Shown here piece by piece: positions 1-64,000 of a stretch of DNA of 64,000 bases. The stretch comes from Thermosporothrix hazakensis. Its GTDB lineage: Bacteria; Chloroflexota; Ktedonobacteria; Ktedonobacterales; Ktedonobacteraceae. Where the stretch lies: positions 1 to 64,000 of the forward strand of contig NZ_QKUF01000012.1 of NCBI RefSeq assembly GCF_003253565.1. The letters run 5' to 3'. The notes under the pieces are model-generated. The model worked only from the letters and a program-made list of their open reading frames with translations, was not told where the DNA came from and searched no databases. Position numbers and translations under genes: made by a program. How positions within the stretch are numbered: the first letter of the stretch is position 1; every line of letters starts with the position of its first letter.

Positions 1-245
1 CGGGAGATGGCAGCCCACGCCCGATCAGCGGCAGCTTGCCGGGCCTGCGAGTTGAGGGAGAGCGCAAAAGGGAACTGTCTGGCCAGCACAGCGCAATACC
101 GCTGCAGATCATTCCTGGAGACGCCACGTGCATCCATCCAGAGGCGCAGGCATTTGTTGCGAATGAATTGGGTGGTGCGGATGGCTTCCTCGATGGCGGC
201 GAATTGCGCCTTCGACCCATCGAGCTTGTATTCGTAGATCAGCAT
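1..245 (-). CDS. tnpB: IS200/IS605-type TnpB, N-terminal part, cut by window edge
   Basis: The reverse strand from the ATG at 245 stays open to base 1 and encodes about 81 residues starting MLIYEYKLDGSKAQFAAI. The residues that follow include an IRTTQFIRNKCLRLW stretch, which is the typical N-terminus of TnpB/OrfB of IS200/IS605 elements (RNA-guided nuclease, ancestor of Cas12). The start is supported by a GGAG about 9 bases upstream. The catalytic RuvC-like and zinc-finger parts would lie outside the window, so whether the protein is intact cannot be judged. No tnpA (Y1 transposase) is visible upstream, so this may be an IS1341-like tnpB-only element. Confidence 0.8.
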   Translation of the reverse strand, partial: MLIYEYKLDGSKAQFAAIEEAIRTTQFIRNKCLRLWMDARGVSRNDLQRYCAVLARQFPFALSLNSQARQAAADRAWAAIS

Positions 246-375
246 CCCTTGCTCCTTGTTCGTCCTCACTATCTTCGCGTATCCTAACACAACGATTGTC
301 TTCTGTCAAGCGAAGGGGAACGTTCTGCCTCTGCTAGCTTCCTGCGCCATCCATCCCCTTGGCTGAAGCTAGGGG
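1..375 (-). mobile_element. Left end of an IS200/IS605-like element (partial)
   Basis: Upstream of tnpB lies about 90 bases without a gene, then imperfect palindromes at 334-341/365-372 (CTAGCTTC/GAAGCTAG, perfect 8-base stem) and CCCCTT/AGGGG around 355-375. Subterminal hairpins of this kind are how IS200/IS605 ends are recognised by the Y1 transposase. The exact boundary is inferred, not demonstrated. Confidence 0.5.
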
Positions 376-594
376 CCTTCTGCCGCTTTTTGGTAACTCC
401 TTTGCCGTATACAGCAGCACATGATAGGGCAGTTTCGCCGCCTCCTGCTGCACTCGATCGCTTTCCAGAATCTTTGCCGTATCCTTGATAAAAATATCCA
501 TTGCCCTCGCACTGCCCGCAGGCAGGAAAAGGCGTATCAGGAGAAAGACAGGGAAAAGAAAGAGAAATAATTTTGACAGGCGGAACCCGCCCAT
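334..594 (-). CDS. Short secreted protein, TPM-like N-terminus, probably truncated by the IS end
   Basis: An 86-residue product starts at the ATG at 594, which has a very good AGGAGG eight bases upstream. Residues 1-30 form a signal peptide or anchor (long Leu/Phe run ending near AGSARA). Next come an IKDTAKILESD segment and a VLLYTAKELPKSG segment. They resemble the first beta-alpha-beta of TPM-domain (YgcG/Psb32-like) proteins, which are normally over 200 residues. The last 15 or so residues run into the palindromic IS end and look foreign. My reading is a TPM-type envelope protein interrupted by insertion. The family match is weak. It lies 65 bases downstream of the peptidase gene on the same strand. 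Confidence 0.5.
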   Translation of the reverse strand: MGGFRLSKLFLFLFPVFLLIRLFLPAGSARAMDIFIKDTAKILESDRVQQEAAKLPYHVLLYTAKELPKSGRRPLASAKGMDGAGS

Positions 595-658
595 AGTGTT
601 TGCCTCCTGACAGAAGAGAAAAGAGGAGCTCGCTGGCCCCCCTCTTCTCACAATATCA

Positions 659-2443
659 TCACTTCTTCATGTCTTTCAGCATGGCTGTAAGGACATCATA
701 CAGCCTGCTGGTATTGGGCGAGCCAAGCCCGGTCGTGAAATCCCAACCCGGACCGGCTTTATAGTACAGGTTATCGCCCTCAACGATATCGTAGAAAGCA
801 GGATCTCCGCCGCTCTTACTGGCTGCCTGGTAGAGTGTCGAGGGGCCGTAGAAGAAGTAACCGGTATTATGGGCCAGCGCCTGATTGATCACGGCAAAGG
901 TGGCAGCCCAGATCGGCGTAGCTGCGCTGGTACCGAAGCCGGTGTACCACTGCCCATGATAATGAATGGCAAGATTGGTTGCTGCCGCAGCCACATCGGG
1001 CAACTGGCGGCTACCGTTCGACTGCTTGTTCTGGACCCCGGCTCCCTGCTGCCATTTTGGACGGTCAAAGAGCGTGCTCAGGCCACCACCGGAGCCCCAG
1101 GTATTCTTACAGGCCGCTGGATCAGGATTCGGGTCACGCCATGTCACCTCGCTTGCGCGGCCATTTCCGTTCGAGGTAAGCTGCGTGCCGCCAACCGCGA
1201 TCGCCCAGGGCACCGAAGCCGGAAAAATCACATCCAGCTTATCATATTTTGACATACTCCCATATGCGCCGCAATCGCCGCTGATGACGAAAACGCTCAT
1301 ATGGTTAACCTGTGTCAGGGTGCGAATGGCCTCCGTTTCGGCGTCAATCTGGCTCTGCACTACCTGCGCCTCAGCAGACCCCCAACTCAGCGAGACCATT
1401 TGAATATTCTTATCCTGTTCGCTGTCCTCGCTGATCTGATTCAGCACGTTTGCCATCGCATAGCCGGTATTTCGCGACTGGTACACCTTGATATCCGCGT
1501 CAGGAGCCAGACCGGCGATCATCTCGATATCCATCACCGTCTCGAAACCGTAATCGGCATCATGTGAGCTCTCATGGTCAGGAGCCGGTCCAACCGTGGT
1601 CACGGTCAGCTTGCCCCGATAGCCAACACAGTCAAGATACGGCCTGACATCATCGGGATTGAAGGGCTCAAACTCGGGCAGGTAGATGGTGACCCCCTTA
1701 CCAGTCCAGCCGTTCTGATAAAAGCCTGCAAGCCCATAGGCGCCTGCAACCGTGTTCCAATTCACGATTTCGGGCGGAACATCACAGCCTGCCTGGTTCT
1801 TCTGTAACTGCTTCGCCGATAGAGGTTTGAACTGCTTCAATGAAGCCGACTTTTGAGGAGCCTGACTGAAATCTTCCAGGCCGGTAATAGCGACAACACG
1901 GTCAAGAATAAATTTGGGGATCATCGGGTCTTTTTCGGGTGCGAAGAACTTCTTCCCGTTCAGCTCGCGATAGACGAACTTCGTTTGCAGCAGGTTCCCC
2001 AGAGAACCCGTCTTCGTTTTGACTTTCAGCGTGGTGTGCAGCTTTCCAAGCTCTAAGGTTGCATTATCAACGCCGAAATATTGCTTTACCAGCGCATAAT
2101 CTTCATCGCTAATGCCAAGCTTTTTCGCCTCTTTGTCAAGGTCAACAGAGTCGCCGGGCTTGCCCTTGCCATCACCTCCGATCTCATCCAGAACCTTATC
2201 ATCGGTCTTGAACATCACGGTGATATCAATCGGTGTGTCGGCAGGCACATCGCCCACAACAGGCGCTTTTTTTGCCTCGGGAGGCAGGCCGATATCATAC
2301 GCAACACGCTGAAACTCAGGGTTCGGTGTTGGCTTTGGCTGATTGCTCTGGTCGCCCTCTCCACAGGCTGCCAGCAGTGGAACCAGCAGCACGAACAGCA
2401 GGAGCAAACCGGGCCACCGGAACAGATGCCCTTTTTGTCGCAT
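659..2443 (-). CDS. S53 (sedolisin/kumamolisin-like) serine-carboxyl peptidase, lipoprotein
   Basis: This 594-residue protein begins with a lipoprotein signal (lipobox LLAAC, cleavage before Cys at about residue 27). A pro-kumamolisin activation domain of roughly 170 residues follows, then the S53 catalytic domain. The Glu and Asp of the triad are visible in GFETVMDIEM, the oxyanion Asp in SGDCGAYG, and the nucleophile in GFGTSAATP near residue 506. The C-terminal calcium site region (YDIVEGDN and GWDFTTGLGSPN) is present, so the enzyme should be active, secreted and probably self-processing at acidic pH. The ATG at 2443 is preferred over more upstream starts because AAGGGGG precedes it and the signal peptide then begins correctly. 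It is probably exported for protein degradation. Confidence 0.93.
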   Translation of the reverse strand: MRQKGHLFRWPGLLLLFVLLVPLLAACGEGDQSNQPKPTPNPEFQRVAYDIGLPPEAKKAPVVGDVPADTPIDITVMFKTDDKVLDEIGGDGKGKPGDSVDLDKEAKKLGISDEDYALVKQYFGVDNATLELGKLHTTLKVKTKTGSLGNLLQTKFVYRELNGKKFFAPEKDPMIPKFILDRVVAITGLEDFSQAPQKSASLKQFKPLSAKQLQKNQAGCDVPPEIVNWNTVAGAYGLAGFYQNGWTGKGVTIYLPEFEPFNPDDVRPYLDCVGYRGKLTVTTVGPAPDHESSHDADYGFETVMDIEMIAGLAPDADIKVYQSRNTGYAMANVLNQISEDSEQDKNIQMVSLSWGSAEAQVVQSQIDAETEAIRTLTQVNHMSVFVISGDCGAYGSMSKYDKLDVIFPASVPWAIAVGGTQLTSNGNGRASEVTWRDPNPDPAACKNTWGSGGGLSTLFDRPKWQQGAGVQNKQSNGSRQLPDVAAAATNLAIHYHGQWYTGFGTSAATPIWAATFAVINQALAHNTGYFFYGPSTLYQAASKSGGDPAFYDIVEGDNLYYKAGPGWDFTTGLGSPNTSRLYDVLTAMLKDMKK

Positions 2444-2642
2444 GGGAACCCCCTTGATTTTCTTTCTTCCCTGAAATACGGAGGTCAAAGAGACGCCCGT
2501 ACTCTTGTCGCAGCATAACACCCTTGCGGCAGACAGGCTGTTAGGCAGTTAACAGAATGCGCGCTTTGACACGTTCTTCTCGGGAACTCCCATTATAGCA
2601 GACAAAGGGACATCACAGAATGCTCACAAAATGAGCCCGGTT

Positions 2643-3095
2643 TCATGATATTTCTATAAGCTTTTGCTCAAAAAGCTGTTCATACATCTCACGATCCTGA
2701 ATAAGGTCTGCAAGCGTATAGTTATCCAGTACCCGAAAGAAGGCGGCCATTGCTTCCTGGAAAACTCCCCGCAACTGGCAGACCGGCGAGAGCAGACAGC
2801 GGTTTGTTTGCTGATGAAAGCATTCAACAATGTAAAAATCTTCCTCTGTCATGCGAACCAACGCCCCGATATTGATTTCTTCCGGCTTCTTCTTCAATCG
2901 AAGCCCGCCTTTATGACCCCGAATCGTCTCAATATATTCCAGTTTTCCCAGCTTATGCACGATTTTCATTAAATGATTCTGCGATATTGCATATACTGTC
3001 GCGATTTCCTGGATATTCGCTAACTTCCCTTCAGGAAGACAGGAAAGATACAGTAAGGTTCGCAACGCGTAATCTGTTTGGTACGTCAGTCGCAT
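2643..3095 (-). CDS. nsrR: Rrf2-family nitric-oxide-sensing repressor NsrR
   Basis: This 150-residue Rrf2 protein has an N-terminal winged helix. It carries the NsrR/Rrf2 recognition region (SQNHLMKIVHKLG) and the wing IRGHKGGLRL. The iron-sulfur ligands are present as C92, C100 and C106, with D8 in TDYALR as in characterised NsrR [4Fe-4S] proteins. The C-terminus keeps the DNYTLADL motif typical of NsrR. It is transcribed divergently from the flavohaemoglobin gene, the classical NsrR target, with an NsrR-like operator between them. Nitrosylation of the cluster should relieve repression. Spacing of the cysteines (7 and 5 residues between) is slightly wider than in Streptomyces NsrR. Confidence 0.9.
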   Translation of the reverse strand: MRLTYQTDYALRTLLYLSCLPEGKLANIQEIATVYAISQNHLMKIVHKLGKLEYIETIRGHKGGLRLKKKPEEINIGALVRMTEEDFYIVECFHQQTNRCLLSPVCQLRGVFQEAMAAFFRVLDNYTLADLIQDREMYEQLFEQKLIEIS

Positions 3096-3236
3096 TCCTT
3101 TTCATTTGCTCCCTTATTTCTTTATAAAGCATCTTCTCATGTTGAATACAGGCTTTTCCTCTTCACACCCGTTTGCAGTGCCGCCAGCCATTCAATGATC
3201 ACTATTATACGTTTCTGGTTTCATTCTTTCTACCCC

Positions 3237-3266
3237 TTGCATCAGCTTATCAAAATGCGATATAGT
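3237..3266 (+). promoter_or_regulatory. Candidate promoter of hmp
   Basis: TTGCAT (3237-3242) and TATAGT (3261-3266) are separated by 18 bases and lie just ahead of the NsrR-like palindrome and about 50 bases before the hmp start. A repressor bound at the palindrome would block the early transcribed region. Confidence 0.5.
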
Positions 3267-3275
3267 TTCGATTGT

Positions 3276-3298
3276 AAGATATATATAAGATACATCTT
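3276..3298 (+). promoter_or_regulatory. NsrR-like operator
   Basis: A 23-base partial palindrome begins AAGAT at 3276 and ends ATCTT at 3298. Its right half AAGATACATCTT matches the 11-1-11 NsrR box known from enterobacteria (AAGATGCATTT, one base, then the inverse). It sits between a promoter-like element and hmp, and nsrR is the divergent neighbour. The assignment rests on sequence similarity and context only. Confidence 0.7.
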
Positions 3299-3316
3299 TA
3301 GAAAGGACTCAGAGAC

Positions 3317-4558
3317 ATGGCCTTACAGAGAGAAGAGATCCAACTTGTTGCATCACTTGTCCCTGTCTTGAAAGCACACGGGTCAGAGATTACGACTCGT
3401 TTCTATAACATGATGTTTACAGCACATCCTGAGCTTTTGAATATCTTCAACCATTCGAACCAGCGCGATGGTCTCCAGCAGCAGGCACTGGCAAGCTCCG
3501 TCTATGCCGCAGCCGCGCATATCGACAACCTGGATGCTATCGAGCCTGTCGTGCAGCATATCGCGCATAAGCATTGCAGCCTGAATGTACAGCCCGAGCA
3601 TTATCCGATTGTTGGCAAGTATCTCACGTTGGCTCTCAAAGACGTTCTGGGAAATGCCGTCACCCCTGAGGTTGAGCGCGTCTGGCTCAAGGCCTATGAT
3701 GTCATCGCTGATTACTTCATTCGGATGGAGCAGGATATTTACCGCTCGGTTGCCGGGAGCAAGGGCGGCTGGACCGGCTTTCGCCCGTTCATCATTCGCC
3801 GCAAGGTCCAGGAGTGCACAGACATTCTCTCGCTCACCCTGGAGCCAGAGGACGGCCAGCCGATCATGACGCATCAGCCCGGGCAGTACATTACCGTCAA
3901 AGTGCAGAAAGATGGCTACAGCCACCTGCGCCAGTATAGCCTGATCTCGGCTCCCGGAAAATCCTATTATCGCATCGGGGTAAAGCTGGAACGCGACAAC
4001 ACTGAAAAAGCCGGTATTGTCTCTTCCTCACTGCATTACGATTTCAATGAGGGTGATCGCATCGAGATCAGTGCCCCCTATGGCGCCTTCACGCTTGATC
4101 CCCATGCCTCCACAGACGTGCTGCTGCTGGCCGGTGGCGTGGGCATTACGCCGCTGCTTGGCATGGCACGAGCGATCGCTGAAGAGAACCCGGGACGCCG
4201 GGTCACGCTCTTACATGCCGTACGCGAAAAAGCCTATCATGCCTTCGGTGAGGAAATCAACGAGCTGGTCGCCGCACATCCCTCGTTCTCGGCCACGACG
4301 CTCTATGAACGCTGCACCGACGCAGATCGACAGGCCGGCATCACAGCGGGACGCATCACGCTCGACTGGCTTCGGGAGCATGCTGGACAGCATATGGATG
4401 TCTACCTCTGTGGGCCACGCCCCTTTATGACGGCGGTCCTTTCGATGTTGCAGGAGATCAACCACCCTGCGTCACAGATTCACCTGGAAGTCTTTGGCCC
4501 TGCCCTCTCGTTCCCGCAACCCGAAGCACCCTGCAAGACAACATCGTCTGTACACTAG
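3317..4558 (+). CDS. hmp: Flavohaemoglobin, nitric oxide dioxygenase
   Basis: This 413-residue protein converts NO plus O2 to nitrate using NAD(P)H. The globin domain (about 1-140) has Tyr30 (B10), Phe44 (CD1), Gln54 (E7) and proximal His86 in HIAHKHCSL. The FAD domain (about 155-260) has RQYSLISAP, and the NAD domain has LLAGGVGITPLLGM and YLCGPRPFM. Length and domain order are those of E. coli Hmp. The gene starts 19 bases after the NsrR-like palindrome, behind an AAAGGACTCAG Shine-Dalgarno region. It is a cytoplasmic enzyme and is presumably induced by NO through NsrR. Confidence 0.96.
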   Translation: MALQREEIQLVASLVPVLKAHGSEITTRFYNMMFTAHPELLNIFNHSNQRDGLQQQALASSVYAAAAHIDNLDAIEPVVQHIAHKHCSLNVQPEHYPIVGKYLTLALKDVLGNAVTPEVERVWLKAYDVIADYFIRMEQDIYRSVAGSKGGWTGFRPFIIRRKVQECTDILSLTLEPEDGQPIMTHQPGQYITVKVQKDGYSHLRQYSLISAPGKSYYRIGVKLERDNTEKAGIVSSSLHYDFNEGDRIEISAPYGAFTLDPHASTDVLLLAGGVGITPLLGMARAIAEENPGRRVTLLHAVREKAYHAFGEEINELVAAHPSFSATTLYERCTDADRQAGITAGRITLDWLREHAGQHMDVYLCGPRPFMTAVLSMLQEINHPASQIHLEVFGPALSFPQPEAPCKTTSSVH

Positions 4559-4569
4559 CTCACTTCTCG

Positions 4570-4600
4570 GGAAGCGAGCCCTCTCCGCTCGCTTCCTTCT
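4570..4600 (+). terminator. Terminator after hmp
   Basis: Nine-base stem GGAAGCGAG/CTCGCTTCC (4570-4578 with 4588-4596), followed by TTCT. The U-tract is short, so strength is uncertain. Confidence 0.55.
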
Positions 4601-4698
4601 CCCTCTGGCGCCATCGTCGCCCCTGGCCTACAATAGAGGAATCCTTTTCAACTCTGTAATACAATGTCAGAAATGGCACCAATGCAAAGGAGATCTCT

Positions 4699-5928
4699 AT
4701 GTCCAGCAAGCGCGTCCGTATCCTTGCGATGGGTACGCGTGATGATGTGCAACCATATCTTTCCCTTGCGACCCACCTCAAGCAAGAAGGCTTTCCTGTC
4801 TCGGTTGGCACCACCAACGACCTCAGAAGCTTTGTTGAATCCTACGATCTACGCTGTGTCACGACCGGAAGGCCACTTCAGGAGGTTGTGCGCGAGCTGA
4901 TGCAGCGCGAAGGACGGCAGAACGCCCGCCGGGTCTTCTTTCAGGCGCTGCTCGATACCGCCTACCAGCTCTCGGAAAACACCGATGTGCTGGTCTATTC
5001 GTCCGCAACCACGCTCGCGGCTCCCCATATCGCAGAAAAGCTTCAGGTTCCCGCGATTCCCGCGTTAACGCAGCCTTATTTGACGCCTACTGACGCTTTC
5101 CCGGCTCAGGGAATGCCCGCGCTCCCTCTGGGGCCCGGTTACAACACCTTCTCCTATTCGCTCCTGGATTCGCTGTCCTGGTTCTTTACCCGCTCGCTTA
5201 TTAACAAGTGGCGGCGGAAGTCGCTCGGGCTACGTGCGTATCGGGGAGCGCGTACCCCGTTTGTCGGGCAGCGCCAGAGCGGAGCCCCGATTCTCTATGG
5301 CTTCAGCCCGCTGGTAGTCCCGGCTCATTGGGAGGAGAACGTGCACGTAACCGGCTATTGGTTCCAGCCCGCGCCGCAGAACTGGCAGCCCTCGCGAGAG
5401 CTTGAGCAGTTTCTTGAGCAGGGCCCGCCTGTCCTGATCCATCCCGGCAGCATGCCACCGACCTCCATTCGGCGCATCGTCCGCAGCTTTACCGAAGCGC
5501 TGCAAAAAAGCGGCATCCGCGCTATCTTGATTCAGAACGGCGTCTTTCCGGCAGAGGAGCTTCCCGAGAACGTGCTTGTCAGCGAGCCAGTGCCCTATGA
5601 GTGGTTGCTTCCACGTGTCTCGGCAGCCGTGCACTACGCGGGTTCCTATATCAGCGGGGCCTGCCTGCGTCATGGCGTCCCCTCGCTGACTATCCCCTAT
5701 CGCGTCGATCAGCCCTTCTGGGCCGCTCGCATCGCCGCCCTCGGGGCCGGAATGGAACCGCTTTCCTATCGCAAACTGGATGCCCAGACCCTGATGACCG
5801 CCCTCGAAACGCTGCGCACAGATCAGGCACTCAAGCAGAGAGCAGTCGAGGTGAGCAAGCAGCTACAGCAAGAAGAGGGTGCGGCAGCCGCGGCCCGCCT
5901 GATTGGCGCATACCTCAAGCAATTGTAG
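4699..5928 (+). CDS. GT1-type (UGT/MGT-like) glycosyltransferase with degenerate donor motif
   Basis: This 409-residue protein has a GT-B fold. The N-terminal half opens with RVRILAMGTRDDVQPYLSLA, as in sterol-glucosyl and macrolide glycosyltransferases (start GSRGDVQP-like). The C-terminal half contains VLIHPGSMP and a GVPSLTIPYRVDQPFWAARI block typical of the nucleotide-sugar site (PFxxDQPFWAxR). The preceding signature HHGGAGTT, whose His contacts the diphosphate of the donor, is here VHYAGSYISG, so key glycines are lost. The acceptor is unknown (lipid, sterol or polyketide). Start is supported by AAGGAGATCTCT upstream. Activity may be altered or lost. Confidence 0.8.
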   Translation: MSSKRVRILAMGTRDDVQPYLSLATHLKQEGFPVSVGTTNDLRSFVESYDLRCVTTGRPLQEVVRELMQREGRQNARRVFFQALLDTAYQLSENTDVLVYSSATTLAAPHIAEKLQVPAIPALTQPYLTPTDAFPAQGMPALPLGPGYNTFSYSLLDSLSWFFTRSLINKWRRKSLGLRAYRGARTPFVGQRQSGAPILYGFSPLVVPAHWEENVHVTGYWFQPAPQNWQPSRELEQFLEQGPPVLIHPGSMPPTSIRRIVRSFTEALQKSGIRAILIQNGVFPAEELPENVLVSEPVPYEWLLPRVSAAVHYAGSYISGACLRHGVPSLTIPYRVDQPFWAARIAALGAGMEPLSYRKLDAQTLMTALETLRTDQALKQRAVEVSKQLQQEEGAAAAARLIGAYLKQL

Positions 5929-5934
5929 CCCATG

Positions 5935-5985
5935 CAGGGCCTTCTGCTTCGCCGCTGACAGAAGGTCCTGCTCGTTCTGCTGTTT
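5935..5985 (+). terminator. Terminator after the glycosyltransferase
   Basis: Twelve-base imperfect stem CAGGGCCTTCTG/CAGAAGGTCCTG (5935-5946 with 5959-5970), followed by a pyrimidine-rich tract containing TTTCTTCT. Confidence 0.6.
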
Positions 5986-6160
5986 CTTCTACAAAAACTT
6001 CTTCTGCTGAACTATCTGGTTAATTTTGGCTATATTTCGCACGCTTTCATTGATCGAAGTTGATTTTCGCTGTATGGTGTTACAGAACGCATCAACGCAT
6101 GGCAGGCATACTGAGTTCTGTAGCAAGGATTACCGCAACGCCTGACTTCAGAAAGGAGCA

Positions 6161-6805
6161 ATGTTGAAAGAACATAAGAATGAGAGGACGACCGCGCAAC
6201 AGCAGGGCTTCAAAGGCTTTAAAAAGAGCCACATCCTGCTGACCTGTCTCGCAGCCGTGGTAGTTGCCGCTCTGGGAACCGGGTTCAGCCTCTTCGCATC
6301 GAGAGGGACCCCTGCTCCCACACCAAAGAGCACCGAACCACGCACCACCCATATGACAACCCTGCCCTTCGATATGCCCGATAATCCCGGCGTCAAGATG
6401 CAACAGGACGACACTATCAGCACTGCGGAAAATCTGTTGCCAACGCCGACACCAAGCCCGACGCCAAGTCCATCACCCGAGCCAAGCCCGACACAGGTAC
6501 CCTCTCCAGTCGCAACCACACCACCACCGGTCAGCGGCCCCGAAGGCATCAAATCTATTATTCTCTCGGTTTTCGGCTCCTATGGAGATGCCGCGATCCG
6601 TGTCGCTCAGTGTGAGTCCGGGCTGAATCCAAATGCACAAAATCCGTCCGGCGCTTCAGGACTGTTCCAGATCATGCCGGGCACCTGGGCAGGTACTCCC
6701 TACGCGGGACAGAGTATTTTCGATCCGACCGCAAATGCACAGGCCGCATACTATCTTTTCAAGAACGACGGATACACCTGGAAACAATGGTCCTGTAAAC
6801 CATAA
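6161..6805 (+). CDS. Membrane-anchored lytic transglycosylase-like (SLT/lysozyme fold) protein
   Basis: This 214-residue protein has a cytoplasmic positively charged N-terminus, one membrane segment (about 24-47), a Pro/Thr/Ser-rich wall-spanning linker (about 93-125) and a compact C-terminal lysozyme-like domain. The domain has catalytic Glu152 in RVAQCESGLNPNA followed by GASGLFQIMPGTW, as in small transglycosylases and resuscitation-factor-like muralytic domains. It should cleave peptidoglycan glycan strands outside the membrane. Two cysteines (151 and near the C-terminus) may form a disulfide. It is followed by a strong terminator, so it is monocistronic. The start at 6161 follows AAAGGAGCA. 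Confidence 0.88.
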   Translation: MLKEHKNERTTAQQQGFKGFKKSHILLTCLAAVVVAALGTGFSLFASRGTPAPTPKSTEPRTTHMTTLPFDMPDNPGVKMQQDDTISTAENLLPTPTPSPTPSPSPEPSPTQVPSPVATTPPPVSGPEGIKSIILSVFGSYGDAAIRVAQCESGLNPNAQNPSGASGLFQIMPGTWAGTPYAGQSIFDPTANAQAAYYLFKNDGYTWKQWSCKP

Positions 6806-6852
6806 CGTTCTCATCAACTCCTCCTTGCTTCATGGCGTTTGTTTGTTATGAA

Positions 6853-6887
6853 AGAAGCGCTTGCCCGCCGCGGCGCTTCTTTTTTTC
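6853..6887 (+). terminator. Terminator after the SLT-domain gene
   Basis: Perfect stem AGAAGCGC/GCGCTTCT (6853-6860 with 6873-6880), followed by an uninterrupted T run. Confidence 0.85.
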
Positions 6888-6903
6888 TCTCTGGAGACAT
6901 ACG

Positions 6904-7551
6904 ATGCAGCTTCAAACAACTTCCTATCTTCAACAACTCGACAAATGGCCCGAAGAGGGACGCCACATCCTCGCGCAATATGATGAGCAGTGTGTAGTCG
7001 TCTATCAGGCCTACAAGCCCGCTATCGGCCATTTTGCGGCAACTCATGGCTATTTTGGTGGCGAATTCCGCCTGGAGCGCACGAGCTGGATCAAGCCAAA
7101 CTTTCTCTGGATGATGTATCGCAGCAAATGGGGCACATCGCCACAGCAGGAGGTCGTGCTTGCGATCTCGCTGAAACGCGCCTTCTTTGATGAGCTGCTC
7201 ACGCAAGCGGTTCACTCGTCCTATCGCTCCGACATCTATCCCGATGAGGCCGCATGGTACGAGCAATTACATCACTCTCAGGTCGTCTTGCAATGGGACC
7301 CCGATCATGCTCCGAATGGCGATCGTCTTCCCCGACGCGCTCTACAACTGGGATTACGTGGAAACACGCTTGCCCGTTACGCGAAAGAGGAGATTGCGGC
7401 GATAGAAGATATTTCTGCCTTTGTTGCAGAGCAGCGAGCCTTCGTTCAGGCGAACGCGCTTGCACAGCTTCAGGTGCCTCGTGAACGCGTGTATCCCGCA
7501 CCAACACCTGAGGTAGCCGCACGGCTCAAACTCGATCCCTGGACCCACTAG
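6904..7551 (+). CDS. DUF4291 family protein
   Basis: This 215-residue soluble protein matches the DUF4291 family by its conserved blocks VVYQAYKPAIGHFA, LERTSWIKPNFLWMMYRS and VLQWDPDHAPNG. Function of the family is unknown. I chose the ATG at 6904 (CTGGAG upstream) because the longer reading would start inside the preceding terminator. It is monocistronic, followed by its own terminator. It is highly charged, has no membrane segment or signal, and is probably cytoplasmic. Confidence 0.85.
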   Translation: MQLQTTSYLQQLDKWPEEGRHILAQYDEQCVVVYQAYKPAIGHFAATHGYFGGEFRLERTSWIKPNFLWMMYRSKWGTSPQQEVVLAISLKRAFFDELLTQAVHSSYRSDIYPDEAAWYEQLHHSQVVLQWDPDHAPNGDRLPRRALQLGLRGNTLARYAKEEIAAIEDISAFVAEQRAFVQANALAQLQVPRERVYPAPTPEVAARLKLDPWTH

Positions 7552-7584
7552 CACCGATGGGATCTCCTCTCAAGCGAGCTTCAT

Positions 7585-7610
7585 CCCCTGGCGTACGTCA
7601 GGGGCTTTTT
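7585..7610 (+). terminator. Terminator after DUF4291
   Basis: Stem CCCCTG/CAGGGG (7585-7590 with 7599-7604), followed by CTTTTT. Confidence 0.8.
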
Positions 7611-7681
7611 AATGCATGTCGGATACAGACTTGATACAATTGTATGTGCTGCTTATCAGTTACAGTGAGCAAAAACGTATG

Positions 7682-8428
7682 CTACAGGACTTCTTCGCTG
7701 GTTAACAGGCTGGTTCTCGTTCTCTGCCCGATGGACACATCATACTCATGCTGATGAACGAACCAGTTTCCCAGAAGAACCATGTCAGAGAACAGGATGA
7801 GCGTTTGCTTATCTCTCGTATAGGATGCCCGCTGCAAGATAAGTACCGGCTCATCGGCAGGAAGTTGAAAGAGATTTTGTTCATCGAGCGTTGTCATGCG
7901 AGCGCTGTAGATGTCTTTCGCACGCCCGACGACAAGACCGTGCTTCTCTCTGATATATTCAACAATGTGGTCTACTGTACCCTGCTTCAAGGGTTCTATG
8001 ATGTCTCTGACCAGCTCCACCGGATAGTAGGTATCCCATGCGCAAATCACGGTACGGTCTATCCTGCTCAAACGCGAGCGCTTGACGAATTGCTGATCGG
8101 CAGGGAGATGAAACCGCTCTACAGCGTCTTCAGGAAGCGTCGTCACCTCAATGCTCCGAAGCTCTGTCTCTGCCCCATACTGCGCCCGAGCAAAAGCCGT
8201 CCAGCTACCAAACATCCCTGTAATGGCGATAGATGCTTTACGAAGCGGCTTCCCGGCTTTTAAGGCAAGCACATCCCTTTTCCTGTACCAGGGTTTCTTC
8301 TTCCCCTCGAAGCGGTACGCCTGAAGGTTGGGTTTGATACTCGTATAGAAAAGTTTCTTTGATGCAGCAAGTTCTTCCATTACCTCTTCAGTTTCTAGAT
8401 ACTCCTCGCCATCGACTATTTTCGACAT
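7682..8428 (-). CDS. Transcriptional regulator: MerR/excisionase-like HTH fused to UTRA ligand domain
   Basis: The 248-residue protein carries a C-terminal UTRA domain (about 80-240), the effector-binding fold of HutC-type GntR regulators. Recognisable parts are SRLSRIDRTVICAWDTYYP and VLILQRASYT. The N-terminal 60 residues are not a GntR winged helix. The EYLETEEVMEELAASKKLF segment followed by LQAYRFEGKKKPWYRKRDV fits a MerR/excisionase-type helix-turn-helix-wing. This combination is unusual. The ligand is unknown and no obvious target operon is adjacent, so it may be a distal or autoregulator. ATG at 8428 has AAGGAAG upstream. Confidence 0.75.
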   Translation of the reverse strand: MSKIVDGEEYLETEEVMEELAASKKLFYTSIKPNLQAYRFEGKKKPWYRKRDVLALKAGKPLRKASIAITGMFGSWTAFARAQYGAETELRSIEVTTLPEDAVERFHLPADQQFVKRSRLSRIDRTVICAWDTYYPVELVRDIIEPLKQGTVDHIVEYIREKHGLVVGRAKDIYSARMTTLDEQNLFQLPADEPVLILQRASYTRDKQTLILFSDMVLLGNWFVHQHEYDVSIGQRTRTSLLTSEEVL

Positions 8429-8547
8429 ATATGCCTGCTTCCTTTCTTCATTATTCCTTGCGGAAGGATCGCTGCCTCTATACTAGAATATTGCCTTCCT
8501 GAGAGCACGCCGGGCGGCCTCTGAACTTGCTTTTCCTCTCGGGAGAA

Positions 8548-8572
8548 GCCGGGAGCCTCTCATACTCCCGGC
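8548..8572 (-). terminator. Hairpin after the XRE/TPR regulator gene
   Basis: Perfect stem GCCGGGAG/CTCCCGGC (8548-8555 with 8565-8572) nine bases beyond the stop codon. No clear U-tract follows, so it may be a stabilising 3' hairpin and not a strong terminator. Confidence 0.4.
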
Positions 8573-8580
8573 CAATATGT

Positions 8581-9849
8581 TTACATTTGTTGTTGTTTGA
8601 GTTCCTCATACACGCGTGCCACACGGGCAAGGTTAAGCTGCGATTTCATTTCGCGGGCCTTTTGCTCAGCACGGGCCGTGAGCAGCAGCGCTTCCTCGAT
8701 ATTGCCTTTCTTGGCGGCAAGATCTGCCTCGTAGGTATCAAGGATCATGGCACGACGTGGCATCACCTTTGACAGCTCTCGGGCTTCCTCAATGGCCTGA
8801 GCGCAGGCGGAGGGGTCATTGACGAGGGCCATCGTGCGGCGCAAGGCAAGAAAGTCCTCCCCCAAGATGGGGAGCTGGCTAATGCTGTCAACTGAACCTG
8901 CAACCTGGGGAAAGAGCTTTTCCGCCCGAGAGAGCATTTTCGCGCCATAATGGGTGCCCTCACCGATGCCCGGAGGCGCGCTGTAGTGGATCGTACCGGC
9001 TTCCAGTGCCAGGCGATAGAGGATATTCAGCGGCAGGTGGTTGATCTTGAGCGCAAGGCCGATCTGCGTGACAGCCTCGCCATACAGCTCGATTTCGCGG
9101 AAGGCCTCGGCACGGTGGTAGTGGGCGAGCGCGCGCTTGATGGCGCTATCGCCCGCGAGATCAATGCAGGCCTGGGAGTGGACATGAATGGCATGAAAGT
9201 TATAGTCCTCGCGGGCAATGAGCAGCGCCAGAGCGTGATAGCGGTAGAGCATGGTTCTGGTCTCGCTGTCCTGCTCAAGCAACTTGAGCTGCGCTATCTG
9301 CTGCTCTACCTCTTGAAGCGCGGACGCTCCCTTGTAATAATACGTTTTGTACAATGTATCGAGTCTATCTTGATACATTTGCATATCCACCTTCTGCACG
9401 AGCTGTTTCATCGGGATCGAGGCATCAGCCAGACCCATCAGAGTGGGTGGAATTCCCAGAAGCAAAGAGAGAGCCTTTCGTCTGCGCATATTGTCGAGTC
9501 CTTCCCCTTTGTTTTCAAGCCGTGATACAAATTCAACAGAGCGGTCCATCTTTTCCGCCAGCGCCTCCTGTGAGATCCTGCGTGCTTTGCGTCGCTTCGC
9601 AATCTCACGCCCGATCTCGATCGGGGGACGCTCGATCAGCGAGAGTCCCAGGAGGTGGGGAGGAATAGCAAGGACCTGCGAGAGCTGGCGTAACAGAGCA
9701 TAGGAATTGAGAAGGTCACCCTTGCCCTGAAAGATGTAATACACCTGTCGCTCTTTCAAGCCGAGAGCCCGGGCAATGGCCGGATATGAGATTCTTTGCC
9801 GTTGCTTATACGCTTTAAGCGTCGTTGCTATCTGTTTCCACTCCAACAT
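8581..9849 (-). CDS. Double-HTH (XRE) regulator with TPR-like sensor region
   Basis: This 422-residue protein has a first Cro/CI-type HTH (about 3-60, with ISYPAIARALGLKERQVYYIF) and a second XRE HTH (about 80-135, RRISQEALAEKMDRSVEFVSRLE). A helical TPR-like region (about 190-420) follows, resembling the peptide- or protein-binding part of RRNPP-type and other Ktedonobacteria/actinobacterial XRE-TPR regulators. The start is taken at MLEWKQIATT, where AAGG lies upstream; the longer reading adds an implausible basic tail. No cognate small peptide gene is obvious, although a small protein of unknown function starts at 10039 on the other strand. Confidence 0.8.
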   Translation of the reverse strand: MLEWKQIATTLKAYKQRQRISYPAIARALGLKERQVYYIFQGKGDLLNSYALLRQLSQVLAIPPHLLGLSLIERPPIEIGREIAKRRKARRISQEALAEKMDRSVEFVSRLENKGEGLDNMRRRKALSLLLGIPPTLMGLADASIPMKQLVQKVDMQMYQDRLDTLYKTYYYKGASALQEVEQQIAQLKLLEQDSETRTMLYRYHALALLIAREDYNFHAIHVHSQACIDLAGDSAIKRALAHYHRAEAFREIELYGEAVTQIGLALKINHLPLNILYRLALEAGTIHYSAPPGIGEGTHYGAKMLSRAEKLFPQVAGSVDSISQLPILGEDFLALRRTMALVNDPSACAQAIEEARELSKVMPRRAMILDTYEADLAAKKGNIEEALLLTARAEQKAREMKSQLNLARVARVYEELKQQQM

Positions 9850-10038
9850 AGAAACCAACCTTCTAAGCATTGAACACTTTCCACTCCTCATAGTATATCA
9901 CAAAGCTCTTTGCATTGTATGAGCTAAAAGTGCAGGGTGCAGAGAAGATTGTTGGCAGAAGCGAGATAGATAAGTATCATAGAAGGTAGAGGGCAACACA
10001 AAGGAGTGGCTTATAAAAGATGAAGAGGAGATTGTAAG

Positions 10039-10467
10039 ATGAAATTGCCCGTTCACGAATTTCGCTTGTTAAAAGGAGTGCTAGTAGCACTTCTGGCAAA
10101 GATGCCACAAAACAGCTTTTTACAGAGTCTTTATCACCAGATGAGCCTTGTGAGGATCGAGGACGCGTCGGAGCCCGTCGAGCTGAAAGTGAGTGAAGGG
10201 GAAGTGGCCGCGCTGGTGGGGTATACCCGAGAGTACGCCGCCACGCTGCCCCAGCACTACCCGCAGTCGCACCGCGAGATGCAGGCGGCGCTTGCCGGCG
10301 TCATTCGACACATGCAGTATCAGCGCTGCGAGTTCTGTGGCAGCATGGACCTGTATTCATTCATTCAGATATCATGTTACAACATTCCCCTTTCGGGAAC
10401 CTGTAGAGTCTGCTTTTATCGCCCCTTGCAAGAGCTCTACATAATGCGAAACCACCTCCACCTATGA
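10039..10467 (+). CDS. Unknown protein with two CxxC pairs
   Basis: This 142-residue protein is not recognised. An amphipathic helical N-terminal region of about 90 residues precedes a zinc-ribbon-like C-terminus with CEFC and CRVC about 25 residues apart, likely binding Zn. The start at 10039 has GGAG upstream. Divergent to the XRE/TPR regulator gene (190-base spacing), so it may be that regulator's target. No signal peptide or membrane segment is visible. Confidence 0.6.
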   Translation: MKLPVHEFRLLKGVLVALLAKMPQNSFLQSLYHQMSLVRIEDASEPVELKVSEGEVAALVGYTREYAATLPQHYPQSHREMQAALAGVIRHMQYQRCEFCGSMDLYSFIQISCYNIPLSGTCRVCFYRPLQELYIMRNHLHL

Positions 10468-10499
10468 GGGGACTTCCCTCAAGCCGTGTATTCGTAGTG

Positions 10500-10524
10500 G
10501 GAGGGATCACGCATCCCTCCTTAT
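10500..10524 (+). terminator. Hairpin between two small genes
   Basis: Perfect eight-base stem GGAGGGAT/ATCCCTCC (10500-10507 with 10513-10520), loop CACGC, followed by TTAT. It lies 25 bases upstream of the next start codon, so it could attenuate or protect and need not terminate. Confidence 0.4.
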
Positions 10525-10549
10525 ACCAACATGTTGTCAGGAGGAAGTC

Positions 10550-10768
10550 ATGAAGAGCGAAGCATATGAATCCAGATATGAATACACTATCAAAGCGGGA
10601 GATCTCGTTCTATTCGAGGGCAACAACCCTGAGGAGGCGCGGCAGGCCTATTTGCGTGCGGGACGAGACGAGAGATACTACGCCTGCAAAATCTATTTCT
10701 TGCATCGGGGAAAGGTAACACATACGTTTTTGGAGCGGGTAGGCTACCGCCCCTCCGATAAAAGATAG
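10550..10768 (+). CDS. Small unknown protein
   Basis: This 72-residue charged protein begins at an ATG with a textbook AGGAGG six bases upstream, which makes it a credible gene. It has segments AGDLVLFEGNNPEEARQAYL and YACKIYFLHRGKVTHTFLERV, suggesting a small beta/alpha fold; no family is recognised. It is followed by a strong terminator and preceded by a hairpin. It has no membrane segment. Confidence 0.65.
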   Translation: MKSEAYESRYEYTIKAGDLVLFEGNNPEEARQAYLRAGRDERYYACKIYFLHRGKVTHTFLERVGYRPSDKR

Positions 10769-10789
10769 TTTCCCCTCATCTTTTTCTGT

Positions 10790-10821
10790 TGGAGTCCCGG
10801 TCGAACTGCCGGGACTCTTTT
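10790..10821 (+). terminator. Terminator after the small unknown gene
   Basis: Perfect nine-base stem GAGTCCCGG/CCGGGACTC (10792-10800 with 10809-10817), followed by TTTT. Confidence 0.8.
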
Positions 10822-10888
10822 CACCTTCCATTCCTTCTCTCGCTCTTCTTCCCCTGAAAGCGGAGAAGAGCGTGTTCGATCTAGAAGA

Positions 10889-12592
10889 CTATCCTGCCTC
10901 TTTTTCCTGTAATTCCAGCTTGTCCTGTACTCTAGACGACTGCAAGCCAAAAGAGAAGCGCTTGCGCCCCGGCGGGATATCGGGCAGCGAAACCGGCAAC
11001 TGCCCCTGAGGAGCAATCTCGCCAAAAAGAACCCGTGCCAGAGCCTCCAGAGCGGGCGGAGTATACTCATAGGTTGTCAGGTACGTGCTAAGACGCGGAA
11101 AAGCCAGCAGATCATAGGGGAACATGCCGGCAATACCAATGACAGGCTTGTTCGATTGCAACACTTCCTGCATCAACATAGCCTGCTGTGGATCGAGATT
11201 GGCATTGACCGTCACCATAATGACCAGAGCCGCTTCATGGACCGCCCGCTGAATCTCCCGGTAGGCGCTACTGATTGCGGTTGGATCGAAACACAGTATG
11301 CGCACATTTGCATGGCGTAAACGAATATACTCGCCTAGCAGCGCAATCGGGTACACCCGGTCGGAGATCTGAGACCACGCCTCTTTGCGCGGATACACCA
11401 CCAGAATGCGCTGCTCGGGCTTGAGGTTCAGCGGGATCAGCCCTTTCGTATCTTTGACCAGCGTCGTCGAGAGCTCGTAGACCTTCTCACTCAGCTCACG
11501 ATGCAGATCGCTGCCCACACAGATCATAGCCTGATCGTTTGTCAGCGCCTCTTCCCAGGACAGAGCCCGGGCCTTGAGCCGCAAGACGCGCCCGGCAGCC
11601 TCGCGCAAGCGTTCCTCCGAGAGATAGCCGGTTTGCAGCGCCCGGCGAATCGCCTCAACCGCCTGTAGCTGCCGCGAGTAGGTGTGCGAGATCAGCAGCA
11701 GATCGGACCCGGCCTTCAACGCATCAACCGTACCGGCCTCGATACCGACCGTATCAATAATGGCATCCATTTCCAGACAGTCAGTCACAACCAGTCCGCC
11801 GAAGCCCAGTTGCTCACGAAGCAGATGTTGCAGCACATGCGAAGAGAGCGTTGCAGGCAACGACTCATCCCCGGTCAGGGCGGGGAAGGAAATATGAGCG
11901 GTCATGACCGCATCGGCACCGGCCTCAATGCCATAGCGGAAAGGAACCAGCTCAACGCGTTGCAGATGTTCCAACGAATGCAGAATAGTTGGCAGTGCAT
12001 AGTGAGAATCGACCGCCGTATCACCGTGACCCGGGAAGTGCTTCAGACAGGTAATCACGCCCGCGCTGGCAAACCCCTTTACGGTCGCCACGCCCAGACG
12101 AGCGACCTGCATTGGATCCTCGCCGAAAGCGCGATTCCCGATAATGGGATTGTCGGGATTATTGTTGACATCGATGACGGGAGCAAAATTCATATTGATG
12201 CCCAGAGCTTTCATCTCCTGCCCCACAGCCTGAGCCACATCATAGACGATCTGCTCTGAATCGATTGCGCCTAGCGCCATATTTCCCGGAAAGATGGTTG
12301 AGCCACGCCCGAGACGCTGAATCATGCCATTTTCCTGGTCATTGGAGATCAACAGCGGGAAGCGGTGCCCGGCCTCCCGTGCGCTCGTTTGCAGACTGCG
12401 AGTCAGATTGCGCAGTTGGTGCACATCTTCAGCATTGCGTGCAAAAAGCATAATAGAGCCAACATGATGCTTCTGAATCAAATCGAGAATCTCAGCGGTT
12501 GGCGTCGTCCCCGGGAAGCCTACAGAGAGCACTTGTCCAATGAGCTCATCTACCGTCATCCCTACGGTAGGGTCCTCTGATAGAAGGGACAT
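10889..12592 (-). CDS. Glycoside hydrolase family 3, beta-N-acetylhexosaminidase type
   Basis: This 567-residue protein has a GH3 TIM barrel with the diagnostic CLKHFPGHGDTAVDSH loop carrying the His/Asp acid-base dyad of NagZ-like enzymes. The nucleophile Asp is in VVTDCLEMDAI. Substrate-binding motifs DQENGMIQRLG and NMNFAPVIDVNNNP are present. A C-terminal alpha/beta sandwich domain (about 390-560) follows, as in Bacillus NagZ/YbbD. No signal peptide is seen, so it may act on imported muropeptides or chitooligosaccharides. ATG at 12592 (AAAGGA upstream) is preferred to a TTG at 12637. Monocistronic as far as can be seen. Confidence 0.92.
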   Translation of the reverse strand: MSLLSEDPTVGMTVDELIGQVLSVGFPGTTPTAEILDLIQKHHVGSIMLFARNAEDVHQLRNLTRSLQTSAREAGHRFPLLISNDQENGMIQRLGRGSTIFPGNMALGAIDSEQIVYDVAQAVGQEMKALGINMNFAPVIDVNNNPDNPIIGNRAFGEDPMQVARLGVATVKGFASAGVITCLKHFPGHGDTAVDSHYALPTILHSLEHLQRVELVPFRYGIEAGADAVMTAHISFPALTGDESLPATLSSHVLQHLLREQLGFGGLVVTDCLEMDAIIDTVGIEAGTVDALKAGSDLLLISHTYSRQLQAVEAIRRALQTGYLSEERLREAAGRVLRLKARALSWEEALTNDQAMICVGSDLHRELSEKVYELSTTLVKDTKGLIPLNLKPEQRILVVYPRKEAWSQISDRVYPIALLGEYIRLRHANVRILCFDPTAISSAYREIQRAVHEAALVIMVTVNANLDPQQAMLMQEVLQSNKPVIGIAGMFPYDLLAFPRLSTYLTTYEYTPPALEALARVLFGEIAPQGQLPVSLPDIPPGRKRFSFGLQSSRVQDKLELQEKEAG

Positions 12593-12909
12593 GTGTTTAG
12601 AAATCCTTTCGTCATGTAGAAATGTCAGGTACGTCAAAGAACTCTCAGGGCTTCCTGCCCGACGGCATGTTCTTCCCTGCGTGTCCTGAACGGAGTGAGA
12701 GTTTTTTCCTCCTGATTTCTCAGCCAGATCGAATAGTCTGCCCTATTTCACCTATTCATTACCAATGATACCTTATCACAGCACAGGCAGTCTAGAGAGC
12801 AAGCGTGCTTTTTTAAGGTATTCGCAAGGCCAGAGAAGCGATTTCAGGGGGAAAAGCGCCGAAGCCGGGCAAAACATGTCGGCTCTGCCCGTTTTCGACA
12901 AAAGGCAGT

Positions 12910-13488
12910 TCACAGGGAGAGGTCATTCCACAGACTCGTAGTGCTGCTGCTGCATAAGATAGCACCTGCGGCCTGAATGTGCCTGACCTCTTCGGGCGTG
13001 CGGATAAAGCCGCCAGCGATAAAGGGACCGGGCAGAAGAGAACGCAGTGTAGCAGCCACTTCAGGAAAAATAATACCGGGTAACACCTCGACAAAATCAG
13101 GGGATGCATGGGCAATCGTGCGAACCCCCCGTTCCAGCGCCGAATCTTCCAGCAGCAACAGGCGCTGAATCGTCAGCAGGCCCTCGGCACGAGCCGCCGC
13201 AATCAACTGGGAGCGACTGGTGATAATGGCATCCACGCCAATTTTGCGCAAATACTTGATCCCGGCTCGGTCTTTCCCCACCCCACCAATTAAATCGATA
13301 TGGACAACCACACCTTTGCCCTGCTGATGCACGCGCTCGATATAGGGTTCGAGATGAAATGCATTGCCGCGCAGCACAAAGAGCAGTGATGCCCGAGACG
13401 TCAGAGCAAGCTCCATATCCTTGCTCGTTTTCATGGCCGCGGCCAGCGGATAGCGGCTCGCCAGCTTGACAAAATCTTCTTTCCTCAT
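12910..13488 (-). CDS. glpP: Glycerol-3-phosphate-responsive antiterminator GlpP, copy 1
   Basis: This 192-residue GlpP-family protein (TIM-barrel-like mRNA-binding antiterminator) contains LFVLRGNAFHLEPYIERVHQ, VVVHIDLIGGVGKDRAGI and IAGGFIRTPEEV blocks, all conserved in GlpP. In Bacillus GlpP with glycerol-3-P stabilises the glpD leader and prevents termination. It is divergent from a second GlpP gene, and the glp genes follow on the other strand. The ATG at 13488 with GGGG nine bases upstream is chosen; a GTG at 13506 lies inside an AGGAGGTG and is an alternative. Confidence 0.88.
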   Translation of the reverse strand: MRKEDFVKLASRYPLAAAMKTSKDMELALTSRASLLFVLRGNAFHLEPYIERVHQQGKGVVVHIDLIGGVGKDRAGIKYLRKIGVDAIITSRSQLIAAARAEGLLTIQRLLLLEDSALERGVRTIAHASPDFVEVLPGIIFPEVAATLRSLLPGPFIAGGFIRTPEEVRHIQAAGAILCSSSTTSLWNDLSL

Positions 13489-13571
13489 AGCAGTATCCCC
13501 TGTCACCTCCTTCTCATTTCATCATACAAGAGCAAGCAGGAGTTTTCTCTTGAGTTTTTGCCAGATAGCCC

Positions 13572-13601
13572 TTGACAAAGAGAGCGTGAATGGACTATAT
13601 T
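13572..13601 (+). promoter_or_regulatory. Sigma-70-type promoter for glpP copy 2 and perhaps glpKF
   Basis: TTGACA (13572-13577) and TATATT (13596-13601) separated by 18 bases, reading towards the second glpP gene 290 bases away. The long leader is compatible with post-transcriptional control. Confidence 0.65.
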
Positions 13602-13624
13602 ATAGTCTACAAACGCCCTATTGT

Positions 13625-13645
13625 ACAGCTATAACGTGTAGCTGT
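13625..13645 (+). promoter_or_regulatory. Inverted repeat in the glpP2 leader
   Basis: Perfect ACAGCTA/TAGCTGT arms (13625-13631 and 13639-13645) with a 7-base centre, 24 bases downstream of the TATATT -10 element. It could be an operator or an RNA hairpin. The rest of 13489-13887 shows no gene. Confidence 0.4.
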
Positions 13646-13887
13646 CAGGCTTTTGCGCTGTTATGTGTACTTTTTTCTTAGAAGAGACGCAGCGCCAGTA
13701 AAGCCTTTTCCCTGCATTCCTCAGGCGAGGAGAACATCCGCAGCGGTCTCGCAAGCCCCTGTGGATTGAAAGAAAACAAGACTACGTGCCCCTATAGCGT
13801 GTGCGCAGGACAGTGAGATGAGAAGTTCTGGCCGCAAGTCTATAAGGCTTAGAGCTTATTGCTTGCTTACTGTCAGGAGAGATGCGC

Positions 13888-14460
13888 ATGGATATAAAAG
13901 CCGCTAAAACGTCGCTTCCTCCCTCGATAACCGCGAAGATCATTCCGGTTGTCGAGAATGCTGTGCAACTGACACAGTTTATGGAACATCCTCAGGTGAA
14001 GGCAGTCGTGCTACGCCATTGCAATCTGCTCGATCTTGCCCCCCGCATTGAACGGGCGCATCAGCAAGGGCTGCTGGTGTACGTCAATATTGATCAGATT
14101 GACGGCGTCCATGCGGATGCCGATGGCCTTGCATATCTGTCCGAACGCTGTCACGTTCATGGCATCGTCTCTAACAATCCGCGCGTGCTCACTATGGGGA
14201 AGGCTCTTCACTTTCAGACGGTCCAGCGCGTTTTTGCCGTTGACTCGACTGGTCTTCAGGCATCGTTAACAACCGTCAATCTGGCCGATGTAGACCTGCT
14301 CGATATTTCACCCGCGCTGGTAGTTCCACACTTACAGGAATTTCCATTTCCGCTCCCGTTCCTGGCCTCTGGACTGATCTACACCCCGCAACAGGTGCAG
14401 GCGGTTCTCAAAGCCGGAGCACAGGGTGTTGCAGTCAGCCAGGCAGATCTCTGGCCTTGA
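13888..14460 (+). CDS. glpP: Glycerol-3-phosphate-responsive antiterminator GlpP, copy 2
   Basis: This 190-residue protein belongs to the GlpP family, with AVVLRHCNLLDLAPRIERAH, VYVNIDQIDGVHADADGL and FLASGLIYTPQQV aligning to the blocks of copy 1. The two are clearly divergent in sequence, so this is an old duplication. The ATG at 13888 is chosen since AGGAG lies eight bases before it; the ATG at 13882 is too close to the Shine-Dalgarno. It lies 160 bases upstream of glpK on the same strand and may be cotranscribed with glpK-glpF. RNA-binding specificity could differ between copies. Confidence 0.85.
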   Translation: MDIKAAKTSLPPSITAKIIPVVENAVQLTQFMEHPQVKAVVLRHCNLLDLAPRIERAHQQGLLVYVNIDQIDGVHADADGLAYLSERCHVHGIVSNNPRVLTMGKALHFQTVQRVFAVDSTGLQASLTTVNLADVDLLDISPALVVPHLQEFPFPLPFLASGLIYTPQQVQAVLKAGAQGVAVSQADLWP

Positions 14461-14520
14461 ATGCGCTCGTTGAAACAGGAGAGATAGCATCGACCGCAAG
14501 CTATCCAGAGAGCAGATAGG

Positions 14521-14567
14521 GACGACAGGTACACCTGTTGTCATAGAATGGAAGCGCTGTAGCTTCC
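14521..14567 (+). promoter_or_regulatory. Two hairpins in the glpK leader
   Basis: A 10-base stem GACGACAGGT/ACCTGTTGTC (from 14521, ending at 14541) and a GGAAGC/GCTTCC stem around 14550-14567 lie between glpP2 and glpK. Neither is followed by a U-tract, so they are not terminators by themselves. They may be folding elements of the leader recognised by a GlpP protein (inference). Confidence 0.4.
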
Positions 14568-14602
14568 CGCTACTTTGTACATCGTTGTTAATCAATGTAT
14601 AG

Positions 14603-16114
<1,512 letters not shown>

Positions 16115-16216
16115 TTTTTCGGTTGCGTCAGGCTGGCCTGCAACGCGGGCCGGTCTCCGCATTCCCTTTGTTCAGCGTCTTTTTCTTGTCCTCTTACAGA
16201 AACGGAGAAGGTATTT

Positions 16217-17107
16217 ATGGCTAGTATTGCAAAGCGTTCGCCGCTGGCCGGAACCTGGGGCGAGGCCCTCGCCGAGTTTTTCGGCACACTGGTCCTGATT
16301 CTGTTCGGTGATGGCTGTGTCGCGACATTCCAGCTCTTCACAAACACTGGCCCGAACGGGGCCGCAACGCCGTTCGCGAACTCATGGGTTGTTATTATCC
16401 TGGGTTGGGGTCTGGCAGTCATGCTCGGTATCTACGTTGCAGGCGCGATCAGTGGTGCCCACCTGAACCCGGCAGTAACGATCTCGCAGGCAGTCACCGG
16501 GCGGCTTCCCTGGCGGAAAGTCATTCCCTACATCGTGGCGCAGGTTGTTGGCGCGTTCGTTGCCGCAGGGATTCTCTACTTTGTCTACAAAGGTGCGATT
16601 GACCACGCACTCGGCGGAAAAGCGCTCGATGCAAACACCGTCAGTCAGGTTGGCGGCGTCTTCTACACCGGGAAGAAGGACTTTGTCGGCGTGTTCGGCG
16701 CCTTCGGAACCGAGCTGATCGGCACCGCGCTCCTGGTCGGTCTGATCCTGGCGATTACCGACGGACGCAATCAGCCCGTACAGGCAAACCTGAACCCGAT
16801 GATCATTGGTTTCCTGATTGTCGCAATCGGTGCATCGTTCGGCCTGAACTCTGGATATGCAATCAACCCTGCCCGTGACTTCGGCCCACGCCTGTGGATG
16901 GCGCTGGTAGGCGGTGGCTTCGGGGCACTGAACGACTACACCTGGATTCCTATCGTTGCCCCGATTGTTGGCGGTATCATCGGCGCTCTCATCTATGATT
17001 TCTCAATCAGCAAGGTGCTGGCAGCGCGCCATATGGGACAATCTGGCGATACTGAAACAAAAGGCGAGGCTGTACGCGAACGCTCGCACGAGCCGTCTGT
17101 CCAATAA
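16217..17107 (+). CDS. glpF: Glycerol uptake facilitator (aquaglyceroporin)
   Basis: This 296-residue MIP-family channel has six membrane segments and the two half-helices HLNPAVTIS and GYAINPARDFGPR, the second with Arg of the selectivity filter and the Asp typical of glycerol facilitators. It passes glycerol down its gradient for GlpK to trap. Longer than E. coli GlpF by about 15 residues, owing to a loop near residues 130-160 and a charged C-terminal tail. GGAGAAGG precedes the start codon. It is the last gene of the glpK operon, followed by a strong terminator. Confidence 0.95.
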   Translation: MASIAKRSPLAGTWGEALAEFFGTLVLILFGDGCVATFQLFTNTGPNGAATPFANSWVVIILGWGLAVMLGIYVAGAISGAHLNPAVTISQAVTGRLPWRKVIPYIVAQVVGAFVAAGILYFVYKGAIDHALGGKALDANTVSQVGGVFYTGKKDFVGVFGAFGTELIGTALLVGLILAITDGRNQPVQANLNPMIIGFLIVAIGASFGLNSGYAINPARDFGPRLWMALVGGGFGALNDYTWIPIVAPIVGGIIGALIYDFSISKVLAARHMGQSGDTETKGEAVRERSHEPSVQ

Positions 17108-17131
17108 CAGTTGTCCTCTTTACGCATGCTC

Positions 17132-17166
17132 GAAGCGTCTGGTTCGCCGGACGCTTCCTTTTTTAT
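17132..17166 (+). terminator. Terminator of the glpK-glpF operon
   Basis: Stem GAAGCGTC/GACGCTTC (17132-17139 with 17150-17157), followed by CTTTTTTATC. Confidence 0.88.
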
Positions 17167-17190
17167 CACGAAACATGTTCAAGCAGAACC

Positions 17191-17230
17191 AAAAAAAAGA
17201 GCGCCCGGCATGTTTTCCCCGGGCGTTCTT
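17191..17230 (-). terminator. Terminator after glpD
   Basis: On the reverse strand, stem AGAACGCCCGG/CCGGGCGCTCT with a run of eight U (A run at 17191-17198). It backs onto the glpKF terminator between the convergent operons. Confidence 0.88.
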
Positions 17231-17237
17231 CGATGTG

Positions 17238-18929
17238 CTATTTATGCGATAACGAGACCTGTGCCTGTGACGTCGTCGGCTTCAGTTCCTCGCGGAAGGC
17301 CTGACTTTTTCTGATTGCCCACTGATAGCGCTCTTCCTGTCGTTGCCGAGCTTGAGCCGTCCAGTTCAACAGCTTGCCCATCTCATCAAGAATGACGGGC
17401 AGCGCCTCTTTGCCCTGATCTTCCGAGAAGCCTAGCATAGTGCGCCGGAAGATGAAATCATCAACCATAGTGCAATACTCGGCGGTGATGGCTCGCACAA
17501 TCTGTGCCCGGATGTCGGGGTAGTTCGGATGAATCCGCTCGGCCAGCTCTGGACGCGTACGCGCAAGCTCAAAGAGATCCAGTGTGTAGAGGCCATAGAG
17601 ATGCAGCAGGTAATCAATCTGCTGGTCACTCAGGTTCAGCCCGGCACCGGCTCTATAGATCCGCTCTTGCAGCTCACGAAGCATCTTGTCATGGGTACTG
17701 CTATGCTCCTGCACACGCGCGCCGGGCAATGGTACTCTGGCCGTCTGAGAGCGCTTTGAGACGCCAAGCTTCTTACAGGCCATGTCAACCGCTTCCTCGG
17801 CAATGCCACGATACGCCGTCAGCTTGCCGCCAACTACAGACATAATGCCGTTCAGTCCCTCGGTCTTGCTGAAATCGACCAGCGCATGCTTTCGCGACAC
17901 CGCTGACTCGCTCACGCCTTCCTTGCGCACCAGCGCCCGCAGGCCCGCCGTTGTGAAGTAGATCTGCTCCCAATCGGCCTCGGGCAGGAAGGTTTCTACC
18001 GAGTCGCGCAGGTAGTCGACATCTTCGCCGTTTGCCCGCACCTTATCAGGAGAGTCGTTGTAGTCGGTGTCGGTTGTACCAACCCACGAATAGCCATTCC
18101 AGGGAATCACGAAAAAGAGACGGTTATCCTGCTGCGCGAACAACACCAACGCATGGTTACAGGCCGGAGGTGCGGTAAAGTGAATGCCCTTCGTCATGCG
18201 CACCCTGTGGCTTGGCTCGTCAAGCAGCTTCGTGGTAAGACCATCGAGCCAGGGACCGGCAGCGTTGATGACCAGTCGCGCCCGAACGTCTGCTGTCTCG
18301 CCGCTCTGCTCATTGCGCACCTGCACGCCATAAACCTGATCGCCGCTGCGGAGCAGGCCGGTCACGGTTGTATGATTCCAGATCTGTGCCCCATGTTCGG
18401 CGGCATCCAGCACATTTTCAAGCACCAGGCGCTCGGTTGAAGGGATCTGAGCGTCATAATAACAGAGCGCGCCCTGCAAGCCATCCGGGTTCAGCATTGG
18501 CTCACGCTGAAGCAACTCCTCCCGATTCCAGAAGGTATGATTGGGCAGGCTCTTATCATACGAAAGCAGATCATACAAAATCATACCTATTTTGAGCTTG
18601 GTACGATAAAACCAGTTGCGCGACCAGAGCGGCACCACAAAGCGTAGCGGCTTCACCAGATGCGGAGCGATCCGCAGCAGCTTCTCGCGCTCCCCAAGAT
18701 CCTGCCGAACCAGCCCAAAGTCAAGCATTTCAAGATAGCGCAGGCCCCCATGAGCCAGACGCGTCGAGGTGGAAGAGGTGCCCGCCGCAAAGTCATCCTT
18801 CTCAAAAAGGGCTACTCGCAGGCCACGAAGCGAGGCATCACGAGCAATCCCGGCACCAATCACGCCACCACCGATGACGACAACATCAAATTGTTGTTCT
18901 TGCAATTGCGTAAGAGAGGGTTTTTGCAT
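17238..18929 (-). CDS. glpD: Aerobic glycerol-3-phosphate dehydrogenase
   Basis: This 563-residue FAD enzyme oxidises glycerol-3-P to DHAP and passes electrons to quinone at the membrane. The FAD Rossmann motif FDVVVIGGGVIGAGIARDA is at the N-terminus, with DFAAGTSSTSTRLAHGGLRYLE next and a SWVGTTDTDYNDSP block later. The C-terminal DAO_C domain has AEYCTMVDDFIFRRTMLGF. The start at 18929 (AAGGAG upstream) puts the FAD fold at residue 14; the longer frame runs into the leader. The 5' leader carries a terminator at 19031-19072, so expression probably needs GlpP-mediated antitermination. Confidence 0.95.
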   Translation of the reverse strand: MQKPSLTQLQEQQFDVVVIGGGVIGAGIARDASLRGLRVALFEKDDFAAGTSSTSTRLAHGGLRYLEMLDFGLVRQDLGEREKLLRIAPHLVKPLRFVVPLWSRNWFYRTKLKIGMILYDLLSYDKSLPNHTFWNREELLQREPMLNPDGLQGALCYYDAQIPSTERLVLENVLDAAEHGAQIWNHTTVTGLLRSGDQVYGVQVRNEQSGETADVRARLVINAAGPWLDGLTTKLLDEPSHRVRMTKGIHFTAPPACNHALVLFAQQDNRLFFVIPWNGYSWVGTTDTDYNDSPDKVRANGEDVDYLRDSVETFLPEADWEQIYFTTAGLRALVRKEGVSESAVSRKHALVDFSKTEGLNGIMSVVGGKLTAYRGIAEEAVDMACKKLGVSKRSQTARVPLPGARVQEHSSTHDKMLRELQERIYRAGAGLNLSDQQIDYLLHLYGLYTLDLFELARTRPELAERIHPNYPDIRAQIVRAITAEYCTMVDDFIFRRTMLGFSEDQGKEALPVILDEMGKLLNWTAQARQRQEERYQWAIRKSQAFREELKPTTSQAQVSLSHK

Positions 18930-19030
18930 TCTCCCTGTATCTCCTTCTTTTCGCCTTTGAATCCGCCCGAAGCGTAGCGGCAACAATGCACGCTTACGAC
19001 CCCGAACAACGGCGCAGCATCGCAACAAAA

Positions 19031-19072
19031 CAAAAAAGCCCTAAGCCTTTCTCATCGAATGGCTCAGGACTT
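19031..19072 (-). terminator. Leader terminator upstream of glpD (antitermination target)
   Basis: Reading towards glpD, the reverse strand has the stem AGTCCTGAGCC/GGCTTAGGGCT (arms 19061-19071 and 19037-19047), followed by TTTTTTG. It is a full intrinsic terminator 102 bases before the glpD start codon, with no gene upstream on that strand that it could end. This matches the Bacillus glpD leader controlled by GlpP. Confidence 0.8.
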
Positions 19073-19110
19073 CTCAAATCACTGTCCTTGATACATATTC
19101 AATTTTCACA

Positions 19111-19234
19111 CTCCGCCTGATGTATAAAAAGCGGAGGATTTTTCACTTCACGCCCATAGCGCCCATCTGCCAGGTAGCAAAGGAACAGCCATGTGTCCAG
19201 AAGTGTTTGACAGGGTAAGGTATACCCATATACC
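19111..19234 (-). promoter_or_regulatory. glpD upstream leader/operator region
   Basis: Between glpD and the DUF5679 gene about 680 bases hold no convincing gene. Two structured elements are visible: a hairpin CTCCGC/GCGGAG (19111-19116 with 19131-19136) with an A/U-rich loop, and an inverted repeat GGTATA-CCCA-TATACC (19219-19234). They may be an alternative RNA fold and a protein operator, respectively. No promoter hexamers stood out for glpD. Confidence 0.35.
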
Positions 19235-19611
19235 GGTTTCCGCCTGTCCGACGGTACCAGCATATTACTCATATCTCAATATTTCATTTTATACTATACC
19301 CGAGTCAGGGCCCTTCTGTCAAGGCCCGGTCAACCTTCGCCCTGGAATGACGCTTGCACATATGTGATTCTGAGCGCGTTTCCCGGCACGTATCCACGAT
19401 CTTATTTATGAAATATGCTGCATAAGCAGTGGAATTTTCTCTACTACCAGTCGTTCCGCTTTCCTCCACATGAACCTGTTGAGCAACGGAATAGCCCAAA
19501 ATGGTTGAGTTTCCCCCGAATGAAACTGATCGGGGCAATTATCGCGTACCATGTAGTAAATGGCTTTTATTTGAAAGCCAGAATGCTTATATAAATGGAG
19601 GAAACAAGAGG

Positions 19612-19770
19612 ATGGCAGAGACCGCCTATTGTGTAAAGTGCAAAGAGAAACGTGAGATGAAGGATGCTCATCAGATCACGATGAAAAATGGTCGCCCCGC
19701 CATGCAAGGTGCTTGTGTCGTCTGCGGCACCAAGCTGACCCGTATCATGGGTGGCAGCGCCAAACAGTAA
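19612..19770 (+). CDS. DUF5679 zinc-ribbon miniprotein
   Basis: This 52-residue protein has two CxxC pairs (YCVKCKEKREM and GACVVCGTKL), fitting a single zinc ribbon of the DUF5679 family, common in Chloroflexota and Actinobacteria. The function is unknown; it may bind nucleic acid or be a ribosome-associated factor. The ATG at 19612 has GGAGG ten bases upstream, and the longer reading (from 19501) lacks a ribosome site. Terminator at 19840 closes the unit. Confidence 0.85.
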   Translation: MAETAYCVKCKEKREMKDAHQITMKNGRPAMQGACVVCGTKLTRIMGGSAKQ

Positions 19771-19839
19771 AAAGCACTCACCTCGGATTCGGTAGCCCCC
19801 GAATGTCTGCATTTCGAGGGCTTCTGAGCCGGTGTACCC

Positions 19840-19868
19840 GCTGCTCTCGGTATGAGAGCAGCGTTTTT
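19840..19868 (+). terminator. Terminator after DUF5679
   Basis: Perfect 10-base stem CGCTGCTCTC/GAGAGCAGCG (19840-19849 with 19854-19863), followed by TTTTT. Confidence 0.88.
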
Positions 19869-19887
19869 ATAGCTTGCTTCTTGCGAT

Positions 19888-20832
19888 TTATTTCCCGCTG
19901 GCAAGCTTCAGGCTGAACTCAGTCCGCTTCGCGAACTGGCGATACCCCACCCGCCGAAAAGTACGCGCCATCGGCTCATTCTTGATATCGGTATCGGCTC
20001 GCAGCACATGCGCCCCGGCATCAATCAGTGTTTGCGTGCCCTGCACAAGCAAATCATATCCGTATCCCTGACCACGATGCGCGGGCAGCACGCCGATATA
20101 GGCGATCGTCCCAAACGCAGGCGCCAGAGCAGGTAGCACAAAACCTGCAAGCGTTCCATCCGGCACATAGGCCACCTTCCACCATTGCGGCTTGTACTCC
20201 ATACTTTGCATATCCTCAAAGAACATGCGCGCCTGTTCCCTTGCCCCCAGAAGCTCCCGCTCTTGCTGGATATAGCGATCAAAGGTATGGGCCGAAGCCT
20301 GCTCAATCGCATCGATAAAAACGGCTTCCCCGACCTCATCCAGTGAGCGAAACACCAGACGATCGGGCACCAGAGGGAGGGCACCAGCGGAGCGCTCAAA
20401 GCGCATGGTCACGCGATCCAGGCGAAAGGAAAGCCGCTGAAAAAGCTCCTTTCTCCGCTCGGGCGCATACTGCCACTGGGGAGAGCAGGCGGGCTCATCG
20501 ATCACAAGATCAATCATCTTCGCGCCAAGCGATCGCATTTGTGGGAGCAGCAGAGCAAAAAGGTGCTCTCCGAGGGTATATACGTCCTCACGCTCCCAGG
20601 GCAGCGAGAGCAGAACCAGACTGGCAGGGACATGCTGTGAGGGAAGTTTCCAGAAGGCGACGGTACCAATCAGTGAGCCCGCATCCTCGACCAGAAAACA
20701 CCAGTCAAGGCGCATCGAATCGCGTGCGAGCATATTTTCAACATAGCGCCGCACATCCTCCACATGCTCAGAGGGGACGGCAAGCTGAAGAAATGTCTCC
20801 AACTGCTCTGAAGTCAGGGGATGTAATTTCAT
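19888..20832 (-). CDS. GNAT-family acetyltransferase (two-domain)
   Basis: This 314-residue protein has a C-terminal GNAT fold with the acetyl-CoA loop LPAHRGQGYGYDLLVQG (RGQGYG) and the strand FRRVGYRQFAKRTEF. The N-terminal half also resembles a degenerate GNAT fold, so a tandem-domain enzyme is likely. Substrate unknown. ATG at 20832 follows AAGGAGCAAAAA. Monocistronic and separated from cas6 by about 210 bases. Confidence 0.85.
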   Translation of the reverse strand: MKLHPLTSEQLETFLQLAVPSEHVEDVRRYVENMLARDSMRLDWCFLVEDAGSLIGTVAFWKLPSQHVPASLVLLSLPWEREDVYTLGEHLFALLLPQMRSLGAKMIDLVIDEPACSPQWQYAPERRKELFQRLSFRLDRVTMRFERSAGALPLVPDRLVFRSLDEVGEAVFIDAIEQASAHTFDRYIQQERELLGAREQARMFFEDMQSMEYKPQWWKVAYVPDGTLAGFVLPALAPAFGTIAYIGVLPAHRGQGYGYDLLVQGTQTLIDAGAHVLRADTDIKNEPMARTFRRVGYRQFAKRTEFSLKLASGK

Positions 20833-21045
20833 GTTTTTGCTCCTTGTGTGAAGAACAATAGTAACTCGATCTGAGGTTTAGCTGATGCAAAATCATGACT
20901 ATCACCCCCTTTTCTGTACTTCTCGTTTTTGAGAATTATTTCGTCGAGCATACCAGAAAAACACTACACCGTCAAGCAAGCGGGAAAAACACGATGTAGC
21001 GTTATCAATGAAGACGCCTGCCAGTATCCTGAGCGGATCAAACGG

Positions 21046-22032
21046 CTATCCCTCAATCCGGTACCAGCCATTACCCTTGACGCAGCTTTTACCAACATGA
21101 ATCAGCTCGCCCCAGGCCAGCAGCTCCCGAAAAGGGATGAGTTCACCCGTAAAGGTCACGCGCCCGACAAAGCCTCCAAGCGGCGTCTTGCGCCCGAGCC
21201 GCCGGGAGTAGCTTTTCAGATCATCCCAGTATGTCGCATCCTCGCAACATATCACCTCCTCTGCACGCGCCAACAATTGCCGCCGCTCCTCTGAACTCAT
21301 ACGTGCATATGACGACTCCACGCCCTCGCCATACGCCTCTTCAAGTGCAATCAGGCGCTCAAGCAAGCGCTGCACCAGAGGGCGAAAGGTCGGACGCCGC
21401 ACCAGATGCTCCTTATCCACGATGCGGGTTGGCGTCAGAAAATGCACGGTCAGGCGCTCGGGGTGAAACTGCTCCGCGCGAGCCCGGACATCCTCCGCTG
21501 TGATAGCAAGCGCCGGCTGCACCGCTACAACCGTTCCCCTCTCATACAGCAATTGACGCTCTCCAGTAAAGAGGTGATGGCTCTCGACCGTGCAAACCTC
21601 AAAGCGTCCCCGCCTGCCCTCAAGCTCCTGTATGCGCTTGCCCACGCCCGCCGCCTCGATGCCGGGCACAGCTATCATGATATAGGGCAGCAGCCGAATA
21701 ATCGAGCCAAAGAGCGTCATCCCAAAGCGAAAGCGCTCACCCGTCTCATAACGACGCGCACCCTCGAGCGGCGGCATCATCAGGTAAGGGCGAGGCACGT
21801 CACGTCCCCAGGTATTTTCCTCACGCAGGGGCGCCACCAGCGCGCTTACCGGGCAAGCCGTGTGCAACTCACAGGCAGCGCAGGAAGGCGAGGCCTTATT
21901 CGTACAAAAGCGCCTCCATACCGACTCATAGACATTACCACGTAATGCCGCGCCACAATGCTCGTCGGTCTCAAGCGGCGTGACCGTTTCAGTTGTAAAC
22001 GAAAGATGATAGACAGTCAGACTCCGAGCCAT
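21046..22032 (-). CDS. cas6: Orphan Cas6-type CRISPR pre-crRNA endoribonuclease
   Basis: This 328-residue RAMP protein has the C-terminal Cas6 domain: TPLGGFVGRVTFTGEL followed by LLAWGELIHVGKSCVKGNG, the glycine-rich loop of the RNA-binding ferredoxin fold. Near residues 48-60 lies a SCAACELHTACP cysteine cluster that may bind Zn or Fe-S, found in some Cas6 of this type. Cas6 cuts pre-crRNA within its repeats. No repeat array or other cas gene is present in the window. The start has GAGG eight bases upstream. It may serve a distant array, or have been kept for another RNA. Confidence 0.8.
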   Translation of the reverse strand: MARSLTVYHLSFTTETVTPLETDEHCGAALRGNVYESVWRRFCTNKASPSCAACELHTACPVSALVAPLREENTWGRDVPRPYLMMPPLEGARRYETGERFRFGMTLFGSIIRLLPYIMIAVPGIEAAGVGKRIQELEGRRGRFEVCTVESHHLFTGERQLLYERGTVVAVQPALAITAEDVRARAEQFHPERLTVHFLTPTRIVDKEHLVRRPTFRPLVQRLLERLIALEEAYGEGVESSYARMSSEERRQLLARAEEVICCEDATYWDDLKSYSRRLGRKTPLGGFVGRVTFTGELIPFRELLAWGELIHVGKSCVKGNGWYRIEG

Positions 22033-22153
22033 AGTATCGCCTCACACTCTCTCTTCTTGATCAAGCCGTTTTTTCAGTATACAACGCTCAAGAGAGAGAA
22101 GGGGATATTCATGGCGAAAAGTCATATCCAGCCGAAGAAACTGGCCTGTCAGC

Positions 22154-22187
22154 ACAAAAGAAGAGGGAGTACCTGTCGTACTCCCTC
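22154..22187 (-). terminator. Terminator after the adenine deaminase gene
   Basis: Perfect 10-base stem GAGGGAGTAC/GTACTCCCTC (22163-22172 with 22178-22187); on the reverse strand it is followed by TTCTTTTG. Confidence 0.75.
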
Positions 22188-22203
22188 AAAACTTCTCTTA
22201 GAG

Positions 22204-23994
22204 CTATTGAATCGAAATGATCTCCCATGCATCAACATCAAGCAAGCCCAGATCAGTGATTTTCAGCTTCGGCACCACGCTCAGGGCCAGGAATGACAGG
22301 AAGCCGAACGGATGCGAGATCCCGACGCCCATTTCGGCAACCTTGCGATCAAGCTGCTCCAGTTTCTCGGCAACCTCCTCCACAGGCAACGGCGACATAA
22401 TGCCCGCGACTGGCAGCGGCAAGCTATCAACCACCTGCCCATTGTCCACAATCACCAGACCGCCCTGTAGCCGCTCAATCTCGCGGACCGCCAGCGCCAT
22501 ATCTTCGTCATTGCAGCCAACCACCACAATATTATGTGCGTCATGGGCCACAGAAGAGGCGATAGCGCCCGATTTCAGCCCCAGACCATGCAGCAGACCG
22601 ACCCCAACGCGTCCACGGCCATAGCGCTCAACGACGGCGATTTTGAGCAGATCGCGTTCCGGCTCGGACGGCAACACACCATCCCGGGCAGTGACATCAA
22701 GCAAGAGATCTTCCGTCACAATCTGATCTTTCACCAGACCGATCACATGGGCTTTGCCGCTGGAGCCAGACAGGCGCAGCCGCTCAACGCTGAAATCACG
22801 CAGTTGCACCGTCTTCCCGACCGTTTCTTCCCAGTTGGCGGGCAGCGCAGGAGCCTCAAAGAGCGCAACACCATTCTCTGCAATCAGCTCACCACCGACA
22901 TAGACCTGACGCGGACGGAAGTCATGCAGATCAGGTACAACCAGCAGATCAGCCAGATAGCCGGGAGCAATCGCACCGCGATCACGGAAGCCAAAATAGG
23001 TCGCGGGATGCAGGCTGCACATCTTGATCGCCTGAATCGGATCAAGTCCCTTTTTGACCGCCAGCCGAATGATATGATCCAGGTCGCCATCACGCAGCAG
23101 GTCGCCAGGAGTACGATCATCAGCGACAAAGCCAGAGCGCTCCGGTAGATGTTCCAGCACAACCGGGAGCAGATCATCCAGGTTGCGCGTTGAGCCCTCA
23201 CGAATCCAGAGCCACATACCCAGGCGCACCTTTTCCAGAGCCTCCTGAGCCGAAACCGCTTCATGGTCAGCCTCAACCCCGGCAGCGACATAGCCGCAAA
23301 GATCCAGCCCGCAGAGCTCGGGCGAGTGTCCATCAACCGCCAGACCACGCTGTGCGAACTTGCCCGGCTTCCCGAGCTCGATCATATCAAGCAGCACCTT
23401 GTCGCCCTCAAGCACACCAGGATAGTTCATCACCTCGCCCACAGAGGCAATTCGGGGCTCACCAGCAATCTCGCTGTAATCCTCGGCCTTCAGTGACGCA
23501 CCAGCATTCTCAAACGGGCTTGCGGGCACACAGGAAGGCAGCGTGAACATCAAGCGCAACGGAATCCCTTTCGCAGCCTCAAGCATCCAGCGCATGCCCA
23601 CCATACCGGATACATTGGCAATCTCGTGCGGGTCGCTGATACAGGTTGTCGTGCCGTGTGGTGCAAGCGCCCGGGCAAACTCACCCGGAACCAGCAGCGC
23701 ATCTTCAACATGCGTGTGAGCCTCGATCAACCCGGGAACCAGATACTGTCCCTCCAGATCAATCACGCGCTCGCCGTTGTACGCGCCCTGCGGGCCAACA
23801 CCAGCAATATAGCCCTTCCAGACCGCAACGTCCGCCTCATAGATCTCGTTGGTAAAGACATTCACAATGCGACCGTTCCGAAATACCAGATCGGCCGGGT
23901 GCTTGCCACGCGCCACCTGAATCAGGGTGCGACGCTCCGCAGTGGAAAGCTGTACCCCATAGACCGAACAAGCATAGGTGAAAGTATTCCCCAT
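22204..23994 (-). CDS. ade: Adenine deaminase
   Basis: This 596-residue amidohydrolase turns adenine into hypoxanthine and ammonia (purine salvage or nitrogen release). Metal ligands lie in LIEAHTHVEDALLVP, and GTTTCISDPHEIANVSG, SGFVADDRTPGDLLRDGDLD and VAHDAHNIVVVGCNDEDM are family signatures of Ade. The start at 23994 (AAAGG upstream at 14 bases) is preferred over a TTG 39 bases further up without a Shine-Dalgarno. The upstream gene is a WD40 pseudokinase ending 40 bases away, so the two are probably cotranscribed. An NCS1 permease for purines or pyrimidines lies nearby in the other orientation. Confidence 0.93.
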   Translation of the reverse strand: MGNTFTYACSVYGVQLSTAERRTLIQVARGKHPADLVFRNGRIVNVFTNEIYEADVAVWKGYIAGVGPQGAYNGERVIDLEGQYLVPGLIEAHTHVEDALLVPGEFARALAPHGTTTCISDPHEIANVSGMVGMRWMLEAAKGIPLRLMFTLPSCVPASPFENAGASLKAEDYSEIAGEPRIASVGEVMNYPGVLEGDKVLLDMIELGKPGKFAQRGLAVDGHSPELCGLDLCGYVAAGVEADHEAVSAQEALEKVRLGMWLWIREGSTRNLDDLLPVVLEHLPERSGFVADDRTPGDLLRDGDLDHIIRLAVKKGLDPIQAIKMCSLHPATYFGFRDRGAIAPGYLADLLVVPDLHDFRPRQVYVGGELIAENGVALFEAPALPANWEETVGKTVQLRDFSVERLRLSGSSGKAHVIGLVKDQIVTEDLLLDVTARDGVLPSEPERDLLKIAVVERYGRGRVGVGLLHGLGLKSGAIASSVAHDAHNIVVVGCNDEDMALAVREIERLQGGLVIVDNGQVVDSLPLPVAGIMSPLPVEEVAEKLEQLDRKVAEMGVGISHPFGFLSFLALSVVPKLKITDLGLLDVDAWEIISIQ

Positions 23995-24033
23995 AAAAAT
24001 ACGTATTGCCTTTCTAGCAATTGTTTCTTTCAA

Positions 24034-25905
24034 CTAGGAGAGCTGGAAGATGCCTACCTGCATATCTTCCTTGCCAAGCGCAAGCATGTACGTGCCGGTC
24101 GGGCCTGCACTCGCGCTCACACTCACAGGAAGCTGCAACGCATGGAGCGGTGTCCCCGGTACAGGATTGCGTGTGCTCCAGAAGCGGAGCGTGCGGTCAG
24201 CACCGATAGTTGCAAGCCAGTTCGCCTGACGAGGATCCCAGAAGACGCCCACCACTTCTCGCGCATGGCCCCGTAACTGAGCAAGCAACTGGCCGTTTTG
24301 GGTACTCCACAGGCAAACGCGCTGATCTTTCTTCCCGGCCACCGTTGCCAGAAATGAGCCATCAGGACTCCACGAAATGGTACGAATCTCGTCGCTATGT
24401 TCAACAAGGCTGAAGACACGGTTTCCGCTCACCGGATCCCACACATATACCGCCTGATCGGCTCCTCCCGAGGCCACAAATCGACCGTCAGGAGACCAGG
24501 AAAGCGCGGTGACGCCGCCACGACCATGAGCAATCCAGGCCGCCAGCACATCGCCACCCATCTGCCAGATCCGAATAGCGCGATCAGCGCCACCCGTCGC
24601 AAGATAGGTGCCATCCTGCGACCAGCACAGAGCCGGGATTGCGCCATCATGCCCGAGCCAGGCCGCCCGCGCACGAGCAGACACAACCGGGGCAAGCGCG
24701 TCCCAGAGCCGCACCGTTCCATCAGCGGATGTCGATGCCAGCACTTCCCCCTGCGGAGACCATTCCAGCGCCAGCACCTTCGCCGTGTGGCCGCTCAGCA
24801 TGCCAAGCGGCGTGCCAATGCGCTGCCTGATACGCCAGAGGCGAATGTTTGGATCATCGCAGGCCGAAGCAAGGTGCGTGCCATCGCTGGCCCAGGCCAT
24901 CGTGCGAATCGGTGATGTGTGTCCCGGAAGCTGGCAGAGCTCGATAATCTTCTGCGGCGGCCCCACAACCTGCTTGCGGAAGCTGGACGCGAGTTCCTGA
25001 GAAGAGGAGCGCGTCTGTACCGGAAAGGCCATCGGCCCGCTTGTACTCTTTCGTCCCTCGACAGCCTGATGAAGGGCCTGCGCGAAGACGCTGACGCGCG
25101 GGAAGCGGTCATATCCCGAGGGCATCAGGGCTCGCTGCAATATTTCATCAATCTGGGGCGGAAGGTCAGCGCGGAACTCCCTCAGTGGACGATAGAGCAC
25201 GCCTGACATGCTTCTTCCGGGCATAGGAAGCGCCCCCGAAAAGGGATGCGCGCCACTGAACAACTGATACGCGAGCAACGCCAACGCGGCAATATCAGCG
25301 GTTGGGTCAATCTGCCCGAACGATAGCGCCTCTCGGGCGAGCAGCAGGTTATAGAAATCACTCAACTGCACCTTCGATGGCGTAACAACCAGACAGTTTT
25401 CAGGCTTGATTCGCCCATGCTCAATCCCCTGATCGTGGGCATATTGCAAGCCCTCGGCAAGCTGACGCATCAGGTTTGCAACCATCCCCGTAGGAAGCCG
25501 CCGGTCCTGTCGGGTATAGGGCCACAGGTTTCCTCGCTCCTCGAAGGGAACAAGCAAGTACAGGGTGTTATCATTTTCAACCAGTCCCCCGGCCACAATC
25601 GGGTGAATGTAGGGGTGTTTCAACTGAACCAGTCGTTCAACCTGAGGAATAGCGTCGGGACGGGGTGAACGCAACACCTTTATCAATACTTTATCATATA
25701 GAGGAAGGCTGCTTCCTACCTCGGGCATTACTACAGCGCCATAGAGATCAGCCACAGAGGAGCGACCAAGCAATGTGGTCACTCTCCAGCGATCAAATCG
25801 GGCTCCATGCAAAAGATAACCGCAGCCGGGAAACATGCATATTCTGCTCCCCGGCATAGCATATTCGTTGCGATGAGCACCTTGAGGATTCAGACACATC
25901 ATCAT
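24034..25905 (-). CDS. Kinase-like protein with WD40 propeller; catalytic Asp missing
   Basis: This 623-residue protein has an N-terminal Ser/Thr kinase-like domain (about 37-285) and a seven-bladed WD40 propeller (about 325-620, repeats ending in IRLWRIRQR, VRLWDALAP, IRIWQMGGD, VYVWDPVSG, VCLWSTQNG, LRFWSTRNP). The catalytic loop reads HGRIKPEN in place of HRDxKxxN, so the proton-accepting Asp is lost. The magnesium motif is DFY in place of DFG, and the glycine loop is degenerate (LLGRSSVADLY). It is therefore predicted to be a pseudokinase, acting as a scaffold. A CxxxxC pair precedes the kinase fold. Ade follows 40 bases downstream. Confidence 0.85.
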   Translation of the reverse strand: MMMCLNPQGAHRNEYAMPGSRICMFPGCGYLLHGARFDRWRVTTLLGRSSVADLYGAVVMPEVGSSLPLYDKVLIKVLRSPRPDAIPQVERLVQLKHPYIHPIVAGGLVENDNTLYLLVPFEERGNLWPYTRQDRRLPTGMVANLMRQLAEGLQYAHDQGIEHGRIKPENCLVVTPSKVQLSDFYNLLLAREALSFGQIDPTADIAALALLAYQLFSGAHPFSGALPMPGRSMSGVLYRPLREFRADLPPQIDEILQRALMPSGYDRFPRVSVFAQALHQAVEGRKSTSGPMAFPVQTRSSSQELASSFRKQVVGPPQKIIELCQLPGHTSPIRTMAWASDGTHLASACDDPNIRLWRIRQRIGTPLGMLSGHTAKVLALEWSPQGEVLASTSADGTVRLWDALAPVVSARARAAWLGHDGAIPALCWSQDGTYLATGGADRAIRIWQMGGDVLAAWIAHGRGGVTALSWSPDGRFVASGGADQAVYVWDPVSGNRVFSLVEHSDEIRTISWSPDGSFLATVAGKKDQRVCLWSTQNGQLLAQLRGHAREVVGVFWDPRQANWLATIGADRTLRFWSTRNPVPGTPLHALQLPVSVSASAGPTGTYMLALGKEDMQVGIFQLS

Positions 25906-25963
25906 GATCTAGATGCTATCCTCTCTCTTACCAGCATTGAATGCACTCCCTCATAAACACGGC

Positions 25964-27823
25964 TTATCTGCCGCCAATCAGTCGGCCTTCAACCCCATCG
26001 GGATGCGAGGGTTGATGATAGAGATCTACCTGCTGGCGCAACTCCTGCATCAACTGCTGCATATTCGCAAGCCTGCGCTCGAAAAGCTGAACGCCCTCCT
26101 GAAGTGCTATCGCCTGCTCTCGCGAGAAGCTTCCACTCTGCAATACCTGCTTCAAGCGCTGAATTACCTCGGCGGTCATCAGGCAATTCTTCTGCGCCAG
26201 ATCAGCCAGATCGCGCAAGCGGCCAAAACGCATTGTCAGGCGATTCTGCAAACGCATGACAGCCAGCAGCGCATGACCCGTTGAACGACCACTCCGAGCG
26301 GTGGGAAGCGATACGGTCACGTTTCCTTCGCTCAGATTCTCCAGCACGCGATTGAGCAAGGTCGCTTCCTGCTCCAGCGTCTTATTGACCTGCGCATACT
26401 GAGCCCAGCGGTTCATACGCTCAATCAGCAGGTTCAGACTGTGAGCGACAGGGGCCAGCGGTCCCTCAGCCTCCGCTCGTGTACTGAGATCTCCTTTTGC
26501 CAGTTGTGCATGCACTGCCTGAATGTTTTCGATACCGGCACGCAGCTCCTCATACTGCTCCGCACGCATGCTTGTATTCAGCAGGTCTTGCTGACTCTGC
26601 TGGAAAGCCTGCTGTGATTGGTCCAGAGCCGTGCGCAAGCGCTCATTCAGCAGCATGTTATCGATGATCGTCAATATCTGACGCACAAGCGGGAAGAGCA
26701 AGAGTGCGGCACAGACAATAAACACCTGCACAAACGGCGCGTTGCCGGGGATCGCCACACCGAAGATCAGCAGCGCACAGGTCAGCACAGCCAGGAGCGT
26801 CGGGGCAATTGCCCGGCTGACGGCACTCACAGTGCTGAGTCTGCCAGACGTTGAAGCATCCTCAACGCGCTGCCCGGTCAGCGAGGCAAGGTCGCGTGTG
26901 TACTCATAGGCGGCCAGGGCCAGAAACAGCCAGCTCATTGGCCAACCAATATCCTGTATCAGGCCTGTATGGTAGGTACCCACCATCTGAAGATAGCCAT
27001 ACAGGAAGTCGGTAATAGCCAGCCAGGTAACACCAATCGTCAACCAGCGAATCGAGGAGCGCAGCGTATGCCCACCTGAGATGCCGAACAACAGCAGAGC
27101 CGCTGCGATACAGAGCGACAGGTCACCGATCGGGTAGGCAAGGCTGACAATCTTGGCATTGAGCGAACCACTTAACACCGCGATTCTTGGTCCGAGCACA
27201 AAATACCAGGAGATAGCAACAATAGAGGCAACAGCAATACCGGCATCAATCAGCAGACGCGTTCGCTGTGCCCCTGAACTGCTACGCGGAATCAGCAGCG
27301 CCACACCCACCCAGCTCAAAGGATACACCAGAATGTAGAAGATATCATAAGCGGCAGGATAAGGCAGAAGTTCAGAAGGAACCGAGAAATCATACCAGGT
27401 CCAGATAGCCTGTCCAATTGCATACGAGGTGATAGCAGCACCAATGAAGGTCCAGGCAATCCAACCGCGCCCGGTCATTACCCCTGGCGAGGTTTGATGA
27501 GCCTTACGCACCTTGAAGAGGGCCACATAGAGGCTGGTTACCGCACCAATCACGGCGCCAGTCAGCACAAACAGGTCACTGATACCGCGCAGGACTGTAT
27601 TTTGCGTAATATCACTGCGCGTTTGCAGAAAAATCAGATAGGCCAGGAACAGGATAAAGAAAGCGCCCATAAACCAGAGATGCCGCACAATAAAGTGACG
27701 AGGCACTGCACCGGCAGCTCCTCTTCCGGGCAAGGGAGGCGCTTTGGGGGCAGAGAACTGGCCGCCACCCGGGCGCAAGGGTGCCTGAGGGGCGCGATCC
27801 TGTCCGTTTTGTGGGTTAAACAT
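25964..27823 (-). CDS. Polytopic membrane protein with HAMP-like and coiled-coil C-terminus
   Basis: This 619-residue protein starts with a Pro/Gly-rich cytoplasmic tail, then about 10 membrane segments (residues 45-395). A cytoplasmic helical part follows with HAMP-like helices (IQAVHAQLAKGDLSTRAEA) and further coiled coil. No kinase, cyclase or methyl-accepting domain is present, so it is a sensor-like protein without an obvious output. The start at 27823 has AAGGAG ten bases upstream. It is transcribed ahead of the pseudokinase gene, with a gap of 58 bases, so they may form one operon and one complex. Confidence 0.75.
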   Translation of the reverse strand: MFNPQNGQDRAPQAPLRPGGGQFSAPKAPPLPGRGAAGAVPRHFIVRHLWFMGAFFILFLAYLIFLQTRSDITQNTVLRGISDLFVLTGAVIGAVTSLYVALFKVRKAHQTSPGVMTGRGWIAWTFIGAAITSYAIGQAIWTWYDFSVPSELLPYPAAYDIFYILVYPLSWVGVALLIPRSSSGAQRTRLLIDAGIAVASIVAISWYFVLGPRIAVLSGSLNAKIVSLAYPIGDLSLCIAAALLLFGISGGHTLRSSIRWLTIGVTWLAITDFLYGYLQMVGTYHTGLIQDIGWPMSWLFLALAAYEYTRDLASLTGQRVEDASTSGRLSTVSAVSRAIAPTLLAVLTCALLIFGVAIPGNAPFVQVFIVCAALLLFPLVRQILTIIDNMLLNERLRTALDQSQQAFQQSQQDLLNTSMRAEQYEELRAGIENIQAVHAQLAKGDLSTRAEAEGPLAPVAHSLNLLIERMNRWAQYAQVNKTLEQEATLLNRVLENLSEGNVTVSLPTARSGRSTGHALLAVMRLQNRLTMRFGRLRDLADLAQKNCLMTAEVIQRLKQVLQSGSFSREQAIALQEGVQLFERRLANMQQLMQELRQQVDLYHQPSHPDGVEGRLIGGR

Positions 27824-28243
27824 ACGTACAGCTCTCCTTGAGCAGATACACAAAAAGCTGAGAACGTCAATTTACAAAACAAGCGTACACATTTCAGGAA
27901 AAGGCTATGTAAAAAATATTGATGTAATAGGAGTTTTTTTATCATTGGAAGAAATGCCATATTACACATTTTACCATTACTCTAGCCTCCCTCATAGTTT
28001 ACACCCTTAACAGAATGCCTGCAAACTATCATTTTTGTCAAGAATAGGGGGAAATTCGTATCTACCTATCCCGAAGTACCCATTGCAATAATACCAATAT
28101 ACTGGTACTATGTATTGTGACGGCTCTTCATAACCCTGAAGAATGCCTGCTAATTTGTAAACTCTTTTTCTCTATGCTGTCTATCCAGTATCATTTGACT
28201 TATGAACTTTTTGTTCATTTGACGGGCTGATTCGAGTATCGGG

Positions 28244-28262
28244 CTTCTACTTTCCGTAGAAG
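28244..28262 (+). promoter_or_regulatory. Leader hairpin before the NCS1 permease
   Basis: Perfect seven-base stem CTTCTAC/GTAGAAG (28244-28250 with 28256-28262) lies about 80 bases before the start. The rest of the 515-base gap (27824-28339) is A/T-rich, without a convincing gene; no known riboswitch class was recognised. Confidence 0.35.
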
Positions 28263-28339
28263 TCGGGATGCGCGTTCTGTCCTCATCATTTTCATTACTG
28301 GCATTTCTAAGTATTTAGAAAGGCGTGTTGCACGTAACC

Positions 28340-29722
28340 ATGTCTAGCATTTCATCGGAAAAGACCCCGGAAAAATCGACAGCATTCGAGGCAATCGGCA
28401 TTGAGCGAGTGCCTGAAGATGATCGTCAGCATACGCAACTCCGGGATACCATGTGGATCTGGCTTTCCTCAAACGCGGTCGTCGCTACGGTTGCTATCGG
28501 AATGCTGAATATTTATTACGGGCTTGGTTTCTGGCTGTCGCTGGCCGTGATCCTGGTCTTTAACGCACTGGCAGTTATTCCGGTCTCCTTTATGACGACG
28601 CTTGGTCCCAAGACCGGCCTTGCCCAGATCCCGCTGGCTCAGTTCTCCTTCGGTCCCTACGTGATCAAACTGCCCGCCCTGCTCAACTGTCTGGCGTGTA
28701 TCGGTTGGAGCGCCGTCAACGCCTCACTCGGTGCAGACCTGATCGTCTCAGTGACCGGAAACGCAATTCCCTGGTGGGTTGCCCTGCTCTGTATCATCGT
28801 TATCGTTGCTCTTATCAGTATTTTCGGCTACTTTATCGTCCACAGTTTTGAGCGCTTCGCCTGGATTCCCGTCATCGCCATTTACCTCTACATCGCCATC
28901 GCTGCGGCTCCCCACTTCAACATCAACCAGCCAATGACTGCTCAGGGTGGCATGATGATTTTCTCGGGGATCCTGACATTTGGTGGCGCAATCTTCGGAA
29001 ACGCAATCGGTTGGTCCTCCTACGCGGCAGACTACACCCGCCACATGCCCGCCTCCGCTTCATCGCGCAGGGTCTTCACCTACTCATTTCTGGGTATCAT
29101 GATTCCCTGTGTCCTGCTTGAGGTCATCGGTCTGCTGCTCACCACAGGCGTCAAGGGGGATACAGTCGGCGATCTGGTCATCAACGCGCTCGGGCAGAAC
29201 GCTCTCACCACAGTCGTGCTACTGCTGCTCGCACTCAGCGTGATCGCGAACAACGTGCTCAGTGACTACAGCTTCGGCCTATCGATGCAGGTGCTCGGCC
29301 TGAAATCGGTCAAGCGCTGGATTCTCACTGCGGTTGGTGCGCTGGCCTACACCGGACTGGCGTTCGTCCTGCACGGCAACTTCAGCCTGAATTTGCAGGG
29401 CTTCCTGCTGCTGATCGCCTACTGGCTTGGTGTCTGGACCCCGATCATCCTGATCGAGCACGCAATGCGCAAGGGAGCATATCCCGTCGAGGATTGCGAC
29501 AACCCGAGCAAGCTTCCGGTTGGTATCGCGGCTCTTGTCACCTTCATCATCAGCATTGGTATCGCCGTCCTGGGAATCAACCAGGCATCGGTGATCGGCT
29601 ACGAGGGACCGCTATCTCATCTGCTGGCCGACGCTGACATCGGGTTCCCGCTGGCCGTGATCGTCGCTTCCATTCTGTACTATCCGCTGCGCAAGATGGA
29701 AAAGGCGAAGTTTGGTCGCTAA
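28340..29722 (+). CDS. NCS1-family purine/pyrimidine permease (CodB-like)
   Basis: This 460-residue transporter has 12 predicted membrane segments. It starts with the family-typical GIERVPEDDRQ, the cytosine/purine permease region LNIYYGLGFWLS, and GNAIGWSSYAADYTRHMP. The family imports cytosine, adenine-type purines, allantoin or related compounds with Na+ or H+. Substrate cannot be fixed from sequence, but adenine deaminase encoded nearby suggests a purine. ATG 28340 is chosen; GTG 28325 or TTG 28328 (close to AAAGG) are alternatives. A terminator follows. Confidence 0.9.
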   Translation: MSSISSEKTPEKSTAFEAIGIERVPEDDRQHTQLRDTMWIWLSSNAVVATVAIGMLNIYYGLGFWLSLAVILVFNALAVIPVSFMTTLGPKTGLAQIPLAQFSFGPYVIKLPALLNCLACIGWSAVNASLGADLIVSVTGNAIPWWVALLCIIVIVALISIFGYFIVHSFERFAWIPVIAIYLYIAIAAAPHFNINQPMTAQGGMMIFSGILTFGGAIFGNAIGWSSYAADYTRHMPASASSRRVFTYSFLGIMIPCVLLEVIGLLLTTGVKGDTVGDLVINALGQNALTTVVLLLLALSVIANNVLSDYSFGLSMQVLGLKSVKRWILTAVGALAYTGLAFVLHGNFSLNLQGFLLLIAYWLGVWTPIILIEHAMRKGAYPVEDCDNPSKLPVGIAALVTFIISIGIAVLGINQASVIGYEGPLSHLLADADIGFPLAVIVASILYYPLRKMEKAKFGR

Positions 29723-29753
29723 CGCTGGTGACCCGCATCATCAAGAAGCTCTT

Positions 29754-29789
29754 GGGGATCGAACCTGTAACGGTTCGGTCCCTTTTTTT
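29754..29789 (+). terminator. Terminator after the NCS1 permease
   Basis: Stem GGGGATCGAACC/GGTTCGGTCCC (29754-29765 with 29772-29782), followed by seven T. Confidence 0.88.
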
Positions 29790-29952
29790 GGGCTTGCACC
29801 ATCAAGAGACTGGATTTTTCAGTCAATTTGCAGTAGTCTATAGCACAGTACCCGGGCGATATGCCATTGCATTGCCTTGCATCTTGTTCTTGAGCAACCT
29901 GTATCATGCCAGTATGTATCGGGAAGAGCACCCCGAAAAAGTAGAGAAGAGT

Positions 29953-31170
29953 ATGCAGTCCAATATTATCTGTAGTCGTTGTGGCACGATCAACCGCTTT
30001 CGTAGCCAGCACTGTGTGCACTGTCAGGCTCCCCTGCACGCGGACCAGGCGGGTGAGCCACGCCAGAACAACAAGCCCTCCATCACGCCCATACATCCCA
30101 ATCGCCGAAAGCTGCTCTGGGGCCTGCTTGGCGGTGGTGCCGCGCTGCTCTTTGGTGGACTGGGTGTCAGCAAGCTGGCAGAAAGCATCACACTTGCCGC
30201 CCGAATCAAGGATTTCCCATCAGCGGATCAATGGGCGCCGTTTGGCTGGTCGGCTGATCTGACCTCGGTCGCGATCATCCATCCGGCGGAGAAAGAGTCC
30301 GCCGGGGCCCGCGTCAGCATCTGGGATTACGGACAGCAGAGAATCACACGGGTGCTGGCAACGGGTCCGCTCACTCAGGAAATCGTCTGGTCGCCGGGAA
30401 ACAGGTATGTGCTCTGTCAACAGGCTCAGGAGGCCGAGGAACGCTACGAGATCGCTGTCTGGGATGTGCAGGCGCAGCGCAAGGTCTACGCGCGTTCAGG
30501 AGATCGAAGCCTCTATTTTCAACAGGCTATCTGGTCACCCAACGCTCTGCGCGTCGCCTTTGTCAGTTTTGCCAGCTTTGAAATCTGGGATGTAGCCCTG
30601 ATGAAGCCGCTTCTCAAGCAGCCGGTCTGTACGAAAGAGAAGCCGGCGCTCACGCTCCGTACCCTGGCATGGTCCCAGGATGGACGCTATCTGGCGCTAC
30701 TGGTGCGACGTACCCAAAGCGCTCCCGAAGAGGGTCAGGACCACTGGGGCGTGCGTGTGTGGGATGTTGCCAGGCATGAGGTTGTAGGTGAAGCGTTCTT
30801 CGATGGCAAATTTACCACCGCAGCAGCCGTTGCCTGGTCGCCAACCGGGCAGCAGATCGCCGCCTACACCGACAACCAACTGCATATTCTCGACACAGCA
30901 AGCAGCCGAGCATTTTCGATCAGCAAAGAGATCGGAAGCGATTGCAGTTTTGCCTGGGCTCCCGACGGCATGCACCTTGCGATTGCATATAAAAGCAACG
31001 CGAATATCTGGAAGATTGATGTCTGGGACACACAACAACAGCGGCAGCTCGATAGCATCTATCGCGGTCAGATGCCCCTGGGCATTCGCAAGCTTGCCTG
31101 GACTGGAGACAGTAGCGTTATTCTAGCAATCAACGAGAAGAACCAGCTTGAACAGTGGAAATGGACATAA
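29953..31170 (+). CDS. Zinc-ribbon, single-membrane-segment beta-propeller protein
   Basis: This 405-residue protein has an N-terminal zinc ribbon (CSRCGTINRF then CVHCQAP), a membrane segment (about 38-60) and a WD40-like propeller of about seven repeats, each opening with a Trp-Ser-x-Asp-type blade (IVWSPGN, AIWSPNA, LAWSQDG, VAWSPTG). It is not recognised as a named family. The zinc ribbon would be cytoplasmic and the propeller extracellular, or the reverse. The ATG at 29953 is preferred, since earlier codons overlap the terminator. The downstream membrane gene starts 21 bases later, forming a two-gene operon. Confidence 0.75.
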   Translation: MQSNIICSRCGTINRFRSQHCVHCQAPLHADQAGEPRQNNKPSITPIHPNRRKLLWGLLGGGAALLFGGLGVSKLAESITLAARIKDFPSADQWAPFGWSADLTSVAIIHPAEKESAGARVSIWDYGQQRITRVLATGPLTQEIVWSPGNRYVLCQQAQEAEERYEIAVWDVQAQRKVYARSGDRSLYFQQAIWSPNALRVAFVSFASFEIWDVALMKPLLKQPVCTKEKPALTLRTLAWSQDGRYLALLVRRTQSAPEEGQDHWGVRVWDVARHEVVGEAFFDGKFTTAAAVAWSPTGQQIAAYTDNQLHILDTASSRAFSISKEIGSDCSFAWAPDGMHLAIAYKSNANIWKIDVWDTQQQRQLDSIYRGQMPLGIRKLAWTGDSSVILAINEKNQLEQWKWT

Positions 31171-31191
31171 AACGCAGGAAAGGAGAAGATA

Positions 31192-32118
31192 ATGTTTCGG
31201 GGATACCATCCTCTCAGAGAAATCTATCTATGGAGTGCGTTAATCTACGCCCTCTTTGGAGGTCTGCTGCTTGCTGGTGTGTTGCTGGACGCAAATTATG
31301 CCTATGACTATATGACCTTCAGAACGCTCTTCTCCCCTGCGCTGCTCTTTCTGGCAGTTTTTGGGCTGTTCTGGCTGCTTTTGGGAGTCGCATTCCCGCT
31401 CTATCTGCTGAAACGGCACTCCACCGAGAAGCGAAACCTGCATGTCTTACGACAGAAAGCGCTCAAGCGAGATCCGCAATTGCTCGCAGCGCCACTCTCA
31501 GATGTGTCGCTGAGCTCGCTTCCGCAGCCATTCGCGCTCAAGTCAGCTCTCAAGCCACTCTCCCTCATCCAGACCATTGGGGTTTGCGCAGTGTTCGGCT
31601 TCCTCCTGGTGTTACGAGGAGTCGGGCTGCTTATCGGGCTGCAACATCTGCCCGCCTGGTTACTCTCGCTGCCGATACTTTTCAGCGTTGTTCTACTCGT
31701 GCTGACACTCACTGCGGCGTCCCGGGTTCAGAAATCGGTGGCGGAGCGCTACATCTGGCCTTCGCTCAAGGTCACGCGTGACATGATCGTCGCCAGCTAC
31801 GGAAGCGATACCGTATCGATGCGCTGGAAGGATGTTCGTTATTTCGCGATGGTCACTATCCTGCCATTCTCCAACCCACAGGAGTGGAAAACGCAATACG
31901 GCTTTGAGCTATCCGACGGGGAAAACGTCATCTACTGGCATGCCACGCTTGATCCCCGGGCCGCGCACCGTTTCACCTTCGCGGGAAAAGCGCTCCAGAG
32001 CCCCCACCAATATGAGGAGGTTGTTCAGACGCTTGCCGCCTTTATCATCTCCCGAGCCGGGCGGCCCCTCTATGATCTGCGCCAGAAGCCAGCACCACAC
32101 ATCAGGAAACAGCGCTAA
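31192..32118 (+). CDS. Membrane protein, PH-like C-terminal domain, unknown function
   Basis: This 308-residue protein has four predicted membrane segments (about 11-35, 45-70, 125-148, 155-178), then a soluble domain (about 190-300) whose start RDMIVASYGSDTVSMRWKDV resembles bacterial PH-like (DUF304-type) sheets. Very good ribosome site AAAGGAGAAGATA. It follows the propeller gene by 21 bases. Its last 17 bases overlap the convergent LysR gene. Function unknown; an envelope complex with the upstream propeller protein is an inference. Confidence 0.7.
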   Translation: MFRGYHPLREIYLWSALIYALFGGLLLAGVLLDANYAYDYMTFRTLFSPALLFLAVFGLFWLLLGVAFPLYLLKRHSTEKRNLHVLRQKALKRDPQLLAAPLSDVSLSSLPQPFALKSALKPLSLIQTIGVCAVFGFLLVLRGVGLLIGLQHLPAWLLSLPILFSVVLLVLTLTAASRVQKSVAERYIWPSLKVTRDMIVASYGSDTVSMRWKDVRYFAMVTILPFSNPQEWKTQYGFELSDGENVIYWHATLDPRAAHRFTFAGKALQSPHQYEEVVQTLAAFIISRAGRPLYDLRQKPAPHIRKQR

Positions 32119-33013
32119 ACAGGCCGCTTCGTTCGAGTTGCGAAAAATACTCAATGACGAAATACCGAAAGCTTCGGGCAGCCAGCGATAGATAACGCTC
32201 CTCGCGCCATGCCAGCCCGACCCGACGCATACAGAGCGGCTCTTCAATACGCATCAACGCAACATCTGGCTCATACAGTCCCGTCCATGAGGAAGCAGGC
32301 AGGAAAGCAACGCCCAACCCGGCCTTGACCAGCCCGCGAATGGTTCCCCATTCATCGCCCTCAAACGCCACAACTGGCTCAAAGCCCGCCCGATGACAGA
32401 AGCTATCGGTCAGTTCGCGCCAGCTATCACCCGACTTGAGGCCGATAAAGGGGTCATGTGCGAAATCTTGCAGCCTGACGCTCTCCTCCGTGGCCAGCCG
32501 GTGCGTGCGTGGCACAACCAGGAAAATTTCTTCGGTGAAGAGCGGAGCGCTTTCTATGCCGGGATGCATGATCGGCGGCGACGAAATACAGAGGTCAATT
32601 TCACCGTTTTCAAGCTGATACAGCGCCTGCTGAGGGGAATGCTGCTGGAAGAGCCGAAAATGGACCTGTGGATATTGCGCCAGAAAAGCACTGAGAAGAT
32701 CGGGCACAAGCTGCGTCAGGGTGAACGCGAGCGTTACCTGTCCCCGTTCCAGGCCAGCGAGGTCAGCCACCTCTGCCTTACCTGCCTCGATCTCTTTGAG
32801 CGCCCGATCAATGTGGTGCAAGAAAGCCCTGCCAAAGCGATTCAGGCGAATGCGCCGCCCCTCTCGATCAAAGAGAGGAACCCCCAGTTCCTCTTCTAGC
32901 CGTGCAATAGTCTGGCTGAGTGATGGCTGTGCAATCGAGAGTTCCCGCGCCGCCTTTGTGATATGCTCAAGACGAGCCACAGTCTGAAAATAGCGCAATT
33001 GAAGCAGATCCAT
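32102..33013 (-). CDS. LysR-family transcriptional regulator
   Basis: This 303-residue protein has the LysR HTH in residues 1-60 (LLQLRYFQTVARLEHITKAA, then SLSQTIARLEEELGVPLF) and an effector-binding type-2 periplasmic-like domain. It is divergent from the MFS exporter gene, with a 423-base gap that likely holds both promoters and the operator. The start at 33013 is chosen since it puts MDLLQLRYF at the N-terminus, typical for the family. The ligand is unknown. The gene end overlaps that of the convergent membrane gene by 17 bases. Confidence 0.88.
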   Translation of the reverse strand: MDLLQLRYFQTVARLEHITKAARELSIAQPSLSQTIARLEEELGVPLFDREGRRIRLNRFGRAFLHHIDRALKEIEAGKAEVADLAGLERGQVTLAFTLTQLVPDLLSAFLAQYPQVHFRLFQQHSPQQALYQLENGEIDLCISSPPIMHPGIESAPLFTEEIFLVVPRTHRLATEESVRLQDFAHDPFIGLKSGDSWRELTDSFCHRAGFEPVVAFEGDEWGTIRGLVKAGLGVAFLPASSWTGLYEPDVALMRIEEPLCMRRVGLAWREERYLSLAARSFRYFVIEYFSQLERSGLFSAVS

Positions 33014-33436
33014 ACCATATCCCAGTGAATCTATACATGTCATCCTATCAATTTCATATGTAAGTATATATTGGATTTTATCAGGGAGCAAGAGTACAAT
33101 AGAGGAGGGGAAGGAAAACTCGACTTTCCTATATGCGACAGACGATTGTAGAAAACTCCATCAACTCACCTTTCGTGCGCCTTCAGCGGGAAAAGCGAGG
33201 CAATTTTCAGTTCCAACGATTCCGACTGCTGAGGTCTGCACGCCGCATTTTTTATCATTTATGAATATGCATATCTCTCTATGACTATGTGTGAGCAGGC
33301 ATTTCCAGAAGTGCCGCTCCTCAGCATGCTACAAAGGAGTGAGGATGGAAGGAATCAACCAACAATTACAAAATGTACTGCCAGCAACAACCTGCTTCTC
33401 CAGGTTGTTGCTCAGGTGGCGTGAAAGGAGTGTGGA

Positions 33437-35254
33437 ATGACGTTAAGCAGGCAGGCAAAGGCCGCCCCCGGCCCGGGGTATAAGTGGATAGCGCTGTCAA
33501 ATACAACCCTGGGAACCCTGATGGCAACTATTAACTCCAGTATTGTTCTCATCGCATTACCCGCAATCTTTAACGGAATTGGTATCAATCCACTCGCACC
33601 CGAAGAAACACCCTACTTCATCTGGCTTCTCCTCGGTTATATGATTATTACGGCCACGCTTGTGGTCTCGCTTGGTCGTATCTCAGATATGTTCGGGCGC
33701 GTCAAGCTGTATAATCTTGGTTTTGCTGTTTTCACTGTTGGAAGTATTCTTCTCTTTATCACTCCCGGCTCAGGCAATATGGCCGCGGTTGAGATGATTA
33801 TTTTCCGACTCGTCCAGGCTGTTGGAGCGAGTTTTCTTTTTGCCAACAGTACCGCTATTCTGACCGATGCCTTCCCCATCCAGCAGCGTGGTATGGCGCT
33901 TGGTATCAACCAGATATCGGCGGTGCTTGGCTCGATCATCGGCCTGATTCTTGGCGGGTTACTCGCCGCAATTAACTGGCGGATGGTCTTTCTGGTCAGC
34001 GTACCATTCGGCGTCTTCGGCACCATCTGGGCCTATCTCCAATTGCGCGAGACCAGCCAGAGCGGAGGCAAGCAACATATCGACTGGGCTGGAAATATCA
34101 CCTTCTTTCTGGGCCTGACCATCCTGCTGATCGGCGCGACCTACGGCATTGAGCCCTATGGAAACGACCCGATGGGCTGGACGAATCCCTTTGTGATCGT
34201 CACAATGGCGCTCGGGGTGCTGCTGCTCGTCGCCTTTATCGTGATCGAGCTGCGTGTTCCGGACCCGATGTTCCGCCTATCTCTCTTCAAGAATCGTCTG
34301 TTCTCCTATGGGAATCTCAGCCAGTTCCTGTCAAGTCTGGCGCGTGGTGGTCTTCAGTTCATCCTGATCATCTGGCTACAGGGAATCTGGCTTCCGCTGC
34401 ACGGCTACAGCTACGAAGATACGCCATTATGGGCGGGGATCTATATGCTGCCGCTGATGCTTGGCTTCATCATCATGGGTCCAATCAGCGGTATGCTCTC
34501 GGATCGCTTCGGGGCGCGAATCTTCGCAACCGTTGGAATGCTGCTTCAGGTAGTTGGTTTCATTCTGCTGACGCTGCTTCCACCCAACTTTGACTACATC
34601 TGGTTCGCGCTGATCCTGGTATTGATGGGCGTTGGACAGGGACTGTTTGCCTCACCAAACGCGGCCATGATAATGAACAGCGTTCCAGCAAACCAGCGTG
34701 GAGCGGCTTCCGGCATGCGCTCGACCTTTATGAACGCCGCGAACGTGATCAGTATGACCATGTTCTTCAGCATCGTGACAGCCGGTCTGTCGGCGTCGCT
34801 GCCTGACGCTCTCTCTAAGGGCCTGATGCAAAACAGCATTGCCGCAGCGACTGCACACCAGATCGCGCACCTGCCGCCGATTGCCGCCCTGTTCGCAGCT
34901 TTCCTCGGCTACAACCCGATGCAAACGCTGCTGACACCTTCAATCCTGCATCAGTTGCCAGCAGCCAATCAGGCCGAGCTACTCGGAAAGAGCTTCTTCC
35001 CGAACACCATTGCGGGCCCCTTTATGTTCGGGCTGAACATCGCATTCTATGTCTCCGCTGTCGCCTGTCTGATTGCAGCACTTGCCTGTCTAGTCAAAGG
35101 GAAACCGGGAGATCTGGGAGCGGACTTCGAGAACGAGCGCGAGAGCATCGCTCTCAAAGAGGCACGACATATCGCCGAGTCGCTTGAAGACACGCTACAG
35201 CCACATCAGGCGGGCCATTCTTCGGAGAAACCATCTGGAAAGGCAGCCAGATAA
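33437..35254 (+). CDS. MFS exporter, DHA2 (EmrB/QacA) family, 14 membrane segments
   Basis: This 605-residue transporter has 14 predicted membrane segments, with an extended loop near residues 455-535. DHA2 motif C-like glycine-rich ISAVLGSIIGLILGGLLAAI in segment 5 and motif A-like GRISDMFGRVKLYNLG are visible. It likely pumps hydrophobic drugs or metabolites out by proton antiport. It is divergent from the LysR regulator, presumably its controller. Codon use and GC content fit the neighbours. The start at 33437 is preceded by AAAGGAG with a spacing of about 8. Confidence 0.92.
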   Translation: MTLSRQAKAAPGPGYKWIALSNTTLGTLMATINSSIVLIALPAIFNGIGINPLAPEETPYFIWLLLGYMIITATLVVSLGRISDMFGRVKLYNLGFAVFTVGSILLFITPGSGNMAAVEMIIFRLVQAVGASFLFANSTAILTDAFPIQQRGMALGINQISAVLGSIIGLILGGLLAAINWRMVFLVSVPFGVFGTIWAYLQLRETSQSGGKQHIDWAGNITFFLGLTILLIGATYGIEPYGNDPMGWTNPFVIVTMALGVLLLVAFIVIELRVPDPMFRLSLFKNRLFSYGNLSQFLSSLARGGLQFILIIWLQGIWLPLHGYSYEDTPLWAGIYMLPLMLGFIIMGPISGMLSDRFGARIFATVGMLLQVVGFILLTLLPPNFDYIWFALILVLMGVGQGLFASPNAAMIMNSVPANQRGAASGMRSTFMNAANVISMTMFFSIVTAGLSASLPDALSKGLMQNSIAAATAHQIAHLPPIAALFAAFLGYNPMQTLLTPSILHQLPAANQAELLGKSFFPNTIAGPFMFGLNIAFYVSAVACLIAALACLVKGKPGDLGADFENERESIALKEARHIAESLEDTLQPHQAGHSSEKPSGKAAR

Positions 35255-35283
35255 CTCCCTTCACTGCCACGGTGTACTGTATC

Positions 35284-35313
35284 GAGAGCAGGTCTTCAGG
35301 CCTGCTCTCTTTT
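35284..35313. terminator. Bidirectional terminator between MFS and lipid kinase genes
   Basis: Perfect nine-base stem GAGAGCAGG/CCTGCTCTC (35284-35292 with 35301-35309), followed by TTTT on the + strand. It overlaps the stop codon of the convergent lipid kinase. Confidence 0.75.
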
Positions 35314-36372
35314 CTGCTCAGGCACAATCACAGGCAGCGCACGCGGAAGAACGCGCACCCAGAGCGGTGTCTTTGCACACACTTCGCCGTCGAGCGCAAC
35401 ATCATAGCTTCCATCGCGCGTACGTACCTGCACTCCACGCGCTTTCAGATGATGCATTCCAGGAATATCGGTCAATTCAGCGCGCAGCAACTCCGGATAC
35501 CGGGCATGCCATTCATCGTCATGGTCAACAAAGGTATGTTCTGTTCGGCTAAAGAAGCGCGTAATGCGCACAAGCAACTGATCGAGCCGGGCATCCTCCA
35601 TCACAACGACATCAAGCAGGCCATCGCGCAAGCTATTCTCACCCGGCAATGTCGCTTCCAATGCACCCCAGAACACATTTGCATTCGCGATAGTGACCTG
35701 TGCCGCTTTACAGCGCAACGTAACTGATTGCTCCATCTGTTTCGGTTGTGCATCGGGCCGCTCACGGATCAGCAGACCATCAAAACGCAGTTCAATCTCG
35801 GTTGGCTGATAGTTCTTGACGGCCTCCATAATAGCAACGGGATACGTCAGCTTGCCAAACTGCTCGCGTAGTTCCTTATCTGTCGCCAGAGTCGAAAAAT
35901 GGGCATGAAAACCCATTGTCAGCGCATGGGCAAAGGGCTTTCCTTGCTTTAACAACTCGTCAGACGCAAGCGAAGAAGTTGCCTCTCCTGGAAGCATCAC
36001 CCCGAGATCAAGCTGTCGCACTGGTCCATGCGCGATCACCTCTGCCGCCTCCTTGAGATCAAGCGGCATGTCAATCGAACGTGCGACATCGTTCGCAGTA
36101 CCAAGCGGCATAATACCGAGTGCCAGTTCATGACCCGCAATCATCCCTGTCACGCCGCTTACCAGTCCATCGCCACCCGCAGCAATCGTGATCGTTGCAC
36201 CGGCCTCTATCCAGCGTTGAGCAAGCCGATCTTTGTCCTCAAGCTCATCAATTGCAGCCTTTTCCACAATCTCAATGCCAGCATCTTGCAGCATGTTAAG
36301 TGCGTTGTCCAGTTCATCCGAGCGCCCCGACCCCGGACTATGAATAAAGATAGCTTTCCGTGTTTCAACCAT
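35296..36372 (-). CDS. Diacylglycerol-kinase-family lipid kinase (YegS/BmrU type)
   Basis: This 358-residue protein has the DAGK catalytic motif ITIAAGGDGLVSGV followed by GIMPLGTANDVARSI (nucleotide and substrate site). The family phosphorylates diacylglycerol, phosphatidylglycerol or related lipids at the cytoplasmic membrane face. C-terminal beta sandwich (about 150-330) is present. ATG at 36372 has GAGGAAG upstream. The specific lipid is not determined. It has no operon partner in sight. Confidence 0.88.
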   Translation of the reverse strand: MVETRKAIFIHSPGSGRSDELDNALNMLQDAGIEIVEKAAIDELEDKDRLAQRWIEAGATITIAAGGDGLVSGVTGMIAGHELALGIMPLGTANDVARSIDMPLDLKEAAEVIAHGPVRQLDLGVMLPGEATSSLASDELLKQGKPFAHALTMGFHAHFSTLATDKELREQFGKLTYPVAIMEAVKNYQPTEIELRFDGLLIRERPDAQPKQMEQSVTLRCKAAQVTIANANVFWGALEATLPGENSLRDGLLDVVVMEDARLDQLLVRITRFFSRTEHTFVDHDDEWHARYPELLRAELTDIPGMHHLKARGVQVRTRDGSYDVALDGEVCAKTPLWVRVLPRALPVIVPEQKREQA

Positions 36373-36445
36373 ATTCTTCCTCTATCTCTATGCTTCTCAA
36401 GCAAATATTCTCTTTTGCTCTGAGATTGTATACATCCATTTTCAG

Positions 36446-36459
36446 CCCGACGCGTCGGG
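36446..36459. repeat. 14-base perfect palindrome CCCGACGCGTCGGG
   Basis: Located in the 335-base gap between the lipid kinase and the small charged protein gene; it may be an operator or a short hairpin. Nothing else is clear in the gap. Confidence 0.4.
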
Positions 36460-36707
36460 GAGCGGGTTCATTCCTCCTTCATAGGTTCCGCCAGTCAGCG
36501 CGATGATCCCACAAAAAGCGAATAGCGCCCGCCCTGAAACGTCGCTTCGTCCCGAACGTGTCTATAGAAAACGTACAAGATAATGCTGGCATGCAGCCAC
36601 ATTTCATTCTCTACTATTAGATACGATGGACTTGCCATTTGGGGACACAAAAAACAGCCAATTTTGCCCGAGAGCAAAAAAAGATGGCTGGAAAGGAGCA
36701 GACAACG

Positions 36708-36938
36708 ATGGCAGACGAAAAGCAGCAGAAAAAAGAGCAAGCACCCGGCTACCTGCCTCCGCGCCCGGAGAAGATCCGCGAAATGGCAACGGGCAAAGAC
36801 CAGGAGCAGGCAAGCAAGCAGCCTGAACACCCAGATGTAGCAGCCGAAAAGACAGCGGCAAAGGGGAAAGGCAAGCCAGAAAGCGGCTTCGGTCAGATCA
36901 TCAACCCGAAAACGAATGATAGCAATCAATATCGCTAG
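36708..36938 (+). CDS. Small hydrophilic unknown protein
   Basis: This 76-residue protein is very rich in Lys, Glu, Gln and Pro (segments PGYLPPRPEKIREMATGKDQ and ESGFGQIINPKTND), so it is likely disordered. The ATG at 36708 has AAGGAG nine bases before it. An alternative upstream ATG gives 8 more residues. No family is recognised. The composition resembles small stress-related hydrophilins, but that is only a guess. Confidence 0.6.
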   Translation: MADEKQQKKEQAPGYLPPRPEKIREMATGKDQEQASKQPEHPDVAAEKTAAKGKGKPESGFGQIINPKTNDSNQYR

Positions 36939-37083
36939 CGGCTCCAGGCCACAAGCGGCACTGGCAATTCAAGAGCGAGATGGCTATACTATAACAATGC
37001 TTGGCTGAACGGTCAGGCATTGTTCACATTGTTCACTATTTCTGGCGAACAAGATATTCTTCAGGAAGGTAGAAAGAGAAGTC

Positions 37084-38373
37084 GTGACACATTATCAGTC
37101 TGTTGATTCACTCATACAGACCATCCGCCAAAAACTCGAACATCGTCCACATCTCGCGCAGATGTTTGCGCAATGTTTCCCGAATACCCTTGAAACCACT
37201 GTCGAGGAGCTCGATGACAGCACCACATTTGTGATTACCGGCGACATTCCAGCCATGTGGCTGCGTGACTCCTCAGCACAGGTCAATCCCTATATCAAAC
37301 TGGCAAACGAGGATACCAATCTTCAACGCATGCTGCGTGGCGTGATCCGCCGCCAGGCCTCCTACATTCTGAAAGATCCCTATGCTAATGCCTTTAACCG
37401 CGAAGCAAACAACAATGGCTTCCACAAGGCCGACCTCCCACCGGCAGGCCACTGGGTTTGGGAGCGCAAATTCGAGCTCGATTCGCTTTGCTATCCCGTG
37501 AAGCTGCTCTATACCTACTGGAAAACCACCAACGATCCACAGGTATGCGACGATCTTGTACACACAATGCTCTGGCAAATCATCAAAATAATGAAGATCG
37601 AGCAAGAACACGATAGCCGCTCAGAGTACCGCTTTATTCGGAATGTTGGTCCCGCTACCGATACGCTTCCCTTTGAGGGCAAAGGCACCCGCACCAACTT
37701 TACTGGCATGGTCTGGAGCGGCTTCCGCCCAAGCGATGACGCCTGCACGTTCGGCTATCTGGTCCCGGCGAACATGTTTGCTGTCGTGATTCTCGGCTAC
37801 ATGATCGAGCTGGCAAACAAAGTCTACCATGATAGCGAGCTGGCTCTACAGGCCGAAAGTTTGCGGAAGGACATCGAGCACGGCATCCAGACTTATGGCA
37901 TCGTCAATCACCCGCGCTTCGGTCGCATCTACGCCTACGAGACCGATGGCTACGGCAACTACAATCTGATGGATGATGCGAATGTGCCAAGCCTGCTCTC
38001 GATCCCGTATCTTGGCTATCGACCAGTCGATGACCCGATCTACCAGAACACACGCCGCTTCATCCTGAGCAAGGAGAACCCCTATTACTTTGAAGGGAAG
38101 CTGGCTCGCGGCATCGGCAGCCCGCACACCGAGCATGGCTTTATCTGGCATATCGCGCTTAGCATGCAAGGGCTCACCTCTACCAGCGCCGAAGAGCGCA
38201 AAGAGCTGCTTCACATGCTTGAGACCACTACCGCAGATACTGACTATATGCATGAGAGCTTCCACCCGGACGATCCATCCCGATTCTCGCGTGCATGGTT
38301 CGCGTGGGCAAACAGCCTCTTCGGTGAATTTGTACACATGATGGTTGAAGAGCATCCAGAAGAGCTCTTCTAA
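37084..38373 (+). CDS. Glycoside hydrolase family 125, exo-alpha-mannosidase
   Basis: This 429-residue (alpha/alpha)6-barrel enzyme of GH125 removes alpha-1,6-linked mannose from the non-reducing end. Family-typical blocks are TGDIPAMWLRDSSAQV, ANNNGFHKADLPPAGHWVWE, GMVWSGFRPSDDACTFGYLV and ARGIGSPHTEHGFIWHIALS. No signal peptide is seen, so it acts on imported mannan or N-glycan fragments or on own mannosides. The start codon is GTG at 37084. Strong terminator follows. No other mannan genes are adjacent, so pathway context is missing. Confidence 0.92.
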   Translation: MTHYQSVDSLIQTIRQKLEHRPHLAQMFAQCFPNTLETTVEELDDSTTFVITGDIPAMWLRDSSAQVNPYIKLANEDTNLQRMLRGVIRRQASYILKDPYANAFNREANNNGFHKADLPPAGHWVWERKFELDSLCYPVKLLYTYWKTTNDPQVCDDLVHTMLWQIIKIMKIEQEHDSRSEYRFIRNVGPATDTLPFEGKGTRTNFTGMVWSGFRPSDDACTFGYLVPANMFAVVILGYMIELANKVYHDSELALQAESLRKDIEHGIQTYGIVNHPRFGRIYAYETDGYGNYNLMDDANVPSLLSIPYLGYRPVDDPIYQNTRRFILSKENPYYFEGKLARGIGSPHTEHGFIWHIALSMQGLTSTSAEERKELLHMLETTTADTDYMHESFHPDDPSRFSRAWFAWANSLFGEFVHMMVEEHPEELF

Positions 38374-38385
38374 AGCAAGCTGAAT

Positions 38386-38418
38386 GAGCGGCGGAGACAC
38401 CTTCTGTCGCTCTTTTTT
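38386..38418 (+). terminator. Terminator after GH125
   Basis: Stem GAGCG/CGCTC with further pairs (38386-38390 with 38408-38412), followed by TTTTTT. It overlaps the stop of the convergent ABC permease gene. Confidence 0.7.
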
Positions 38419-39200
38419 CACTGCTCCTTCCAGGCAATCAGCCGACTCGCGATCAGGGTCAGTATCAGTGAGAAGCCGATCAGTACACCGATATCAATCG
38501 CAAGCTGTCCCGTAATCGGCCCGAGCAAGACCTGTCGCAGCGCCGAACTGGCATAGGTAGCCGGGCTCAAGCGACCAAGCAGGTTAAAAAGAGACGGCAG
38601 ACGCTCCGGTGGGATCACAACCGGCCCCAACGCAGAGAGCAGAAAGATCAACACGATCGAGATCGCACTTGCTTCCTGTGGTGATCGGATCCGCGAGCCA
38701 ATAATGGCGCCAATTCCCGCAAGCGGCACGGCACAGAGCGGCACCACCAGCACCACCAGCGGGCTTATATGCAACGGTAGATTCAAGATCAAAGAGCCAA
38801 GCACGATCATCACCACCAGCGAGGGCAGCGCCAGCAGCAGAAAGGCAAGCAGAATCGCAAAGATCAGTATGGGGCGCCAGATCGGAAGCGTGCCAAAGTA
38901 ATCGAGCATCCCAAGCCTGCGCATAAAGAGCACGTGCGAACTGATATTGTCCATTGTGTTGAACAGCAACGAGAAGACAATATTACCCACCAGCACATAG
39001 CTCAGAGAATATGGTCCCGAATCGCGGGCAAAAATGCTCAAAGCCAGCAGCGAAAACAGCGGAGCTATGGTCCCGGTAATCAACATGCCGCGCCAGGACC
39101 AGCGCCAGTTTGTCAACTCGATCAAGAAGATATCAAACAATTGCGTCAACAATGACGGGCGCTTGTAGATGCGGGGGAGCGAAGATTCAGGCTGTGACAT
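38418..39200 (-). CDS. ABC-2-type exporter permease
   Basis: This 260-residue protein has six membrane segments and the ABC-2 fold (LSYVLVGNIVFSLLFNTMDN; RLSPATYASSALRQVLLGP with the conserved P-x-x-Y-x-x region). It pairs with the ATPase just upstream (14-base overlap, translational coupling) to make a homo- or heterodimeric exporter of the DrrAB/NodJ type. The start at 39200 is chosen, since it lies within the ATPase 3' end. The cargo is unknown; drugs, lipids or polysaccharides are possible. Confidence 0.88.
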   Translation of the reverse strand: MSQPESSLPRIYKRPSLLTQLFDIFLIELTNWRWSWRGMLITGTIAPLFSLLALSIFARDSGPYSLSYVLVGNIVFSLLFNTMDNISSHVLFMRRLGMLDYFGTLPIWRPILIFAILLAFLLLALPSLVVMIVLGSLILNLPLHISPLVVLVVPLCAVPLAGIGAIIGSRIRSPQEASAISIVLIFLLSALGPVVIPPERLPSLFNLLGRLSPATYASSALRQVLLGPITGQLAIDIGVLIGFSLILTLIASRLIAWKEQ

Positions 39201-40092
39201 AATGCAGATAGATATCCTCCAACGTTGCGGTATAGAGACGAACATCATCACAGTATTCCCGCGCAAGGGCGCTCAACACTGGTCCCACCTGCTCCCAATC
39301 CAACATCACCAGCCAGCGTCCGGGCATCACCTCATAAGGCATCAGACCCTCGGGAAGTGTGGGCGGTAATCCCGGCGTAAAGGTCAATTCGAGCCGCATC
39401 TTCTTTCCGACAATCTGCTTGAGCTCACTGAGCGAGCCTTCAACAAGGAGGCGACCATCATGCAGAATCGCAATCCGCTGGACAATCTTTTCGGCTTCAA
39501 TTGCATCATGCGTTATAAAAATAATCGTTGTCCCAGAATCAGCATTCAACTGGCGCAGGATATCCCAGACCATTTTGCGGCGCAATGGGTCGAGATCATT
39601 GGTCGGCTCATCCAGAATCAGCACGGGCAGCCTGCCCGCAGCAGCGACCGCAAGCCGCACAATACGCTGTTGACCACCCGAGAGCCGCGAACTGTACTTA
39701 TGGCGCAAATCTTCGATCTGCCACAGCTTCAGCAGCCGCTCGCGCTCCTGACGGGCATCATTGCGGGTCATGCCTCGCAAGTGCGCGGTAAAGTAGAGGG
39801 CCTCGTCTACCGTCAGGTTGTTCAAAGCCTCATAGCGCTGCGGCATGTACCCGACCAGTTGCGGTACAAGCTGTGGATTGTTCTTCAGCTCATGCCCGTA
39901 GAACTTAATAGAGCCTGATGTGCTCTGTAAAAGGTTGACCATCTGACGAATCAGCGTACTTTTTCCCGCACCATTATCGCCAAGAATACCGAAAATTGTT
40001 CCTTCCTGTATTTGCAATGTAATATGCTCATTCGCCGCTTTTGTTTGGCCAGGATAATATTTTACCACATCTTGAACATCGTAAACAAGCAT
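39187..40092 (-). CDS. ABC exporter ATPase subunit
   Basis: This 301-residue protein has the Walker A GDNGAGKST, the ABC signature RLSGGQQRIV, Walker B LPVLILDEPTNDLDP and switch His in IFITHDAIEAE. The C-terminal about 70 residues form an accessory domain, as in DrrA-type ATPases. It drives the ABC-2 permease encoded next. ATG at 40092 follows AAAAAGGAGC. It is divergent from the SIS gene, with a 95-base gap. Confidence 0.92.
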   Translation of the reverse strand: MLVYDVQDVVKYYPGQTKAANEHITLQIQEGTIFGILGDNGAGKSTLIRQMVNLLQSTSGSIKFYGHELKNNPQLVPQLVGYMPQRYEALNNLTVDEALYFTAHLRGMTRNDARQERERLLKLWQIEDLRHKYSSRLSGGQQRIVRLAVAAAGRLPVLILDEPTNDLDPLRRKMVWDILRQLNADSGTTIIFITHDAIEAEKIVQRIAILHDGRLLVEGSLSELKQIVGKKMRLELTFTPGLPPTLPEGLMPYEVMPGRWLVMLDWEQVGPVLSALAREYCDDVRLYTATLEDIYLHYVTA

Positions 40093-40187
40093 AAAGCTCC
40101 TTTTTCAGCCTGTGCAGAGAAAGACTCGCCACTCCCCCGCAATCGCAGTATAATAGAGCCAATACACCAGAAGGGATAACCGATCAC

Positions 40188-40958
40188 ATGACCGAGACGC
40201 GTCATTCACAGATAAACGCTCACTATTACTGGCAGCAGACGCAGGTGCTGATGGCCAAGGTCATCGAAACGCAGGCCGAAGCAATCCATCAAGCGGCACT
40301 CCTCTGCGCGACCAGTATCGAACAAAACGGAGTCATCCATACCTTTGGATCGGGCCACTCACGCGCTTTTGCCGCCGAATTCGTGCATCGAGCGGGCGGC
40401 CTTGCCCCGATCAACCGCATCGACCTTGAAGATCTCGCTCTCTATGGTGATTGGCCAATAGAGCGCGCTCGTAGCCTTGAATGCGAACGCGATCAGGAGG
40501 CAGGCAAAGCGCTCCTGCACTGCCACACCATCGAGCCACAGGACGTCTTTATCATCGCCTCACAATCGGGCGTCAATGCAGCTATAGTAGAATATGCGCT
40601 CCAGATCAAGCAGCGCGAGCACAAGCTTATCGCCCTGACCTCGCTCAAGCATACCCGGAAGACACCTTCACGCCATCCCTCAGGGAAAAAGCTCTATGAA
40701 GTTGCCGACATCGTGATCGATAACTGCACGGAACATGGCGATACGCTGATCTCGCTTCCCAGCGGAGAGCAGATCAGTTCCGCCTCCACACTCATTGGTG
40801 TCCTGATCGCTCAGGCGCTCAATACAGAGATTATCGGCATTCTGCAAGCTCGCGGCGTGGAGCTTCCTGTCTTTGTTTCAGACAACATTCAGGGCGGCAT
40901 CGAGCGTAACCTGACTCTGCAACGGCGCTATGAAGACCGCGTCCGCTACAAGGGCTAG
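40188..40958 (+). CDS. SIS-domain phosphosugar-binding protein (UPF0309)
   Basis: This 256-residue protein has one SIS domain: IHTFGSGHSRAFAAEFVHRA and FIIASQSGVNAAIVEYALQIK carry the phosphosugar-binding Ser/Gly loops. The C-terminal NIQGGIERNLTLQRRYEDRV is shared by the UPF0309 family. It is likely an isomerase or sensor of a sugar phosphate (GmhA-like fold). Start codon has AGAAGGG upstream. No sugar operon adjoins it. Confidence 0.88.
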   Translation: MTETRHSQINAHYYWQQTQVLMAKVIETQAEAIHQAALLCATSIEQNGVIHTFGSGHSRAFAAEFVHRAGGLAPINRIDLEDLALYGDWPIERARSLECERDQEAGKALLHCHTIEPQDVFIIASQSGVNAAIVEYALQIKQREHKLIALTSLKHTRKTPSRHPSGKKLYEVADIVIDNCTEHGDTLISLPSGEQISSASTLIGVLIAQALNTEIIGILQARGVELPVFVSDNIQGGIERNLTLQRRYEDRVRYKG

Positions 40959-40968
40959 TAGCCCTATC

Positions 40969-40994
40969 GGAAAGGTCGCGTGTGCGGCCTTTCC
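40969..40994. terminator. Hairpin after the SIS gene
   Basis: Eleven-base stem GGAAAGGTCGC/GCGGCCTTTCC (40969-40979 with 40984-40994) between convergent genes, without a clear U-tract. Confidence 0.5.
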
Positions 40995-41453
40995 CTATGC
41001 CTGATCGCGCAGGGGCGAGGCCGCATCGGTGCGCAAAAGCAACAGCAAGCGCCGACTGACCGTCACGGGAAGTGCTGCCGCCTCCGCAAAGATCCGCTCC
41101 CGCTCGTCCTCACTCAGATCGCGCAGAGGGTCCCATCCATAGCGCTTCACGTCTACCCGATCGTTCGCGGAAAAAACAACACCCTCATCTTCAAGCAGGC
41201 GGCGCATCTTCCCTCGCTCGCCAAAAGCCCAGCTCCCCGATAGCTCACCCTTACTATTAATGACCCGTTGTGCCGGCACCCCACCACTTGCCTCGTGCAT
41301 TATCCACCCGACCATACGTGATCCCTTCGGATATCCGATTGCTTTCGCCAGCCATCCATACGTGGTAACGCGTCCGGGCGGACAGGCCTGTACCAGGGCA
41401 AAAACACGCTGCATCAACGAGGTAACCAGTTCCGAAAACGCTTCAGACTCCAT
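40995..41453 (-). CDS. Alkyltransferase-like protein (ATL; Cys replaced by Ala)
   Basis: This 152-residue protein aligns with the O6-methylguanine-DNA methyltransferase C-terminal domain (PPGRVTTYGWLAKAIGYP and the recognition part). The active-site PCHRV is changed to PAQRV (Ala61). Such ATL proteins bind O6-alkylguanine and flag it for nucleotide excision repair without transfer. The C-terminal extension (about 90-152) is unusual in length. Start at 41453 with AGAGG upstream; the frame upstream would use a TTG. Cytoplasmic. Confidence 0.85.
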   Translation of the reverse strand: MESEAFSELVTSLMQRVFALVQACPPGRVTTYGWLAKAIGYPKGSRMVGWIMHEASGGVPAQRVINSKGELSGSWAFGERGKMRRLLEDEGVVFSANDRVDVKRYGWDPLRDLSEDERERIFAEAAALPVTVSRRLLLLLRTDAASPLRDQA

Positions 41454-41736
41454 AACCAACCTCTCTTAAGCTCATACATCGAACCTCTCCTGCTACTCTA
41501 TAATAGTATTCGATGCAGTGAATGAAAAGGGACATTTTCAGCCGATTCTCCCTTGAAATAGGGACTATCGGGCTATATAGCTAAGGTTGCACATACGAGA
41601 TATGCTATCAGCAGAATGCCCCTTTTAAGCAAGCAAGCGATTGACAGAAAAGAATATTTCACGCTATAGTGGCAAGGGAAATCATCCTATTCTCTACCAT
41701 GAGACAAGAACATCTCTCTTGACTTTATCGCGATCT

Positions 41737-43413
41737 ATGGGGGTCACAGGATTGAGCGAACTCAGTACAGAATCACTGGTGACAATACTTGCATTGGTGG
41801 GCAGTGTCATTATCATTGCAGCATTGCTCTCAGGGCTTATAGAGCGGAGCGGCTTTCCTCAGATAGCCGTTTTTCTTTTGATGGGCGCAATCATCGGACC
41901 TGCCGGCCTGGGCGTATTCGACGTTACATTGACATCGCCTATTTTACATATCGTGGCAACACTCAGCCTGGTGCTTGTCCTTTTTACCGACGCAATCGCG
42001 CTTGATCTGGAAGAAGTGCGCCGTTCAAGCCGTCTCACCCTGCTGATTCTCGGTCCTGGAACCTTGCTCACCGCGGCTCTGGTCGCGCTACTGGCCTGGG
42101 CATTTCTGCACCTCTCCATTCCTGCCTCAATCCTGATCGGGGCCGCACTGGCCTCGACTGACCCGGTCCTGCTTCGCGGCTTCCTGCGCCTGGGCAACGT
42201 TCCATCCAACGTCAAGCAGGGGCTCCGCCTGGAAAGCGGTCTGAACGATATTGTGCTGCTGCCAATCGTCCTGGTAGCAATGACCTTTCTGCAGGAGAAA
42301 GCCCCCCAGACAGCGAGCGAGTGGGCACGAATTGCGCTTGATCTCTTTGTGCTTGGTCCTGGCGCGGGTATCCTGATAGGCGTCTGTGGCGTGGCGACAA
42401 TGGCTGTGATTCGGCGTAATATCGGGATTCGGCGCGAATATGAGTCCCTCTACTCACTTGGCATCGCGTTCACTGCCTATGCCGCCGCGGAAGCTGTACA
42501 CGGCAGTGGCTTTCTGGCCGCCTTTGCCGCGGGTTTTGTCATCGCCGCGCTGGATGTCGAAATGTGTGATTGCTTCCTGGAGTATGGCGAGACAACAGCC
42601 GAGTTGACGCTGCTCTTCACCTTTGTTCTGTTTGGCACATCCCTGATCTGGAGCGGCCTGACGATTTTGAGTCTGCCGCTGATCCTGTTCACCATCTGTG
42701 CTCTCCTGGTGCGCCCCTTCTCGCTGCTACTCTCCCTGGTTCGCGAGCGGATGACGCGCAAGGAGCGGCTCTTGATCTCATGGTTTGGCCCGCGTGGCCT
42801 CAGTTCGTTACTGCTGGTCCTGTTACCGGTTTTCTCGGGTATTTCAGCAGGAGAGCAGCTTTTCGAGATCACCTCGGTCGTTGTGCTCCTCTCCATTCTT
42901 GTTCATGGTGGCTCATCATCCTTCATTGTGCGCCGCAATTCGCACACACGCGACACGCAACCACCGCACGTACCAGAAGAGGCAAGCGAGCAGCCTGCAT
43001 CAACAAAGCAGGTGGTAGAGTTTATGCCACGAGAACAGGCACAGATCGCCATGAAAAGGGGGAAACAAGCAATCCCGGATCGCCTCACGCTCGATGAGAT
43101 ACAGAGATTACAAAAGCATGGAAAGAATATTTACCTTATTGATGCACGTAAGACGAGATCATATGAGAAAAGCGACGTACGGGCAAAGGGCTCGCTGCGA
43201 ATCGATCCGGATCACGCTGTAGAGCAGGTCCGGCAGCTCAATCTGCCCCTGACTGCCTGGCTAATTCCCTACTGTACCTGACCAAATGAAGAAACAAGCG
43301 CCCGTGTGGCGCACGAGCTACAACAGGCCGGTTGGACCCATTCCTATGCGCTCGCTGGTGGCTGGCAAGCATGGGTAGACGCAGGACTTCCCGTCGAACC
43401 CAAAACAGCGTGA
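41737..43413 (+). CDS. CPA1 (NhaP-type) cation/H+ antiporter with C-terminal rhodanese; in-frame TGA at codon 515 (candidate selenocysteine)
   Basis: The membrane part (about 1-400) has 12 or so segments of the NhaP/Kef fold with conserved TDAIALDLEEV, ALASTDPVLLRG, LESGLNDIV and SWFGPRGLSSLLL. After a linker comes a rhodanese domain (from about 450): IYLIDARKTRSYEKSDVRAK, then TAWLIPYCT. A TGA (43279-43281) follows, and then PNEETSARVAHELQQAGWTH, SYALAGGWQAWVDAGLP to the real stop at 43411-43413, all in one frame. Cys513 is the rhodanese nucleophile; the TGA falls on the second Cys of the family CxC pattern. Without readthrough the gene ends at 43281 and the domain is lost. The end abuts nhaA at 43415. 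Start uncertain (TTG 41641 or 41752 are alternatives). Confidence 0.8.
43298..43312 (+). promoter_or_regulatory. SECIS-like hairpin downstream of the in-frame TGA
   Basis: Perfect five-base stem GCGCC/GGCGC with loop CGTGT (43303-43307). The loop lies 21 bases after the TGA and has a G in its first two positions. Both are features of bacterial SECIS elements. The stem is short and within a GC-rich coding region, so it can also be chance. Confidence 0.4.
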
Positions 43414-43414
43414 G

Positions 43415-44764
43415 TCAACGCCCGGGGAGCCAGCGGAGCAGCAAATACCCGATCACTCCCGAGAGCAACAGTGCAAGCAGAATGCCTACTTTGGCATCTT
43501 TCAACAGGGTTTCATACGCGCTGCTAAAAGCCAGCTCGGCAATAAAAAGAGACATGGTAAAGCCAATGCCAGCCAGCCAGCCAACGCCATAAATATGCCG
43601 GAAAGTTACGCCCTCAGGCAGCTCGGCCCAACGCAGCCTGACAACCAGCCAGGAGAGCAGCGTAATACCCAATTGCTTGCCAATCACCAGCCCGGTCACA
43701 ACGCCCAGGCTCACCGGGCTGAACAGGGACAACCCCAGTTCGCCGGGGTTCAGGTTCACACCCGCATTCGCCAGCACAAACAGCGGCACAATCACATATG
43801 AGACAGGATCATTCAGCGCATGCTCGATTCGTTGAAGCGGCGTTTGAATCCGCTCACAAGCCGTTTCAAGCGCCTGCACCGCCGTCTGCTGGCGATTATC
43901 CATATAGAGGCCTGTTCCCGGTGCGCAAGCCTGCTCGAACTCATCAAGCACCTCGCGGCTCTGCCGAAGGAAGGTCGTAGACGCAATACGAGAACGAGCG
44001 GGAATAGTCAGGGCCAGCAGCACGCCCGCGATGGTCGCATGCACCCCCGACAGAAAGACGGCAAACCAGAGCAGCAGGCCAAGCAGCGCATACGTCAGCC
44101 AGTGACGCACCCCGAGAGCATTGATGAGGACCAGGAAGAGAAACAGGAGCACTGCCGCTCCCAGAGCGACCCAGGAGAGATTCGATGTATAGAAAATGGC
44201 AATCACCGTCACTGCAAGCAGGTCGTCAGCAATCGCGAGCGCCGTCAGGAAGATCTTGAGCGTTTGTGGGATATGGTTTCCCAACAGGGCCAGAATCCCA
44301 AGCACGAAAGCGATATCTGTCGCCATTGGAATGCCCCACCCGCGCAACGCATCTGTGCCAAGCGTCCAACCTGTATAGATAAGCGCCGGAAAGATAGCCC
44401 CGCCAAGAGCTGCCAGCAACGGAAGCACGGCCTGACGAGCGCTTGAAAGCTCACCTACCAGCAGTTCGCGCTTGATTTCCAGACCGACCAGAAGAAAGAA
44501 AAACGTCATCAAGCCATCATTTATCCAGGTGTGAAGCGACTCGTCAAGGACAAAGCCAAAAAGCGAGATGCTCAGGTGGCTCTCCCAGAAGCGGGGGTAG
44601 CTGCTGGCCCAGGGAGAATTTGCCCAGAGGAGAGCAATAATCGTACAGCCAACAAGCAGAATACCGCCCGATGTTTTCGTCTGTAGAAACTCCTGAAAGG
44701 GCTGCAAAAGGCGCTCGGCCAGGGTGTGCTCTCGCGGCTTCCGTAAGCGAAAACGCATACTCAT
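43415..44764 (-). CDS. nhaA: Na+/H+ antiporter NhaA
   Basis: This 449-residue NhaA exports Na+ or Li+ for two H+. The TDIAFVLGILALLG, FLTALAIADDLLAV (with the two adjacent Asp of the ion-binding site) and LFVLANAGVNL segments are conserved. Compared with E. coli NhaA it has an insert near residues 245-300 and a longer N-terminus, typical of Gram-positive and actinobacterial forms. The start at 44764 has AAGGAG ten bases upstream. It is convergent to the antiporter-rhodanese gene; the stop codons are separated by one base. Confidence 0.94.
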   Translation of the reverse strand: MSMRFRLRKPREHTLAERLLQPFQEFLQTKTSGGILLVGCTIIALLWANSPWASSYPRFWESHLSISLFGFVLDESLHTWINDGLMTFFFLLVGLEIKRELLVGELSSARQAVLPLLAALGGAIFPALIYTGWTLGTDALRGWGIPMATDIAFVLGILALLGNHIPQTLKIFLTALAIADDLLAVTVIAIFYTSNLSWVALGAAVLLFLFLVLINALGVRHWLTYALLGLLLWFAVFLSGVHATIAGVLLALTIPARSRIASTTFLRQSREVLDEFEQACAPGTGLYMDNRQQTAVQALETACERIQTPLQRIEHALNDPVSYVIVPLFVLANAGVNLNPGELGLSLFSPVSLGVVTGLVIGKQLGITLLSWLVVRLRWAELPEGVTFRHIYGVGWLAGIGFTMSLFIAELAFSSAYETLLKDAKVGILLALLLSGVIGYLLLRWLPGR

Positions 44765-44815
44765 TCTGCATACTCTCCTTCTGACTCCCATTATAAAGAA
44801 ATATGCGAAAGCACA

Positions 44816-44851
44816 ACAAAAAACGAGCTGCGAACGCCATCACGACTCGTT
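44816..44851 (-). terminator. Terminator after the GNAT gene
   Basis: Reverse-strand stem AACGAG/CTCGTT (44846-44851 with 44822-44827) followed by TTTTTTGTTG. Confidence 0.6.
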
Positions 44852-44867
44852 CCGCTCGTTCTATAGT

Positions 44868-45437
44868 TTATGCCCCGGACTCGACCAGTTTGAGCATATG
44901 CCAGAAGGTGTCTTTTCCTATCTTCCAGGTACCATGCTCTTGATACCCGACTTTCCTGTAGAGCCGATGCGCGCCCTCATTGCTCAGCTCAACGTTCAGC
45001 GAAAGCTTTGGATACCCTCGCTCCTGCGCGAGCTTCTCTACTGCTGTCAGTAGCGCCGTCCCGATGCCACGCCCGGAGAATGCTGGATCGACTGCCAGTG
45101 CATCCACATAGAATTCATCATCTTCGGCCTCGCGGGGCAATGTCACAGCTTTGCCGAACTTCTGTTGTAGATAGCGCTCAATCGGCACGTCAAGCTGCAG
45201 CTCGTCACTTCCATGATAGGCAATCAGAATGCCCGCAACCTGTCCATCCACCTCGGCAACCAGTGTATTACGATAGCTCAGGCGGTTCACATCCTGCTCA
45301 AAGTAGGTTTGCAAGGTCGCCAGAATAGCGTGTTCATCATCCTCACCGGTAATGAGATTCGCGATTTCATGGTAGGCTGAATAAATAAGCTGTGCAGCTT
45401 TTATAGAATCTTCTTTTTTTGCGCTTCGTATGTGCAT
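44868..45437 (-). CDS. GNAT-family N-acetyltransferase
   Basis: This 189-residue protein carries the acetyl-CoA loop in AVDPAFSGRGIGTALLTAVE and the C-terminal GNAT strands (LSLNVELSNEGAHRLYRKVG). The start at 45437 (GAGGAAG upstream) begins with MHIRSAKKED, typical of the RimI-like fold. Substrate unknown, probably an amino group of a protein or small molecule. Cytoplasmic and monocistronic, with its own terminator. Confidence 0.88.
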   Translation of the reverse strand: MHIRSAKKEDSIKAAQLIYSAYHEIANLITGEDDEHAILATLQTYFEQDVNRLSYRNTLVAEVDGQVAGILIAYHGSDELQLDVPIERYLQQKFGKAVTLPREAEDDEFYVDALAVDPAFSGRGIGTALLTAVEKLAQERGYPKLSLNVELSNEGAHRLYRKVGYQEHGTWKIGKDTFWHMLKLVESGA

Positions 45438-45504
45438 AGATAGCTTCCTCGATTGCTTGATTTCTTCTCCATTATACTCGACATGCGTCAATAAGTGGCA
45501 GAGC

Positions 45505-45556
45505 GCAAAACAAATAAAGAGAGAACGCTATCCTGCCGCAAAAGATAGCGTTCTCA
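45505..45556 (-). terminator. Terminator after the tandem CBM3 gene
   Basis: Perfect 12-base stem GAGAACGCTATC/GATAGCGTTCTC (45521-45532 with 45544-45555); on the reverse strand it is followed by a T-rich run. Confidence 0.85.
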
Positions 45557-45582
45557 CCGCAGTGGAAGTTACAGAGCAAGTC

Positions 45583-46653
45583 CTAGTGGGGTTCCGCTCC
45601 CCAGGCCCGCTGGCCGTCTACATAGGCCGTAATATTCTTCCAGGCGGTCGCGACAGTCAACGGACTGAAGGAATAATCGTTTAACTGCGAGAATGGCTCG
45701 ACATCGTGGCCAGCAATCCGCATACGAAAATGCGTGAACTGCTTGCCTTGCAGCATATCCTGGCTGTTAAAAGTAATCTCAGTATAGCTGTCAGCCAGCT
45801 CGGTTGGCTGAGCCATCGCCTTCATCTTCGCGACAGCCTTACTCTTCTCAAGGCCGCTACCCTCAAGGCTCACGGTTGGCTGTACCGAATGATCCCGCGT
45901 GAAATAATAACGCAGAGAGATTGAGCGGAAAGGAATATCTTTGGCGCCGGTATTTTCCAGAATAATATCAGCAACAATGGTGGCGGTCTGTGCATCGCTG
46001 ACCAGAGGTCGATACTGAACTTGCAACCCGAGATCATCGGTATTCAGCGTATCAAGCTCTTTCAAAGGATCGGTCTTGCCGTTCAGCAAGCCAGTTGGTT
46101 CCTGGCCCCAGATCAGGAGACCCTTTCGGTACAGTGCGATCTTGTCGTTATCGCCGAAGTCAAGTAATGCTGCATTATACGAATAGTCTTTCGACTGCTG
46201 GAACTGGATCTTCTGGTTTTTTGAGCGAATCTGCAATTCGATATCGCCACTGTCGCTATTACCCTCAAGCAGCCCCTTCACAAAGCCGAGCTTCAGAACC
46301 GAATCGGCTCCGGGCAGTGCGGACTTCAATTGTTGCAGATTTGGCTTGAGGTTATCACAACCAATTTTCGGGGCACGGATGCATTGAATCTGCAAATCCT
46401 CTGGAGAAATACCTTCAAACCAGTATGCCAGGTTCAGCTCATCCAATGCAACGGCCTCCGGGCCTTCGTTCACAATACGCAACACTGGATGAATCACCGT
46501 ATCTGCAACGGTGCCAGAGCCAACCTTATACTGTACTTTTATCAGCTTTCCGCTCGCCGCCTTGCCGGGTGCAAGCGTCTGAAAAACCACCCAACCGAGC
46601 GCCGAGAGCAGCGCCAGGCCGAGAATACCAACACTTATGACGCGTTTCCTCAT
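45583..46653 (-). CDS. Secreted or anchored tandem CBM3 (cellulose-binding module) protein
   Basis: This 356-residue protein has one N-terminal membrane segment (about 5-25) as signal or anchor, followed by two carbohydrate-binding modules of family 3 type. The first (about 35-190) has VIHPVLRIVNEGPEAVALDE and ALYRKGLLIWGQEP. The second (about 205-355) has IILENTGAKDIPFRSISLRY and ITAYVDGQRAWGAEPH. No catalytic domain is present. CBM3 normally targets cellulases to crystalline cellulose or is found in scaffoldins. The start at 46653 is chosen since it gives a good signal region. It may attach cells or another enzyme to cellulose. Confidence 0.85.
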   Translation of the reverse strand: MRKRVISVGILGLALLSALGWVVFQTLAPGKAASGKLIKVQYKVGSGTVADTVIHPVLRIVNEGPEAVALDELNLAYWFEGISPEDLQIQCIRAPKIGCDNLKPNLQQLKSALPGADSVLKLGFVKGLLEGNSDSGDIELQIRSKNQKIQFQQSKDYSYNAALLDFGDNDKIALYRKGLLIWGQEPTGLLNGKTDPLKELDTLNTDDLGLQVQYRPLVSDAQTATIVADIILENTGAKDIPFRSISLRYYFTRDHSVQPTVSLEGSGLEKSKAVAKMKAMAQPTELADSYTEITFNSQDMLQGKQFTHFRMRIAGHDVEPFSQLNDYSFSPLTVATAWKNITAYVDGQRAWGAEPH

Positions 46654-46967
46654 AGTGGAGAACAAACCTCCTGAATTCACATGTTCCAATACAACTCATT
46701 TTGTTTCAATACAGTTTCAAGTATGTCTACAAGCAACAACATGCGGCAAGCGCAAAGGAAAGGAATAGAGCAAAATGTATTCGTGCTCTCTGAATGCATG
46801 TTTATCCTAGCATAGCTTTCTTTTTCACGCATGAGTAGAATTGATGAATTTCAGCTCTTTTTTATTTCTCACCATCAATAAGGGATACTCATATGAATAT
46901 GTACATATTTCTGAGAGAGAAGAGCAGGCAACCGCAGAGAGAGCGGACCCATAGTCTGGCCCAAAAC

Positions 46968-47003
46968 AGCAAAAATCCGGGCCCCATATGCGGGAACCCG
47001 GAT
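46968..47003 (-). terminator. Terminator after DUF3303
   Basis: Reverse-strand stem ATCCGGG/CCCGGAT (46975-46981 with 46997-47003), followed by TTTTTG. The gap from 46654 to 47015 shows no gene. Confidence 0.7.
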
Positions 47004-47015
47004 ACAACGCTCAAG

Positions 47016-47327
47016 CTACGCTCTCTGTTTCACAACCTGCTTCTTTGACGCCTCGCGCAGATGCTCAATCTCTTCCTGATAATTTAGCGGATAGACAGCC
47101 CGTACATCAAAGCTCATCAAGTCCATATATGGTTGAAGGAAGGCCGTCAGCTCCTGGGGACTTTCCGTTTCAACAAGCAAGAAGCCAGAGCCACCACCGG
47201 CCAGATTATACCAGCCACGAATACGCTCGGGATGGTTTGAACCCGCATCGTGCAGCTCAACGGTGCGCTGTGCTACCTGCTCACGGGTTGTGCCCGGATA
47301 CCATGTAAAAGCACAATACCACTGCAT
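47016..47327 (-). CDS. DUF3303 family protein
   Basis: This 103-residue protein matches DUF3303 (dimeric alpha/beta-barrel-like), with WYCAFTWYPGTTREQVA and RIRGWYNLAGGGSGFLLVET. Members may bind or isomerise small aromatic compounds; the function is unknown. Good AGGAG site before the ATG at 47327. Cytoplasmic. Confidence 0.85.
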   Translation of the reverse strand: MQWYCAFTWYPGTTREQVAQRTVELHDAGSNHPERIRGWYNLAGGGSGFLLVETESPQELTAFLQPYMDLMSFDVRAVYPLNYQEEIEHLREASKKQVVKQRA

Positions 47328-47450
47328 ACTTTCTCTCCTTCGCTCAACACTCAGGCAGTTCTGTTTGAATAGTGGTGCTCACTATAGCATCTCGAATAGA
47401 TGCTGACTCTACAAATAGTGATGCACCCATTTCAACTACCCATCACACGT

Positions 47451-48427
47451 TCACTCGTTTGTGATGGTTACAGAGCGTGATTGATCGGCCTGCAAAGCCA
47501 GCTTCTCGGCCAGAGAACGCATCTCATCGATCAGCGCTACAGGCTGCATGATCGTGAACGGGCACCCGAGCGAAACCAGGAAACGCGCCATATGATCCAG
47601 ACTGTCATCATACGCTCGCAACAACACTCCATCCTCGGTCGCTTCCAGCGTTGCATAAGTCGGCGGAACCCGGTCGTGAAGCTGCTCCATGCGCGCTTGC
47701 AACAATACAACGATATACCAGTGCGAAGGTATCGCCGCGAATTCTTGAATAACATATTCTAGCGCATTGAAGCTATCTGGCTTTTTAAATACACTTTTTG
47801 CTCTTCAATACCAATAACCCTGTCGATTCGGAAAATACGCACTGTATTCCTGAGATGACAGAAGCCGACCGCGTACCAGCGATTCCCCCAATGCACCACG
47901 CCATAACAGTCAAACAGACGCGTACTTGTCGCTTCCGTCCCTTTTTGGTAGCGTATCAACAGGCGCTGGCCGCGATATGCAGCCATGCTGAAGCGCAGCA
48001 TGAAGTCAGGAACCTGCCCCTCAACTCTGGTCTTGAGATTGAAGCTTACCATCTCGTGAACTGCCTGCACCTGCTCCCGGAGCCGCTCTGGTAGCAAACG
48101 CTCTACTTTTGCCAGTGCTCCGGTAACGGTTGGCACCGACCCCGCGACGCCCATCTGTTGCGCCACCTGCAAACCGAGCGTAATCGCCAGCGCCTCTTCT
48201 TCAGTCCACATCAGCGGCGGGAGTCGGGAGCCGGGACACAAGCGATAGCCACCATAGCGCCCCCTGAGCGCCTCTATCGGGAAACACATACCCTGAAGCA
48301 TTGTGATATAGCGGCGGGCGCTTCGCTGATTGACCTCAAGCTTTTCGGCCAGTTGCGCCGCCGTCACTTCTGAACGGGACTGCAAAATATTTAAAACCGT
48401 TAATAAACGTAACACGGGTGAATACAC
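47451..48427 (-). pseudogene. WYL-domain (YafY-type) regulator, split by a -1 frame change at a slippery heptamer
   Basis: The first frame starts at GTG 48427 (AAAGGAGG upstream). It has a DeoR-like HTH (about 1-60: TAAQLAEKLEVNQRSARRYI) and the WYL domain (about 135-220: HWGNRWYAVGFCHLRN). It stops at 47759. A second frame then encodes the C-terminal WCX-like part (HWYIVVLLQARMEQLHDRVP, then DEMRSLAEKLALQ) to 47451. The shift needed is -1 at 47783-47789, reading T TTA AAA in the zero frame. A -1 slip gives LKKPDSFNALEYVIQEF, the sequence expected for the family. Full length would be about 325 residues, normal for WYL regulators. Mutation, base-call error, or programmed frameshift are all possible. 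Confidence 0.8.
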
Positions 48428-48538
48428 AACCAGCTCCCTCCTTTGCACAAACGCTCTCAAATAGGACCGATTCTAGCCACATTCAACCTTACAATGTTCA
48501 TAAACAGAACGCAAGCACGCAAAAAGAAGGAGATGACT

Positions 48539-49364
48539 ATGCACGCACGCCTTGAAAAGGCCTATCATTTCATTACCCAAAATGGTCGCCCGATCGATCA
48601 GGCACGCTTTGCCTATCATTTCATGAGAACAGATGCATCGCAGGACGCCCTGCTCAACACCCTGAGCCAGTATCAGAACACCGATGGTGGCTTTGGTCAT
48701 GGTCTTGAACCGGATATCGGTCAGCAATCCCTTTGCGACAGAGCTTGCGCTTCTGATCTATCGTCAGGCCAATGTGCCACCTGAGCACCCGATGGTTCAG
48801 CGAACGGTAGCCTATCTTGAGCAGACACAGGACGAAACAGGGAACTGGCGCTTCAGCCCGGAGGTCTACGAAAGCCCACTGGCCCCCTGGTTCCAACACT
48901 GGGAATGGCCCTCGCTCAATCCATCCTGCACGATCAGCGGGTTACTCAAAGAACTGGGATCGGGTTCAGAACAGCTTCACAGGCGGGTAGAGGAACTGTT
49001 TGCCAACCTGGGGAATGTTCATGATCTGACAGGAGACGAATACTATAACGTACGCCCATATGCGTACTACTTTTTCCCCATATGGGATCACCCGCAGCGC
49101 GATCTCTACACCTCAGGAGTTGCCTGGTGGCTGATTCGGCAGGCAGACTCGCTTGACGGGGACCATTTCTTTTCGTTTGTGCGCAGCCCGGAAAGCTCTG
49201 TTGCGCGCCTCCTCCCACCCACACTGATTGAGCAGCGGCTTCAAGATCTGGCAAACGAGCAGGCTGAAGATGGAGGCTGGCCTAGTCCCTATAGCAATCA
49301 TTGGCGCGGCTGGATCACTGTACAGAACCTGCTTGTGCTACAGGCATTCGGCAAGCTCGATTGA
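48539..49364 (+). pseudogene. Prenyltransferase/squalene-cyclase-like alpha/alpha-barrel protein, frameshifted
   Basis: Two overlapping frames form one gene. The first, starting at ATG 48539 (AAGGAG upstream), gives MHARLEKAYHFITQNGRP to NTDGGFGHGLEPDI. The second continues with SNPFATELALLIYRQANVPP through QVEDGGW-like repeat QAEDGGWPSPYSNH to 49364. The QxxDGGF and EDGGW repeats are QW-type motifs of (alpha/alpha) terpene-cyclase barrels. The frame changes at about 48718-48730, with one extra base or two missing bases. No catalytic DxDD motif is seen. It is divergent from the WYL regulator, which is also frameshifted. Confidence 0.75.
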
Positions 49365-49401
49365 GGCACTTCCCCGGTTTTTAAAAGGATGATGCGTACA
49401 C

Positions 49402-49433
49402 AAAAATAGGGGCTCTCTCGGAGAGAACCCCTG
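49402..49433. terminator. Terminator after the YeiH-type exporter (bidirectional hairpin)
   Basis: Long stem AGGGG-CTCTCTC/GAGAGA-ACCCCT (49408-49431). On the reverse strand it is followed by ATTTTTG, and on the + strand by GTTTCTT. Confidence 0.8.
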
Positions 49434-49448
49434 TTTCTTATCAGAAAA

Positions 49449-50477
49449 TCAGACAAAAGCGAAGGTCAGAGCCGCGCTCGCCATCAGCAGGATCGCGAAG
49501 AGCAGCACGGCCACACCGACCGCTTTCAGGCCCGTCGTTCGAATCACCTTGAGATCGACCTGAAGCCCCATCGCCGCCATTGAAGCCACCATCAGGAACG
49601 TGCTCACCTGAAGGACTCCGTCAATCACTGGCCTGGAGAAGACTCCAAACGAGGTAATTACTCCGACAACCAGGAAGCCAAGCACAAACCAGGGAATAGG
49701 CAGCTTTTTCCAGCTCATGCGCGTTCCCTTGCCGCCCTGCTTCCATGCATACCCGAAGGCGACAATAATCGCGATCGGAGCCAGCAACACCACGCGTGTC
49801 AGTTTGGTCACAAGTGCGATGTCCGCTCCCGCAGGACCAGCCGCGGGACCAGCCGCTACCACTTGCGCGATTTCATGTAGTATCGAGCCCGAAAGCAGGC
49901 CATATGCCTGAGCACTCAGGTGGAAGATTTGTTCACCAAAGACGAAGGCCAGCACACCAAGCGTGCCGACAAGGCCGCAGATAGCAACCGCAAGCGACAC
50001 ATCATCATCCTCTGAGTCAGGAAGCGCCGCGGCCATTGCACCAACCGCCGACGCGCCACAAATAGCCTGACCCACACTCATCAAAAAGGCCAGCCGCTTC
50101 GACAAACCAAGCTTATGCGCAAGCCAGGGAAAGAGCAGCAAGGCCAGCAGAATCAGCGCGAGATCTTGCAAGAAGATCCGAATGCCCCCACTTGCCAGCA
50201 GAGTAAAATTGAGCCGTACACCCGTCAAAATGATACCGTAGCGTAGTAATTTTTGTGCAGAGAAGCGTACTCCTCCTGCGTATGCTTTTGGTAGTCCAAG
50301 CGTGGCCCGCCAGAGCAAGCCAAGCAATAGCGCGATCGTTAAAGCACCCATCACCGCAAGGCCAGGCAGCAAGGCCAGCCCCATCGCCACCAACCCGATA
50401 ACTACAGTAATGCCAAGTCCCAGGCCGAACGAGACCCAGGTTCCCCCCGAAGCAGGTTGTTTTTCCGTTGTCTGCAC
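49449..50477 (-). CDS. YeiH/UPF0324 family putative sulfate (sulfite) exporter
   Basis: This 342-residue protein has 10 membrane segments and UPF0324 signatures GQAICGASAVGAMAAALP and GSILHEIAQVVAAG. E. coli YeiH is thought to export sulfate or related anions. The start codon is GTG at 50477, with GGGAG upstream. Next to it, divergent, is a LysR gene, the same arrangement as the E. coli yeiE-yeiH pair, so that protein is the probable regulator. Confidence 0.88.
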   Translation of the reverse strand: MQTTEKQPASGGTWVSFGLGLGITVVIGLVAMGLALLPGLAVMGALTIALLLGLLWRATLGLPKAYAGGVRFSAQKLLRYGIILTGVRLNFTLLASGGIRIFLQDLALILLALLLFPWLAHKLGLSKRLAFLMSVGQAICGASAVGAMAAALPDSEDDDVSLAVAICGLVGTLGVLAFVFGEQIFHLSAQAYGLLSGSILHEIAQVVAAGPAAGPAGADIALVTKLTRVVLLAPIAIIVAFGYAWKQGGKGTRMSWKKLPIPWFVLGFLVVGVITSFGVFSRPVIDGVLQVSTFLMVASMAAMGLQVDLKVIRTTGLKAVGVAVLLFAILLMASAALTFAFV

Positions 50478-50569
50478 TCTCAGTTTCTCCCATCCATGAT
50501 GTTCATTGCTTGCTCACTAGCTTACAGTGACCCGAGCCATAAATCCAATACATGTTGTATACTGATTCC

Positions 50570-50584
50570 ATAACTTGAAGTTAT
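50570..50584. promoter_or_regulatory. LysR-type palindrome between yeiH-like and LysR genes
   Basis: Perfect palindrome ATAACTT-G-AAGTTAT (50570-50584), containing T-N11-A, 21 bases upstream of the LysR start. A second short inverted repeat ATACA-TGT-TGTAT is at 50548-50560. These are the most likely binding sites of the adjacent LysR protein, affecting both divergent genes. Confidence 0.6.
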
Positions 50585-50605
50585 CATCTGGGGAGAAAAG
50601 AGTAG

Positions 50606-51490
50606 ATGAATTTCAACCACCTCCTCATTTTTCAGAAGGTGGCCGAGCACAGACACTTTACTCGCGCCGCCGAGGATCTCTATATCAGCCAGCCAGCCGT
50701 TTCAAAGCAGATCCGTGAGCTTGAAAAGAGTCTCGGTCTCTCTCTCTTTTCTCAAATCGGGCGGAAAATTTATCTCACCGAAGCTGGTGAGATTCTCTAT
50801 GACTACGCACGGCGCATCTTTGCCCTGACCGATGAGGTTGAGACACACCTTGCTGAAATGCGCGATCTTGAACGCGGGCGGCTCGCGCTCGGAGCCAGCA
50901 CCACCATCGGGATCTATCTGTTGCCCGAGGTGCTCGGTCAGTATCGGGCGTGCTATCCTCGCATTGAACTCTCGCTGGACATCGCCAATGCCGATCTGAT
51001 TCAGAGCCATCTCCTGAACAACCTGGTTGAACTGGCCCTGGTCGAGGGCAGCGTGACGCACCCCGAGCTCACCAGCGAAGTCTGGCAGGCGGATGAACTG
51101 GTCCTGATCGCCGCTCCCGAGAGCCCGCTTGCACAGCGGGAAGCGCTTTCCCTGCATGACATTCTGGAGGCCCCTTTTCTCGTTCGGGAACAGGGTTCGG
51201 GAACTCGCGAAGCCTTTGAAGCAGCACTGACAGAACGCAACCTGCCACCGGTTACACCTTTTATGGAGCTTGGCAGTACCGAGGCCATTAAAAAGGCGGT
51301 CGCAGCAGGACTTGGTATCTCCTTTGTTTCTACTCACACCATACAGCTTGAGGTCGCCGCTGGCCTGCTGCATATTGTGCCGCTACGCGACTTTCAGCTT
51401 GTACGCCAGCTCTATATTGCCTATCCCCGGCAGCGACGCCTGTCACGCGCCTCCCGGGCATTTCTCGCACTGTTACAGAGAGACTTGTAG
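50606..51490 (+). CDS. LysR-family regulator (YeiE/CysL-like)
   Basis: This 294-residue protein has the LysR HTH (FQKVAEHRHFTRAAEDLYIS, then QPAVSKQIRELEKSLGLSLF) and an effector domain with LALGASTTIGIYLLPEVLG and LVREQGSGTREAFE, as in the CysL/YeiE group that senses sulfite or related sulfur anions. The divergent YeiH-type exporter supports this reading. The start has GGAGAAAAGAG upstream. The stop is followed by about 170 bases with the promoter for the histidine kinase. Confidence 0.88.
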   Translation: MNFNHLLIFQKVAEHRHFTRAAEDLYISQPAVSKQIRELEKSLGLSLFSQIGRKIYLTEAGEILYDYARRIFALTDEVETHLAEMRDLERGRLALGASTTIGIYLLPEVLGQYRACYPRIELSLDIANADLIQSHLLNNLVELALVEGSVTHPELTSEVWQADELVLIAAPESPLAQREALSLHDILEAPFLVREQGSGTREAFEAALTERNLPPVTPFMELGSTEAIKKAVAAGLGISFVSTHTIQLEVAAGLLHIVPLRDFQLVRQLYIAYPRQRRLSRASRAFLALLQRDL

Positions 51491-51571
51491 CATGAGCTAC
51501 TCTGAAAAGAGAGGGATTGTATTCCGTTTGAATATGGTTGCGTCTCTGTTACCGCAAGCGCTCCTATACAC

Positions 51572-51600
51572 TTGACACATGCTCTCATTGTTGATTAGAT
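51572..51600 (+). promoter_or_regulatory. Promoter of the histidine kinase gene
   Basis: TTGACA (51572-51577) and TTAGAT (51595-51600) are separated by 17 bases, 60 bases before the ATG. Confidence 0.6.
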
Positions 51601-51659
51601 TACAGTATTCGTATTATTTCAGACGTCACAGCCATAGATAGAAAGAAAAGAGTACGCTT

Positions 51660-53750
51660 ATGGGGTTTTCTGCCGGAGCAGAAGCAGAGATAGAGAAATA
51701 CGCGGGATTCATGCTCGAACACACGCCAGTTGGAATAGCGCTGATTGAGATGCCACATTTTCGGCTGCTTCAGGCCAATGCAGCATACAGACAATTTCTG
51801 CTTCGGAGCCAGGCCCCGGAGGCCCGGCTTCCGCTCGGTGAATCCTTCGCTGAGTGGTGCCAGCGCATGGATATTCCCCATATTATCGATATACTCAAAA
51901 TGGTCTATCAGAGTAGCGTTCCCTATCGCAACGACGAATTTAGCGTCACCACATCCGCACGAACATCATACTGGCACCTGTCGGTAACCCCCATCACCCA
52001 TGAGGATGGCTCAATCCCCTATCTGCTTGTCACCGCATATGACATCACGCCTCAAATAGAAGCACAACGCCAAACCGAGCCCGAGCGCATCTCAGAGTCA
52101 CATTCACTGGTGGCAGCAGAGCTACAGCGGCTCGGGGCAATCGATCAGGTCGCCAGAAGTGTACGCCAATCACTCGATGTCAAGCAGATCAGTCAGACAA
52201 CGCTGGATATCATTTATGGCTATATTCGTCCTGCTCATATCTGCCTGTATACCGCTGCGGAGGCTCAACGAGCCCTGCGCAAGGTGAGCTCACGCAGCGC
52301 CCCGAATTGCCCGGCTACACACCCGGATCTCCCGTTTGTGCCCTACGAAAGCAGTCCTCTGCCTGTTTCACAGCCAATCTTGCAGGTGCGAGAACCCGTC
52401 TTTGTGGCTGATTTACAGGCCACAGCGATGACCAAAGAGAACCCGTATATGGGCGCTGGAGTACATGGGTTTATTTATATTCCTCTCTGGTATCAGGGGA
52501 ACCTTGAAGGCGCTCTGGTCGCGTCTTTTAACCATCCGATCAAGGAAAACGGATGGGAGCTCCAGATGTTGCAGGGGAGCAGCACCCATATCGCCTCTGC
52601 CCTTGTGCATGCCCGCCTGCATAAAGCACTCGACAACGAACATAATCGTATGCGGGCCGTGCTGGACCAGCTTCCAGAGGGTATTCTAATCGCAGAAACC
52701 ACCAGCGGCACCATCAGTTATGCGAACAGTGCCGCCGCTCAGATGCTTGGCTTCTCACTTGAGGAACTGACCTCAAAGCCGCTGCATCTGTTACGGCCTC
52801 CATTGGCACAGGAGAAACTCACCGTCAGTGGGCGCACGCTACTACCCTGGTCCATGATCGTCATTCGAGCCCTGTGCGGTGAAACGATCACCAGTAAAGA
52901 AACGCTGGTCGTTCGCGCCGATGACTCTCAACTCATCACGCTGGCTTCGTGCGCCCCCCTCTATAATGAGGATGGAATCATGACGGGAGCAGTCATTGTT
53001 TTTCAGGATATCACTACACAGAAAACCGTAGAGCAGCACAAAAACGAGTTCTTCTCAATTGCCAATCACGAGCTCCGCACGCCTGTCACCGTGATTCAGG
53101 GCTTCGCCGAAATCCTGCAATTGAAAGCACAGCAGGATCATGAGCACCTTGAACCGGTTGTCGAGTACGCACTGAACAGCATTGCGGAGCAGAGTGAGCA
53201 TCTCACGCACCTGATCGAAGAGATGCTCGATATCTCGCGTCTTGAGCAATCGCAGTTCTTCCTGCGCCGCTCCCCTTGCAACATCCTGACGCTGGTACAC
53301 AATGTGCTCCGAGGACAGGAAGTGATGGCGCGGCAACACCACTTTTCGCTCACGCTGGAAGGAATCGACGAAAATGAACCGCTTATCGCCAATGTCGATG
53401 AGGAACGCATTGTCCAGAGCTTGAATAACCTCATCAATAATGCAGTGAAATATAGCTCGCCGGGCACACACGTGGAAATCGGCCTCCGGCGCGGCGATCC
53501 CCCTTCGGATGAGCTCCTTTTCTGGGTGAAAGATGAGGGTATCGGGATCCCGGCGGACGAGATTCCGCTGATCTTCAAGCGCTTCTATCGCGCCAACAAC
53601 GTTGATGAAGGGCAGAGCGGTTTCGGCATCGGGCTGTATCTGGTGAAAGAGGTAATTAATCGTCATGGCGGGCATGTCTGGCTTGAGAGCACGCCCGGCA
53701 AGGGCTCTACCTTCTTTTTCACCCTTCCGATGGCGACACCTGCCACATAG
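51660..53750 (+). CDS. PAS-GAF-PAS sensor histidine kinase, soluble, orphan
   Basis: This 696-residue protein has a PAS domain (about 10-130), a GAF domain (about 165-320), a second PAS (about 335-450), HisKA with the phosphorylated His470 in ANHELRTPVTVIQG, and HATPase_c. The last has N-box NNLINNAVKYSSPG, G1 DEGIGIP, F-box IFKRFYR and G2 GFGIGLYLVKEV. No membrane segment is visible, so the signal is cytoplasmic (redox, ligand or light through PAS/GAF). No response regulator is adjacent, so the partner is encoded elsewhere. The start has AAAG upstream only, so it is moderately certain. Confidence 0.93.
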   Translation: MGFSAGAEAEIEKYAGFMLEHTPVGIALIEMPHFRLLQANAAYRQFLLRSQAPEARLPLGESFAEWCQRMDIPHIIDILKMVYQSSVPYRNDEFSVTTSARTSYWHLSVTPITHEDGSIPYLLVTAYDITPQIEAQRQTEPERISESHSLVAAELQRLGAIDQVARSVRQSLDVKQISQTTLDIIYGYIRPAHICLYTAAEAQRALRKVSSRSAPNCPATHPDLPFVPYESSPLPVSQPILQVREPVFVADLQATAMTKENPYMGAGVHGFIYIPLWYQGNLEGALVASFNHPIKENGWELQMLQGSSTHIASALVHARLHKALDNEHNRMRAVLDQLPEGILIAETTSGTISYANSAAAQMLGFSLEELTSKPLHLLRPPLAQEKLTVSGRTLLPWSMIVIRALCGETITSKETLVVRADDSQLITLASCAPLYNEDGIMTGAVIVFQDITTQKTVEQHKNEFFSIANHELRTPVTVIQGFAEILQLKAQQDHEHLEPVVEYALNSIAEQSEHLTHLIEEMLDISRLEQSQFFLRRSPCNILTLVHNVLRGQEVMARQHHFSLTLEGIDENEPLIANVDEERIVQSLNNLINNAVKYSSPGTHVEIGLRRGDPPSDELLFWVKDEGIGIPADEIPLIFKRFYRANNVDEGQSGFGIGLYLVKEVINRHGGHVWLESTPGKGSTFFFTLPMATPAT

Positions 53751-53990
53751 ACACTTTTGCCATCATAGCACACAACGCCACACGAACGTGCTATAGTGTA
53801 GAGCTATAATCATGCAGATATTATCACGCTTTCAGCATTTCACAATTTCTTTTTCAACAAACTATCGACTATAATCTAAAAGGTGGTTCTTTTTCGTTCT
53901 CTTCTATTGGCTGGAACACATATCGTCTATTGTAAAAAAATGTCCAGTCAGCTTTAGCTGCACCACCAGATGGGATGGATACCAGATACT

Positions 53991-54740
53991 ATGAACACCA
54001 TTTTTAGAAACAGTCCGCTTCCCAGGTATTACCAGCTTAAAGAGATCATGCGGGAAAAGATTCTCTCGGGCGAATGGAAGCCGGGCGACCTGATTCCTTC
54101 TGAGCGCGAATTAAGTGAACAGTATGGCATCAGCCGCATGACCGCCCGCCAGGCAATCACAGAGCTGGTCAATGAAGGCCTGTTCTATCGCGAACAGGGG
54201 CGTGGCACGTTTGTGAGCCGCAACCGCATCACGCAGCAACTGACAAAGCTGACAGGCTTTAATGAGGATATGCGAGCACGCGGCTATAAACCTGGCACAA
54301 AGGTCCTCTCAGCTCGTCTCTGGCCCGCAGATGAGACGGTGGCCGCACATCTGCATATTCGACCCGGAGATAAGGTTTTCCGCCTCCATCGACTCCGCAT
54401 GGCCGATGATGACCCACTGGCGCTGGAAACCTCGTTCGTGTCCTTTATTGGCTGCGAAAAGCTGCTTGAAGATGACCTGAACAACTATTCTCTCTATTAC
54501 CTGCTTGAAACGAAATACGGATACCCACCCCTTGAAGCCGATCAGGAGCTTGAAGCCGGGCTGGTAGGCTCAGAAGAGGCCCGCCTGTTGCGCATTGCGG
54601 TCGGTAGTCCCGTCCTCTACATTCGTCGTACAACATATACCGAGCGCAAGCAGCCAATCGAGTACGCGGCCTCGATCTATAGCGGTCACAAGTATACCTT
54701 CTACGCGCACCTCCATCGCGAACAATTGATATCGAAATAG
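53991..54740 (+). CDS. GntR-family (HutC/UTRA) transcriptional regulator
   Basis: This 249-residue protein has a GntR winged helix (about 8-75: GEWKPGDLIPSERELSEQYG, SRMTARQAITELVNEG) and a UTRA domain (about 95-240: GDKVFRLHRLRMADDDPLAL; YAASIYSGHKYTFYAHLHRE). It probably binds a sugar-like or amino ligand. It lies upstream of a sugar isomerase and an oxidoreductase gene and may control them. The start at 53991 is chosen; ATG 53970 adds 7 residues. Confidence 0.88.
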   Translation: MNTIFRNSPLPRYYQLKEIMREKILSGEWKPGDLIPSERELSEQYGISRMTARQAITELVNEGLFYREQGRGTFVSRNRITQQLTKLTGFNEDMRARGYKPGTKVLSARLWPADETVAAHLHIRPGDKVFRLHRLRMADDDPLALETSFVSFIGCEKLLEDDLNNYSLYYLLETKYGYPPLEADQELEAGLVGSEEARLLRIAVGSPVLYIRRTTYTERKQPIEYAASIYSGHKYTFYAHLHREQLISK

Positions 54741-54818
54741 TTGCTATCAGAATGGTGGTAGAGAGCGGCAAGAGGGCTTGTTTCTCTCCTGTCGCTCGTT
54801 CCCTTCTTCGCCGCTTGC

Positions 54819-54864
54819 TTGACAGAGCGCGCCGCAGGCTTTTACACTGTACACAGGCAGTAAA
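54819..54864 (+). promoter_or_regulatory. Promoter and candidate GntR operator before the sugar operon
   Basis: TTGACA (54819-54824) and TACACT (54843-54848) are separated by 18 bases. An inverted repeat TTTAC/GTAAA (54841-54845 and 54860-54864) with CTGT-AC-ACAG inside overlaps the -10 element. A bound GntR protein would block this promoter. Confidence 0.5.
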
Positions 54865-54901
54865 TGTTTTCTATCCGCATGAAGAAGGGATATACTTGCT
54901 T

Positions 54902-55726
54902 ATGCGTCTTGCAATCATCACCGACGAGATTGCGCAGGATCTCACACACGCCCTTCAGGTCTGCCGTGAACTTGAGGTGAATACGGTAGAACTTCGCAGC
55001 ATCGACGGCCATAACATTGTCTTCCACGATGGAAACAGCCTCAAACGCATCAAGGCCGCTCTGGATCAAGCCGGAATGCAGGTATGTTGCATCGCCTCCC
55101 CGTTCCTCAAGTGCCACTTCTGGCTGAACGGGTCACGCTCCGAGTTTGATAGTGAGGAGACGCAATGGGCGATCTTTGAGCGCTCACTTGAGCTTGCCCG
55201 CCTGTTTCAAGCTCCGCTGGTACGCACGTTCTCTTTCTGGCGGCTTCCCAATCCAGCAAGCGTCCAGGAAAAACTCGCTTCCCTGCTGGTGGAGGCAACC
55301 AGACGAGCAGAGGAAGCCGGCGTCACACTGGCGCTGGAGAACGAGCACGAATGCAACCTCGGCACCGGCGCGGAGACAGCGCCCTTGCTTCAGCGCATCC
55401 CCTCACGAGCCTTCGGCGTGATCTGGGATCCCGGCAATGAAGCAAAACTCGGCTCTCAACCCTACCCGCACGGCTATCAATGCGTGCGCGAGCGCGTTGT
55501 ACACGTCCATCTCAAGGATGTTGACCACGAGCAGCACTTCGTCAAGATGGGAAGCGACACGATTGCCTATGAAGACCAGCTTCGCGCCCTGGCAGCAGAC
55601 GGCTATACAGGCGTCCTCTCGCTGGAAACGCATTATCAGCACCCGACAGGCGGCCCGGAACTCGCAACCCGCGAATCGCTGGCAGCCCTTCGTACGCTCT
55701 GTCAGCAGGCAGAGATCGAACTGTAA
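54902..55726 (+). CDS. Sugar phosphate isomerase/epimerase, AP-endonuclease-2-like TIM barrel
   Basis: This 274-residue protein (Xyl-isomerase-like TIM barrel) has TVELRSIDGHNIV, LVRTFSFWRLPNP, LALENEHECNLG and VVHVHLKDVD, where the His/Glu/Asp metal ligands lie. The family includes inosose, tagatose and hydroxypyruvate isomerases. The start at 54902 follows GAAGGG and puts MRLAIITDEI first. The oxidoreductase gene follows 14 bases later, so they are a metabolic pair, perhaps for inositol or sugar-acid use. Confidence 0.88.
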   Translation: MRLAIITDEIAQDLTHALQVCRELEVNTVELRSIDGHNIVFHDGNSLKRIKAALDQAGMQVCCIASPFLKCHFWLNGSRSEFDSEETQWAIFERSLELARLFQAPLVRTFSFWRLPNPASVQEKLASLLVEATRRAEEAGVTLALENEHECNLGTGAETAPLLQRIPSRAFGVIWDPGNEAKLGSQPYPHGYQCVRERVVHVHLKDVDHEQHFVKMGSDTIAYEDQLRALAADGYTGVLSLETHYQHPTGGPELATRESLAALRTLCQQAEIEL

Positions 55727-55740
55727 AGCAGGAGGAATTT

Positions 55741-56823
55741 GTGCAACGGTATGTCATTATCGGCGCTGGCGCTCAGGTCTTTTCCGCTCACCGCCCGGGC
55801 CTGCAACACCCGGAGATCCAGATTGTTGCAATTGCTGAGCCAGACGAGCAGCGTGGACACGCTCGCGCCGCCGAACTCCACTGTCCACTCTATACCGACT
55901 ACCGCACCATGCTAACCGAGGTTCAGCCTGATGTCGCGGTCGTGCTGACCCCCCATCCGCTCCATGCTGAAATCAGCATCGCCTGTTTGCGGGCAGGTTG
56001 TCACGTACTGGTCGAAAAACCGATGGCAGTCCATATTAGCGAGGCAGACGCAATGATCGCCGCTGCCGCCGAAAGTAAACGTTTACTCTGGGTTGTATTT
56101 CAGCATCGTTACCGCCCAGAGATCCAGGCAATCGCACGACTGCTTCAAGAAAGGCGGCTCGGCTCCATCACACGCGTCGAGCTTACTGCCTCATGGCCGC
56201 GCCCCGCAAGCTACTATCAGCAGGCGCCCTGGCGTGGCACCTGGGCAGGCGAGGGCGGCGGTGTCCTGATGAATCAAGGGATTCACCATCTCGATCTGCT
56301 CTGTTACCTGCTTGGCCTGCCCGAGCGCCTCACCGCCTGGACCCGCACCCGCAAGCATGCGATTGAGGTCGAAGATACTGCTCAGGCGCTCCTTGAATGG
56401 TCTGAAGGAACGCTTGGCTTTCTGCACCTCAGCACCGCTGAAGCCGATGTCGCAGAACGGCTCAAGCTGGTCGGGACGCGGGGACGGCTTGAATTGAGCC
56501 GGGGTCAGCTCATGGTAGAGACACTGGAACAGGATGTAGACAGCTATATTGCGACCTGTCAGGATCCGTTCGGTGCTCCTGCTGCGCAGCCGCTTCACCT
56601 CGATCTTCCCACCGGCCAGGGAGACCATACGGCAGTCTATCGAGCGTTTCAACAGGCAATCAGACAGCAGGATCTGCTCAATGCGGGGATTCAGGGGCGC
56701 ATGTCGCTGGAACTTGCCAACGCTATCATCTATTCAGGCCGGAGGCAGCACGAAGTGACCCTGCCGCTGGATCGAGCGCACTATATAGAGCTGCTCGAAA
56801 GCCTGCGCTCAAAGCCTTCCTGA
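55741..56823 (+). CDS. Gfo/Idh/MocA-family NAD(P)-dependent oxidoreductase
   Basis: This 360-residue protein has an N-terminal Rossmann fold (RYVIIGAGAQVFSAHRPGLQ; a shortened glycine loop GAGAQ) and the family motif HVLVEKPMA. The C-terminal sheet domain has GGGVLMNQGIHHLDLLCYLL with the catalytic His. It oxidises or reduces a sugar hydroxyl group. Starts with GTG at 55741, with AGGAGG just upstream. It is cotranscribed with the isomerase and ends at 56823, where a hairpin for the convergent gene follows. Confidence 0.9.
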   Translation: MQRYVIIGAGAQVFSAHRPGLQHPEIQIVAIAEPDEQRGHARAAELHCPLYTDYRTMLTEVQPDVAVVLTPHPLHAEISIACLRAGCHVLVEKPMAVHISEADAMIAAAAESKRLLWVVFQHRYRPEIQAIARLLQERRLGSITRVELTASWPRPASYYQQAPWRGTWAGEGGGVLMNQGIHHLDLLCYLLGLPERLTAWTRTRKHAIEVEDTAQALLEWSEGTLGFLHLSTAEADVAERLKLVGTRGRLELSRGQLMVETLEQDVDSYIATCQDPFGAPAAQPLHLDLPTGQGDHTAVYRAFQQAIRQQDLLNAGIQGRMSLELANAIIYSGRRQHEVTLPLDRAHYIELLESLRSKPS

Positions 56824-56832
56824 AGAACAACA

Positions 56833-56870
56833 GAAAAAACATCCGCCACCCGGCCACCGGTGACGGATGT
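56833..56870 (-). terminator. Terminator after the repeat-containing membrane protein
   Basis: Reverse-strand stem ACATCCGTCACC/GGTGGCGGATGT (56859-56870 with 56840-56851), followed by TTTTTTC. Confidence 0.8.
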
Positions 56871-56876
56871 CTCTGC

Positions 56877-57914
56877 TTAGCCCTTCCGAATATCGATCGG
56901 CCCGAGATTCGTTTGCACCTCTAGCAGCGCACGAGGAGCGGGACCAACCTCTGTCGCTCCGAACTGATTATTGATCGGGCCTGCATCCGTCTTCGCCTTG
57001 ATCTGCAAGGCCGGATTGCCCGCCACCGCCACCGCCACAGGGCCAGCAGATGAGGCAAAACGATACGAGCCATGCGGTTCCAGCACACCATGAAAGTTCA
57101 CCGGCCCCACATCACTGCGCACGTTCACGTTCCCCGTCAAATTGGCCTGCCTGACCTCAACCGGCCCCACATTCGTGACAAGGGAGGAACCGCTTCCCAG
57201 CGTTGCCCGGCGCACATTGATCGGGCCGGTGTTCGTCTTCAACTGGAAAATTCCGTTGACCTCCTCAATCGTGATCGGGCCAACATTGCTTTCTATCTGG
57301 AGATCGCTGCTATCTGGCACGACAATTTCAAAGTTGGCATTGCGCAAGCCTCCCAGAGGCGACCAGCGATACCGACTCTGGACAGTCACCCTGATGGTAT
57401 CCCCTTCCTGGGTATACTCAATGGCACCCTCCTGATCTTTTCCGAGCCAGCCATTCACATAGCGTACCGCCTTGATCTCAACCTCAGAGACGTTCCCCCG
57501 GCGAATCCGCGTGCTACCAACCGGGTTCCGCAACACCAGACGAGCCCGCTCCTGTACCGCAAAACGGCGCGGCTCATCAGGGATCGCTCGCACGAAAAGC
57601 TGACTGACTCCGATAAAAGCGGCAGCAATGCCCAGAAGAGCCAGAAGAGAGCCGAAAATGGCACTTAGAATATTCCAGAGAAAAGATGCAACCATAATAC
57701 AAACAACAGCAATAATCACCCACCGCCAGAACGAGGTTTGAGGCGGATTGACCTTTTCCCCCATCGACAAGGTTTCGTGAAACTGCTCGGCTCCCGGCTC
57801 CAGACGCACCCCTTCACTACAGGCATCGTATGCAGTGCCCCGCTGCTCACGAGGATCAGTATTCTGTTGCCGCGAGATGTTTTCCTGGGGAAACATGGCA
57901 TTCTGCCCGCTCAT
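56877..57914 (-). CDS. Membrane protein with DUF4097-like beta repeats (NxGP motifs)
   Basis: This 345-residue protein has an N-terminal hydrophilic tail, two membrane segments (about 64-105), and a C-terminal right-handed beta-helix-like repeat region (about 205-345). Seven copies of a short motif are visible: SNVGPI, TNTGPI, TNVGPV, SDVGPV, SSAGPV, TDAGPI and TNLGPI, about 18-30 residues apart. It resembles DUF4097/adhesin-like families. Start at 57914 with GGGAGATACTG upstream. Function unknown; possibly a stress-linked envelope sensor. Confidence 0.75.
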   Translation of the reverse strand: MSGQNAMFPQENISRQQNTDPREQRGTAYDACSEGVRLEPGAEQFHETLSMGEKVNPPQTSFWRWVIIAVVCIMVASFLWNILSAIFGSLLALLGIAAAFIGVSQLFVRAIPDEPRRFAVQERARLVLRNPVGSTRIRRGNVSEVEIKAVRYVNGWLGKDQEGAIEYTQEGDTIRVTVQSRYRWSPLGGLRNANFEIVVPDSSDLQIESNVGPITIEEVNGIFQLKTNTGPINVRRATLGSGSSLVTNVGPVEVRQANLTGNVNVRSDVGPVNFHGVLEPHGSYRFASSAGPVAVAVAGNPALQIKAKTDAGPINNQFGATEVGPAPRALLEVQTNLGPIDIRKG

Positions 57915-58018
57915 CAGTATCTCCCTTTCCTATGCTCGAAAACACGATCACTCTATCTTAATACCAAGACAAACTCTATACGAACGTCTGACGGTTGAGT
58001 AGTAAATCATCAGGCAGC

Positions 58019-58055
58019 AAAAAGCGGCTCCGCACAGGGCAAGAGCCGCTTTTTC
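58019..58055. terminator. Terminator after the BNR-type lipoprotein (bidirectional)
   Basis: Perfect stem AAAGCGGCTC/GAGCCGCTTT (58021-58030 with 58043-58052), with A and T runs on both sides. Confidence 0.75.
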
Positions 58056-58066
58056 TTTCCGGAAGA

Positions 58067-59254
58067 TCAGCGCATCATCGTATACTGAAGCGGTTTCCAG
58101 GTCACACCTCCATCTTCCGTATGCAACAGTTCGGTATCAGTAAGCGACCAGCCGTGCCGGGCATCAATAAAGCTGATCTCGCGGATCGTTGCAGGCGCGG
58201 TCGGCCCCTGATTCCAGTTCGCGCCTCCATCAACAGTGCTGTACCACTGATTCGTCTGACTATCGACAACCCACAGATGATAGGGATCAAGCACAAAAAC
58301 CGCACCAGCAGTAATCTGAAGCGGACTGGTCGCAATCCACTGGCCGCCGCCATCACTTGTCCGGTAGAAGAGCGTATGATACTTGCCATCATCGGTCGCA
58401 ACCCGTACCGGAAGAAACCCAAGCTCACCGAAGAACACAGGCGGCATCATCCCGAGCGATGATACCTTCTTGAGAGCTGATGGAAGCGACGGAGAAGGCA
58501 TTTTCTTCCAGGTCGCGCCTCCATCACGTGTCACCAGGAGGCCCGGATCTTTCGAGCTTCCAGAGGAAGCCGAAAGCGTCAGAAAGCCGGTCATCTCATC
58601 TTTGAAGGTAATGCCTGTTTTCAGTCCTTCTTTGGGAAGACTGTTCTTTTCCCCGGAGCGAGCAATCTTCTTCCAATGCATGCCCCCGTCAGTGGTCGCG
58701 AACAGCTCAACCGGCTGATTCCCCTTCTCGGGAGCTCCCATCACAGTCAGCCAGCCAGTTTGATTATCCAGAAACGCAGGCGCGTCAACCGTTTTGGGAG
58801 CGCTCGCCGCCAGCGTCACGCCTTTCCAGCTCTTACCACCATCGTCGGTCCGCTCAACTCGCACCTGATCCTCTCTGACGCTTGCGACCCAACCCTGCAA
58901 CACGCTTTTAAATGTGCCTTTCGCGATCGAGTAGTCTCCGGCCTTCGTGCCAGCAGGCGAGACATTTATCCAGTGTATACCACCATCCGTCGTCTTTAGA
59001 ATGGCATCTTTCGTCAACGCCCAGCCCTGCGTGGCATCGATCATCAAAATAGAGGTTAGCGGACCTACCTGCTGCGTCACATAATCAGGCGAGGAGCCAG
59101 GATTGTCGCCCCCCTGTTCGGGGGTTTGTCCCACCGCAGCGCCCTCGCCAGGAAACCCACCACAGGCAGCCAGCAAGCTCAAGAGCAGCAACAGCATGCA
59201 GCAATGGAGCAGTTTTGTTCGCCCATAAATAGCACAAGTACGCAGAGTCTGCAT
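58067..59254 (-). CDS. Lipoprotein with BNR/Asp-box (Ycf48-like) beta-propeller
   Basis: This 395-residue protein has a lipoprotein signal ending in LLAAC (Cys about 31) and a propeller with Asp-box or BNR-type repeats (KTTDGGIHW, RTDDGGKSW, ATTDGGMHW, VTRDGGATW, RTSDGGGQW, STVDGGANW, HTEDGGVTW). It resembles Ycf48-like and sialidase-type folds. No catalytic sialidase residues are recognised, so a binding role is likely. Start at 59254 has GGAGG upstream. Confidence 0.85.
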   Translation of the reverse strand: MQTLRTCAIYGRTKLLHCCMLLLLLSLLAACGGFPGEGAAVGQTPEQGGDNPGSSPDYVTQQVGPLTSILMIDATQGWALTKDAILKTTDGGIHWINVSPAGTKAGDYSIAKGTFKSVLQGWVASVREDQVRVERTDDGGKSWKGVTLAASAPKTVDAPAFLDNQTGWLTVMGAPEKGNQPVELFATTDGGMHWKKIARSGEKNSLPKEGLKTGITFKDEMTGFLTLSASSGSSKDPGLLVTRDGGATWKKMPSPSLPSALKKVSSLGMMPPVFFGELGFLPVRVATDDGKYHTLFYRTSDGGGQWIATSPLQITAGAVFVLDPYHLWVVDSQTNQWYSTVDGGANWNQGPTAPATIREISFIDARHGWSLTDTELLHTEDGGVTWKPLQYTMMR

Positions 59255-59451
59255 AAAAAATAACACCTCCCCACTCAAAGCATAGGAATTCTGCCTCTTC
59301 CCTGAAGGATGAGCGACCATTATCACCCATGTTTCCCGGGAAGATCTGGCTACGGCGGTTCACGCGCCTGTCAGCCGGGAGAAGCGAGCAGGCTTCCCCA
59401 CGGCTCATAGATGGTTCTCCGGGGCGACGCTACCCCCTCCTCACTATCTTC

Positions 59452-59844
59452 TCACAAAACAGGCTGTTCAGAAAGAGTTCGGGCAGGCAGTTTCAAAAAA
59501 GCAACCAGAAACAGAACGCCAAGCAAGGCATCAATCAGCCCGAAAATCAACACCGAGGCCGGGAGACGTTGGAGGGCAAAAAGCAGCGCCAGAACAAGCA
59601 TATAAGCCCACTTCTCGGTCATCGCAAGCGGCATGAGAGACCGATAACGCAGCGGATCTTTCGCGATGAGCAAAAACAGGATTTGAAACATCGCCGTGAT
59701 ACTCAAAAATCCATAGAAATACTCTGGATGAGTGAGCGCGGGCGGCGTCATCGTACCGATCAGACCTTCGGCGAACATGAGCGAGCCACACAACAACAAG
59801 CCATACATTCCCGCTGCAAGAAACACACCACGAACAAAACGCAT
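59452..59844 (-). CDS. Small four-segment membrane protein, unknown
   Basis: This 130-residue protein has four predicted membrane segments (about 8-28, 42-62, 75-95, 97-118). No family is recognised. It has a good GAGGAG site before the ATG. It is divergent from the padR gene, sharing the intergenic region, so it is probably the PadR target. Confidence 0.7.
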   Translation of the reverse strand: MRFVRGVFLAAGMYGLLLCGSLMFAEGLIGTMTPPALTHPEYFYGFLSITAMFQILFLLIAKDPLRYRSLMPLAMTEKWAYMLVLALLFALQRLPASVLIFGLIDALLGVLFLVAFLKLPARTLSEQPVL

Positions 59845-59869
59845 TGGTTTTCACTCCTCTGTTTTCATG

Positions 59870-59903
59870 TCATATGACTTCAAGATATATAACTTCATAT
59901 ACA
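59870..59903. promoter_or_regulatory. Candidate PadR operator region
   Basis: AT-rich region with two ACTTCA direct repeats (59876-59881 and 59892-59897 approximately) and ATAT palindromes between the divergent PadR and small membrane protein genes. Confidence 0.35.
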
Positions 59904-59980
59904 ACAAAGCAGAGGCTCTTGTCAAGAAAACAGGCGGCGTGATAGCATAAGCTACAATCAGAACAGGGGAGATGAAAGAG

Positions 59981-60583
59981 ATGGAGCGCCCGGAAGCGTA
60001 CCCGATAACCTATGGTGTGCTTGGTCTGCTGGCCTTCTGTGGGCCCATGACTGGCTATGACCTCAAACGCATGTTTGACCATATTCTCTCGCCAATGTGG
60101 GGAGCGACCCAGAGCCAGATTTACAAGGAGCTCAAGCGCATGCAAGAACTCGGTTGGGTCGAGATGCAGCGCGAAGAGCAGGAAAGCAGACCCGACCGCA
60201 AGATCTACTCGATGACTGAAGCCGGTCGAGAAGCGCTTGCACACTGGCAAACGCAGCCCCCGACCTTCTTTCAGTTGCGCGATGAACTGCTGCTCAAGCT
60301 GCTTTTTGGCTCTTTTGGCTCACCTGAAGCCTTGCTCGCCAACATACGCGAGGGTATTCGCTTCCATGAACAGCGCCTGCTTGCCCACCGCCAGAACGCC
60401 AGCCTGATTCCACCGGCAAACCAGCCCCACCAGCCCAGTGGTCGCCCCGATCCATACGCCGCACCCGCCGAGCCAGACATCTATTTTCGCCTGATTACGC
60501 GCTTTGCTATCGCGTTAGAAAAAACCTATTTGAACTGGTTACAGGAAGCGCAAGAAACCATCGAGCAAGAGCAAGAAGACTGA
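59981..60583 (+). CDS. PadR-family transcriptional regulator
   Basis: This 200-residue protein has the PadR winged helix (about 1-90: ITYGVLGLLAFCGPMTGYDL; KIYSMTEAGREALAHW) and a C-terminal Vir-like helical domain for dimerisation, with a Pro-rich insert (about 143-160). It is divergent from a small membrane protein gene, likely its target. Start at 59981 (GGGGAG nine bases upstream); ATG at 59972 is less well spaced. Confidence 0.87.
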   Translation: MERPEAYPITYGVLGLLAFCGPMTGYDLKRMFDHILSPMWGATQSQIYKELKRMQELGWVEMQREEQESRPDRKIYSMTEAGREALAHWQTQPPTFFQLRDELLLKLLFGSFGSPEALLANIREGIRFHEQRLLAHRQNASLIPPANQPHQPSGRPDPYAAPAEPDIYFRLITRFAIALEKTYLNWLQEAQETIEQEQED

Positions 60584-60875
60584 TCCCTCCGCCTCACGAG
60601 CCGCTTCAAGTACTCCTGCGCAACGTTAAAAAAGCTTAAGATCAGGTTAAGAGATACTGAGGACTGCGATTCCCCCCAAAAAAAGGCGATTTTTGTGAAA
60701 CGGTCTTTCTCACCACATCGTACAAATAGCAGTAAGCACATTGCGAGAACGAACGAAAGCAACGAAAAGAGGTTGAAGGCGCTCGTTCTTTGCAAAGACG
60801 AACATATGGACATAACACGAATCGGAGTTCAGTTCCTTTGTTCATCCGATCGTGATATAAGGAGGTATATACGTT

Positions 60876-61172
60876 ATGATGACATTCGCAACCGTTTTAG
60901 CCGCAGTTACGTTAACAGATGTTCTCTGGTGGCTGCTTGTTGGTCTGATCGCTGGTGCACTGGCAAGCTTCGTAATGCGTGGTGGCGGATACGGGATTAT
61001 CGGTGATATCGTCGTTGGACTTATCGGCGCGGTTATAGGCGGTTTCCTTGCCAGCCTGCTTGGCATTAGCGCGGGCGGCATCGTTGGTACGATCATCATC
61101 GCCTTTATCGGTGCATGTGTCCTGATCGCGATTCTGCGTGCCGTGTCTGGCGGATTTGCGCGCCGGCACTAA
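60876..61172 (+). CDS. GlsB/YeaQ/YmgE-family small membrane protein
   Basis: This 98-residue protein has three membrane segments and the Gly-rich pattern of transglycosylase-associated/GlsB family proteins (LVGLIAGALASFVMRGGGYG; GDIVVGLIGAVIGGFLASLL). It is membrane-located and often induced by stress. The start at 60876 has AAGGAGG eleven bases upstream. A palindrome follows the gene (61195-61226). Confidence 0.88.
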   Translation: MMTFATVLAAVTLTDVLWWLLVGLIAGALASFVMRGGGYGIIGDIVVGLIGAVIGGFLASLLGISAGGIVGTIIIAFIGACVLIAILRAVSGGFARRH

Positions 61173-61194
61173 ACGATACCTCATTCGTCGAAAC

Positions 61195-61226
61195 AGAAGG
61201 GCCGCTCTCGGTGAGTGGCCCTTCTG
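61195..61226 (+). terminator. Hairpin after glsB-like gene
   Basis: Perfect ten-base stem CAGAAGGGCC/GGCCCTTCTG (61195-61204 with 61217-61226), without a U-tract. Confidence 0.5.
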
Positions 61227-61299
61227 CACGTTTCGCACCCTTGCCTTTTCTTCCTGTTGAGCGATACAATATATCTAGAGAGAGAAAAGGAGCGTTGTT

Positions 61300-61779
61300 G
61301 TGGTATTCTGGACAGTAACATATATTGTTTCCGGAGGGCAAACAGGCGCCGATCGGGCCGCACTTGACTGGGCAATGGCGCACCATATTCCGTATGGGGG
61401 CTGGTGTCCTGCCGGTCGTCTGGCCGAAGATGGCCCTCTGGATGCACGCTATGAGCTTCAGGAAACCCCGACATCCTCCTATGCACAACGCACCGAGTGG
61501 AACGTGCGCGATTCAGATGGCACTGTCCTGTTTTCGCTCTCTCCGCATCTGACCGGGGGCACGCTGCTGACGCTCCGGCTAGCCAGAAAGTACCGGAGGC
61601 CATATCTGCATCTGTATCAAACAGAGAGACAACAGAATCCAGCCACGCGCCTGCTTGCCTTCTTGCAGACCTACAACATTCAGCGCTTGAATGTTGCCGG
61701 ACCTCGAGCTTCAACGGAGCCCGCAATAGGCGCATTTGTGCAACAGGTACTGGAGTGCGCCTACCAGTTGACCCATTGA
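61300..61779 (+). CDS. Putative molybdenum-carrier-like (cpYpsA) protein
   Basis: This 159-residue protein matches the putative molybdenum carrier family by TYIVSGGQTGADRAALDWA at the N-terminus (Rossmann-like loop) and PYGGWCPAGRLAEDGPLDARY. The family resembles molybdenum cofactor carrier/SLOG-type nucleotide-binding proteins. It starts with GTG at 61300 (AAAGGAG seven bases upstream). Convergent with a Nudix gene. Confidence 0.85.
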   Translation: MVFWTVTYIVSGGQTGADRAALDWAMAHHIPYGGWCPAGRLAEDGPLDARYELQETPTSSYAQRTEWNVRDSDGTVLFSLSPHLTGGTLLTLRLARKYRRPYLHLYQTERQQNPATRLLAFLQTYNIQRLNVAGPRASTEPAIGAFVQQVLECAYQLTH

Positions 61780-61798
61780 ACAAGCGGAATAAGCCATA

Positions 61799-62290
61799 TT
61801 ACGCCTGTTCTTTTCTGCGGCTTTCCCAGGCGTCAATGGCTTTGCGAGCGATGTCTTGCCACCCGGGATACGCGGGCCGGCGATTCTCTTCCAGGATAGC
61901 CAGCTCAGAAGCCGACAGCCAGCGATATTCGGTATGTTTGTTCCATTCCAGTTCAGGGTGTGTCAGATCACCTTCTACCTCAACATAAAAATCGAACTCG
62001 CGGTGCCAACCATCAACGTTCCAATCGGAAATAGCGATCAGGGAGACAACCGAGGCCAGGGTCCAACCAGTTTCTTCCTGGATTTCGCGTCGAAGCGCGT
62101 CGAGGAGCGTTTCCCCTGTTTCGACATGGCCTCCCACCATGTCCCAGCAGCCCGGGAAGAGCCGTCGAGACATGCTACGACGCTGTGCAAAAATGCGTCC
62201 CTGCCGATCAAGAATCAGGGCACCAACAACACAGATCTTGCCCTCAGCCTCAGCCTGTTGCTGAAGCGAGAGAAAAAAAGGTCCTTGCAT
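61799..62290 (-). CDS. Nudix hydrolase
   Basis: This 163-residue protein carries the full Nudix box GGHVETGETLLDALRREIQE-ETGW (G-x5-E-x7-REUxEExGU), so it should hydrolyse a nucleoside diphosphate linked compound. The substrate is unknown (NTP, NDP-sugar or an IPP-like compound). ATG 62290 has AAGGAG upstream. It is monocistronic and convergent with the molybdenum-carrier-like gene. Confidence 0.92.
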   Translation of the reverse strand: MQGPFFLSLQQQAEAEGKICVVGALILDRQGRIFAQRRSMSRRLFPGCWDMVGGHVETGETLLDALRREIQEETGWTLASVVSLIAISDWNVDGWHREFDFYVEVEGDLTHPELEWNKHTEYRWLSASELAILEENRRPAYPGWQDIARKAIDAWESRRKEQA

Positions 62291-62767
62291 ATGTGACTCC
62301 TTGCGCAGTAAAACGTTTCTCTCTTTTGGAAGGTTTTTCGGGATCTCAGGGATGCAAGGTAACCAATTTTTCCTATTCTCTCTACAGGAATATATAATTA
62401 GCCGTATGTGTTATAATGGATGGAGCGAAGGGGCTCGAAAATACAACCTGTTTTTGAGCTACTGAAGAACAGCGTCCATTCCTCTGACAGCCGACCATTC
62501 ACCCATACGTTTTCTAGTCCTTCCTTACTCCTGTCTGGAAGGTTTGTAAGCCGGAAGAACGGATATAGAGTTTGCAGGTGTTGTGTCTGGTTAGCAGGTT
62601 AACGTTCTGGCCGTATGGCTACAATAGAAACACGAAGCATCTTTACAGAAAGATGATCGTTGCCTTTTGATGGTACCATTGTCATACTCTATTTATTTAC
62701 CCACCCTTCCTCGATTATGTATTTAGGAATGATTGTCTTTCTTGCTGTCTAATTAAGGAGAACTTTT
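62291..62767 (+). promoter_or_regulatory. 477-base upstream region of the primary sigma factor gene
   Basis: No gene is convincing here. TATAAT hexamers occur at 62393-62398 and 62412-62417 without a clear -35 element. The long leader may hold several promoters, as is common for a primary sigma factor gene. Confidence 0.4.
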
Positions 62768-63904
62768 ATGGCAATTTCTTTCATTGAGAAGCCAAAAGAG
62801 CAGAAGAAGCGTTCAATGCTTACATCAGATATAGATCTTCTCGAAACAACAACAACCGAGGATACGGCAACCGACCTCGATGACGATCAGCTTGACCTTG
62901 ATGCCGACGTCCTGCTTGATGAGGATGAGGAGCAGGATGATGACTTTATTGACGATGATGAACTGCTGAACCCGCATCTGGATGCCGATGCGATTGCAGC
63001 CAGCGTCGAAGCCGGCGTTGATGATTCTCTGAGCTGGTATCTGCGCGAGATGGGCCGCACTCCGCTGCTGACCGCAGAGGAAGAGATTCGTCTTGCTCAG
63101 ATGATGGAGCGTGGTCGCCTTGAGCGCGAGAGCGCCGAGCTGCTGAAGACCGCACCCGATCGCCATATCATGGCACAGGCTGAAGAGGCACAGCGCCGCC
63201 TGATCGAGGCCAACCTGCGTCTTGTCGTCAGCATCGCCAAAAAGTACAAGGGGCGCGGCCTGACACTGCTTGACCTGATTCAGGAAGGCAACAGCGGCCT
63301 GATGCTGGCAGCGGAGAAGTTTGATTACACAAAGGGCTTTAAGTTCAGCACCTATGCAACATGGTGGATTCGGCAGGCTATCAGCCGCGCCATTGCCAAC
63401 CAGGGTCGCACGATTCGCCTCCCGGTACACCTTGTTGAGACGATCAATCGCACCATGCGTGTCAGCTCTCGTCTCTTCCAGGAGCTCGGGCGCGAACCGA
63501 CGGCTGAAGAGATCGCCTCTCGCATGGGCACCAGCGTCGAGCATGTACAGGATCTGATTAAGGCCAACCAGCAGCCAATCAGCCTTGAAACACCAATTGG
63601 TGAGGAAGGCGATAACGAGCTTGGTGACTTTGTGGAGGATTCCGTTGCCCCATCTCCAACCGAGGTGACAACGCATCGTCAACTGCGCGAACAGATCGAT
63701 ACGGCGCTATCGATTCTCTCTGACCGCGAGCGCTATGTCATTCAGCAGCGATTCGGTCTGCTTGATGGTCGAAGCCGCACGCTGGCAGAGATCGGACAGG
63801 AGTTGCATCTGTCACGCGAGCGCGCACGCCAGATTGAGGCACGCGCACTGAGGAAGCTGCGCCATTCAAAGAGCTGCTTGCAGCTAAAGGATTTCCTCGA
63901 CTAA
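62768..63904 (+). CDS. rpoD: Primary RNA polymerase sigma factor (RpoD/SigA)
   Basis: This 378-residue sigma-70 protein has a short acidic N-terminus (about 20-80, rich in Asp/Glu; region 1.1-like), region 1.2 ([20 protein letters not shown]), region 2 ([40 protein letters not shown]), region 3, and region 4 ([30 protein letters not shown]). It directs core polymerase to housekeeping promoters. AAGGAG precedes the ATG. The length and acidic start fit group 1 in Chloroflexota. Confidence 0.95.
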
Positions 63905-63905
63905 T

Positions 63906-63982
63906 CTCCTCCCCTCAAGGCATGCGCCGGGGAGGAGAAGCGTGCCTCTGCGCCGCAGAGGCTCCCTCCCCTTAAGGCATGC
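63906..63982. repeat. Hairpins with a 16-base direct repeat after rpoD
   Basis: TCCCCTCAAGGCATGC (63910-63925) recurs as TCCCCTTAAGGCATGC (63967-63982), a period of 57. The first copy lies in the loop of CTCCTCCCC/GGGGAGGAG (63906-63914 with 63929-63937). Between the copies is GCCTCTGCG/CGCAGAGGC (63944-63952 with 63954-63962). No U-tract follows. It continues towards the window edge. Confidence 0.65.
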
Positions 63983-64000
63983 AGGTTCTTTCCTCCTGTT

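Follow-up and report, generated by a model that had tools for sequence, protein, structure and literature searches.

Most known selenoproteins are soluble redox enzymes. An inventory from 2026, which lists 119 families of prokaryotic selenoproteins, also includes transporters predicted to contain selenocysteine (Sec), namely YeeE/YedE with the motif GUxSG, the SO_0444 Cu/Zn efflux protein with UxC, a cation-transporting ATPase with UxxC, and SaoP (PMC13188914). These differ from the protein described here in that they belong to other families, none being a cation/proton antiporter and none being listed with a rhodanese domain. No antiporter or exchanger appears among the 119 families, and neither word is used (PMC13188914). 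The closest entry of the inventory is the CxU rhodanese-like form 3 (NF041203, PMC13188914), whose model is a 126-residue rhodanese with the active-site loop LYCAU. Another related case is TsoB (NF045694, Rhodanese/DsbD fusion-like), which also places a Sec rhodanese on a redox membrane module, although its motif is UxxxxU and its partner is DsbD-like.

Two kinds of antiporter are relevant for comparison. PaNhaP (4cz8, 4cz9) and MjNhaP1 (4czb) are archaeal proteins of solved structure, without rhodanese, that carry the TDP and ND motifs on the antiporter fold. KefC (8by2, 8bxg) is a thiol-responsive K+/H+ antiporter regulated by a cytosolic domain at its C-terminus, the nucleotide- and GSH-binding KTN domain. 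Kef shows no activity in the presence of GSH and is switched on by GSH conjugates; its regulatory loop belongs to the membrane domain (PMC4819703).

The window is the whole stretch of 64,000 nucleotides that was analysed (Thermosporothrix hazakensis, GCF_003253565.1, contig NZ_QKUF01000012.1, positions 1–64,000, forward strand). It contains a gene predicted to encode an NhaP-type antiporter fused to a Sec-containing rhodanese (Table 1). The frame, opened by the ATG at 41737 or by an alternative TTG at 41752 where several homologues start, holds a single internal TGA, located two codons downstream of a TGT cysteine codon. It then runs for 43 more codons (PNEETSARVAHELQQAGWTHSYALAGGWQAWVDAGLPVEPKTA) to a stop TGA at 43411–43413, confirming what an earlier note had read from the letters of the window. 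The only Pfam matches of the protein are Na_H_Exchanger (residues 22–394) and Rhodanese (residues 447–543), the TGA lying inside the span of the latter. Nine Ktedonobacterales homologues align with the protein from end to end.

Table 1. Coordinates of the antiporter-rhodanese gene and of its predicted features in the window
Feature	Position	Strand	Details
Predicted antiporter-rhodanese selenoprotein gene	41737..43413	+	558 codons including Sec, from ATG 41737; Pfam PF00999 and PF00581
Predicted CPA1-type (NhaP-like) Na+ or K+/H+ antiporter domain	41752..42960	+	STDP and ND motifs; Foldseek; AlphaFold
CxC (Cys-Asp-Cys, C272/C274; LDVEMCDCFLEYGE)	42565..42573	+	Loop between helices 'GFLAAFAAGF' and 'LLFTFVLFG'
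C-terminal rhodanese domain	43075..43404	+	Relative of NF041203 (rhodanese_LYCAU (seleno)protein), 84–87 bits against a cut-off of 115
Cys codon TGT at the rhodanese nucleophile position (Y-C-T-U)	43273..43275	+	Invariant across the alignment
In-frame TGA, predicted Sec (U510, C-x-U motif)	43279..43281	+	TGA or Cys throughout 88 distinct homologues
Post-TGA tail finishing the rhodanese (ETSARVA, ALAGGWQAW)	43282..43410	+	43 codons; T515, S516, R518, G536, G537 and W541 conserved in relatives
bSECIS-like hairpin GCGCC-CGTGT-GGCGC	43298..43312	+	Stem 43298–43302/43308–43312, loop CGTGT 43303–43307

The search for homologues covered 84,980 species genomes plus 400 of Chloroflexota, and yielded 88 distinct sequences that include the TGA site. 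The codon at this site is TGA in 76 of them, TGC in nine and TGT in three, and no other codon was found. Within the order of T. hazakensis, nine genomes including that of the window share this TGA codon, in the motif YC[T/A]-U, the other eight homologues being 38–61% identical to the window protein. The 76 Sec forms span at least six phyla: Chloroflexota including Thermomicrobiota (41), Acidobacteriota (17), Gemmatimonadota (10), Armatimonadota (2), Myxococcota (2) and Eisenbacteria (1), with three of doubtful or no assignment. Sec forms are carried by cultured bacteria such as Ktedonosporobacter rubrisoli SCAWS-G2, Dictyobacter aurantiacus and Pyrinomonas methylaliphatogenes. Cys forms were found in Chloroflexota, Nitrospirota and Armatimonadota, and in two records of uncertain origin. 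On an unrooted tree of 85 proteins, the Sec/Cys label changes at least four to five times (mean of 11.4 for shuffled labels), and the nesting of Cys forms among Sec forms fits a repeated replacement of Sec by Cys. Genes from records titled Scytonema, Gracilibacteria and Bacteroidetes (L096, L066 and L125) group with those of Chloroflexota, and probably come from misbinned or contaminant contigs.

A nonsense mutation of TGC or TGT to TGA, a pseudogene or a sequencing error would require just one base change in a single genome, and the mutation had been put forward by the earlier note as the rival to Sec. This explanation is refuted by the comparison of homologues and has next to no probability, as 76 distinct genes belonging to several phyla share the TGA at this codon, the tail and the hairpin are conserved, and 12 Cys forms exist. 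The alignment with relatives proposed in the earlier note thus gave a column of TGA or Cys only, and the stops scattered over the tail that the note had named as counter-evidence were not found: the only internal stop in the Sec-form genes is the TGA of this column.

The genome assembly to which the window belongs (G000, 7.28 Mb, 88 contigs) possesses the genes for Sec incorporation that the earlier note had suggested looking for, namely selB above its curated cut-off (C15:110991), selA (585 bits), selD, and a tRNA-Sec with the anticodon TCA. Three UGA genes were found in this genome: that of the antiporter-rhodanese, selD, which has its own single in-frame TGA (SCAG-U-ASKMG), and a formate dehydrogenase-like gene (L166, C2:458268–461123) with an in-frame TGA at the usual Sec site of FdhA (QARI-U-HSSTVPGLG). 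Across genomes, selA or selB exceeded the cut-off in 34 of 37 with a Sec form versus 4 of 12 with a Cys form (Fisher p = 1.4e-4, n = 49), absences being soft because many of the 49 are incomplete metagenome-assembled genomes. The Sec-form assemblies without selA and selB above cut-off are G423, G434 and G439, of which one is a 1.7-Mb assembly and one is probably a contaminant contig. TGA is reassigned in some bacteria. A reassignment here, such as to Trp or Gly, and plain read-through were nevertheless rejected as very improbable, since the antiporter-rhodanese gene itself terminates at a TGA, relatives without the TGA have Cys in its place and none has Trp or Gly, and the Sec machinery of the genome is complete.

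The loop of the hairpin that follows the TGA starts 21 nucleotides past it, with a G at position 2, exactly as described in the earlier note. Taken by itself, the hairpin of the window gene could have arisen by chance, as it also forms in about 4% of synonymous recodings that leave the peptide unchanged. Among homologues, all five stem pairs are kept in 76 of the 76 TGA genes, at an unchanged distance from the TGA. The pairs are maintained by compensatory changes (GCACC/GGTGC, GTACC/GGTAC, GTGTC/GACAC and GCGTC/GACGC), and the loop is limited to CGTGT, CGGGT, CGTGC, CGTGG and CGGGC, giving the pattern CG[T/G]G[N]. Of 380 stem cells, 380 were paired, whereas 2000 shuffles, in which the relatedness of the sequences remains, averaged 370.6 and never exceeded 374.

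Codon usage within the hairpin is nearly frozen in the Sec forms, with Ala GCC in 70 of 70, Val GTG in 57 of 57 and Ala GCG in 66 of 66. Ser is encoded by AGC or AGT only, and Arg by CGT or CGG only, with no use of CGC, although CGC is the codon that these genes use most often for Arg. The adjacent Glu, Leu and Arg codons outside the hairpin show ordinary synonymous variation. In the 12 Cys forms, the hairpin is mostly lost, with pairs present at 50–83%, and the Arg codon CGC is back. Pairing in all 76 genes, compensatory changes, frozen synonymous codons and decay in the Cys forms are the signature of a putative bSECIS element under selection. The UGA is almost certainly read as Sec by SelB and tRNA-Sec under the direction of this hairpin. 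The Sec recoding put forward in the earlier note is strongly supported by the machinery, the column restricted to Sec and Cys, and the conserved hairpin.

The rhodanese domain shares with NF041203 a Cys-x-Sec active-site loop, which is YCTU in the window protein, YCTU or YCAU among its homologues, and LYCAU in NF041203. The homology extends over residues 442–551 with 87 bits. Membership of NF041203 was rejected, the scores of 87.1 bits for the window protein and 105.1 bits for the homologue L060 being below the curated cut-off of 115 bits. No match to NF041203 above the cut-off was found in genomes of the window's class, where all the matches at E ≤ 1e-15 are the fused antiporter-rhodanese gene. 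Unlike the NF041203 rhodanese, that of the window is fused to a transporter that has a CxC of its own. The TsoB model gives 18.9 of 805 bits.

The antiporter domain matches PF00999 with 150.5 bits and contains the motifs STDPV and NDI. Its AlphaFold model has a pLDDT of 89.4 and a pTM of 0.85. The best structural neighbours returned by Foldseek are PaNhaP (best 4cz9) and MjNhaP1, both about 20–25% identical to the window protein in sequence, followed by SOS1, SLC9C1 and KefC. The domain is predicted to be a CPA1 antiporter of the NhaP type exchanging monovalent cations, Na+ or K+, for protons.

The CxC of this domain lies in a loop with the sequence LDVE[LM]CDCF (LCDCF). All rhodanese-fused members have it, whereas about 28 CPA paralogues without rhodanese all lack it, a statistic that rests mainly on unseeded protein and HMM searches, the scan of genome contigs having been partly seeded on the CDC motif. 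The loop of PaNhaP that aligns with it has no CxC. Candidate CxC antiporters without rhodanese were rejected: L026 and L150 are at contig ends, and in L127 the match was lost before the motif. L084 was also rejected, its rhodanese lying in the next frame. In this record (Candidatus Manganitrophus sp. GAC4, ~4152–4579), the rhodanese, which is of the Cys type (FCACPNDETS), does not share the frame of the antiporter, which points to a frameshift or to a split of the gene.

Both the sequence and the AlphaFold model place four membrane helices between the CxC loop and the C-terminus, and the loop is consequently predicted to be on the same side of the membrane as the rhodanese, presumably the cytosol. 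Judging from the order of the helices, the CDC loop may be the counterpart of the regulatory loop of KefC. The likeness to KefC is functional only, as the window protein has no KTN/RCK domain at its C-terminus according to Pfam, and KefC has neither rhodanese nor Sec.

The best explanation, to which we assign a probability of roughly 0.8, is that of a selenoprotein combining an NhaP-type antiporter and a cytosolic C-T-U rhodanese, in which an exchange between CxU and CxC would gate transport. In the presence of oxidants or reactive sulfur, the CxU pair would leave its reduced selenol/thiol state and become oxidised or loaded with sulfur, as a selenenyl-sulfide or a persulfide, in a reversible cycle. 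It would exchange this selenenyl-sulfide or persulfide with the CxC of the cytosolic antiporter loop, so that the load of reactive sulfur or oxidant would decide whether the antiporter is open or closed. The outcome would be a pH and K+/Na+ response akin to that of glutathione-gated KefC, obtained by selenium/sulfur chemistry. The gating proposal is made because the CxC is invariant with the rhodanese, absent without it, and in a loop on the rhodanese side; the gating step itself has about an even chance of being correct. The same rhodanese-linked invariant CxC lends support to the possible coupling of selenium or sulfur redox state to ion flux that the earlier note had suggested.

Alternatively, the selenoprotein could harbor a rhodanese that acts as an independent, membrane-tethered enzyme, a sulfur or selenium transferase or a peroxide/persulfide reductase, the fusion merely localising it next to an ungated antiporter. 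Rhodanese domains do transfer sulfur, and the related CxU family NF041203 is a stand-alone one. Such an enzyme would have no need for a CxC in the antiporter, yet the fused antiporters invariably carry one and the non-fused paralogues do not, which makes this explanation possible but rather unlikely. It is also conceivable that Sec is inserted only under certain conditions: when selenium is scarce, termination at the UGA would release an antiporter with a cut rhodanese, of about 509–514 residues, and with selenium the full protein would be made, so that the selenium supply itself would set the state of the antiporter. Termination and Sec insertion compete at UGA, and the codon lies downstream of the complete antiporter domain, so that termination would spare the transport domain. 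This idea is doubtful, since the Cys forms are incapable of such a response, yet they retain the whole fusion and the CxC.

Direct exchange between the CxU rhodanese and the antiporter CxC would make the selenoprotein a switch, dependent on selenium and responsive to redox or reactive sulfur, acting on pH and cation balance. A cation/proton antiporter completed by Sec would link selenium supply and redox/sulfur chemistry to membrane ion flux, and selenium chemistry may govern ion traffic and pH in the cells that carry it. The invariant pairing of CxC and CxU makes the proposed gating mechanism open to direct testing. No antiporter-rhodanese selenoprotein family was found in the 2022 review or in the GOS survey, and no report of such a protein in the open-licence literature, a closed-access report being possible. 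We rate as new both this selenoprotein family, which joins a known type of Sec-rhodanese and a known type of transporter, and its candidate intramolecular redox pair. The wider proposal, that of a previously undescribed family of Sec-antiporters spread over several phyla and gated by the rhodanese through direct selenol/thiol (persulfide) exchange with the CxC, could equally well turn out right or wrong. Because gene calling with translation table 11 ends genes at UGA, the rhodanese is likely missing from routine annotation in several phyla to which common soil bacteria belong.

No conserved operon partner was found around about 87 loci, the largest clusters of neighbours comprising five loci, all from one clade, and a search of PLSDB for plasmid copies gave no match. 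The convergent neighbour in the window is nhaA (43415–44791, minus strand), separated by one base from the stop of the antiporter-rhodanese gene. It is a second, unrelated Na+/H+ antiporter gene, and its adjacency is not kept in relatives. In three Gemmatimonadales (L072, L087 and L092), a divergent second antiporter-like gene (MPPxEPLxxAxLL...) is located about 1.5 kb upstream of the Sec antiporter gene.
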